Of a stretch of DNA of 35,608 nt, positions 1 through 35,608 are shown piece after piece (the stretch's first letter is position 1; every line of letters begins with the position of its first letter). A program made the translations under genes and the position numbers. The stretch covers positions 1-35,608 of the forward strand of contig JAQBTR010000001.1 of the NCBI GenBank assembly GCA_027624915.1, in the 5' to 3' direction. The notes below the pieces were generated by a model, which saw nothing but the letters and a program-made list of their open reading frames with translations, made no database searches and was not told the DNA's origin. Source of the DNA: a bacterium (lineage in GTDB: Bacteria > Patescibacteriota > Minisyncoccia > Ryanbacterales > GWA2-47-10b).

Positions 1-66
1 GGGCCCTTTTTATTGACTATTTTTTAATAATGTGCTTGTCTTAGTTCAGACTTTTTGGGAGGGGTT

Positions 67-363
67 ATGAAAATTGACTCTTTTCTAAAAAAATACACAC
101 TTCCTTTACTGCTGATTCTATTTTTTCCTTTAGTTTTTTTATCCGCATACTGTCAGCGTCCTGAGCCAGGATACTGTACTGAGTCAATCGGAGTTGTTAA
201 AAGCGTAAAAACTGAGACACTCAATAAAAGAATAAGATTGATAGTAGAGCTAGATAATGGATTGGTATATGTAGAAAATAGAACAGGCAGAGGTGTTCGT
301 GTAGGCACACATGTCTATAACGAATGCAAGCTTTTATTTAGGAATTATAGATACGAAAGTTAA
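67..363 (+). CDS. Small membrane-anchored protein, unknown function
   Basis: A 98-aa protein with one N-terminal hydrophobic segment (about residues 12-28, then AYCQ) and a polar remainder that looks like a small beta-rich extracytoplasmic domain containing three Cys. I do not recognise a family. The ATG at 67 is chosen because GGGAGGGG at 57-64 is a strong ribosome binding site two bases before it; a TTG at 55 would sit inside that site. The segment could be an uncleaved anchor or a signal peptide. A terminator follows directly, so it ends its own transcription unit. Confidence 0.6.
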   Translation: MKIDSFLKKYTLPLLLILFFPLVFLSAYCQRPEPGYCTESIGVVKSVKTETLNKRIRLIVELDNGLVYVENRTGRGVRVGTHVYNECKLLFRNYRYES

Positions 364-372
364 ATTTAGAGC

Positions 373-403
373 GGTCTTTATATAAACAGATAAAGACCTT
401 TTT
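373..403 (+). terminator. Intrinsic terminator after the first small gene
   Basis: Perfect 9-bp stem GGTCTTTAT / ATAAAGACC (373-381 with 390-398), an 8-nt loop and a TTTTT run. Confidence 0.8.
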
Positions 404-426
404 AATAAAGACGAACACAAAAGTAT

Positions 427-488
427 TTGACAAAAATAAAAAAAAGTGCTATTATTTGCCCGTTATATTGGGGCTGTTATACAGTCCC
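427..488 (+). promoter_or_regulatory. Promoter and hairpin leader of the surface protein gene
   Basis: TTGACA (427-432), a 17-bp spacer and TATTAT (450-455) form a near-consensus housekeeping promoter. Transcription would start near 462 and leave a leader of about 110 nt. The leader has a short hairpin at 470-488 (GGGGCTGT / ACAGTCCC, one mismatch) and then A/T-rich sequence without a clear Shine-Dalgarno sequence. No known riboswitch class is recognised. Confidence 0.75.
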
Positions 489-572
489 AGCGCCCTTTAA
501 AAACCGAATAGCGAAAACAACTTCTGACTCAGCTTAAGTCAAAATTATAAATTATAACTATTAACTGGAAAT

Positions 573-3089
573 ATGATGAAAAGAATCCTTCTCGGATTCC
601 TTTCTCTTGCTGTTGTGGCAGTTCCATTCGTTGCTCGTGCTAATAATAATAACGTAGCACCAGTTTGGTATGGACCTACACATGTTACAGTTTGTGTTGG
701 AGAAGAAGTTAGTGCAATTTTTACGGTCAATGATTTTGACGGTGATCCTCTCACCGTTACTACAGAAATTCCAGAGGACGCAACCTATAATATACCCAAT
801 GGGCGTTTCAATTGGACGCCGATTGAGCCGGGCACTTACACTGTTCGATTAATCGCAGATGACTCAGTTAATGAACCTAGTGTTCATGAATTTGTTATCG
901 AGGTTTGCGCATCAAACGCGCCACCACAATGGTTCGGTCCAACTGAAGCGGACGGAACTGTAGGTGTTGAAATTAACCTCACGGTAACAGTAAACGACCC
1001 CGATGGGGACGACCTTACTATTACTACAAACTTGCCAAGTGGCGCATTTTACGATGAGTTAACTGGTGAGTTTGCCTGGACTCCATCTGTAGAGGGTGAT
1101 GTTATTGCATCATTTACTGCAAATGATGGAGAGTTTGAAGTAACACACGAGATTAGTCTCAGTGTTGCACCAGCTCCAGTAAATCACTTGCCAGTATGGG
1201 AGGGCCCTACGAGTGCAACCACAACTGATGGTTCGCTCGTTGAACTTACTATTACTGTAAGTGATGAGGATGGCGACAGTTTGACCGAGACTGTTAGTCT
1301 TCCAGCCGGTGCTACCTATAGCGCCGACACATTTAGCTTTGCACCAACATCTACCGGACTGTTTAAAGCATATTTTGCTGCATTCGATGGATTTGGTACG
1401 AGCACGCACAAACTTTCTATTAAAGTGTTTGCATCTAGCACACCTAACGTGAATCTCCCACCGGAGATTATCAACTTTAATCCTGCCAACACCGCTACAT
1501 CAATCGAAGACTATTCGTATGATGTAGAGGCAACTGACCCTAACGGGGATGAAATCGAATTTTCTTTGATGGTGGCGCCTTTGGGCATGACCATCTCAAC
1601 TTCAACTGGTGTTATTTCTTGGACACCAACTGAAGATCAAGCAACATCAACACCTTACAAGGTTGTTGTAGTAGCCTCTGATGGAGAACTCGAGGACAAG
1701 GAAGAGTACTTTATCACAGTCGTTCAAGCACCGAGTAATCATTTGCCCGAGTGGTTTGGCCCAGAGTTCGCGACAACTACGGTTGGCGATCTTTTGGAAA
1801 TGACAGTTACTGTCAACGATTTTGATGGAGACCCTCTAACCATCACAACTTTGCTACCAGAAAATGCGACGTACGCAACTTCTACAGCAAAGTTCAGTTG
1901 GACCGCGACATCAACCGGAACCTACTTTGCAAACTTTTTTGCATTCGATGGTTTTGGTACAAGCACGCACATGACGACTATTGAAGTGGTTGCCACGTCA
2001 ACTCCTTCAGTCAACCATGCACCGTATTTTGTGGACTTTGTGCCACCAACTACGGCTACGTCCACACTCGATTACGAGTATGATGTAGAGGCAATTGATC
2101 CCGATGGGGACGATGTAAGTTTTTCACTTACCGTCTTCCCAGTTGGGTTAGAGATCGCTTCTTCAACTGGAGTCCTTACATGGACGCCAACCGAAGACCA
2201 AGCGAGCTCAACTCCATACAACATCGAGATTGAGGTTACTGATGGACTATTGTCGGCGACTACGTCGTATAACCTGCTTGTGGTTCTTCCACTAAACCAC
2301 CTACCTGTGTGGTTTGGACCAACCAACGCAACAACCACGGTGAACACCATGGTTACATTTACAGCTACTGTAAATGATATCGACGGTGATCCACTCGTGA
2401 TTACAACTGATCTTCCTTCTGGTGCCGCTTATGCGACATCAACCGGAGCATTCAGCTGGACGCCAACTTCAACGGGCATGTATCTTGTGACCTTGAGTGC
2501 ATTTGATGGTACCGGTACCAGTACACACGAGGTGAATATAAAGGTAGAAGAGGATACTCCTCCACCACCTCCACCACCTCCACCTCCTCCACCACCTCCA
2601 CCACCTCCACCGCCATCTGGCGGCGGAGGTGGCGGATCATATGGCGGAGGACGTCGTACTACTGAGATTATTCTTACGAACACGACCGTTCCTGTACCTC
2701 CACCACCTGCACCCGTAGAATCAACACCCGCACCAATTATTCCAGTTCCTTTACAACCTATTATTTCGCAACCAGTAGTAATTGCTGCCGGACCTGCGAT
2801 CCCAGAAGTTATTTCGCGATTTACAGTATTTGAGCCAGACGTGATAGCTCCCGCTGAGGGGCAGTCCGTTGCTGGATTAATATTTGCGGGATTGTTTGGA
2901 CTCTTCGATTGGCTACGAGATAACATTTGCTTGTTTTGTTGGCTTCTCTGGCTTCTTACCGTAATCGGATTTCTCACCTATATGTATTTAACTCGTCGTG
3001 ATGACGAAAAAGTAGATGAGAAAAACGATTCAGTAAGTACGCCCGGAAGCGAAGTAGATGAGTATTGGGAAACTCACAGCGAAGAGTAA
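573..3089 (+). CDS. Cell-surface protein with seven Ig/cadherin-like modules and a polyproline stalk
   Basis: An 838-aa protein. Residues 1-23 are a signal peptide ending VARA. Seven modules of about 90 aa follow (about residues 27-660), each opening like NHLPVWFGPT or PPEIINFNP and holding an acidic DxDGD-type motif (DFDGDPL, DPDGDDL, DPNGDEI), as in He_PIG/cadherin-like calcium-stabilised folds. The modules fall into two subtypes, and the pair 4-5 resembles 6-7, suggesting duplication of a two-module unit. Then come 19 prolines (663-681), a Gly-rich linker, a Pro-rich segment, hydrophobic segments near 765-805 and a charged cytoplasmic tail. By family behaviour this is a stalked adhesin or envelope fibre; the ligand is unknown. 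It stands alone between its own promoter and a terminator. Confidence 0.8.
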   Translation: MMKRILLGFLSLAVVAVPFVARANNNNVAPVWYGPTHVTVCVGEEVSAIFTVNDFDGDPLTVTTEIPEDATYNIPNGRFNWTPIEPGTYTVRLIADDSVNEPSVHEFVIEVCASNAPPQWFGPTEADGTVGVEINLTVTVNDPDGDDLTITTNLPSGAFYDELTGEFAWTPSVEGDVIASFTANDGEFEVTHEISLSVAPAPVNHLPVWEGPTSATTTDGSLVELTITVSDEDGDSLTETVSLPAGATYSADTFSFAPTSTGLFKAYFAAFDGFGTSTHKLSIKVFASSTPNVNLPPEIINFNPANTATSIEDYSYDVEATDPNGDEIEFSLMVAPLGMTISTSTGVISWTPTEDQATSTPYKVVVVASDGELEDKEEYFITVVQAPSNHLPEWFGPEFATTTVGDLLEMTVTVNDFDGDPLTITTLLPENATYATSTAKFSWTATSTGTYFANFFAFDGFGTSTHMTTIEVVATSTPSVNHAPYFVDFVPPTTATSTLDYEYDVEAIDPDGDDVSFSLTVFPVGLEIASSTGVLTWTPTEDQASSTPYNIEIEVTDGLLSATTSYNLLVVLPLNHLPVWFGPTNATTTVNTMVTFTATVNDIDGDPLVITTDLPSGAAYATSTGAFSWTPTSTGMYLVTLSAFDGTGTSTHEVNIKVEEDTPPPPPPPPPPPPPPPPPPPSGGGGGGSYGGGRRTTEIILTNTTVPVPPPPAPVESTPAPIIPVPLQPIISQPVVIAAGPAIPEVISRFTVFEPDVIAPAEGQSVAGLIFAGLFGLFDWLRDNICLFCWLLWLLTVIGFLTYMYLTRRDDEKVDEKNDSVSTPGSEVDEYWETHSEE
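2559..2615 (+). repeat. CCA/CCT microsatellite coding 19 prolines
   Basis: Nineteen consecutive Pro codons built almost only from CCT and CCA, in an irregular CCT-CCA-CCA pattern, followed by GGC/GGA-rich Gly codons. The low complexity makes slippage plausible. Unit changes of 3 bp alter stalk length; other changes would frameshift. Confidence 0.9.
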
Positions 3090-3108
3090 AGAAATCCTTT
3101 ACTAAACA

Positions 3109-3138
3109 AAAAACCACCCCCTCGGGTGGTTTTTTGTT
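3109..3138. terminator. Bidirectional intrinsic terminator
   Basis: Stem ACCACCC / GGGTGGT with flanking A and T runs on either side. It serves the surface-protein gene on plus and the converging 59-aa gene on minus. Confidence 0.85.
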
Positions 3139-3149
3139 TTTGTTTATTT

Positions 3150-3329
3150 TTATAAGAAGAAGTATATAGAAAGTGCAAAAAATAGAACCGCCGCTACAAT
3201 AAGAATTATATTTGCTTGTGACTGGTTTTTAGCCATACCTTTTTTAAGAAGCCACTGCGCCATTTTAGACCCAGAGTCTTGAGGTTCTTGTCGTGGCTTC
3301 CACTCATCAAATTTTACTCCGTCTGTCAT
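3150..3329 (-). CDS. 59-aa single-pass membrane protein
   Basis: Reading the minus strand from ATG at 3329 gives 59 aa: a hydrophilic N-terminus (MTDGVKFDEW), a segment MAQWLLKKGMAKNQSQAN, then one hydrophobic helix (IILIVAAVLFFALSIYFF) ending in a Leu-stop. The clean amphipathic-then-transmembrane design, the stop just before a shared terminator and the absence of any competing frame support a real gene. The 'WLLKKG-AKNQSQAN + TM' pattern resembles small uncharacterised Parcubacteria proteins, but the function is unknown. No strong Shine-Dalgarno sequence is visible. Confidence 0.7.
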   Translation of the reverse strand: MTDGVKFDEWKPRQEPQDSGSKMAQWLLKKGMAKNQSQANIILIVAAVLFFALSIYFFL

Positions 3330-3385
3330 AAGTTAATTATCAAGGACTGCAATCGTGAAATCAATGTGTAACTCTATTTTTATAT

Positions 3386-3459
3386 TGGTGCGGTCAGGGA
3401 GGATCGAACTCCCACCCGCTGCTTGGAAGGCAGCTGTACTACCACTATACTATGACCGC
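3386..3459 (-). tRNA. tRNA-Gly (anticodon TCC)
   Basis: The minus strand folds as a cloverleaf: acceptor GCGGTCA / TGACCGC, D-arm AGTATAGTGGTAGTAC, anticodon loop CTTCCAA giving TCC, T-arm with GTTCGATCC. The discriminator A is followed by an encoded CCA (plus-strand TGG at 3386-3388). It reads GGA and, by wobble, other Gly codons. Confidence 0.95.
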
Positions 3460-3482
3460 ATTTCGCACTAAAATTATTGGGA

Positions 3483-3518
3483 GAAGACTCCATCAGCGCA
3501 TACTGGAGGGAGTCCTCT
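3483..3518. other. Imperfect hairpin between acyP and tRNA-Gly
   Basis: Inverted repeat around GACTCC / GGAGTC with extended imperfect pairing (left arm from GAAGACTCC, right arm to GGAGTCCTC). There is no clear T run, so it may be a processing or pause structure between the acylphosphatase gene and the tRNA on the minus strand rather than a terminator. Confidence 0.4.
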
Positions 3519-3553
3519 ACCCTAAAAGAGAGTATCGCTATTTTACACATTTT

Positions 3554-3868
3554 TTACATAATTTCAAAGCCTAAGAATTCGTCCGTGGCATTACCATACG
3601 AAGTTTCACATCCAGAAATTATTGCAGTAGGCGGTCCAGCGCAAACCGAATCAACAAATGAGTCGAGTTGTGTTTGTGCTCCCTCTGCGATTATCTCTAG
3701 AGACCCGTCCTGTTCATTTTTCACCAAACCCTTCACCGAGTTTTCTTCGGCTAACTGTCGCACAAAAAATCTAAAGCCGACTTGTTGTACGTCTCCTATG
3801 ATTTTTATTGATACTCTTTTTAATTCTTTCACCTCTTTCACTGTAATTGAAAAACATTTTAAAAACAA
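3554..3868 (-). CDS. acyP: Acylphosphatase
   Basis: A small alpha/beta protein hydrolysing acyl phosphates such as acetyl- or carbamoyl-phosphate in the cytosol. The signature GDVQQVGFR corresponds to the family's GxVQGVxFR, with catalytic Arg33 and, in VKNEQDGSLEI, catalytic Asn51; the usual Gly before VGFR is Gln here. The C-terminus SYGNATDEFLGFEIM fits the family's final strand. The start is uncertain: ATG 3868 adds about 15 residues before the usual first strand (RVSIKII), has no Shine-Dalgarno sequence and begins immediately after the HU terminator, while in-frame GTGs at codons 10 and 13 are alternatives. TAAAAT overlapping 3868 could be a -10 box for a shorter leaderless mRNA. Confidence 0.85.
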   Translation of the reverse strand: MFLKCFSITVKEVKELKRVSIKIIGDVQQVGFRFFVRQLAEENSVKGLVKNEQDGSLEIIAEGAQTQLDSFVDSVCAGPPTAIISGCETSYGNATDEFLGFEIM

Positions 3869-3895
3869 AAAAGCTCCGTATGTCGGAGCTTTTTT
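3866..3895 (-). terminator. Intrinsic terminator downstream of HU
   Basis: Stem AGCTCCG / CGGAGCT (3872-3878 with 3884-3890), flanked by A/T runs that extend the stem and give a U tract on the minus-strand transcript. It sits directly before the acylphosphatase start. Confidence 0.85.
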
Positions 3896-3910
3896 GTAAC
3901 GTGAAACGAA

Positions 3911-4183
3911 TTACTTTACAGCTTCTTTAAGTCCCTTTCCTGGTCGGAATTTTGGAACTTGCATTGCTGGTACCTCTACTGGTTCACCAGTTCGTGGGTT
4001 TCGTGCGGTTCGGGCTTGGCGTTTCTTTGCAAGAAACGTTCCAAAGCCTGAGATAGAAACCTCGTCTCCTCGTGAAAGAGTTTTGGTAATGGTATCAAAT
4101 ACCGTTTCTACCGCTTCCTCAGCAGCTTTCTTTGTGCCACCAATCTTTTGAAAGACGGCCTCTACGAGATCAGCTTTATTCAT
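3911..4183 (-). CDS. hup: HU-family histone-like DNA-binding protein
   Basis: A 90-aa nucleoid protein of normal HU length that bends DNA as a dimer. It opens MNKADLVEAV, has the helical dimerisation half, then SISGFGTFLAKKR, and carries the diagnostic arm RTARNPRTGEPVEVPA with the intercalating Pro context, ending PKFRPGKGLKEAVK. It is transcribed alone from a minus-strand promoter near 4246-4272 and closed by the terminator at 3866-3895. Confidence 0.96.
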   Translation of the reverse strand: MNKADLVEAVFQKIGGTKKAAEEAVETVFDTITKTLSRGDEVSISGFGTFLAKKRQARTARNPRTGEPVEVPAMQVPKFRPGKGLKEAVK

Positions 4184-4245
4184 GTTAGTTAAAAATGTTT
4201 ATCGGATAGAACCGACCTTTTCTCGTGCCGAATAAATCTAGCCAC

Positions 4246-4272
4246 ATAATAGCATATATTGTTGATTCGCAA
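4246..4272 (-). promoter_or_regulatory. Probable promoter of HU
   Basis: On the minus strand TATTAT (4251-4246) lies 15 bp downstream of TTGCGA (4272-4267). The spacer is short, so the -35 is weak, but the -10 is good and gives a leader of about 55 nt. Confidence 0.5.
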
Positions 4273-4299
4273 CACTTTCTGGTGATTGTCTGTGTATAC

Positions 4300-5832
4300 C
4301 TACCGGGCGAACTCTACAACGCGAGTTTCGCGGATGACATTTACTTTAATTTCACCCGGATATTTAAGTTCTTGTTCAATGCGGTTTGCGATATCACGCG
4401 CAAGTTTTTTAGCTTCCAGATCAGAGATTTTTTCTGGTGTGACAAATACTCTAATTTCACGTCCAGCTTGGATTGCATATGATTTTTCAACAGGCTCGAA
4501 GGAGCTAGCTATTGCTTCAAGATCTTCAAGTCGTTTTATATAATTTTCTACAGAGTCGCGTCGCGCACCAGGTCGTCCCGCCGAGATTGCATCAGCTGTT
4601 TGTACTATAATAGATTCAAGAGTTTCATACGGATATTCTTCGTGATGAGATTGCATAGCCTGAACAACGGAGTGTTCAACACCAAATTTTTGGAGAATTC
4701 GTCGTCCGATTTCAACATGAGTTCCTTGCACTTCATGGTCTACTGCCTTACCAATATCATGCAGGAGCGCCCCTTTCTTTGATATCGCCACATCAGCGCC
4801 AAGCTCGGACGCAAGCATCCCTGAAATGTGTGCCATTTCAACAGAATGCTGAAGAACATTTTGACCATAGCTGGTTCGGAATTTTAGACGACCAACGAGT
4901 TGCATAAGTCTTGGATCCATGTCGAACACCCCAACTTCGTAGGCCGCGGCTTCCGCCGCATCTTTCATAATTTTTTCTACCTGAGATTTAGCACGTTCTA
5001 CTGACTCCTCGATTTTTGCCGGTTGGATTCGTCCATCAAGGATTAAGTCCTCGAGTGCAACTCGAGCAATCTGTCTACGCACTGGATCAAAACTCGAGAT
5101 AACAATTGCGCCAGGCGTGTCATCAACGATAACCTCGACGCCACTAGCTCGTTCAAGTGCCCTAATGTTTCGTCCCTCTCGTCCGATAATTTTCCCCTTG
5201 ATTTCGTCTGATGGAATACTGACGCTTGTTGTTGTTACCTCTGACGCGGTTGATGTTGCTACACGCTGAATGATAGATGCCAAAATATCTCGCCCCTTTC
5301 GTGCGAGACGCTCCTCGCCTTGAAGTTCGAGTTTATGCATTCGCTCAAGAAAATCTGATTCGTAATTTTTCTCGAGTTTTTTAAACATTGCGTTCTTTGC
5401 CTCTTCTTCTGAAAGGTTTGCGATCCGTGCTAGTTCGGCTATTTGCTCCCCCTCTTTATTTTTGAGTGCTTCTTGTGCCGCGCGAACACGCTCAACAGTT
5501 CCCTTGAGCTCTACTTTTTCTTTGTCGAATTCTACAACTCTTTTATCGTGAGCCTCTTCTTTGTTTGCTATACGCTCTTCGAGTTTAGAAATTTCAGAAG
5601 CGCGTTTTCGCTCCTCTACCTTTGCCTCTTCTAGAATTTTTGTTGCTTTGTCTTTTGCCTCTAATACTGTACTTTGTGCTACTCCCTTAGCATCCAGGAG
5701 CTGTTTTTGTGTTTTTAGTTCTACTGAATTTTGTTGCTGCTTCGCGATCATTATACGAGCCAGATAACCGGCTATGATTCCTACCGAAACCAAAACGATC
5801 GCAATCACAGGTTGCTGTGTTATAAGTTCCAT
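4300..5832 (-). CDS. rny: Ribonuclease Y
   Basis: A 510-aa membrane-tethered endoribonuclease that starts decay of many mRNAs. Domains: N-terminal transmembrane anchor (residues 9-28), a long charged coiled coil (about 35-190), a KH RNA-binding domain with the GxxG loop IGREGRN (217-222), and an HD phosphohydrolase domain with H329, the HD pair H358-D359 in LLHDIGK, H366 and the TADAISAGRPGARR segment. Length and order match the family. It has its own promoter at 5882-5910. The gap to HU (4184-4299) holds only the HU promoter. Confidence 0.97.
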   Translation of the reverse strand: MELITQQPVIAIVLVSVGIIAGYLARIMIAKQQQNSVELKTQKQLLDAKGVAQSTVLEAKDKATKILEEAKVEERKRASEISKLEERIANKEEAHDKRVVEFDKEKVELKGTVERVRAAQEALKNKEGEQIAELARIANLSEEEAKNAMFKKLEKNYESDFLERMHKLELQGEERLARKGRDILASIIQRVATSTASEVTTTSVSIPSDEIKGKIIGREGRNIRALERASGVEVIVDDTPGAIVISSFDPVRRQIARVALEDLILDGRIQPAKIEESVERAKSQVEKIMKDAAEAAAYEVGVFDMDPRLMQLVGRLKFRTSYGQNVLQHSVEMAHISGMLASELGADVAISKKGALLHDIGKAVDHEVQGTHVEIGRRILQKFGVEHSVVQAMQSHHEEYPYETLESIIVQTADAISAGRPGARRDSVENYIKRLEDLEAIASSFEPVEKSYAIQAGREIRVFVTPEKISDLEAKKLARDIANRIEQELKYPGEIKVNVIRETRVVEFAR

Positions 5833-5881
5833 AAATAGTGATTAATAGTTGATTCATAAGTAATACATATAGGATAGTTCC

Positions 5882-5910
5882 ATACTATTTTTCTTTTGGG
5901 TTAGAGTCAA
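5882..5910 (-). promoter_or_regulatory. Promoter of rny
   Basis: Minus-strand TTGACT (5910-5905), a 17-bp spacer and TAGTAT (5887-5882). The predicted leader is about 42 nt. It abuts the inverted repeat that starts at 5911. Confidence 0.75.
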
Positions 5911-5978
5911 CCCCCTAACTAATGAGCGCGAGGCGCTTTGTGCGGTGTGAAACATCCTCGCACTCATTAGTTGGGAGG
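5911..5978. repeat. Long inverted repeat between divergent rny and gpmI
   Basis: Two 23-nt arms (5911-5933 and 5956-5978) match at 20 of 23 positions around the core AACTAATGAG, with a 22-nt loop. The repeat fills the space between the rny -35 box and the gpmI -10 box, so it could be a shared operator or a cruciform. It lies upstream of both predicted transcripts. Confidence 0.75.
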
Positions 5979-5990
5979 TCAAAACCGTGT

Positions 5991-5996
5991 TACAAT
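5991..5996 (+). promoter_or_regulatory. gpmI -10 box of a leaderless transcript
   Basis: TACAAT ends six bases before the gpmI ATG at 6003, so transcription should begin on or next to the start codon. No Shine-Dalgarno sequence is present. The -35 is poor (TTGGGA at 5971, spacer 14). Confidence 0.6.
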
Positions 5997-6002
5997 TTTG
6001 TC

Positions 6003-7583
6003 ATGGATTTTAAGCCAGTAGTGCTGATTGTGCTTGATGGGTTTGGGATTAACGCCTTGCCCGGTGAGTCTCCAATGCAAGTTGCGCAAAAACCGCACCT
6101 TGATGAAATTGCATCATTCTATCCAATAACCGCCCTGCAAGCGTCGGGTCTTGCTATAGGTTTACCTTGGGGAGAGGAGGGAAATTCAGAAACGGGACAC
6201 CTTACTATTGGTTCTGGTCGTGTTGTATATCACCACCTGCCTCGAATTATTGTTTCAATTCAGGACGGAACATTTTTTGAAAACCAGGCGCTCCTAGAAG
6301 CCGCCAACCAAGTAAAAGGAAGCAATGGTACGCTACACTTGGCCGGCCTCATTTCGTCTGGATCGGTTCATGCATATATCGACCACCTATACGCGCTTTT
6401 AGATTTTGCACACCAACAAGATATTAAAAAAGTTGCTATTCATGTATATGGAGATGGGCGAGACTCTCCAACGAATGAATTAAAAACATTTTTGCCACAA
6501 GTCGAGGAGCGACTCAAGGCTCAATATCCAGAAGCTTACATTGCTTCACTTTTGGGGCGTCACTTTACCATGGACCGCGAGGGCTCGTGGGAGCTAACTG
6601 AACAAGCATATAACTGTTTTATCGGAAAGTCCGGTGAGTCATTTGAGAATCCCCGAAGATATATTGATGAATCATACCAGAAAGGTGTTACAGATGAGTT
6701 TTTAGTACCGGCATGGAAGGTAAACGAAACAGGGGAACCACAGGGGCGCGTAAAAGAGGGGGATGCATTTGTTCTTTTTAACTTCCGTGAGGATAGCGAA
6801 CGACAAATGGCACATTCTTTTTGTGACGATACATTTGATACATTTGCACGTGGGCCAAAAATCCCAAACTTATTCATGGTTACCATGACGGAGTATGAAG
6901 AGGGTATGAATGCACATGCGGCCTTCCCACCACTTAATGTAGAGTGGCCGCTTTCTCGTGTGATTTCGTATGCTGGACGCAAACAGTTTCATGTGGCAGA
7001 GACTGAAAAGTATGCTCACGTTACTTATTTCTTTAATGGGGGTAAGGAGCAGCCGTTTCCTGCGGAAGAACGTAAGTTGATTCCATCTAAGAAAGTAAAG
7101 TTTGATGAAAATCCAGAGATGTCAGCTGCCGGCATCACAGACGCAGTACTTGGAGCGCTCCCAAACTATGATTTTATACTCATTAACTTTGCAAATGCAG
7201 ATATGGTAGGGCATACAGGAAATTTTAAAGCAACAGTTAAAGCAATTGAGACACTTGATGTGTGTACGGGCCGTATAAAAGAAAAGGTTTTAGAAATGGG
7301 GGGCGCTATGGTGATAACTGCTGACCACGGTAATTCAGAAGAGAAGCGATATAGGTTAACCGGAGAGCCAAGAACTAAGCATTCATCAAATCCGGTGCCA
7401 TTTTTCTTGGTGGCCAATCAATTTAAGCGTAAGGAGGCTCGAACTCCGGAGGATGTAAAGGAACGACTCTCTCAAGTGGAAGGAGTTTTGGCGGACGTCG
7501 CGCCAACCGTACTAGACCTTATGGGACTTGCCGTCCCTGCAGAAATGACAGGAATAAATTTGCTTCCAAGGCTACTCGTTTAG
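6003..7583 (+). CDS. gpmI: 2,3-bisphosphoglycerate-independent phosphoglycerate mutase
   Basis: A 526-aa cytosolic enzyme that interconverts 3- and 2-phosphoglycerate in lower glycolysis using two Mn ions and a phosphoserine intermediate. Visible motifs: metal ligand D12 in VLIVLDGFG, catalytic S62 in GNSETGHL, YGDGRDSP, FNFREDSERQ, and the C-terminal metal site ITADHGNSEEKR with KHSSNPVPFF. Length is typical. The ATG at 6003 is chosen because MDFKPVVLIVLDG is the canonical N-terminus; an in-frame ATG at 5922 lies inside the upstream inverted repeat. The next gene starts three bases after the stop. Confidence 0.97.
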   Translation: MDFKPVVLIVLDGFGINALPGESPMQVAQKPHLDEIASFYPITALQASGLAIGLPWGEEGNSETGHLTIGSGRVVYHHLPRIIVSIQDGTFFENQALLEAANQVKGSNGTLHLAGLISSGSVHAYIDHLYALLDFAHQQDIKKVAIHVYGDGRDSPTNELKTFLPQVEERLKAQYPEAYIASLLGRHFTMDREGSWELTEQAYNCFIGKSGESFENPRRYIDESYQKGVTDEFLVPAWKVNETGEPQGRVKEGDAFVLFNFREDSERQMAHSFCDDTFDTFARGPKIPNLFMVTMTEYEEGMNAHAAFPPLNVEWPLSRVISYAGRKQFHVAETEKYAHVTYFFNGGKEQPFPAEERKLIPSKKVKFDENPEMSAAGITDAVLGALPNYDFILINFANADMVGHTGNFKATVKAIETLDVCTGRIKEKVLEMGGAMVITADHGNSEEKRYRLTGEPRTKHSSNPVPFFLVANQFKRKEARTPEDVKERLSQVEGVLADVAPTVLDLMGLAVPAEMTGINLLPRLLV

Positions 7584-7586
7584 CAT

Positions 7587-7928
7587 ATGGTTACACCAGA
7601 GCTCATAGCATTTGTTCGTCATTCGCGTGAAAAGGGGATGGAAGATTCGGGTGTCATGGAGACTTTGCGTAAGCAAGGCTGGAGTGAGCCCGATATTCAT
7701 GAGGCGTTTGGACGTATTCAGGGTAGAACAACGCCACAAAGACGAGGTTCGCTTCAGGCGACTATCGCTACCATTATTCTTCTTATAGCGTTTTGGCCGG
7801 CCGGCCTTGTTCTTATGTGGGCTGGTACTAACTGGCCAAAATCATTAAAAGTAACGGTCTCTATAGCTCCTTTGGTTCTTTTGGTATTTATATTTATGTT
7901 TTCAGCCTACGCCCGCTCTCTTTTCTAA
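7587..7928 (+). CDS. Membrane protein with N-terminal helical domain
   Basis: A 113-aa protein in an operon with gpmI. Residues 1-45 form a soluble helical unit with a pattern (LRKQGWSEPDIHEAFGRIQ) common at the start of small CPR membrane proteins. Two hydrophobic segments follow, about 57-80 (ATIATIILLIAFWPAGLVLMWAG) and 88-108. No catalytic motif is seen and the function is unknown. A link to glycolysis is suggested only by position. Confidence 0.75.
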   Translation: MVTPELIAFVRHSREKGMEDSGVMETLRKQGWSEPDIHEAFGRIQGRTTPQRRGSLQATIATIILLIAFWPAGLVLMWAGTNWPKSLKVTVSIAPLVLLVFIFMFSAYARSLF

Positions 7929-7975
7929 TTCCACTGACCGATCCAGGACGCTCTAGAGTGTAGATAGAATTCATA

Positions 7976-8038
7976 ATGTGGTTGGGTGCTACAAAACGCG
8001 GTACACCACTCCCAGTAAAACGAGTAAGCGTTAAGTAA
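7976..8038 (+). CDS. Possible 20-aa basic micro-ORF
   Basis: ATG at 7976 to TAA at 8036-8038 encodes MWLGATKRGTPLPVKRVSVK, with five Lys/Arg. TAGAAT (7965-7970) ends five bases before the ATG, matching the leaderless spacing of other genes here, and an intrinsic terminator starts four bases after the stop. Together these make a complete minimal transcription unit. No homologue is known to me and a chance ORF of this size is quite possible. Confidence 0.35.
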   Translation: MWLGATKRGTPLPVKRVSVK

Positions 8039-8041
8039 AAC

Positions 8042-8067
8042 AAAAAATCCCCGAAAGGGGATTTTTT
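8042..8067. terminator. Bidirectional intrinsic terminator
   Basis: AAAAAATCCCC GAAA GGGGATTTTTT: a 4-bp GC core extended by A-T pairs with a GAAA tetraloop. It works in either direction and separates the gpmI unit from the converging nusA-clpP operon. Confidence 0.9.
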
Positions 8068-8070
8068 GTT

Positions 8071-8096
8071 TTGCTACGTAGCATGCTACGTAGCAA
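8071..8096. repeat. 26-bp perfect palindrome
   Basis: The half-site TTGCTACGTAGCA is followed by its exact reverse complement with no spacer. It also contains two direct copies of GCTACGTAGC, itself a palindrome. It lies between the terminator and the end of the minus-strand operon. Confidence 0.9.
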
Positions 8097-8101
8097 CCCT
8101 G

Positions 8102-8419
8102 TCATTCTTTATCTAGTCGTCTACCAAGCCACTTAAAAAAGAAAGTAAATAGAATTGGTACAAATGCAACTACAATAAAGTTTCTTATCATCTCGTAAGA
8201 ACCATGATAGAGTTTCCAGTCGGTAAGGAGGGAACATGTTGGGCGGAGAGCTTCGAAAGCCTCTTTTGGCTCCACTCCAAACAATGGACCAAAAAGTGCA
8301 GAGAGTTGCCAAGCTGCATAAATCGCCCACTGACAGAGAGCCCAGGGGAGTATAAAAAATACAGCGACAATCTAGATGATGGATTTCGCTGTGAATTTTT
8401 TAGTAAAATATAGCTTCAT
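8102..8419 (-). pseudogene. Small two-helix membrane protein interrupted by an in-frame TAG
   Basis: From ATG 8419 the frame reads [15 protein letters not shown], then TAG at 8374-8372 (codon 16), then continues open to TGA at 8104-8102: IVAVFFILPWALCQWAIYAAW (a hydrophobic helix), a central loop with FGVEPKEAFEALRP, and a second helix (NFIVVAFVPILFTFFFKWLG) with a charged end. The start overlaps the clpP stop as TGATG, a typical coupled junction, and the frame on both sides makes a sensible small membrane protein. So this is most simply a 105-residue gene with a nonsense mutation or sequencing error. Restart at ATT after the TAG or amber read-through are alternatives; TAG ends other genes here. 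No family is recognised. Confidence 0.65.
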
Positions 8420-9000
8420 CATTTCTTGTTGCTCACTACTTTATCTATGAGTCCATATTTTTGTGCCTCATCTGCACTCATGAAGTAGTCGCGGTCGGTA
8501 TCTTTTTCGATTCGTGAGGATGATTGCCCTGTGTGTTTTGAAAGGATTTTATTAAGACGCTCTTTCATTTTTAAAATATGTTTTGCGGTGATTTCGATTT
8601 CAGTTGCCTGACCTTCAACACCACCCATTACTTGGTGAATCATCATCTCGGCGTTTGGAAGAGAATATCTCTTGCCTTTTTTACCGGCTGCAAGAAGTAC
8701 AGCACCGGCTGACGCCGCAACACCAACACAAATTGTTGCGATGTCTGGCTTTACGTGTTGCATGGTGTCATAGATGGCGAGCGCTGCGGTCACCGAGCCA
8801 CCTGGTGAATTAATATAAAAGCTTATATCTTCCTTTGGGTTTTGGAGCTCAAGAAATAAGAGTTGAGCAACGATTGCGTTTGCCACCTGGTCATTAATTG
8901 GTCCACCCAAGAAAATGATTCGGTCCTTAAGTAAGCGCGAATAGATATCATATACACGCTCTCCATTTCCCGATTTTTCTATAACTGTTGGGATAATCAT
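8419..9000 (-). CDS. clpP: ATP-dependent Clp protease proteolytic subunit
   Basis: A 193-aa serine peptidase that forms the two-ring degradation chamber used with Clp ATPases. The triad is visible: S97 in [13 protein letters not shown]122 in [11 protein letters not shown] and D171 in [12 protein letters not shown]. The [10 protein letters not shown] oxyanion region is intact and there is almost no propeptide. It lies 15 nt after tig without an obvious Shine-Dalgarno sequence, in the nusA-hppA-tig-clpP operon; the tig-clpP pairing is common in bacteria. Its stop overlaps the start of the broken membrane gene. Confidence 0.97.
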
Positions 9001-9015
9001 ATGTTTTTTTTGAGT

Positions 9016-10032
9016 TTATTTTATATTTCCTAGATATATGAGAGTCTTCTCATTAGTAAGCACACTTTTAGCATAGTCACGCACACGTCCTTGGTCAATA
9101 TTCTTTCGATCCTCTTCAGTATAGGGATGTAGAACGACTTGGGCGCGCTCCTCAATTTCTTCTTGTGTCGGTACAAGATTCTCTTTTTCCGCAATGTGAT
9201 GAAGTGAGAGACCAACACGAATTCGTTTGATAGCGTCTTCCTCCCATCCATCTCGTACCTCTTCCTCGGTCTTTTTCATGTGCTTGAGATATTCATCCCA
9301 CTTAAGACCCATACCCTGAATATTCCCTTTTAGGTCATGAAGCATTTTTTCTTTTTCCATATCGATCATCATGCGAGGAACCTCAACTTTTGCTTTTTCA
9401 GCAATCGCCGTGATGAGTTTTCCTTTGTGATCGTCCTCTGCTTTTTGAATTTTTTCAGTCTTAATGCCTTCACGAATATTTTGCTTAAGCGCTTCTACCG
9501 TTTGGAAGTCACCCATTGTTTTTGCAAACTCATCATTTAGTTCTGGTGGTTCCTCGCCCTCTTTTGTTCGTGAGCGCTTAATGTATGCAAGAGTATCTTC
9601 AACTTCTTTGTCCTCAACCTCTACTTTAGGAGTTTCTTTTTTGTTGTTTATTTCCTTTGCGATTGATTCGTAATCTGGCAATTCTAATTCTGGGAAGACC
9701 GCAACAAGAGCTTTCCATTCGAGGTCATTACCACGAGCCATTTTAACTATATGAAATTCTGCAGGACCAATGGCTGCGATTTTTTGTTCTTCTAATACTT
9801 TTGGCCACACCTCTTGAAGAGCGGCTTCAGCTGCTTTTTGTAACAAGTCGTTTTCACCAGTCCTTTCTATGACAATTTTCTCGGGAACTTTACCTTTTCG
9901 AAAACCATCTGCTTCAAAGTTTGTAACAAGCTTGGTTGTTACCTTTACGATGCGTGCATCAAAGTCACAAGCTGGTATTGTACCAGTGATTTCTACTCGT
10001 CCGTCGGGCCGTTTTGTTACGTTAGTGTTCAT
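9016..10032 (-). CDS. tig: Trigger factor lacking the PPIase domain
   Basis: A ribosome-bound chaperone that shields nascent chains. The N-terminal ribosome-binding domain (1-115) carries the signature GFRKGKVP (residues 43-50), and the helical C-terminal arms span about 170-338 (DEFAKTMGDFQTVEALKQNI onward). At 338 aa it is roughly 100 aa shorter than the usual 430-450: the sequence runs from ELELPDYE through a short linker (VEVEDKEVEDTLAYIKR...EEPPELNDEF) with no FKBP-type domain between. This is a clean domain loss. The start overlaps the hppA stop (TAATG). Confidence 0.93.
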   Translation of the reverse strand: MNTNVTKRPDGRVEITGTIPACDFDARIVKVTTKLVTNFEADGFRKGKVPEKIVIERTGENDLLQKAAEAALQEVWPKVLEEQKIAAIGPAEFHIVKMARGNDLEWKALVAVFPELELPDYESIAKEINNKKETPKVEVEDKEVEDTLAYIKRSRTKEGEEPPELNDEFAKTMGDFQTVEALKQNIREGIKTEKIQKAEDDHKGKLITAIAEKAKVEVPRMMIDMEKEKMLHDLKGNIQGMGLKWDEYLKHMKKTEEEVRDGWEEDAIKRIRVGLSLHHIAEKENLVPTQEEIEERAQVVLHPYTEEDRKNIDQGRVRDYAKSVLTNEKTLIYLGNIK

Positions 10033-12005
10033 TATGCAAGAAGCGAAAGCATGAGGAGGGCTACAATATTTACGACTTTAATCATTGGGTTAATGGCAGG
10101 ACCTGCTGTGTCTTTGTAGGGGTCGCCAACTGTGTCTCCGGTGATTGCGGCCTGATGTGATAGAGAACCCTTGCCACCAAAGTTTCCGTCTTCAATGTAT
10201 TTCTTTGCGTTGTCCCATGCACCACCACCCGAAGTCATTGAGAGAGCAACGAAGAGTCCAGTGACGATTACACCTATCAAGAGTCCTCCAAGCGCTGAGA
10301 TCCCGAATACAAACCCAACCAAAAGTGTGACAACGATTGGTGTAAGCGCTGGAATAATCATTTGGCGAAGTGATGATTTGGTCACAATATCAACGGCGCG
10401 TGCATAGTCTGGCTTCGCGGTACCTTCTTTGAGCCCTTTGATTTCTGTCCATTGTCGTCGAACTTCTTCAACAACAGCGCTAGCCGCTTTTCCAACAGCG
10501 CGCATTGCCATTGAGGCAAATAAGTAAGGAAGTGATCCACCGATAAATAGTCCAACAAGAACTTTTGGATTGGTTAGGTCAAAACTAACAGCAAGTCCCA
10601 AGTGTTCTGCCTCTTGTACGAAGGATGCAAACAACACGAGAGCTGCGAGTCCGGCGGAAGCAATAGCAAATCCCTTGGTTACTGCCTTTGTTGTATTCCC
10701 AACTGCATCCAATGGATCCGTGTTGTTTCGAACAGACTCTGGCAATTTTGCCATTTCGGCAATTCCACCAGCGTTGTCAGTGATTGGTCCGAATGCGTCA
10801 ATCGTTACGATGATTCCGGATAGCGCAACCATGCTGACAGCAGCAATGGCGATACCGTATAAACCAGAAAGGGTGAATGCCGCAAGAATTCCCCCGACAA
10901 CAATGAGGATTGGCACGAAGGTTGATTCGAGTCCGACAGCAAGTCCCATGATTACGTTTGTTCCGTGTCCAGATTGACTTGCCTCGGCAATAGAACGAAC
11001 CGGACGGAAGTTTTGGCTTGTGTAATACTCGGTTACGATAACCATAAGAAGAGCTACAACGAGTCCTACAAGTGAAGCCCCGTAGAGTCGTGTAGAATCA
11101 GCAAATGACGAATCAGCAATATGAATAAAGAATATTGCAGAAAGTGCGAGAGAAACTAAAAGCCCTTTATAGAGACCCCACATGATATGCTTCTCGTTTT
11201 TGATTCGCGCAAAGAAGAATCCGATTATAGACGCTAAGAGGGCCGCACCACCGAGTCCTATGGGAAAAATTTCTTGAGCGGTATCTACTGCCAAAAGGAG
11301 TGCAGCTACAAGTGTAACAGCATATGTCTCAAAAAGGTCAGCTGCCATACCAGCCGTATCTCCAACATTATCTCCAACGTTGTCAGCAATTACTGCTGGG
11401 TTTCGTGGGTCATCTTCTGGGATTCCAAGTTCAATTTTTCCACATAGGTCAGCTCCTACGTCAGCACCTTTGGTGAAGATTCCGCCACCAAGACGGGCGA
11501 ATACAGAAATAAGTGAACCACCGAAACCAAGGCCAATAAGCCCAGCGGACGATCCGCCAGAGAAGTGCCAAAAGAGTGTTACTGCCAAAAGTGCGAGTCC
11601 AGCTACCAAGAATCCTGTTACTCCACCACCTCGTACTGCAACCAAGAAAGCCTCCTTGATTCCTTTTTTGGCAGCTTCCGTTGTTCGTACATTTGCAGTT
11701 ACTGCAGTCTGCATTCCGATAAACCCTGCAATCGCTGAAAACACAGCACCAATAACAAAACCAATAGCGATTAGTCTTCCAACTTCTGGAATAAATGAAA
11801 GCGCTATAGCGAGAACCACAGCAACAATACCAACAGTTTGATACTGTCTTTTTAGGTAGGCATACGATCCCTCCTGAATTGCCGAAGCAATTTCTTTCAT
11901 GCGGTCATCTCCGGCAGGAAGCTTTCCTACACTATATTTAAGCCAAAAACCAAATGCAATTCCGAGCCCAGACGCACCAAGTGAAAAAATGATAAGTGGA
12001 TCCAT
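10032..12005 (-). CDS. hppA: Membrane-bound proton-translocating pyrophosphatase
   Basis: A 657-aa multi-pass membrane enzyme that couples PPi hydrolysis to ion pumping. Substrate motifs: [14 protein letters not shown] (179-192), the acidic run [19 protein letters not shown] (198-216), [12 protein letters not shown] (403-413) and the C-terminal [19 protein letters not shown]440 in [13 protein letters not shown] marks the K+-independent H+-pumping class, where K+-dependent forms have Ala (established for the family). The start is ATG 12005, one base after the nusA stop and fitting the usual first helix; an upstream TTG extension would overlap nusA. It may recover energy from biosynthetic PPi in a lineage with little respiration. 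Confidence 0.96.
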
Positions 12006-12006
12006 A

Positions 12007-13311
12007 CTATTTGTCTTTCTTTCCCGCCGAATCTTCCTCTGAAGATTTTGCGGATACATCGTTTAATTCTTCTTTTGACTCCTCCTTATCTGAGGTCTCT
12101 TCTGATGCGGTCGACACTTCGTCGGTTACCTTTTCTGTTGTCTCTTCCTCTTCTCCAGAGGCTGCTGATATTTCGTCTGCATCAGGATCTTTAGCCTTTC
12201 CATCTCGTGTTGAGATGTCTATTTTCCATCCGGTAAGTTTTGCGGCCAACCGTACGTTCTGGCCATTTCTACCAATTGCGAGAGAAAGCTGACCTTCGTC
12301 TACGAGGATGGTAGCCTTGCGCCCATCTTCGTCGAGTTCGACATCAAGAACTTTTGCAGGAGAGAGTGAATTTGAAAGAAATCGAATTGGATCATCTGAC
12401 CATTCGATAATGTCGATTTTTTCTCCGCCAAGCTCCGTGATAACGGTTCCTACTCGGATACCTTTTTGGCCGACGAGAGAGCCTACAGGGTCTATATTTT
12501 TATCTGTTGAGTAAACGGCTACCTTTGAACGGAGCCCCGCTTCTCGGGCGATGCCCTTTATCTGTACAATTTCTTGTCCAATCTCTGGAACTTCAATTTC
12601 AAAAAGTTTTTCTACAAATTTTGGATGCGAGCGAGATATATAGAGGCTTGGTGCTCGCTTCTCTTTTTCACTAATGAGCAAAAGTCCCTTAATTCGTTCA
12701 CCTACTCGATATCGTTCATGCTGTACCTGCTCATCTGCAGGAAGAAGGGCTGTGGTGCGTCCTAGGTCGAGAAAGATATTTCGTCCTTCAATTCTTTGAA
12801 CGATACCACTAACGATTCCACCCTCCTTCTCTTTAAACTCCTCGTAGATTGCCTCCCGTTCTGCTTCTCGAATTCGCTGGATTATAACTTGTTTTGCGGT
12901 TTGTGCCGCAATTCGTCCATAATCGGCATGAGTTTCTAGGGGAAACTCAAGTTCATCTCCAGGCTCCGCGTCTTTTTTAACTTTTTTTGCCTCATCAATC
13001 ATAAGGTGACGCTCTGGATTGAACCGAACACGATGAGGTTCATCCTCGTTTTCTGGCTCTGTTTCTCCCTCGGCACCCTCCTCATCATCTGGCTTAATCA
13101 TTGATTCGTCGAGGACTATTTTAATTTGGCGAAATATTGCCTTACCTGTTGCCAAATCAAATTCTGCGCGTACAATTTGTCCGCGCTCCCCATAATCACG
13201 CTTGTAGGCTGCCGCAAGTGCCATCTCGATGGTCTCAATGACACGTTCTTTGGAGATTCCCTTATCCTCTGCAAGCTCATCGAGCGTTGCGTTTACTATT
13301 TTTAAGTCCAT
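12007..13311 (-). CDS. nusA: Transcription termination/antitermination factor NusA
   Basis: A 434-aa RNA polymerase-binding factor controlling pausing, termination and antitermination. Order: N-terminal polymerase-binding domain (1-130) with an acidic insert at about 75-93; S1 domain (about 165-230, [21 protein letters not shown]); KH1 with GQKGIRV (281-287); KH2 with GRNGQNVR (347-354); a disordered Glu/Ser-rich tail from about 372. There are no C-terminal acidic repeats as in E. coli. It heads the operon but lacks the usual upstream rimP; instead a 220-nt leader precedes it. Confidence 0.96.
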
Positions 13312-13535
13312 AATAGTACTGGAGATTATTTTAAACCCTCATTCCGGTCAAAATACCCTGAATTTTGACTGTATTTTGCCAAAAATTTTTCAAAATATCT
13401 TTCAGATATTCTATTAAATTTTTTAATTGCATACAGCTCGAAACCAGAATATTTTGCCTCGAAAGCAGGCTTAAAAACAAGCTCTTAATAAAATTGGCCC
13501 GACCAGCGGTCCGACCTTCTCCTCTATGAGTAATG
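13312..13535 (-). other. Long, possibly structured leader of the nusA operon
   Basis: Between the promoter (13541-13570) and the nusA ATG lie about 220 transcribed bases. On the minus strand several short stems are visible in order: GGACC/GGTC, GCTT/AAGC, GCCT/AGGC, ATATTCT/AGAATAT and ATATCT/AGATAT. A spurious 81-codon frame crosses it but does not look like protein. No known riboswitch is recognised. Confidence 0.4.
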
Positions 13536-13540
13536 CCCAC

Positions 13541-13570
13541 AGTATAAGGGCCATGTGGCCTTTTTGTCAA
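13541..13570 (-). promoter_or_regulatory. Promoter of the nusA-hppA-tig-clpP operon
   Basis: Minus-strand consensus TTGACA (13570-13565), an 18-bp spacer and TATACT (13546-13541). The spacer holds the palindromic stretch GGCCACATGGCC. It lies back-to-back with the histidine kinase -10. Confidence 0.8.
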
Positions 13571-13583
13571 GGCCACAAGCGTC

Positions 13584-13589
13584 TATAAT
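13584..13589 (+). promoter_or_regulatory. -10 box of the histidine kinase gene
   Basis: Consensus TATAAT ending eight bases before ATG 13598, giving a leader of zero to two bases. No Shine-Dalgarno sequence is present and the -35 is weak. Confidence 0.6.
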
Positions 13590-13597
13590 ATAGAGTA

Positions 13598-14590
13598 ATG
13601 GTGATTAGCTTAAAAAGTCTTAACATACTCGCGCAGTGTAAGCAGTACCGCGTTTCTATTTGGACCTGTCCACCCTTCCTATTTATAGTGATGGGAATCA
13701 TTAACATAGCGGGAATGATAGGGACGTCCTTTGTTGCACAGCGATTTTCTGAAGATCCTTCAGTCATCGTTCTTTCCGTATCAATGATGACCGTTTTCTT
13801 GTTCGTAGTAGGTAATTCGGTTGTATCTTCGTTCCAGAGATTAGCAGACGTGTCTCGGATGAAGTCAGAATTTGTAAATATTGTATCCCACCAGCTTCGC
13901 TCTCCTCTATCGGCCATCAAATGGCAACTCGAGATTATGCTTGAGCGGGTAAAGACTCTTACGGGTGAGGCCGCAGAGACTATCGGTACTATTCGAGATC
14001 AAAACGAACGAATGATCGCCCTTGTAAATGATCTTTTGGAGGTAAGTCGTATTGAAGATGATCGACTTATACTCCGCTCCATCTATATTAATATGGATGA
14101 TTTTTTGGGTCGGATAGTCAAGGAGTATGATCCGCTTGCTAAGCAAAAGGGATTATCAATGAAGTTTGATACCAAAGATGAACGTCCATGGGTGTTCGCA
14201 GACGAGAGCAAGTTGCGTTGGATTACAGAAAATCTTATAGATAATGCGACTCGCTATACAAAAGAGGGTGTTGTTACTATTCGTGTTCAGAAAGAGAAGG
14301 GCCATGTCAGAGTAGAAATAGAGGATAGCGGTATAGGCATACCAATAATGGATCAGGGACGTATTTTTACTAAGTTCTTTCGTTCTGATACCGCTGTTCG
14401 TTTGCGCGCAGAAGGTACTGGTTTGGGGCTCTATCTGGTAAAATCATTGGTAGAGGCGATGAGTGGTGAGGTAGGGTTTGCCTCGCTTGAAGGTAAAGGG
14501 TCGACGTTTTGGTTTTTGTTGCCGCTCGTGCGCAAGGGTACAGAAACTTCAAATACTAACGATAATAATGAACCAAAGAAAAATATATGA
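13598..14590 (+). CDS. Membrane sensor histidine kinase
   Basis: A 330-aa kinase with two N-terminal transmembrane helices (about 27-47 and 56-76) joined by a very short loop, so sensing is probably intramembrane or cytoplasmic. A HisKA dimerisation domain follows with phospho-acceptor H98 in VSHQLRSPLSAIKW, then a HATPase_c domain with N box ENLIDNATRYTKEG, G1 DSGIGI, F box FTKFFRSD and G2 GTGLGLYLVKSLVEA. All catalytic boxes are intact. It overlaps the response regulator by 4 nt and precedes pilB, so it may control pilus output, although the partner regulator has no DNA-binding domain. Confidence 0.93.
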   Translation: MVISLKSLNILAQCKQYRVSIWTCPPFLFIVMGIINIAGMIGTSFVAQRFSEDPSVIVLSVSMMTVFLFVVGNSVVSSFQRLADVSRMKSEFVNIVSHQLRSPLSAIKWQLEIMLERVKTLTGEAAETIGTIRDQNERMIALVNDLLEVSRIEDDRLILRSIYINMDDFLGRIVKEYDPLAKQKGLSMKFDTKDERPWVFADESKLRWITENLIDNATRYTKEGVVTIRVQKEKGHVRVEIEDSGIGIPIMDQGRIFTKFFRSDTAVRLRAEGTGLGLYLVKSLVEAMSGEVGFASLEGKGSTFWFLLPLVRKGTETSNTNDNNEPKKNI

Positions 14591-14949
14591 AAAAAATTCT
14601 AATTATTGAGGATGAATCGGCACTACAAGATGCTCTCAAAAAACTCTTTGAGGGGGAGGGGTATGAGGTACTGCAAGCATTTGATGGTGAGGAGGCTATG
14701 GGACTTATAAAAGAGAAGCCAGAAATTATTTTGTTAGACCTCGTTCTTCCAAAGAAGCATGGGTTCGATATATTAAAGGAAATAAAATCTGATTCGGAAC
14801 TTCAAAGTATACCAGTTTTGATTCTTACCAATCTCGAAGAAAGTACGGAGGTGATGAAGGCGATAGAGCTTGGAGCGCGAGGATATCTTGTTAAAGCTAA
14901 TTATGGCCTAAGGGAGGTTCTTAAAAAAGTACAGGATGTCATAGGATAG
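14587..14949 (+). CDS. Single-domain response regulator
   Basis: A 120-aa CheY-like receiver with no output domain. Phospho-acceptor D51 is in IILLDLVLP, the acidic pair is E8-D9 in IIEDES, and the switch residues are T81 (LILTN) and K103 (LVKAN). It is the cognate of the kinase just upstream (ATGA overlap). With no DNA-binding domain it should act by protein contact; lying 39 nt before pilB, the pilus motor is an attractive but unproven target. Confidence 0.93.
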   Translation: MKKILIIEDESALQDALKKLFEGEGYEVLQAFDGEEAMGLIKEKPEIILLDLVLPKKHGFDILKEIKSDSELQSIPVLILTNLEESTEVMKAIELGARGYLVKANYGLREVLKKVQDVIG

Positions 14950-14988
14950 GAGCAGGATGTTATTAATCATGCTCATAATAAGCAATTG

Positions 14989-16752
14989 ATGAGAATCGAG
15001 AAAAAACAGCTTAAAAACTTTCTTATCGACTCGGGACTCATATCAGAAAAAGATATAGATGCAGCCTTTAAAAAGGCTGACGATCTCCACCAACGCCCGG
15101 GCGATGTTTTGGTTTCAATGGGGAAAATCTCCCCTCAAGATTTGGGGAGGCTGTATGGCTATATTCTCGGGATTCCTTTTATTAATCTTGAGGGCGAAAA
15201 AGTTACACCAGAAGTCTTGCAGATTATTCCGGAGCCCGTTGCTAGATCTCACAATGTTGTTGCCTACAAAAAAACCGGAAAGGACCTTGAGGTAGCGATG
15301 CTTGACCCAGAAGACCTCGAGACTATTGAATTTATTAAGAAAAAATCAGGTCTTCACATAAAAGCTCGACTTACTAATGATACTTCGATGAGGTATCTTC
15401 TATCTCTTTATCAGAAGAGTCTTGAGGCAGAGTTTGGTGAGATTATTAAGGACGAGTCAGAACTTTTGGTTTCATCGAGCGAGATTTTAAAAGGCGCGGA
15501 GGGAGTCGTTGAAGGAGAGGAAGACCTAAGAAAAGTAGCAGAAGAGCTTCCTATTATTAAGATTGTTGACACTCTTATCAGGCACGCTATTTTGCAGAAA
15601 GCTTCCGATATCCATGTAGAGCCACTTGAAAATGAACTTATTGTACGATACCGAATTGATGGCATTTTGCATGATGCCATGGTTCTACCCAAGAAAATTG
15701 CATCAGCTGTTATAGCTCGTATTAAGGTCTTGTCAGGGCTCAAGTTAGACGAAAAACGCTTGCCACAGGACGGGCGATTTAAAGTTGAGACTTCCGAATA
15801 TAAGTTCTCAATGCGTGTTTCTGTTTTGCCAGTATATGATGGCGAGAAATGTGTTATGCGACTTTTGCCAGAAAACTCAAAGGGGTTTACTCTCGAAGTC
15901 CTTGGGTTTCATGGTCCTGCGTTAGAACAGCTTCATGAACACGTTAAGCGAAGCACCGGTATGATTTTGGCAACCGGCCCTACGGGTTCCGGTAAGACTA
16001 CCACTCTCTATACGCTTTTGGACTTGATTAATACTCCTGAAATAAACATCTCAACGGTTGAAGATCCTGTTGAGTATCGTATGCCACGTATTAATCAGAC
16101 CCAAGTGCGCCCAGATATTGGATTTACATTTGCCAATGGATTGAGGTCACTTTTGCGTCAGGACCCCGACGTAATAATGGTCGGTGAGATTCGTGACAAT
16201 GAGACGGCAACTTTGGCAATCAATGCTGCTCTCACGGGCCACCTTGTTGTATCTACTCTACATACCAACTCAGCCGGTGGTACGCTTCCTCGTTTGACAG
16301 ACCTTGATGTCGAGCCGTTTTTGATTGCTTCTACTGTAAACGTAATAATTGCGCAACGACTTGTACGAACACTCTACAAATCAAGAAAAGAACACAAATT
16401 AACCAAGGATGAAATTGCTTCCTTAGAAAAAGCAGTAAATGTGGAGCGTGTAATGGATTATTTGAGAAGGGAGAAGATTGTTCCACCCAAGGCCAAGCTC
16501 GAAGATGTTACTTTTTATCAGCCAGTACCTGACCAGGATTCGCCCGATGGGTACTCTGGGCGAATCGGTATACACGAAGTTATGGTTATTACTCCAACAG
16601 TTAAAGAATTGGTCATGAAAAATTCTAATGCTGATGAAATTGAGGACCAAGCAAAGAAAGACGGAATGATGACCATGCTTGAGGACGGTATTTTTAAGGC
16701 AGCTCAGGGCATAACTACAATAGAAGAGGTTCTCCGAGTGACCCAAGAGTAG
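14989..16752 (+). CDS. pilB: Type IV pilus assembly ATPase PilB/GspE
   Basis: A 587-aa hexameric ATPase that powers pilus extension. The N-terminal MshEN-like domain (1-145) is followed by the ATPase core with Walker A TGPTGSGKT (329-337), Asp box VEDPVEYR, Walker B DPDVIMVGEIRD (E400) and His box TGHLVVSTLHTN. The tetracysteine zinc module usual in PilB/GspE is replaced by a Cys-free stretch (RTLYKSRKEHKLT onward) before YSGRIGIHEVM. ATG 14989 is used; a TTG sits just before it. It is followed by pilC. Confidence 0.95.
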   Translation: MRIEKKQLKNFLIDSGLISEKDIDAAFKKADDLHQRPGDVLVSMGKISPQDLGRLYGYILGIPFINLEGEKVTPEVLQIIPEPVARSHNVVAYKKTGKDLEVAMLDPEDLETIEFIKKKSGLHIKARLTNDTSMRYLLSLYQKSLEAEFGEIIKDESELLVSSSEILKGAEGVVEGEEDLRKVAEELPIIKIVDTLIRHAILQKASDIHVEPLENELIVRYRIDGILHDAMVLPKKIASAVIARIKVLSGLKLDEKRLPQDGRFKVETSEYKFSMRVSVLPVYDGEKCVMRLLPENSKGFTLEVLGFHGPALEQLHEHVKRSTGMILATGPTGSGKTTTLYTLLDLINTPEINISTVEDPVEYRMPRINQTQVRPDIGFTFANGLRSLLRQDPDVIMVGEIRDNETATLAINAALTGHLVVSTLHTNSAGGTLPRLTDLDVEPFLIASTVNVIIAQRLVRTLYKSRKEHKLTKDEIASLEKAVNVERVMDYLRREKIVPPKAKLEDVTFYQPVPDQDSPDGYSGRIGIHEVMVITPTVKELVMKNSNADEIEDQAKKDGMMTMLEDGIFKAAQGITTIEEVLRVTQE

Positions 16753-16758
16753 TACAAT
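16753..16758 (+). promoter_or_regulatory. -10 box in front of pilC
   Basis: TACAAT ends exactly six bases before ATG 16765 and overlaps the end of the pilB stop codon region. This may be an internal leaderless promoter for pilC. Confidence 0.45.
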
Positions 16759-16764
16759 ACATAT

Positions 16765-18003
16765 ATGGCAAAATTTAGTTATCGCGCTCGCGGTAAGGAT
16801 GGAAAAGAAATAAAAGGTTACAAAGACGCGGATACTCGTTATGAGCTTGCGCGCATTCTAAAAAATGACGGCCTTCTCCTTTTGAGTGCGGAAGACATTG
16901 CAGAAGCCGGTGGTCCGGGTGGATTTAAGCTAAATATGAATGTTGATTTTCTGAAAAAGATACAGAGAGTCAAGCTTTCAGACAAAATCATCTTTTCAAA
17001 AAACTTAGCGGTTATGATTGGCGCCGGTCTCACCATAACTCGAGCACTGGACGCACTTGGACGCGAAACAGATAATAAAAAATTTAGTGATGCAATAAAG
17101 GACCTTGTTGAACAAATTAAAAAAGGACGCGCCTTTTCAGAGGCACTTGCCGAACATGAAAATATTTTCCCCCCGCTGTACGTATCTATGGTTGAGGCGG
17201 GCGAAAAATCAGGAAAGCTAAAAGAGTCACTCTTGGTTTTATCTAGTCAAATGCAATCTGACTATGATCTAGTACGAAAGGTTCGAGGAGCCATGATGTA
17301 TCCAATGATTATTGTTTTGGCGACAGGCCTTATTGGTATTTTGATGCTTATTTATGTAGTTCCTACGCTTACCTCTGTATTTGAGGAGCTCGACGTTGAA
17401 CTTCCCGCATCAACACGGTTTATAATCACCATGTCTGATTTATTCAAAGACTATAGTATTTTGATGCTCGGTTTTGTTGGCGGCATTAGTGCGGGTCTTT
17501 ATTATGCAATAAAAAAAACAAAAATAGGAAAACATTTGCTAGACACTGCAGTTATTAAGGCACCCCTTATTGGCCCTATGGCTAAAAAATTTAATGCAGC
17601 GCGTACTTCAAGAACATTATCTTCTCTTATCTCTTCAGGTGTTTCAATTCTTGAGTCCTTGGAAATAACGTCTAGGGTGGTACAAAACCACCTGTACTCT
17701 GATGTTCTTATTGAAGCCAAGGCAGAGGTTCAGAGGGGGGAAACAATGAGCAAGGTAATGCTTATGCATACGGATATTTATCCGTCTCTCATGTCAGAGA
17801 TGCTTTCTGTGGGTGAGGAAACGGGTGAATCGTCCAAAATGCTCGAAGAGGTTGCGAAGTTTTATGAGGACCAGGTGAGTGATGCAACCCGCGACCTCTC
17901 AACTATTATTGAGCCAGTTTTGATGATACTTATTGGTGGCGTTGTTGGGTTTTTTGCGGTTTCAATGATCACCCCTATGTATTCACTATCAAGCGCTATT
18001 TAG
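16765..18003 (+). CDS. pilC: Type IV pilus inner-membrane platform protein PilC/GspF
   Basis: A 412-aa platform protein that binds PilB and guides pilin insertion. The N-terminus (AKFSYRARGKDGKEIKG) is typical of the family. Two T2SSF repeats follow (about 80-205 and 280-400), with transmembrane helices near 178-198, 228-245 and 383-403. Motifs SGKLKESL and TGESSKMLEEVA are the repeated helix hairpins. It is 12 nt after pilB and 2 nt before the first pseudopilin. Confidence 0.95.
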   Translation: MAKFSYRARGKDGKEIKGYKDADTRYELARILKNDGLLLLSAEDIAEAGGPGGFKLNMNVDFLKKIQRVKLSDKIIFSKNLAVMIGAGLTITRALDALGRETDNKKFSDAIKDLVEQIKKGRAFSEALAEHENIFPPLYVSMVEAGEKSGKLKESLLVLSSQMQSDYDLVRKVRGAMMYPMIIVLATGLIGILMLIYVVPTLTSVFEELDVELPASTRFIITMSDLFKDYSILMLGFVGGISAGLYYAIKKTKIGKHLLDTAVIKAPLIGPMAKKFNAARTSRTLSSLISSGVSILESLEITSRVVQNHLYSDVLIEAKAEVQRGETMSKVMLMHTDIYPSLMSEMLSVGEETGESSKMLEEVAKFYEDQVSDATRDLSTIIEPVLMILIGGVVGFFAVSMITPMYSLSSAI

Positions 18004-18005
18004 AA

Positions 18006-18599
18006 ATGAATCGCGCCTACAGCATAGTTGAGCTTCTCATAGTAATTTCAATAGGAATAATTGTTACTGTCATTATTGTATCCGGGTACTCGCGTTTTTT
18101 GGACGGTCAGAGACTTAATAGCGCGGTTGAAGGGACTATCTCTCTATTGCAAAAGGCTCGGAATCAGACACTTTCAGCCTTAAAGTGCGAAGGAAGCGCG
18201 TGTGCTGGGGTACATCCAGAGAGCGGAACATTTTATGGTGTGCACTTTGATGATAATGCAGCGTCAAGTCCGAACAGGGTAATTCGATTTAGGGGTAATG
18301 ATTATGGTGATGGAAATAAGGTTTTCGATAATCCGGGAGATGATTTTGTTAATTTTCCAAAGGCGGTGAGTTTAAGTTCTTTTTCTTTAACGGCGAGCAC
18401 CTGTTCAATAGGAGGGCTTGAGGATGAAGAGCTTGTCTTTGAGAGAATAAGTGGAGACGTGCTCATGATATGCAAGTTGGAGGGTGTCGTTGTCGCCACG
18501 TCAACATTGACTAGTGGTACAATAACAATAACTTCAGATAGTTCGGGTTTATCAAAAACAATAACAATCCTCCCAACAGGTGTCATTCAAGTTCAATAA
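18006..18599 (+). CDS. Pseudopilin, GspH/FimT-like
   Basis: A 197-aa prepilin-like protein with a class III leader of four residues (MNRA) followed by YSIVELLIVISIGIIV; Glu is at +5 of the mature form. Position -1 is Ala rather than the usual Gly, which prepilin peptidases can tolerate. The globular part has Cys pairs (CEGSACAG; CSIGG; CKLEG) and ends in beta-rich Thr/Ser sequence. It is probably a minor pilin that initiates the fibre. Confidence 0.85.
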   Translation: MNRAYSIVELLIVISIGIIVTVIIVSGYSRFLDGQRLNSAVEGTISLLQKARNQTLSALKCEGSACAGVHPESGTFYGVHFDDNAASSPNRVIRFRGNDYGDGNKVFDNPGDDFVNFPKAVSLSSFSLTASTCSIGGLEDEELVFERISGDVLMICKLEGVVVATSTLTSGTITITSDSSGLSKTITILPTGVIQVQ

Positions 18600-18600
18600 C

Positions 18601-19800
18601 ATGAAGCGGCTATTTCTAAAACAGTCAGGATTTACCCAGCACCCCTTTTTTAAAAAAAATGGTGCTGGGTTTACAATCGTTGAGCTTGTGGTGGTTCTTG
18701 GTGTGTTTGTAACGTCCATGGTAGCACTCTTTGGTGTAGCACAACTTTCTTTTCGAGCGGTAAAAAAAGCTGGCGAAAAAACACAAGCAGCTTTTTTGTT
18801 GGAAGAGGCCTATGAGGGGATTAGATATGCCAGGGACACAGATTATTCAGACAAGATTGCAGATCTGTCTATTTTTTATGATCAGTGCTTTAGGTTTGAT
18901 GGGGTTGATCGATACAACTTTACGCAGGACAGCCTAGCTCTTCAGTACCACATGGATGAGTCGACAGGCACACTTATTGATACTTCTGGTAATAACAACA
19001 ATGCGACCTGTTCTACTTGTCCCGATTCTGTTCAGGGAGAGACGAGCCCAAATTTGCAGAATGCAAAAGATTTTGGTGCGGGTCATTATTATACCTCTGG
19101 TTCAAACGCCCCAGATCTTGGGACAAATGCAACTATAAGTATTTGGGTCAGGGGTCCAATTCCGTCTGATCTTAATCGATTGATTATGATTTCAGGGTTT
19201 GGCTATTGGCTTACCTTCGATAATCAAATACCAACATTTAAAGATGTTCTAGTGACATTAATAGACGCAGATGATCCTATCCTTGATTTCGATTGGCACC
19301 ACATTGTTTTAACTTATGATGGGAGCTGGCTTCGTCTCTATAAAGACGGTGCTCTTGCTGCCAGTCCAGTTGCACACACAGCGGCCATTTCGCAAAGTGG
19401 CCCTCTCTCGATAGGCAATCCAAATCCTGCGCTAGACCTTAATGGCACTGCACTTGATGAGTTAGCAATTTATACTAGGGCCCTTACAGAAAATGAGGTT
19501 GTGGCTTTATACAATTCAAATCGTCCAGTATGTGGCAAACTTGATAATAAATATACACGTATTGTTCGTGTAAAAAACGTGTGTCGTAACACTATAGGCG
19601 GTGCAAAGTCAAATATTTTGGGAGGGTATGCCGTACAAACGGATGTCGGGTGCAAGGCTTCAACCAGTAATGAAGATTCTGAAATTGATCTTGATACAAA
19701 ATATTTTGAAGTAGATATTATTTGGGGTGCAGATAACGAGTTTATAGAGACTCTAGAATTTTATATCTCTAACTTATTTTTAGATAGTGATTCTTCATGA
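18601..19800 (+). CDS. Pseudopilin carrying an inserted LamG-like domain
   Basis: A 399-aa protein. The leader is unusually long (23 residues) with cleavage expected at G23-F24 in NGAGFTIVELVVVLG (Glu at +5). A PilV-like helix and first loop (24-110) follow. Residues about 111-305 resemble a Concanavalin/LamG-3 domain: ALQYHMDESTGTLIDTSGN, ATISIWVRG, DWHHIVLTYDGSWLRLYKDG, LDELAIYTRALTENEVVALYN. The pilin-like C-terminal part resumes at CGKLDNKYTRIVRV. LamG domains bind sugars or proteins, so this may present an adhesive head on the pilus tip. The start one base after the preceding stop is chosen over an upstream frame overlapping it. Confidence 0.85.
   Translation: MKRLFLKQSGFTQHPFFKKNGAGFTIVELVVVLGVFVTSMVALFGVAQLSFRAVKKAGEKTQAAFLLEEAYEGIRYARDTDYSDKIADLSIFYDQCFRFDGVDRYNFTQDSLALQYHMDESTGTLIDTSGNNNNATCSTCPDSVQGETSPNLQNAKDFGAGHYYTSGSNAPDLGTNATISIWVRGPIPSDLNRLIMISGFGYWLTFDNQIPTFKDVLVTLIDADDPILDFDWHHIVLTYDGSWLRLYKDGALAASPVAHTAAISQSGPLSIGNPNPALDLNGTALDELAIYTRALTENEVVALYNSNRPVCGKLDNKYTRIVRVKNVCRNTIGGAKSNILGGYAVQTDVGCKASTSNEDSEIDLDTKYFEVDIIWGADNEFIETLEFYISNLFLDSDSS
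18634..18670 (+). repeat. Hairpin inside the LamG-pseudopilin leader region
   Basis: Perfect 10-bp arms ACCCAGCACC (18634-18643) and GGTGCTGGGT (18661-18670) surround a TTTTTTAAAAAA-rich loop that can also pair. It coincides with a repeated GFT in the protein (SGFTQ and AGFTI), as if a short palindromic element had been inserted into the prepilin leader. Confidence 0.7.
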
Positions 19801-20315
19801 TGAGTTGCTATAATAAAAAAGGTTTTACAATTGTTGAGATGCTCATCTATGTGGCGATTCTTTCAATGATTACGGTTCTTTTGGTGGTTACTATAATACA
19901 GTTTTCTGATGTGTTCGGCCGAGCACGATTTGATCGCAAGGTGGCACTCACCGCACAAACCGCAATGGAGCGTATCATTCGTGAACTACGCCTGGCACAA
20001 AATGTTGGAGGGTCGTTTACTTCAGGAAATCCATCAATTACTTTTAATACAATTGGTAAGTTTAATGATGAAATAAAGATATCTGTGAGTCCAAGGACAA
20101 TTAGTTGGTCTGGGGGCCCGATTCTACTAGACGGAGTTGCTCTTACTCCCAACGATGTGACAGTAACAAATCTATCTTTTTATCTTATTGATAGTGAGAA
20201 CTCTTTTACTGGCTCTCAAATGGTTAGGGTTTCCATGACAGTTCAAGCAGGGCAAGGTTCTTATCAGATAACACGTACGTATGATTCAGCGGCACTTCTC
20301 AGAGAAAGTTATTAA
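19797..20315 (+). CDS. Minor pilin, PilW-like
   Basis: A 172-aa prepilin with the canonical leader MMSCYNKKG and mature start FTIVEMLIYVAILSMI (Glu at +5). The remainder is a beta-rich head (ISWSGGPILLDGVALTPNDVTVTNLSFYLID) typical of PilW/GspJ-like proteins. It overlaps the upstream gene by 4 nt (ATGA) and the downstream gene by 35 nt. Confidence 0.87.
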   Translation: MMSCYNKKGFTIVEMLIYVAILSMITVLLVVTIIQFSDVFGRARFDRKVALTAQTAMERIIRELRLAQNVGGSFTSGNPSITFNTIGKFNDEIKISVSPRTISWSGGPILLDGVALTPNDVTVTNLSFYLIDSENSFTGSQMVRVSMTVQAGQGSYQITRTYDSAALLRESY

Positions 20316-23300
20316 TCGACAGGGTGGGCAAGCAGCCCTAGTTGCGGTTGTTTTCTTTTTGTTTATTTCTCTTGTTATTTTGGGGAGCTTTACTGCACTC
20401 GCCACATCTCAATTATCTAATGCAAATGAACTCATTGAGGGTAAAAAGTCGTTTGCGACCATGGAATCTGGAATTGATGATATAACCATTCGTGCGCTTT
20501 CTACGGGATACGAATATACGAATGTATCAATTGGAGCGAATTTGTACAAGATTTCTTATACGACAAGCGATAATTTTGCGAATGATGGAGAGTCAGAGAT
20601 TATAATAGATAATTCTGATGCTACTGGAGACCTTCCTTTGGTATATGACGTACGTGCTAAAGGGGATGTTAGTTCGCGTATACGAAAAAGTTTTTATCGA
20701 TTTATAGTTCCTGACGAAAAACTAGCGGTATCGGTCAAAAGTGCAATACAATCAGGATATATAGGTACAATTTTAAATAACGATACTCAAATTCATTCGA
20801 CGGCTGGATTTAATAAAGGGGATGTCTTTTCAAATGGATCGATACTTTCGCAGTCCGGCAGGCCCGTTGTTAATGGTAATGCTATTGTTGCTCGTGGTGT
20901 AGGAAAGATACCTCACCAGGCTCATAATTGTAGCAAAGATAGTGTTGATGGAGTTCAATATTGTCCTGGAAGCAACATGGGTTCTGCATCTCCTTTGGAG
21001 GTGGTTACTTTTCCAAGGGCTGGGTGTGATTCGATTAATGTGGTAGGAGGGCCTGATAACTGCGGAGGGTTTCATGTAAATGAGTGGATGGATGGATCAA
21101 GTGACGACGGTCAATTACCAGCTCGAGATGGAGCACAGTCGTTTATTTCAAGTATCACAGGAACCATTAGAAAGATTCGATTGCTTATTGCATGTCACAC
21201 GAGTACAGTTACTAGTCCTGCATGTTTAGATTTGAAAGGTGGTTTAACACTAGAGATTCGACCAAATGAGCGAGTCACAAAAGATACCGGTAATATTGGC
21301 TTTGGTTCATGGCTAAGAGGAACGGAGTGCTCTAAGGATCCTTGGGGCAGAGACTTCATTGATATGAATAGCGATGGAATGTGGGAATATAATGATAACA
21401 ATGGAGATGGACAATGGTGGCCACCCGGTGGTGATACGATGGGTACTGAGCCAGTCGATGGAATTAATTGGACTTCAGACTGTATTGATGTGCCAGATTT
21501 TACTGGTGGAAGTCCAATAGCTAGTGTTTCGATCCTCAAAGGAACGCTTGATAATTTAATAACTCAAAAAGATACATACTATTGGGTTGATATTGAGCTC
21601 GGTAATGTTGGTGAGCTTACTATGGATACCAAGTATTGGATTGTAATTGAAGATGGATGTACAAATTCGTGTCTCGGAAACGACAATGAGTATTGGTTAA
21701 TTGGTGGAACAAACGTTGAGGGGAACCCCGTTAATTATACTGTTGGTAACAATTTGACTGGGGATATAAATACAGCATGGAACTATGATTCGCCAACAGC
21801 CCTTTCTGGTTCTAGTGGAGAGGAGGCAGCGTTCATAAGCTTCGAAGACTGGACTAAGGATGTTTTAGATAGCCGCTTTGTTTCAGGCGGTCAAACCTAC
21901 GAACCCTTTGACATTGCCTTTGAGCTTTTTTTGGGTGAAGAAAAAACATCTCTCACAAGTGATTCTGTTCCAAATCATTTTTCAGGCGACAAGAGAGGGG
22001 AGAGCAGTACTATCGGTGATCACCTTTTTATTGTTGGGGATGCACGAGCAGAATTTGTTTCAGGAATTGATGTCGGAGGGACCGTGTATTATGAAGAGAT
22101 TGATGACTTACTGTCATATAATGAAGTTAAGGCGGGAGGTGAGTTTTATACACAGTCATATTCGGGCACTGATCGTATACAAGAATCACACCAACCACCC
22201 GATATTCCCTATCCTCAAACAAGTTGGTTAGATATTGATGACATAAACTTCGCAGGACTTAAAAGACATCTTTTGAAGTCTGCTCAGTATGCATGTCCAG
22301 ATGATTTTGATCCTGTGCCCCCACCAGGTTGGCCTACAGGATATTCGTCTTATAATCAGGGTGAAAACTGGAATAGACTTGCCTCAAATTGGAGATTTCC
22401 AGCACCAACCAATATTAATGCAATTCAATGGGGGGCTTCGTGTGACTCTCCATACTATACTTCTGATAATCGCTGGTCGTGTTGGGATCAGTTTTGTTCT
22501 TGTAACAACGGTGGAGGGGCTGCATATGTTGGGCAAAATAACGAAGTTGAGGTGCATGCAGACAGTTCTTCTGATGACCCAGACGGTGGAGTAGACGATG
22601 TTTTTTGTGAAAACGTGGACGACGAGGCAAAGTATGAGGATGATCTTGGGACAGATGATGACCCAATTCCACCCCCAGAACAGGCATTTGGTGTTAATGG
22701 TGTTGTGTTAAATACGGCCAAACTAGAGCAGTTAAAGAAAAAAGCAATGAGTCTTGGTATTCAAGATATAACGAGTGAGCCTTCTGGTGCGATAAGTCTT
22801 AGCTCTCCTGCCGGAGTTGCTGGTACGACTACGTGGCCCGGAATCACCCCTCATGACCCCAACTTCGGGCTTCATCCGTTGTGTGATCCACCACATAGTC
22901 CGCAGGATGAGTGTGACGGGTATCAATACTGGAACATATACAACAGAGAAGAGTTCGTAAAAGTTAATGGTACAGAGGGCTACCCTCTGTATGGAGGATA
23001 TATTATTGGAGATGTAACGATACCAACAGAGACAGGAGTTAGATTGGCAGGACGTATAACACAAGAAATATATGACGGATATTGGAAGGACGCCACAACA
23101 ACACTAGAGTCATCAATGGTCGGTAAGTGCCCATATAATGTTCGTCATGACGGAGAGGTAATTGGTGGGGGGACGGTTAATGAAAATGATCCATGTTATG
23201 TTCTTTGGATCACGGGGGACTTGGTGATCACGGGTGGTGCGACCTCGATTACTGCATTGCCTCCAGATAGTGCCACATGTGCAAATGCGTACGGTATTTA

Positions 23301-23697
23301 TGGACCACCAGAGACGTGTAGTGCTACCGATCTTGAGTATAGTATGTTTATTATTGTTGAGGGTGATGTAAATATCTCCCAAGGGTCTCATATATATGGA
23401 TTTCCTCATCCTGAAAAGCGAAGCGGTATTTTTATTGTTAGTCTTGAGCAAGATACGGGTTCGTCAGAGGGGGCAATTCAGATTACTGGGAAGGCACGTG
23501 GTTCCGCGTTCTTTGGCTATCGAGGCACATTGACGGGTAGTCAGAGCACCCATATTAAGGCGCTAGTTGCGGCAGGTATTAAGACATCAGGTAGTGCAGA
23601 AATTTTCTTTGACGAAGGTCTCAAGAGTCCATTCACAGAGTCTGGTGGCTCTCAATTAACGGGTGCAAATATAGATAAATATAGGGAGGTTGATTAA
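20281..23697 (+). CDS. Very large PilX-like protein, putative pilus tip adhesin
   Basis: A 1138-aa protein with a short cytoplasmic start, the PilX-type segment GGQAALVAVVFFLFISLVIL (residues 15-34) without a GF cleavage site, and then a long exported part. Visible there: an EF-hand/dockerin-like pair DMNSDG (361-366) and DNNGDG (372-377), many Cys, acidic Asp/Gly linkers near 750-795, and a C-terminal beta-rich region (DLVITGGATSITALP ... SMFIIVEGDVNISQGSHIYG). PilX proteins are normally about 150-200 aa, so this one is greatly expanded and may combine PilX and PilY1-like roles. The start at 20281 overlaps the previous gene by 35 nt; a later start would cut into the helix. Confidence 0.8.
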   Translation: MIQRHFSEKVINRQGGQAALVAVVFFLFISLVILGSFTALATSQLSNANELIEGKKSFATMESGIDDITIRALSTGYEYTNVSIGANLYKISYTTSDNFANDGESEIIIDNSDATGDLPLVYDVRAKGDVSSRIRKSFYRFIVPDEKLAVSVKSAIQSGYIGTILNNDTQIHSTAGFNKGDVFSNGSILSQSGRPVVNGNAIVARGVGKIPHQAHNCSKDSVDGVQYCPGSNMGSASPLEVVTFPRAGCDSINVVGGPDNCGGFHVNEWMDGSSDDGQLPARDGAQSFISSITGTIRKIRLLIACHTSTVTSPACLDLKGGLTLEIRPNERVTKDTGNIGFGSWLRGTECSKDPWGRDFIDMNSDGMWEYNDNNGDGQWWPPGGDTMGTEPVDGINWTSDCIDVPDFTGGSPIASVSILKGTLDNLITQKDTYYWVDIELGNVGELTMDTKYWIVIEDGCTNSCLGNDNEYWLIGGTNVEGNPVNYTVGNNLTGDINTAWNYDSPTALSGSSGEEAAFISFEDWTKDVLDSRFVSGGQTYEPFDIAFELFLGEEKTSLTSDSVPNHFSGDKRGESSTIGDHLFIVGDARAEFVSGIDVGGTVYYEEIDDLLSYNEVKAGGEFYTQSYSGTDRIQESHQPPDIPYPQTSWLDIDDINFAGLKRHLLKSAQYACPDDFDPVPPPGWPTGYSSYNQGENWNRLASNWRFPAPTNINAIQWGASCDSPYYTSDNRWSCWDQFCSCNNGGGAAYVGQNNEVEVHADSSSDDPDGGVDDVFCENVDDEAKYEDDLGTDDDPIPPPEQAFGVNGVVLNTAKLEQLKKKAMSLGIQDITSEPSGAISLSSPAGVAGTTTWPGITPHDPNFGLHPLCDPPHSPQDECDGYQYWNIYNREEFVKVNGTEGYPLYGGYIIGDVTIPTETGVRLAGRITQEIYDGYWKDATTTLESSMVGKCPYNVRHDGEVIGGGTVNENDPCYVLWITGDLVITGGATSITALPPDSATCANAYGIYGPPETCSATDLEYSMFIIVEGDVNISQGSHIYGFPHPEKRSGIFIVSLEQDTGSSEGAIQITGKARGSAFFGYRGTLTGSQSTHIKALVAAGIKTSGSAEIFFDEGLKSPFTESGGSQLTGANIDKYREVD

Positions 23698-23736
23698 CGT
23701 AGTTGCATTTAAAAGAGCTTATACACTACACCAAAG

Positions 23737-23776
23737 AGGCTTCACTATAGTAGAATATACATAATGAAGCCTTTTT
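23737..23776 (+). promoter_or_regulatory. Hairpin/terminator overlapping the pilM -10 box and start codon
   Basis: AGGCTTCA (23737-23744) pairs with TGAAGCCT (23765-23772), which contains the last two bases of the pilM ATG and is followed by TTTTC/TTTT. The loop contains TAGAAT (23751-23756), a -10 box seven bases before the ATG. The hairpin could end the upstream pilin transcript, while the internal promoter would give a leaderless pilM mRNA lacking the left arm. Confidence 0.6.
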
Positions 23777-24813
23777 CTTTTCCCTCTCTTGGAATCGACA
23801 TCTCTGACGAATCATTTAAGTATATACGCCTTGAGAGTATTAAGGGTTCACGACAAATCAAGTTCTTTGGAGAAAAAAAATTAGAAAAAGGAATTGTTGA
23901 GGAGGGAGAGATAAAAGATGTAAAGGCGCTTTCCAAGACACTTTTATCAACCCTTAAAACCTACCATTCAAAATCTCCATATGTAGTTCTATCTCTTCCA
24001 GAAGAAAAAGGTTTTTTACGCTTGATTAGCATGCAGACAATACCTCTGTCTGAAGTCCGTCAGGCTCTTGAGTTCCAACTAGAAGAGCACATACCGTTTC
24101 CTCCAGATCAGCTTGTCTTTGATTATAAGGTTATGGGCAAGAATTCTAAGGGTGAGATGCACGTTGTCTTAACAGCATATCCAAAAGCCCTTGTGTATTC
24201 CTATATGGAAGTAATAAAGAATGCTGGGTTTATTCCGATTATTTTTGAACTCGAGTCTCAGGCGGTTGCGCGCGCGGTTGTCCCACGAGGACTTGAGGGA
24301 GCTGTTCTCGTAGGAGACATAGGAAAAACGAGAACAACCTTTTCTATTGTACACAAAGGAATGACTCATTTTACTTCAACCATTAAAGTTGGCGGGAGGG
24401 ATATAGATGAGACATTGAAGAGTTCTTTGCATATAAACGAAGAAGAAGCGTCAGAAATAAAGATTGGAAGAGGACTTGATATTGGTTCGGAAGACGTTAT
24501 TAAAAGCCTTGCGTCGACACTTAACATTTTAAAAGATGAGGCCGAACGACAAATTGGGTTTTGGGACCGACAAGAAGGAAACAAAGGACAGGATATCTCA
24601 AGAGTGTTTTTGTGTGGTGGGGACGCGCACCTAAGAGGTCTCCCAGAATTTTTGTCACGTGAATTACAGGTGGACGTTGAAAGAGCTAAAATTTGGGACA
24701 ATATTTTTGATATGAAAAATTATATTCCACCGGTCTCTGCCCACGACACACTTTTGTATGCAACGGCACTTGGTCTCGCCCTGCGAGGAGATGACTACTT
24801 ATTTAGAGAGTAA
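23764..24813 (+). CDS. pilM: Type IV pilus assembly protein PilM
   Basis: A 349-aa actin-like (FtsA-fold) cytoplasmic ATPase that docks on the PilN N-terminus and links PilB/PilC to the alignment complex. Motifs: SLGIDISDESFKYIRLE (phosphate 1), LEEHIPFPPDQLVFDYKV, VLVGDIGKTRTTFSIV (phosphate 2), GGRDIDETLK and the C-terminal VFLCGGDAHLRGLPEFL (adenosine). It is the first gene of pilM-N-O, with the next gene two bases on. Confidence 0.95.
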   Translation: MKPFSFPSLGIDISDESFKYIRLESIKGSRQIKFFGEKKLEKGIVEEGEIKDVKALSKTLLSTLKTYHSKSPYVVLSLPEEKGFLRLISMQTIPLSEVRQALEFQLEEHIPFPPDQLVFDYKVMGKNSKGEMHVVLTAYPKALVYSYMEVIKNAGFIPIIFELESQAVARAVVPRGLEGAVLVGDIGKTRTTFSIVHKGMTHFTSTIKVGGRDIDETLKSSLHINEEEASEIKIGRGLDIGSEDVIKSLASTLNILKDEAERQIGFWDRQEGNKGQDISRVFLCGGDAHLRGLPEFLSRELQVDVERAKIWDNIFDMKNYIPPVSAHDTLLYATALGLALRGDDYLFRE

Positions 24814-24815
24814 TT

Positions 24816-25358
24816 ATGAATTTACTACCACCAGAATATAAAAAAGAATTACCACTAGAGGCATGGAGACGCTATCTTACCACACTTGGGATTTATTTTT
24901 CTGTCGTGGGTCTTGTGGGGGTCATGCTTTTACTACCATCGTTTTTCTTTCTTAAATTTCAAATTGGTGGTCTTGAAGATGAATTGACAACTACTCAAGG
25001 AATTGAAGATTACAGAGAAATGAAGCTCGGAAAAACTAGAGTAAGTGGACTAAATACCTCCCTTGCAGCCTTTGTTGATTTTGAGGCCAAGAGTAAAAAG
25101 GCACATCCAGTAATTGATAATTATATTAAACTTGCGAAAGGTCAGGTGGATATTCAGACCCTGAGATACATTCAAGAAGAGATTACTGGAGAGGTTAAGC
25201 TAGATATTAATGGACGTGCACCACTCAGAGCATCATTTATTTCTTTCCTGGACGATATAAAAGCAGATCCACTTACTAAAGCTGTGGACTCTCCGATATC
25301 AAACCTATTAACCGAGGTTAATGGAACTTTTAATCTAAATATTGATATCAAACAATGA
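24816..25358 (+). CDS. pilN: Type IV pilus assembly protein PilN
   Basis: A 180-aa bitopic protein of the alignment complex. The first residues MNLLPPEYKKE match the conserved INLLP-type motif that PilM binds. One transmembrane helix spans about 27-50, then comes a coiled segment (QIGGLEDELTTTQGIEDY) and a ferredoxin-like periplasmic domain (LRYIQEEITGEVKLDINGRAP). It overlaps pilO by 4 nt. Confidence 0.93.
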   Translation: MNLLPPEYKKELPLEAWRRYLTTLGIYFSVVGLVGVMLLLPSFFFLKFQIGGLEDELTTTQGIEDYREMKLGKTRVSGLNTSLAAFVDFEAKSKKAHPVIDNYIKLAKGQVDIQTLRYIQEEITGEVKLDINGRAPLRASFISFLDDIKADPLTKAVDSPISNLLTEVNGTFNLNIDIKQ

Positions 25359-25870
25359 AATTTAATATTAGTATAATAAAACAAAAATTTCTTATAGCTC
25401 TTGGGTTTATCCTTCTGATTCTTGCGGTATTTCTTGGTGGTTTTATGTATTTACTATGGAATCAAATTATCCCTCTTTCGGAGCAGTTTTTGGAGGTGCA
25501 GAGAGAAATTAAAACAGCAGAGGAACAGATTGATACATTTAAAATTTTGGTGGCACCAGACCTAAAGAAAAATGAATTAGAGTTTAAAAGGATTCAAAAT
25601 CTGTTTTTTTCAGAAGAACGAGCTTTTGAGTTTATTGTTTTCCTAGAGCAGACAGCAGCTCGTCATAATTTGGCACAGACCATTTCGAATCCACCCAGCG
25701 AGAAAACACCAAGGACGACTGTTCAAATAAGAGGTAAAGAGGGTGATATTTTACAGTTTATGAACGAGATTGAAAACGGAACATTTCTGGTGCGCGTTGC
25801 AGGTGTCAGTTTCTCAAGTTCTCCTGGAAACTCGAGTGCTTCATTAGATTTAGTTCTTAGATCACTATGA
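25355..25870 (+). CDS. pilO: Type IV pilus assembly protein PilO
   Basis: A 171-aa partner of PilN: a short cytoplasmic start, a transmembrane helix at about 9-32, a coiled coil (FLEVQREIKTAEEQIDTFKILV) and a ferredoxin-like domain (FIVFLEQTAARHNLAQTISNPPSEKT...). Order and length fit the family. The gene overlaps both neighbours by 4 nt (ATGA junctions). Confidence 0.9.
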   Translation: MKFNISIIKQKFLIALGFILLILAVFLGGFMYLLWNQIIPLSEQFLEVQREIKTAEEQIDTFKILVAPDLKKNELEFKRIQNLFFSEERAFEFIVFLEQTAARHNLAQTISNPPSEKTPRTTVQIRGKEGDILQFMNEIENGTFLVRVAGVSFSSSPGNSSASLDLVLRSL

Positions 25871-26193
25871 AAATAAAAGGATTGAAATTTATAACAAAGT
25901 ACATAAAAAAGCCAGGGTCAGAGGCAATCATTCCCTTTGCTGACTTTATTTGGCAAGCAACAATAATAACGCTCATTGTCGGCGTAACTGCGCTTATTGC
26001 ATATGATGCATACGTTTTTATCTTTAGAGTTCAGGTACTTGAAAAAATCAATATAGAAATCATACCTGGTGGTGGGGTTCAAGAGGTAAATGACAAGTTA
26101 CTCAAGCAGGCAGTTGATATTTTCGAAGAGAGGGAAAGAGTTTCCCGTCCTGTTTTTGTGCCGTTGCCGGTGGCTGAAGAAGAGGAAGAGTAA
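25867..26193 (+). CDS. Small bitopic protein at the end of pilMNO
   Basis: A 108-aa protein with a basic N-terminus (KIKGLKFITKYIKKPG), one transmembrane helix (about 32-55), and an exported tail containing EIIPGGGVQEVNDKLLKQAVDIFEER and a final Glu run. It occupies the place of PilP but has no PilP-like beta domain or lipobox. Four-base overlap with pilO suggests a structural partner of that complex. I do not recognise a family. Confidence 0.8.
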   Translation: MKIKGLKFITKYIKKPGSEAIIPFADFIWQATIITLIVGVTALIAYDAYVFIFRVQVLEKINIEIIPGGGVQEVNDKLLKQAVDIFEERERVSRPVFVPLPVAEEEEE

Positions 26194-26203
26194 AAAAATA
26201 AAT

Positions 26204-26247
26204 AGTTATCCCTAGGATTAAACCCGGGTTTAATCCTAGGGATAACT
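26204..26247. repeat. 44-bp perfect palindrome
   Basis: Each 22-nt half is the exact reverse complement of the other with no spacer; the left half starts AGTTATCCCTAGGATTAAAC and the centre is CCCGGG. It sits 10 bp after the last pilus gene and touches the duplicated tRNA 3' end at 26247. It could end transcription weakly, form a cruciform, or mark a recombination or protein-binding site. Confidence 0.92.
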
Positions 26248-26262
26248 CCCGGGAGGGAATCG
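26247..26262 (-). repeat. Duplicate of the tRNA-Arg 3' end
   Basis: TCCCGGGAGGGAATCG at 26247-26262 is identical to 26391-26406, the acceptor/T-arm end of tRNA-Arg. The stretch between has a perfect GCTTTGCT/AGCAAAGC hairpin (26262-26282) and a TCGAACC/GGTTCGA pair that also looks T-arm-like. Such tRNA 3' duplications are what integrases leave, but no integrase gene is present here. Confidence 0.65.
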
Positions 26263-26342
26263 CTTTGCTCCATCAGCAAAGCCCACGTGCGCTCGCTCGA
26301 ACCAATGGCGCTCGCTTCGGTTCGATTCCTCTATGAAATACA

Positions 26343-26377
26343 ACAAAACAAAAAAGCACCAGTTTTAACTGGGCTTT
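26343..26377 (-). terminator. Terminator after tRNA-Arg
   Basis: Stem AGC-CCAGTT / AACTGG-GCT with one bulged base (26355-26375), followed on the minus strand by a TTTTTTGTTTTG tract. It ends the exonuclease-tRNA transcript. Confidence 0.75.
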
Positions 26378-26388
26378 CTTATTTTGTG

Positions 26389-26460
26389 TGTCCCGGGAGG
26401 GAATCGAACCCCCATCTAGGGCTTAGAACACCCCAGCTTTATCCATTAAGCTACCGGGAC
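26389..26460 (-). tRNA. tRNA-Arg (anticodon TCT)
   Basis: Minus-strand cloverleaf: acceptor GTCCCGG / CCGGGAC, D-arm AGCTTAATGGATAAAGCT, anticodon loop GTTCTAA giving TCT (reads AGA/AGG), T-arm GGGGGTTCGATTCCCTC. Discriminator A is followed by CAC, so CCA is not encoded, unlike the tRNA-Gly. It lies 11 bp after the exonuclease gene on the same strand. Confidence 0.94.
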
Positions 26461-26471
26461 ATAAAGCTATC

Positions 26472-27008
26472 TTATAATTCTCTTAGTTTTTTGTATACCT
26501 CGTATGCGCGTTCGGCACCATTTACTGCCCTATGCGGGTAAGGTTCTTTTGGGATCTCAAAATATTCACATACACCAGAAAGTTTGTGGTAATTAATGTC
26601 AGGTGTGCCGTGTAATTTCTCATACGATGCTGTAAATACATCAATTGTGTGGTAGTCGAGCGGATTTGTTATGCCTGTACTCGTAAACGCTGCCTGCAAA
26701 AAAGTCCAATCAAATGGAGTGTTCCATGCTGCAAATATAGAATCTTGTGCAGCTTCAGCATACTGCTCCAGGCTTTCTTTTAATGAGAGGGCGTCCTCCC
26801 AATCCTCCTCCTTATAACCATTTACTTTTAGAGCCTCGGTTGTGGCGGTTTCGATATGTTCTGGTTTTACTTTTATATTAACTCGAGCCACCTCTTCCAA
26901 AGTTTCTATATCAGCGATGATAGCCCCAATCTCAATGACCTCGTGCTCCAGTGGATTGAGCCCGGTCATTTCTAGATCAGTAAAAGCAATAAATTTTGGT
27001 TTTTCCAT
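26472..27008 (-). CDS. DnaQ-like 3'-5' exonuclease with an altered Exo III motif
   Basis: A 178-aa DEDDh-fold protein related to the DNA polymerase III epsilon subunit. Exo I is intact (D11 and E13 in FTDLEMTGLNP), Exo II is intact (D100 in NTPFDWTFL) and Exo III has H159, but the acid expected five residues later is G164 (HRAVNGAERA instead of HRAxxDA). Losing this metal ligand should lower or abolish catalysis unless E166 substitutes. ATG 27008 is preferred over an upstream GTG because EKPKFIAFTDLE is the normal N-terminus. Confidence 0.88.
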   Translation of the reverse strand: MEKPKFIAFTDLEMTGLNPLEHEVIEIGAIIADIETLEEVARVNIKVKPEHIETATTEALKVNGYKEEDWEDALSLKESLEQYAEAAQDSIFAAWNTPFDWTFLQAAFTSTGITNPLDYHTIDVFTASYEKLHGTPDINYHKLSGVCEYFEIPKEPYPHRAVNGAERAYEVYKKLREL

Positions 27009-27125
27009 CCCGTTAGAGATAGGAAGCGCTAGCACTTCCGTATATTAAATGATTAATTTTGATCAAGATTTGTATTTAGACTATTAGGATTGTTTTTTCA
27101 GCTGTTAAAATATCTCTAACGGGAT
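27007..27125 (-). promoter_or_regulatory. Exonuclease promoter flanked by a 15-bp inverted repeat
   Basis: On minus, TTGATC (27066-27061), a 16-bp spacer and TATACG (27044-27039) form a promoter. An imperfect 18-bp palindrome (GGAAGTGCTAGCGCTTCC, 27022-27039) lies just after it. A perfect 15-bp repeat joins 27111-27125 (after the upstream protease gene) to 27007-27021, which covers the ribosome-binding region and the first bases of the ATG. Only read-through RNA contains both arms. Confidence 0.6.
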
Positions 27126-27128
27126 CCA

Positions 27129-27758
27129 CTAAAATATTGGCCCTCCTACAATCGCTACTGTAATAAAGCTACTAATATACCCAACAACAGGAAGTAGAAG
27201 GTAGATTACAGCAAATACTAAAATAAATCCAAAGCCCCCAAGCATCATCTCAAATCGGAGCGCCTGTCTTGGGAAAAACGCATGGAATAGCTTTGAGCCA
27301 TCGAGCGGTGGAATAGGAAGCATATTGAGTACTGCGAGCCACACATTGATAACCATAATCATGGTAGCCCCTATCAAAAATGCTTCTGTTGTTGGACTTT
27401 GTGGCAAAAGATGAGAGAAGCGAACGAACATGCCGAACACGACAGCAAGCAACAAATTAGATGCGGGCCCTGCAAATCCAACAATGGCAGGCCCCCATTT
27501 TTGATTCTTTAGGTTGTAGGGATTGTAAGGTACCGGTTTTGCAGCACCAATAAAGATACCGCCAATTAAAAGAGATAGTGCAGGCAAGATTAGAGACCAA
27601 AATATGTCCAAATGAGGCAGTGGATTCAGGGTCAATCGACCGGCATAAGCTGCCGTCTTGTCCCCCTGCATATAGGCTACTACCCCATGGGCTACTTCGT
27701 GGATTACGACCGACATCATGAGGATTGCTAATTGGAGGATAAATAGTGTTGCGTCCAT
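27129..27758 (-). CDS. Site-2 protease family membrane metallopeptidase (M50)
   Basis: A 209-aa, roughly five-to-six-helix intramembrane zinc protease. The HExxH motif is H20-E21-H24 in VVIHEVAHGVVAYMQGD, and the third ligand is D153 in NMLPIPPLDGSKLF. The core is minimal with no PDZ domain, as in the short bacterial M50 group. Substrates are unknown; the family cleaves anti-sigma factors, signal peptides or membrane remnants. It is divergent from rpmB. Confidence 0.93.
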   Translation of the reverse strand: MDATLFILQLAILMMSVVIHEVAHGVVAYMQGDKTAAYAGRLTLNPLPHLDIFWSLILPALSLLIGGIFIGAAKPVPYNPYNLKNQKWGPAIVGFAGPASNLLLAVVFGMFVRFSHLLPQSPTTEAFLIGATMIMVINVWLAVLNMLPIPPLDGSKLFHAFFPRQALRFEMMLGGFGFILVFAVIYLLLPVVGYISSFITVAIVGGPIF

Positions 27759-27766
27759 AGGTTATG

Positions 27767-27958
27767 TATGATATAAAAGCTGGTAAAGGGGTTGTGTCCG
27801 AACTCCATTTCTATCAAAACCTCCAGATTTTGGCTACAGCTTGGCAAAATACTCTCACTATATACGCTGTATATGGCTCGAATATTTTACCTGCGCTTCG
27901 CTCAAAATCTGACAATTTTGATGAAGAAAGCAAGTTCGGACGCAACCCCATGTAAATT
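27767..27958 (+). other. Structured leader or small inverted-repeat element before rpmB
   Basis: A TATGAT box at 27767-27772 could start a leader of about 180 nt. It is closed by a 17-bp helix, GGGGTTGTGTCCGAACT (27788-27804) with AGTTCGGACGCAACCCC (27933-27949), paired throughout with one G-U. Inside are ATATAC/GTATAT and two similar CAAAA-N8-TTTTG hairpins. It may be an L28 autoregulatory leader or a MITE-like insertion; no protein-coding gene is seen. Confidence 0.6.
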
Positions 27959-28144
27959 ATGGCAAGAGTCTGCACACAATGTAGTAAGGGTTCTCAGATG
28001 GGTGGCAAGCGCCGCCTTCTTCGTGCTCATTATAACCCAACTAAGTGGGAGCGAAAACAGCCCAATCTGCAATGGTCTAAGGTTGGAGATGGCCCGCGCC
28101 GCAAAGTGTGCACAACCTGTATCCGTAAGAACAAAGCTGCTTAA
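27959..28144 (+). CDS. rpmB: 50S ribosomal protein L28
   Basis: A 61-aa large-subunit protein. It starts MARVCTQCSKGSQMGGKRRL and has the characteristic Arg-rich middle and VCTTCIRKNKAA end. Two CxxC pairs (C5/C8 and C51/C54) make it the zinc-binding type. The start follows the structured leader by nine bases with no Shine-Dalgarno sequence. A terminator follows at once, so it is monocistronic. Confidence 0.92.
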   Translation: MARVCTQCSKGSQMGGKRRLLRAHYNPTKWERKQPNLQWSKVGDGPRRKVCTTCIRKNKAA

Positions 28145-28146
28145 TT

Positions 28147-28176
28147 AAAAGAACGCCCGAGGGCGTTCTTTTGGTT
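28147..28176 (+). terminator. Intrinsic terminator after rpmB
   Basis: Perfect 12-bp stem AAAAGAACGCCC / GGGCGTTCTTTT (28147-28158 with 28161-28172) ending in TTTT. Confidence 0.92.
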
Positions 28177-28204
28177 CGTGCATGTTCAAGTCTTAATGTT
28201 TCTA

Positions 28205-28210
28205 TATAAT
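28205..28210 (+). promoter_or_regulatory. -10 box of the 70-aa membrane protein gene
   Basis: Consensus TATAAT ends exactly six bases before ATG 28217, again predicting a leaderless mRNA. Confidence 0.6.
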
Positions 28211-28216
28211 AGAAAC

Positions 28217-28429
28217 ATGCCAAGCATCGAATTTATCGGCTTCACACTTGAATTCATCGGCAAGATTATGATCGCCTACACTGCGGTCAGTGTTCATTAT
28301 CGTGTCTGGAAAGAACATGCGGTAGATGAGAGGGTTTTTTCAGAAATGAAAAGAGAGCGCCTTCTAGGTTTGTTGGGTATCATATTGATGGTTATTGGAT
28401 ATTTGCTTGAGGCCCCATTTAAGTTTTGA
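28217..28429 (+). CDS. Small two-helix membrane protein
   Basis: A 70-aa protein starting MPSIEFIGFTLEFIGKIMIAYTAVSV (first amphipathic/transmembrane helix), a charged linker (HYRVWKEHAVDERVFSEMKRERL), then a second helix (LLGLLGIILMVIGYLLEAPF). ATG 28217 is chosen by the TATAAT spacing; a longer frame reaching upstream would cross this promoter. No family is recognised, but the helix-charged-loop-helix layout is typical of small CPR membrane proteins. Confidence 0.7.
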   Translation: MPSIEFIGFTLEFIGKIMIAYTAVSVHYRVWKEHAVDERVFSEMKRERLLGLLGIILMVIGYLLEAPFKF

Positions 28430-28545
28430 TTGACTATATTATAGTGTAGGGGGTAGGTTACTTTTGTAGCTAGAACTTTGTACCCCAGGGCACCCTCTTT
28501 TCTGCTTCGCAGAATTTACCTTGTAGCAAAAAAGGAATGGAAAAA
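28430..28545 (+). other. Leader before the RibD-like gene
   Basis: TATTAT at 28437-28442 is a possible -10 without a good -35. The following sequence can pair GGGGTA with TACCCC (about 28450-28490), AGGG with CCCT, and TTCTGC with GCAGAA. It does not match the FMN riboswitch or another class I know, and it has no leader-peptide frame. Confidence 0.35.
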
Positions 28546-29451
28546 ATGCCAGAATACGAAATAGGCCTAAGAATAACTGGGGACTACCGAAAAGAGTTTC
28601 CAGATCTTCGAGTAGCAGAACTCCCCGAAATTCTCAAAAAAGAATACGGTGGAGACTTTGAGTTTTTGCCAGTTCCAGGGGACCGTCCCCTCGTTTACAT
28701 AAATTTTGTCATGTCACAGGGTGGAGTGTTCAATCTGAAAGATAATCCTGGTGGTGGGCCAATTAGTCAGGGCAACCAGGCTGATGCATTCGGTATGGCA
28801 CTTTTGCGCTCAAGTGCTGATGCGGTCATGGTTGGCTCAGGAACTCTCAATGGTGAGCCGAGTCACGTGTGGGACACTGACTTTATCTTCGACAACTTTC
28901 CTCAGATGAAGGGAAGGGAAGACTTACGCGAAGCTTTTGCTTCGTGGCGAAAGTCTCTTGGCAGGAAGCATGATACCCCTCCAACATATTTCATGACTAA
29001 CTCTGGAAAAATCGATTTTACAGCACAAGCATTTCAGGGTGAGGCTGGAGCCGGACCTTTTATAGTTACAGGTCGTCGTGGAGCGAGTCAGATTCAACAG
29101 GACATGCCCGACTTCCGTGACTTTGTCATCGCGAGCGACGAAGTTGGCAATCTCGATGAGAAGTCTATGCTTGAGACGATACGTCGTGAGCACGGAGTCC
29201 AAATGCTTTTACACGAAGGAGGGCGAGGCGTTGTTGATGCTCTTGCCAACAAGGGCCTTGTTGATGAATTTTTCCTGACCATAATTAATAAAAAGCCCGT
29301 TGGTGATATCGGCGAAAGAAATGCACAAAAACTTTTCCAGACGACTAATGGCGGGTATCCAACTTCAGCAAAAGTAATAACCAATCGACTCGATGCGACG
29401 GGGGAAGCAGAAATGCTCAATCTCGACTATCGAGGAGTACGAGGACTTTAG
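28546..29451 (+). CDS. RibD C-terminal / dihydrofolate-reductase-like reductase
   Basis: A 301-aa protein whose core matches the RibD_C/DHFR-like fold: NFVMSQGGVFNLKDN, the SxADAVMVGSGTL nucleotide-binding segment, and the MLLHEGGRGVVDALANKGLVDEFFLTI signature. The partner deaminase domain of bifunctional RibD is absent. It may reduce a pyrimidine or pterin substrate with NADPH; riboflavin versus folate role cannot be told from sequence. ATG 28546 is preferred because AAGGA lies nine bases upstream; ATG 28537 touches that site. An insertion (about 100-135) lengthens it beyond usual. GC-rich codons resemble leuA more than the pilus genes. Confidence 0.8.
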   Translation: MPEYEIGLRITGDYRKEFPDLRVAELPEILKKEYGGDFEFLPVPGDRPLVYINFVMSQGGVFNLKDNPGGGPISQGNQADAFGMALLRSSADAVMVGSGTLNGEPSHVWDTDFIFDNFPQMKGREDLREAFASWRKSLGRKHDTPPTYFMTNSGKIDFTAQAFQGEAGAGPFIVTGRRGASQIQQDMPDFRDFVIASDEVGNLDEKSMLETIRREHGVQMLLHEGGRGVVDALANKGLVDEFFLTIINKKPVGDIGERNAQKLFQTTNGGYPTSAKVITNRLDATGEAEMLNLDYRGVRGL

Positions 29452-29466
29452 GGTCCTCTTTTTATA
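29441..29466 (+). terminator. Terminator overlapping the end of the RibD-like gene
   Basis: GAGGAC / GTCCTC (29441-29446 with 29453-29458) with the stop codon in the loop, followed by TTTTTTAT. Confidence 0.8.
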
Positions 29467-29479
29467 TAATTTAGACAAA

Positions 29480-29565
29480 AAGCCCACAAACTTCTTCACT
29501 CATTCTCGCCTTGCTCCGAGGTTGAAGCTTGCAGCTTTAAAAACCATTCAGAAGTTTGTGGGCTT
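29480..29565. repeat. 16-bp inverted repeat enclosing 54 bp
   Basis: AAGCCCACAAACTTCT (29480-29495) and AGAAGTTTGTGGGCTT (29550-29565) are perfect complements. Inside is a smaller AAGCT-TGC-AGCTT hairpin. A TATAAT at 29465-29470 lies ten bases before the left arm, and it ends five bases before the leuA promoter. Candidate small structured RNA or insertion remnant. Confidence 0.7.
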
Positions 29566-29570
29566 CTTAC

Positions 29571-29598
29571 TTGACCAATTTCCTGGAAGGGATATATT
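29571..29598 (+). promoter_or_regulatory. Promoter of the leuA leader
   Basis: TTGACC (29571-29576), a 16-bp spacer and TATATT (29593-29598). The -10 ends six bases before the leader-peptide ATG at 29605, so the leader peptide itself would be read from a leaderless mRNA. Confidence 0.7.
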
Positions 29599-29604
29599 GA
29601 AGAC

Positions 29605-29670
29605 ATGATTAAATCTCTTCTTCTGGGGCTCCTCCTTGCCACCGACTGTGGAAGATTTACTCGTGCCTAG
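29605..29670 (+). CDS. leuL: leuA leader peptide (21 aa, Leu-rich)
   Basis: ATG 29605 to TAG 29668-29670 encodes MIKSLLLGLLLATDCGRFTR plus a final Ala. Six Leu codons cluster at positions 5-7 and 9-11 (CTT CTT CTG GGG CTC CTC CTT). It lies between the promoter and an intrinsic terminator in front of a 2-isopropylmalate synthase gene, the classic layout of a leucine attenuator. Pairing of CTTGCCAC with GTGGAAG (29635-29654) makes a 1:2 hairpin. GTGGAAGATTT (29648-29658) can instead pair with AAGTCCTCCAC (29695-29705) as antiterminator. Stalling at Leu codons would free the second strand and allow leuA transcription. Confidence 0.85.
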   Translation: MIKSLLLGLLLATDCGRFTRA

Positions 29671-29694
29671 TTGCAACTCCAAATAGATACAAGC

Positions 29695-29723
29695 AAGTCC
29701 TCCACTCCGGAGGACTTTTCTGT
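29695..29723 (+). terminator. leuA attenuator terminator
   Basis: Perfect 9-bp stem AAGTCCTCC / GGAGGACTT (29695-29703 with 29709-29717), loop ACTCC, then TTTTCTGT. The 5' arm is also the target of the antiterminator pairing from within the leader ORF. Confidence 0.88.
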
Positions 29724-29747
29724 CCCTTAACAATTGAGGGTGGTGAC

Positions 29748-31334
29748 ATGATTGAACTACGACGATCTCATATTGATATATTCGATACGACTCTTCGTGA
29801 TGGCGAACAAGCTGGGCATCAGATGAGCCCAGATACCAAACTTGCAATTGCACATCGTTTGGCAGATATTGGCGTCAATGTAATTGAGGCTGGATTTCCC
29901 AGTTCTTCTCCTACAGATTTTGGAGCGGTTGAGGCAATCGCACGCGAAGTCCGCGACCCAATTATTACATCCCTTGCACGGATAGTTCCTGGAGACATTG
30001 AGCCCGCATGGCGTGCGATTGAGCATGCGGCACGCCCGCGAATTCATGTATTTGCGTCTACCAGCCCCATACACATGGAGAAAAAGCTGCGCATGACTCC
30101 TGACGAGGTTCTTGCGAGAACCGGGGAGGCTGTGCGTCTTGCTAAGTCGTATTGTGATGATGTTGAGTTCTCTCCGGAGGATGCAACACGAACCGAGCCC
30201 GAGTTTTTGGCGACTATCGTGAAGCTCGCGATTGCCGAAGGGGCTCAAGTCATCAACATACCCGACACAGTAGGTTATATTGTGCCACACATGTTCGCGC
30301 GGCTTCTCAATAATCTTCTGGCTCGCGTGCCAGAGCTCGATCCAAACCACGGAACTCGCACGCTTAGTGTTCATTGTCATAATGATCTTGGTAATGCTGT
30401 TGCCAACACACTCGTTGGCGTCATGTATGGTGCACGTCAAGTTGAGGGATGTTTTGTCGGTATTGGTGAACGCGCCGGCAATGTCGCACTCGAGCAAGTA
30501 ATTATGAACATTAAGATTCATGGCCAAGATGGCGACTACTACTCTGGATTTGAAACCGGAATTGATACCACACAACTTGTGCCGTTGTGTCAATTTATCT
30601 CTGGTGCGATTGGCTATCCAATTCCGCTTCATCAGTCAATTATTGGAGACGGTGTGTTTATGCATAGCTCTGGCATTCATGCCGATGGTGTGCGCAAGGA
30701 TGCGGGCACATACGAAATTATGAGTCCAGCGTCGGTTGGACACGGCACGGCAAAGCCCAAGCTCGTGACTCATATGGGAAGAGGCGGCATCGCCGGATAT
30801 CTCGAAGGGCTTGGGTACAAGGATGGCGATTCACTAGCCGTTGAAATATACCCACACTTCATTGCCCTTGCTGGCGTAAAAGGCGAGCTCACGGCAGAAG
30901 ACATGCACATGCTTGTTCAAGAGGTTCATGCACGAGACGAGGCACTACGGAGCAATCTTTTTCATTTTCCGGATGTATACTCAATAGATTTTCGTCCCAA
31001 TTGGGCAAGAGTTCGCATTAAGAGAAATGAAGATGTGTTTTATGGCGTATCCAATGGAAGAGATGGTGTTGTGAGTGCTGTTATGCTCTCCATCCAGAAT
31101 GCTCTTCATGCACATGGCGTTTCAATTGCACATAACATTACACTCGATGACTATAGAGTTGAAAAAGGTGGGGGTGGGCCAGAAGCAAATGCATGGACAA
31201 TTGTTAAGCTTCGCCACGGTGACAATATTGGTATGGCGCGAGCTGGCGACACTGATGTTGTTGTAGCATCTGCCAAGGCATACCTGGCGGCCATCAACAA
31301 TCTCATCCACCACCCGTTTACTATCAATAGCTAG
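29748..31334 (+). CDS. leuA: 2-isopropylmalate synthase
   Basis: A 528-aa enzyme that condenses acetyl-CoA with 2-oxoisovalerate in the first step of leucine synthesis. The TIM-barrel part carries the metal and substrate residues: D13 in FDTTLRDGEQAG and H209/H211 in SVHCHNDLGNAVANT, with the HMGL signature VEGCFVGIGERAGN. The communication segment has HQSIIGDGVFMHSSGIHADGV, and the C-terminal LeuA dimer domain (about 390-528) is present, so leucine feedback inhibition is expected. ATG 29748 has a good site (GAGGGTGG). No other leu or ilv gene is in the window. A related acyl-transferring synthase, such as citramalate synthase, cannot be excluded, but the Leu-rich leader supports leucine. Confidence 0.93.
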   Translation: MIELRRSHIDIFDTTLRDGEQAGHQMSPDTKLAIAHRLADIGVNVIEAGFPSSSPTDFGAVEAIAREVRDPIITSLARIVPGDIEPAWRAIEHAARPRIHVFASTSPIHMEKKLRMTPDEVLARTGEAVRLAKSYCDDVEFSPEDATRTEPEFLATIVKLAIAEGAQVINIPDTVGYIVPHMFARLLNNLLARVPELDPNHGTRTLSVHCHNDLGNAVANTLVGVMYGARQVEGCFVGIGERAGNVALEQVIMNIKIHGQDGDYYSGFETGIDTTQLVPLCQFISGAIGYPIPLHQSIIGDGVFMHSSGIHADGVRKDAGTYEIMSPASVGHGTAKPKLVTHMGRGGIAGYLEGLGYKDGDSLAVEIYPHFIALAGVKGELTAEDMHMLVQEVHARDEALRSNLFHFPDVYSIDFRPNWARVRIKRNEDVFYGVSNGRDGVVSAVMLSIQNALHAHGVSIAHNITLDDYRVEKGGGGPEANAWTIVKLRHGDNIGMARAGDTDVVVASAKAYLAAINNLIHHPFTINS

Positions 31335-31357
31335 GCACGCACCTAGCTATTTTATTT
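31327..31357 (+). terminator. Terminator of leuA
   Basis: ATAGCTAGG / CCTAGCTAT (31327-31335 with 31342-31350), then TTTATTTGTT. The leuA stop codon lies in the left arm. Confidence 0.9.
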
Positions 31358-31383
31358 GTTAAGTTAACTTGACATGCTATAAT
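31356..31383 (+). promoter_or_regulatory. Promoter and candidate operator of the XRE regulator gene
   Basis: TTGTTA (31356-31361), 16 bp, TATAAT (31378-31383). Between the boxes is the palindrome AAGTTAACTT (31361-31370), part of an 18-nt motif (31358-31375) that recurs at 31974-31991 with two differences. Its position between -35 and -10 suits repressor binding and autoregulation. Confidence 0.6.
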
Positions 31384-31409
31384 CTAAGAAGTACATTGAA
31401 AGTAAGGTT

Positions 31410-31610
31410 ATGAAAGGGTCGGTAAAAAATTATGTATATGAATGTCGCACGAACGCCGGTGTTACCCAAGAAGATTTAGGAGATTCTGTTGGGGTCACTC
31501 GCCAGACGATTATCGCGATAGAAAAAGGAAATTATACTCCATCGGTACTTTTGGCTCTTAAGATAGCAAAATTTTTTAAAAAATCGGTTAATGACATCTT
31601 TATATTATGA
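31410..31610 (+). CDS. Small XRE-family transcriptional regulator
   Basis: A 66-aa single-domain helix-turn-helix protein: VYECRTNAGVTQEDLGDSVGVTRQTIIAIEKGNYTPSVLLALKIAKFFKKSVNDIF. The TQEDLGDSVGVTRQTIIAIE segment is the HTH itself. This short type often sits beside a small membrane protein gene, as here (4-nt overlap). An AAGG site precedes the ATG. It probably binds the AAGTTAACTT-containing motif in its own promoter. Confidence 0.93.
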   Translation: MKGSVKNYVYECRTNAGVTQEDLGDSVGVTRQTIIAIEKGNYTPSVLLALKIAKFFKKSVNDIFIL

Positions 31611-31957
31611 AAGGATATAGTGAAATTATTTTAGCGAGTCTGGTCCTTGTGTTACTTGGACTTGTTGCCCATCCAATGCCAGGAATGACGATAATGGTTG
31701 TCACACCTCTTTTGGTGCTTGCCTTTGGTGGGTTTGTTGCCCTGCTTTGGAAAGAAAGAGCGCGAGACGAAAGAGAGGAGATGAACCGAATGAATGCGGA
31801 CCGCATAGCTTTTTTGGTAGGATCAGCAGCTATTACTGTCGGCATTATGGTGGGCTCCTTTAGTAATGAAGGTCCAGATAATTGGCTTTTATTTGCACTT
31901 GGGGCGATGGTTTTAGGGAAGATAATTACTCATTTTTTAGTGAGACACAGACAATAA
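31607..31957 (+). CDS. Membrane protein partner of the XRE regulator (DUF2178-like)
   Basis: A 116-aa protein with about four hydrophobic segments (8-24, 27-46, 67-84, 92-110) separated by a charged loop WKERARDEREEMNRMNADR, a pattern seen in DUF2178-type proteins encoded next to small XRE regulators. It may signal to or sequester the regulator; that role is inference from gene pairing only. Confidence 0.7.
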   Translation: MKGYSEIILASLVLVLLGLVAHPMPGMTIMVVTPLLVLAFGGFVALLWKERARDEREEMNRMNADRIAFLVGSAAITVGIMVGSFSNEGPDNWLLFALGAMVLGKIITHFLVRHRQ

Positions 31958-31973
31958 TTTGTCCACAAGAGAT

Positions 31974-31991
31974 GTAAAGTAAACTTGACAT
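31974..31991 (+). promoter_or_regulatory. Second copy of the 18-nt candidate operator
   Basis: GTAAAGTAAACTTGACAT matches GTTAAGTTAACTTGACAT at 31358-31375 in 16 of 18 positions. It is 19 bp before the thioredoxin gene, in the promoter position. The similarity fades but continues downstream (TACTAAGTCTTT versus TATAATCTAAG). Confidence 0.55.
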
Positions 31992-32010
31992 TTTGTACTA
32001 AGTCTTTACG

Positions 32011-32754
32011 ATGAATAACATGAATACACAAAAAGGAATTTCTCAAATCATGCTCCTCTCGCTTATAGGGGCGCTTGTTGTGATTGGTGTCGGATTTTAT
32101 TATTTTTCTTCAGATACAAAAGACCTAGCCCCAAATGGTTGTACCGCCGAAGGTAAGGTTTGTTTTGATGGCACTATTGTTGGCCGAGTTGGTTCTACCT
32201 GTGAATTCGAAGCGTGCCCGGCTGATGATGCTGCCATGAAAGAAGACGGAGACACCACGATGGAAGTGCCCGCTTCAGGACATAAAGAAGTTGATGAGAT
32301 GATTGAGTTGGGGGATTCAATGACGCATGACGATGAAGGTTCAATGATGATGGAAGAGGATGGCGATGTCATGATGACTAGTTATTCGGGGATGCGTTTT
32401 GCTGGATCAGAAAAAGCTCCGCTTCTTGATTTTAATCAAGAAGATTATAATAAGGCCATATCCTCGGGAAATCTCGTTGTTCTCTACTTTTATGCAAACT
32501 GGTGTCCGATTTGTCGTGCTGAGTTTCCAAAAATGGAACAGGCGTTTGATGAGCTAGGTAAAGACGGCGTTGTTGGCTTCCGTGTCAATTATAATGACAA
32601 TGAGACTAACGGATTCGAAGAGACTCTTGCACGTGAGTTTGGTGTTGCCTACCAACACACAAAGGTGTTTCTCCGCGATGGAAAGGTTTTACAAAAAGCA
32701 CCAGATGGCTGGGACAAAGATCGTTATATTAGCGAAATTAACAAAGCCTTATAG
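32011..32754 (+). CDS. Membrane-anchored thioredoxin with a Met-rich linker
   Basis: A 247-aa protein with an N-terminal helix (residues 11-31), a four-Cys segment (C44, C51, C64, C69), an acidic Met-rich linker (about 85-128, including MMMEEDGDVMM), and a thioredoxin domain from about 135 with active site WCPIC (C165/C168). It probably works outside the membrane as a thiol oxidoreductase fed by the CcdA encoded four bases later. The Met-rich linker could bind Cu(I), which is only a suggestion. Confidence 0.88.
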   Translation: MNNMNTQKGISQIMLLSLIGALVVIGVGFYYFSSDTKDLAPNGCTAEGKVCFDGTIVGRVGSTCEFEACPADDAAMKEDGDTTMEVPASGHKEVDEMIELGDSMTHDDEGSMMMEEDGDVMMTSYSGMRFAGSEKAPLLDFNQEDYNKAISSGNLVVLYFYANWCPICRAEFPKMEQAFDELGKDGVVGFRVNYNDNETNGFEETLAREFGVAYQHTKVFLRDGKVLQKAPDGWDKDRYISEINKAL

Positions 32755-32757
32755 ACC

Positions 32758-33468
32758 ATGGTAGATAGCATTTCAATCGTTGTTGCCTTTACGGCCGGGA
32801 TCATCTCATTTTTAGCTCCATGTGTACTTCCTATTGTTCCAGGTTTTCTGGCCTACCTAGCGGGATCATCTACTCAATCAGAAACAAAAAGAAGAGATGT
32901 TTTTTTGAACGCCCTCTTTTTTGTACTTGGTTTTTCTGCTGTTTTTGCAGTCTTGGGAGTTCTACTTAACACTCTCTTATCTGCAATCGCTTACGATGTC
33001 CAAATTTGGTTATCAAGAATAGGTGGAATAATTATTATATTTTTTGGTCTGTATCTCACAGGCATCCTAAAAATTGGTTTTTTGGAGCGAGAACATAAAT
33101 TAAAAATTAAAACTAAATTTCGTTCTCGTTTTGCTACTTCGTTTGCGTTTGGGGCTGCGTTTGCCGCTGGGTGGACACCATGTGTGGGGGCGGCACTCGG
33201 GGCAATACTAGGGCTTGCGGCAACCCAACCAGGAACTGCATTGTATCTTCTTTTTGCGTATGCTCTTGGTCTGGGTGTTCCCTTTTTGTTGGTCGGTTTG
33301 TTTGCGGCACAAGCAACACGTATCATCGAAAAATATTCAAAATATGTCAGGAGTATCAATATTCTATTTGGAATACTCTTGATCGCACTCGGTATATTAA
33401 TTTTTACTGGCAATCTTGCTCGAATAGCTAATTTTGAGCTTTTGAATCGTTTTTTGATATCACAGTGA
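32758..33468 (+). CDS. ccdA: CcdA/DsbD-type transmembrane thiol transporter
   Basis: A 236-aa, six-helix protein that carries reducing power across the membrane. Its two conserved Cys are C22 in FLAPCVLPIVPGFLAYLAG and C142 in GWTPCVGAALGAILG, in the characteristic Pro-flanked motifs of the family. It is placed between two extracytoplasmic thioredoxin-like genes, its expected clients. GTGA overlap with the next gene implies coupled translation. Confidence 0.95.
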   Translation: MVDSISIVVAFTAGIISFLAPCVLPIVPGFLAYLAGSSTQSETKRRDVFLNALFFVLGFSAVFAVLGVLLNTLLSAIAYDVQIWLSRIGGIIIIFFGLYLTGILKIGFLEREHKLKIKTKFRSRFATSFAFGAAFAAGWTPCVGAALGAILGLAATQPGTALYLLFAYALGLGVPFLLVGLFAAQATRIIEKYSKYVRSINILFGILLIALGILIFTGNLARIANFELLNRFLISQ

Positions 33469-34592
33469 ACATCGAACTCATAAAAAAATATGCCCCGCTC
33501 GTAGTTTCGTTACTTGTAATCGTTGGTGCGATATACTATTTTGAGCCAGATCGAGTTAGTCGTTCAGAAAACAGAGAAGATACGAGTGAACTTCGTGTAG
33601 AGAGAAGCGAGGATATAGTCGCCGAAAAAGAAAAAAAGTTTGAACGAGCCAAGGAGATATCAACCCCTGATGGTTTTGTTAATTCAGAAGAATTTCAGCT
33701 CGCAGATCTGATTGGCCAGAAAGTTATCATTGTAGACTTTATGACATACAGCTGTATTAATTGTCAGCGTACATATCCATATCTCAATGCATGGTATGAA
33801 AAATACAAAAATGATGGCCTCGTTATCGTTGGAATGCATACTCCAGAATTTGATTTTGAAAAAGATATAGATAATGTACGCAAGGCAATGAAGCGACATG
33901 GCATTAAGTTTCCTATTGTTCTTGATAACGACTTTTCAACGTGGAATGCGTATGAGAATCGGTATTGGCCACATAAATATCTAATTGATATAGACGGTTT
34001 TATTGTGTACGACCATATTGGCGAAGGTGGTTATGAGGAGACAGAAGAAAAAATTCAGGAGCTTTTGAATGAACGACGTGAACGACTTGGCATGGGCGAC
34101 ATGATTACTGATGCGATTGTTAAGCCAGATAATGTTGAGGATGTAGATACATCAAATCCAAGGAGTACTGAAATTTATCTTGGTGCGTGGCGAAATGAGC
34201 TTTTTGCCAATGGTCCAAGATTTACCGAGGGCGTTGGCATGTTCGAACGACCTGAATCTCCAGAAACACACTTGCTTTACTTAGATGGCGAATGGGATAT
34301 CAAAGACAGACATGCTGAAACAGTGAGTGGTCCCGCGCGTATTATATATAAATATCAGGCCGAAAAGGTCTTTATGGTGCTTGGTGCTGAAAATCCTGTG
34401 AAGGTAAAGCTATTACGAGATGGCAAGCCGGTTGGAGATGCTGCTGGTTCAGATTTTGTTGGTGGGGAGGGCACCGTTCACAACAAGCAATTGTATCGAC
34501 TCATTGAGGACCCGGAGGGCTGGGGCGAGCATACCCTTGAGATAATAATAGAGGAGGGGATACTTGAGGCTTATACGTTTACCTTCGGATAG
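33465..34592 (+). CDS. DipZ-like thioredoxin-fold protein with C-terminal domain
   Basis: A 375-aa exported protein: N-terminal helix (10-26), charged linker, a TlpA-like thioredoxin domain (about 70-200) with active site SCINC (C97/C100), followed by a beta-rich C-terminal domain (about 230-375; ETHLLYLDGEWDIKDRHAETVSG, PVKVKLLRDGKPVG). This order matches the DipZ C-terminal half, here split from its CcdA part. It uses a GTG start overlapping the ccdA stop. Confidence 0.88.
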   Translation: MNIELIKKYAPLVVSLLVIVGAIYYFEPDRVSRSENREDTSELRVERSEDIVAEKEKKFERAKEISTPDGFVNSEEFQLADLIGQKVIIVDFMTYSCINCQRTYPYLNAWYEKYKNDGLVIVGMHTPEFDFEKDIDNVRKAMKRHGIKFPIVLDNDFSTWNAYENRYWPHKYLIDIDGFIVYDHIGEGGYEETEEKIQELLNERRERLGMGDMITDAIVKPDNVEDVDTSNPRSTEIYLGAWRNELFANGPRFTEGVGMFERPESPETHLLYLDGEWDIKDRHAETVSGPARIIYKYQAEKVFMVLGAENPVKVKLLRDGKPVGDAAGSDFVGGEGTVHNKQLYRLIEDPEGWGEHTLEIIIEEGILEAYTFTFG

Positions 34593-34621
34593 TTGACCAA
34601 ATAGGATCTTTTTGGTATCCT
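34593..34621 (+). promoter_or_regulatory. Promoter of the str operon
   Basis: TTGACC (34593-34598), a 17-bp spacer and TATCCT (34616-34621), just after the previous stop codon. The leader to rpsL is only about ten bases and has a GGGGG tract. Confidence 0.75.
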
Positions 34622-34637
34622 CGGGGGTACATTTGTT

Positions 34638-35060
34638 ATGCCAACAATACAACAATTAGTGAGAAAAGGACGTAAACGAGTGAAGGCTAAGACCAAGTCG
34701 CCTGCTTTGCGTTTTAGTTTTAATACACTTCATAACAAACGAGTGAATCACGCTTCACCATTTAAGCGAGGAGTGTGTATTCAGGTAAAAACCATGACTC
34801 CACGTAAGCCTAACTCAGCTATCCGTAAGGTTGCTCGTGTTCGGTTAACAAACGGAAACGAAATTACGGCCTACATTCCAGGAATGGGACACAATCTTCA
34901 GGAGCACTCCGTAGTGCTTGTACGAGGTGGGCGAAAGAAAGACTTGGCAGGTGTCAGATACCAGGTTGTACGTGGTGTTTTGGATGCTGCAGGAGTAGAA
35001 GGTCGCCATCAAGGACGAAGTAAGTATGGTGCAAAGAGGCCTAAGGCCGGAAAAGAATAA
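34638..35060 (+). CDS. rpsL: 30S ribosomal protein S12
   Basis: A 140-aa decoding-centre protein. Conserved blocks: [15 protein letters not shown], the loop [24 protein letters not shown] and [27 protein letters not shown] with its modified-Asp region. The usual PKKPNS reads PRKPNS. It is the first gene of the rpsL-rpsG-fusA operon. Confidence 0.98.
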
Positions 35061-35065
35061 TATCT

Positions 35066-35536
35066 ATGCGACGTAAACGAAATTACAAAAGAGAGCAGTT
35101 ACCAGACCCAAAGTATGGGGATTTTGTAATTGCAAAATGTATTAATCACATCATGCTCGATGGTAAAAAATCAACCGCACAGCAAGTTGTATATGATGCA
35201 ATCGAAGAGATTCGAAAAAAAGTTAAGGATGAGGATCCAGTTTCGATATTTAATATAGCAATTACAAACGTGGGACCACAGGTTGAAGTAAAATCTCGAC
35301 GTGTTGGTGGAGCAAACTACCAGGTTCCACGAGAGGTTCGTGGAGAGCGAAGGCAGGCACTCGCATTTCGTTGGATTATACAGGCTTCTCGCGCTAAAAA
35401 GGGCCAGCCAATGGCAAAGAAGTTTGCCGAAGAATTGATGTTGGCAGCCAAAAACGAAGGTTCAGCAATTAAAAAGAAAGAAGATACTCACCGAATGGCT
35501 GAAGCCAACAAGGCTTTTGCTCACTTTGCTTGGTAA
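35066..35536 (+). CDS. rpsG: 30S ribosomal protein S7
   Basis: A 156-aa primary 16S rRNA-binding protein of the small-subunit head: MRRKRNYKREQLPDPKYGD, VEVKSRRVGGANYQVPREV and RALAFRW-type (ERRQALAFRWII) signatures, ending EANKAFAHFAW. Five bases after rpsL. Confidence 0.98.
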   Translation: MRRKRNYKREQLPDPKYGDFVIAKCINHIMLDGKKSTAQQVVYDAIEEIRKKVKDEDPVSIFNIAITNVGPQVEVKSRRVGGANYQVPREVRGERRQALAFRWIIQASRAKKGQPMAKKFAEELMLAAKNEGSAIKKKEDTHRMAEANKAFAHFAW

Positions 35537-35551
35537 TATAAATAATACTAT

Positions 35552-35608
35552 ATGGCACGTGAATATCCGCTAGAGCGCGTTCGCGATATTGGAATCATCG
35601 CACACATC
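35552..35608 (+). CDS. fusA: Elongation factor G (5' end only)
   Basis: Nineteen codons, MAREYPLERVRDIGIIAHI, run to the window edge. The RVRDIGIIAHI stretch leads into the P-loop of EF-G and the position after rpsG is standard. The gene continues beyond the window. Confidence 0.93.
   Translation, partial: MAREYPLERVRDIGIIAHI

Follow-up and report, generated by a model that had tools for sequence, protein, structure and literature searches.

A predicted leucine attenuator in front of an orphan leuA-like gene and its recurrence across a bacterial phylum

The leuA locus and its leader

The window, by which we mean the whole stretch of 35,608 nucleotides that was analysed, belongs to a genome of 0.84 Mb that is 98.6% complete. 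Table 1 lists the features around its leuA-like gene, the only LeuA that a family search returned in this genome. The original prediction had described a promoter, a 21-aa leader with six Leu codons, a 1:2 hairpin, an antiterminator and a 9-bp intrinsic terminator in front of the gene, and each of these elements was recovered, in that order. Because leuA is closed by a terminator-like hairpin of its own, and another one ends the upstream gene encoding a RibD_C domain, we consider it to be monocistronic. Its neighbours in the window are unrelated genes.

Table 1. Features of the leuA locus in the window, and related loci and genomes referred to in the text.
Feature	Position	Strand	Remarks
Terminator-like hairpin of the upstream RibD_C-domain gene (28537-29451)	29441..29463	+	separates the RibD_C gene from the leuA unit
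Sigma-70-type promoter-like site, TTGACC-16-TATATT	29571..29598	+	consensus match only, 10/12 positions
Leader peptide ORF, MIKSLLLGLLLATDCGRFTRA	29605..29670	+	21 aa; six Leu codons (codons 5-7 and 9-11)
Segment 1, 5′ arm of the 1:2 hairpin	29610..29618	+	from folding
Segment 2, partner of segment 1 or segment 3	29648..29659	+	from folding; 1:2 core uses 29650-29659
Segment 3, partner of segment 2 (antiterminator) or segment 4 (terminator)	29695..29705	+	from folding
Segment 4 (29709-29717) with the T tract; forms the intrinsic terminator together with segment 3	29709..29721	+	from folding
leuA-like gene	29748..31334	+	528 aa; HMGL-like, HCS_D2 and LeuA_dimer domains; catalytic motifs intact
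Terminator-like hairpin closing the leuA unit	31326..31351	+	computed from sequence
Tandem LeuA-like genes of G804	L170 1186-3036; L161 820-2670 region	reverse	genome without LeuC/aconitase
Leader-controlled LeuA, first samples			n = 11: G000, G315, G372, G588, G688, G614, G440, G691, G639, G660, G512
Leader-controlled LeuA, second class			n = 9: G740, G804, G845, G885, G940, G996, G1020, G1041, G1047

Five promoter-like sites were observed in the region, against 3.4 expected from shuffling, and a site comparable to the promoter of the leuA leader lies 6–18 nt upstream of the start codon in nine of 11 homologous leaders. As only 6 nt separate the -10 box from the leader ATG, which lacks a Shine-Dalgarno sequence, the leader mRNA is probably leaderless or nearly so, and the leader peptide would probably be translated from it in this form. 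Among 15 gene starts checked in the window, most had no clear Shine-Dalgarno sequence within 20 bases upstream. Two repeats were also seen at the locus. A 19-nt inverted repeat (29477–29495 and 29550–29568, 95% complementary, 54 nt apart) lies just 5′ of the leuA promoter, and 11 of 12 bases are common to the start of the leader (29602–29613, GACATGATTAAA) and the start of leuA (29745–29756, GACATGATTGAA).

In the antiterminator, positions 29648–29658 face 29695–29705 in the register that had been proposed for it, and 10 of the 11 positions pair, the exception being an A-C mismatch. In the terminator, positions 29695–29703 pair with 29709–29717 at all nine positions and are followed by TTCT; two T residues of the tract are taken up by the stem, which leaves the T tract short. 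Segment 3 is common to both structures, which are thus mutually exclusive, and the pair is located 30 nt 5′ of the leuA start codon. The fold of the 131-nt leader region has a z-score of -3.1, with none of 200 shuffles equally stable, and a Leu-rich mini-ORF (6/8) appears in five of 2000 shuffles of the leader sequence. The 2:3 energy of the window leader taken alone is unexceptional (13 of 500 shuffles were as good and two of ten swaps were better). No Rfam leader family matched the window at its gathering threshold, and the best sub-threshold match was Phe_leader, over its full length, with 23.3 bits against a gathering score of 55 and an E-value of 0.066.

The encoded protein combines the catalytic motifs of LeuA with an HMGL-like catalytic and a LeuA_dimer allosteric domain, scoring 284 bits for PF00682, 51 bits for PF08502 and 49 bits for PF22617. 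Like the 2-isopropylmalate synthase LeuA (structure 3rmj), it contains the motifs DTTLRDGEQ, HMEKKL, FSPED, HCHND, GERAGN and SGIH and a LeuA_dimer domain. Unlike in that enzyme, the allosteric domain is divergent, with GGGGPEANA replacing GGTDAQG. No LeuA found is more than 44% identical to the protein, whose matches among the searched contigs are mostly proteobacterial LeuA. Since the protein scores below the NCBIfam equivalog cut-offs (509 vs 532 for NF002086 and 474 vs 598.7 for TIGR00973), its substrate is uncertain; that it acts as a LeuA-like catalyst is a prediction from its sequence.

The families of LeuC/aconitase (PF00330), LeuB/Iso_dh (PF00180), IlvD (PF00920) and class-IV aminotransferase/IlvE (PF01063) had no match in the window genome, and the same searches found matches in 13–14 of 14 control genomes. 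Therefore, the LeuA of the window is an orphan enzyme. As a single-gene unit in a genome with no LeuC or LeuB match, the locus differs from the proteobacterial leu operon, in which a leuABCD-type operon is controlled. The earlier suggestion of a working leucine branch, or of keto-acid chain elongation, does not agree with these searches.

Folding with the ribosome on the leader

The free RNA 3′ of the ribosome was folded with the ribosome set at each leader codon. With the ribosome on codons 5–11, the computed probability of the 2:3 pairing was 0.98 before segment 4 had been transcribed; at codon 11 with a larger footprint (reaching 15 nt) it was 0.78. From codon 14 onward 2:3 was blocked and 3:4 reached a probability of 0.97, and the completed RNA without a ribosome formed 1:2 at 0.90 and 3:4 at 0.97. 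These three computed fold states are those of the classical trp/leu attenuator. The two alternative structures that folding had been expected to reveal were thus obtained, with the position of the ribosome on the control codons selecting between them in the computation. When segment 4 is present and the ribosome stalled, the equilibrium still prefers 3:4 (0.54–0.89). Therefore, the switch must act during transcription, as in known attenuators.

In the mechanism that we propose, the ribosome would reach the leader stop codon when leucine is plentiful and mask segment 2, and the 3:4 terminator would halt transcription before leuA. When leucine is short, the ribosome would stall on Leu codons 5–11 and mask segment 1; 2:3 would then form before segment 4 is made, and leuA would be transcribed. 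Both the stalling and the termination are predicted here from the folding model.

Attenuation is a textbook mode of control of complete amino-acid pathways. In leuL-leuABCD of E. coli and Proteobacteria, a Leu-rich leader peptide, alternative 1:2, 2:3 and 3:4 pairings and an intrinsic terminator precede leuA, as they do in the window. However, the E. coli attenuator controls the complete leucine pathway, whereas the leuA of the window stands alone in a genome without a LeuB or LeuC match, and the leaders of the two systems share neither sequence similarity nor an Rfam family at gathering score. The beta-proteobacterial leuA genes fetched for comparison also bear Leu-rich leaders. At these loci (L006, L021, L034, L039, L046 and others) the ending LLLAGLLLRGRAR, LLLRPART recurs, and often no perfect-stem terminator was detected. 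The LEU element and the leucine leaders of Actinobacteria are similar in that leuA is preceded by an ORF containing consecutive Leu codons (PMC1262725). The LEU element is described as a pseudoknot involving the Shine-Dalgarno sequence of leuA and having no classical terminator (PMC1262725), in contrast to the terminator/antiterminator pair of the window leader. In Staphylococcus aureus, a Leu-codon leader peptide attenuates the branched-chain amino-acid genes of the ilv operon (PMC5794164); that attenuator controls a biosynthesis operon, whereas the one in the window would control an orphan enzyme.

Leaders before LeuA across the phylum

Among the sampled genomes, nearly all of them 0.5–1.4 Mb in size at high completeness, LeuA-like genes are rare: they occur in one of 54 near relatives, 11 of 384 genomes of the class and 14 of 393 of a second class. 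Across the phylum, 35 of 380 genomes had a LeuA-like gene at the E-value applied, a count that includes CimA-like and weak matches. L091, L093 and L094 were CimA-like and were excluded as citramalate-synthase-like; L093 has a terminator and neither a Leu nor an Ile leader. In 20 genomes sampled from the phylum, a Leu-rich leader with a terminator was found upstream of a LeuA-like gene. The leader ending GLCF-[ST]-MVEA is common to most of the nine second-class genomes, and the spacing from leader stop to terminator is 22–37 nt in all leaders compared. Most leaders lack a Shine-Dalgarno sequence and start 6–13 nt past a -10-like box; many of the leuA genes downstream have one.

The 2:3 pairing proved to be specific to each leader. 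In eleven leaders, own pairings had a mean energy of -18.3 kcal/mol versus -12.1 kcal/mol for swapped ones (0 of 20,000 permutations), and 12 mutually unalignable leaders retained complementarity between leader and own terminator (0 of 50,000 permutations). In nine alignable leaders from another class, 93% of cells stay paired, with compensatory changes. Covariation in the alignable family is modest, as two pairs changed on both sides and 83 of 500 shuffles reach that number; the comparison of own with swapped complementarity is the stronger test.

The element might be the coincidence of a pyrimidine-rich, Leu-encoding stretch with an ordinary terminator nearby, or the ORF might specify a small secreted hydrophobic peptide. 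Indeed, MIKSLLLGLLLA resembles the start of a signal peptide, and CU-rich RNA readily yields Leu codons, as seen in the 100 Leu-rich mini-ORFs of any context within 431 kb of strand sequence scanned around LeuA genes. In this control scan, however, a Leu-rich mini-ORF followed by a terminator 12–45 nt past its stop was found almost only directly 5′ of LeuA. The permutation tests and the codon-by-codon switch also argue against coincidence, and so do the tandem LeuA-like genes of G804, of which the first lies behind the Leu leader MVSYIAKHLDLLLSLKGLCFSMVEA and the second behind the Ile leader MSKQIIDTIIIIPEARG, each leader being followed by a terminator. AU-rich Ile codons on a paralogue with the same architecture are hard to explain by composition and suggest control by the cognate amino acid. 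A chance origin of the element thus seems hardly credible.

LeuC (PF00330) is missing in 18 of the 20 leader-controlled genomes (9/11 in the first samples and 9/9 in the second class), and only G614 and G691 have a real LeuC. A PF00330 match in G660 was rejected, as it is AcnA. IlvD is present in one of 11 leader-controlled genomes and missing in the other 10. In comparison, the 15 genomes with a LeuA but no leader contain LeuC in 11 cases and IlvD in 10, with IlvD missing in five. Fisher's test of 11 versus 15 genomes gave p-values of 0.015 for LeuC and 0.005 for IlvD, which ignore kinship and are subject to genes missed in MAGs. Leaders are apparently absent from genomes having the pathway, and LeuA without a leader is mostly found in genomes with LeuC and IlvD. 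Relatives whose leuA lacks a Leu leader, named beforehand as evidence against attenuation, do exist, mostly as full-pathway genomes, but orphan-LeuA relatives mostly retain the leader. Four genomes (G729, G056, G200 and G233) carry an orphan LeuA with neither a leader nor LeuC or IlvD; therefore, an orphan LeuA is not always leader-bearing. In G729 (L156 7709–7999, leuA strand), a 96-aa ORF directly 5′ of leuA contains the LeuA-like fragment AFCHEAGIHQ and is perhaps the remnant of a duplicated gene.

Attenuators normally control complete amino-acid pathways, and G691 combines a leader with LeuC, LeuD and IlvD. The element in the window could accordingly regulate a leucine pathway that is in fact complete, with its other genes located elsewhere or its enzymes unrecognised. 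We find this improbable in view of the four families unmatched in a 98.6% complete genome despite working controls, of the LeuC gap repeated in 18 of 20 leader-controlled genomes, and of the unrelated neighbours and the own terminator of leuA.

In the tree, leader-controlled LeuA is scattered over the phylum, with several orphan LeuAs on long branches. Grouping the leader-controlled LeuAs as a single clade was unsupported (seven changes on the tree, at least three of them forced by starred branches), and the genes occupy unrelated contexts. The absence of LeuA from 53 relatives of the window genome's family, order and class, the long branch of the window LeuA (1.6 changes per column) and a somewhat high GC (0.49 vs 0.40–0.47) are all compatible with a laterally acquired cassette that brought its own control and is now a decaying relic. 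Nevertheless, the ORF, catalytic motifs, promoter, attenuator and both terminators are intact, the nearest LeuA is only 44% identical, and the combination of orphan and leader recurs in 18 genomes from several families, where decay would not preserve pairing in unalignable leaders. A relic is thus rather unlikely. The transfer proposed at the outset likewise draws no support from the tree, in which no donor stands out, or from the scatter over the phylum.

In G372 (L092 1258–2052), a stand-alone LeuA allosteric domain (190 aa, PF08502 E-value 6e-20) lies behind a Leu-rich leader and a terminator, and a LeuA search of this genome found no catalytic LeuA elsewhere. This raises the question whether the LeuA-like protein is mainly leucine-binding or regulatory and not an enzyme. 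However, the window protein and most others retain the catalytic motifs, and the opposite loss is seen in several homologues under leader control, which at about 390 aa have the catalytic domain but no allosteric domain; we regard a mainly regulatory protein as unlikely. G315 (L090 1165–1405) has two successive Leu-rich mini-ORFs 5′ of one LeuA-like gene, with a terminator after the first, and in the LeuA-like protein of this genome the catalytic motif LRDGEQ is replaced by LREAAQ.

Possible role of the orphan enzyme

Taken as a whole, the data are best explained by a ribosome-mediated attenuator that senses charged tRNA-Leu and controls a single-gene LeuA-like unit, in a genome where the later enzymes of the leucine pathway were not found; we put the probability of this reading at about 85%. 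At the level of sequence, this supports the original view of a leucine-responsive ribosome-mediated attenuator that is unusual in a reduced genome. For this phylum, the papers searched contained nothing relevant on attenuation, leucine or isopropylmalate and no example of amino-acid-specific transcription attenuation, and the phylum-wide use of attenuators on an orphan first enzyme appears to be unreported in them. The attenuator is well supported as an instance of a known mechanism; what seems new is this phylum-wide use, together with the apparent lack of leaders in genomes having the pathway.

Because the later steps are missing and the pairing of leader and LeuA recurs across the phylum, the enzyme probably has a function other than supplying leucine synthesis in the same cell. 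We tentatively suggest that under leucine shortage the cell might make 2-isopropylmalate or a related acid as an end product, from a scavenged keto acid and acetyl-CoA, whose further conversion a host or neighbouring cell, for example, could complete. Our analysis found no sign of product export, of a partner cell or of a source of keto acid. More speculative still is the idea that, in this phylum, reduced bacteria that depend on a host have retained no branched-chain enzyme but the first committed one, under a cognate attenuator, and release its product for a partner to finish, the cognate amino acid being Leu, plus Ile in one tandem pair. If this is true, starvation would trigger an outsourcing of the remaining steps, and the feedback-controlled step of the partner itself would be bypassed.

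That an attenuator has been maintained in front of an enzyme without a pathway, and built anew from unrelated sequences, implies that this enzyme is useful in itself when leucine is short. The organisms concerned are thought to obtain amino acids from others, and amino-acid-specific transcription attenuation can now be predicted in their phylum. The finding thus offers a concrete, testable entry into the response of host-dependent ultra-small bacteria to amino-acid shortage.
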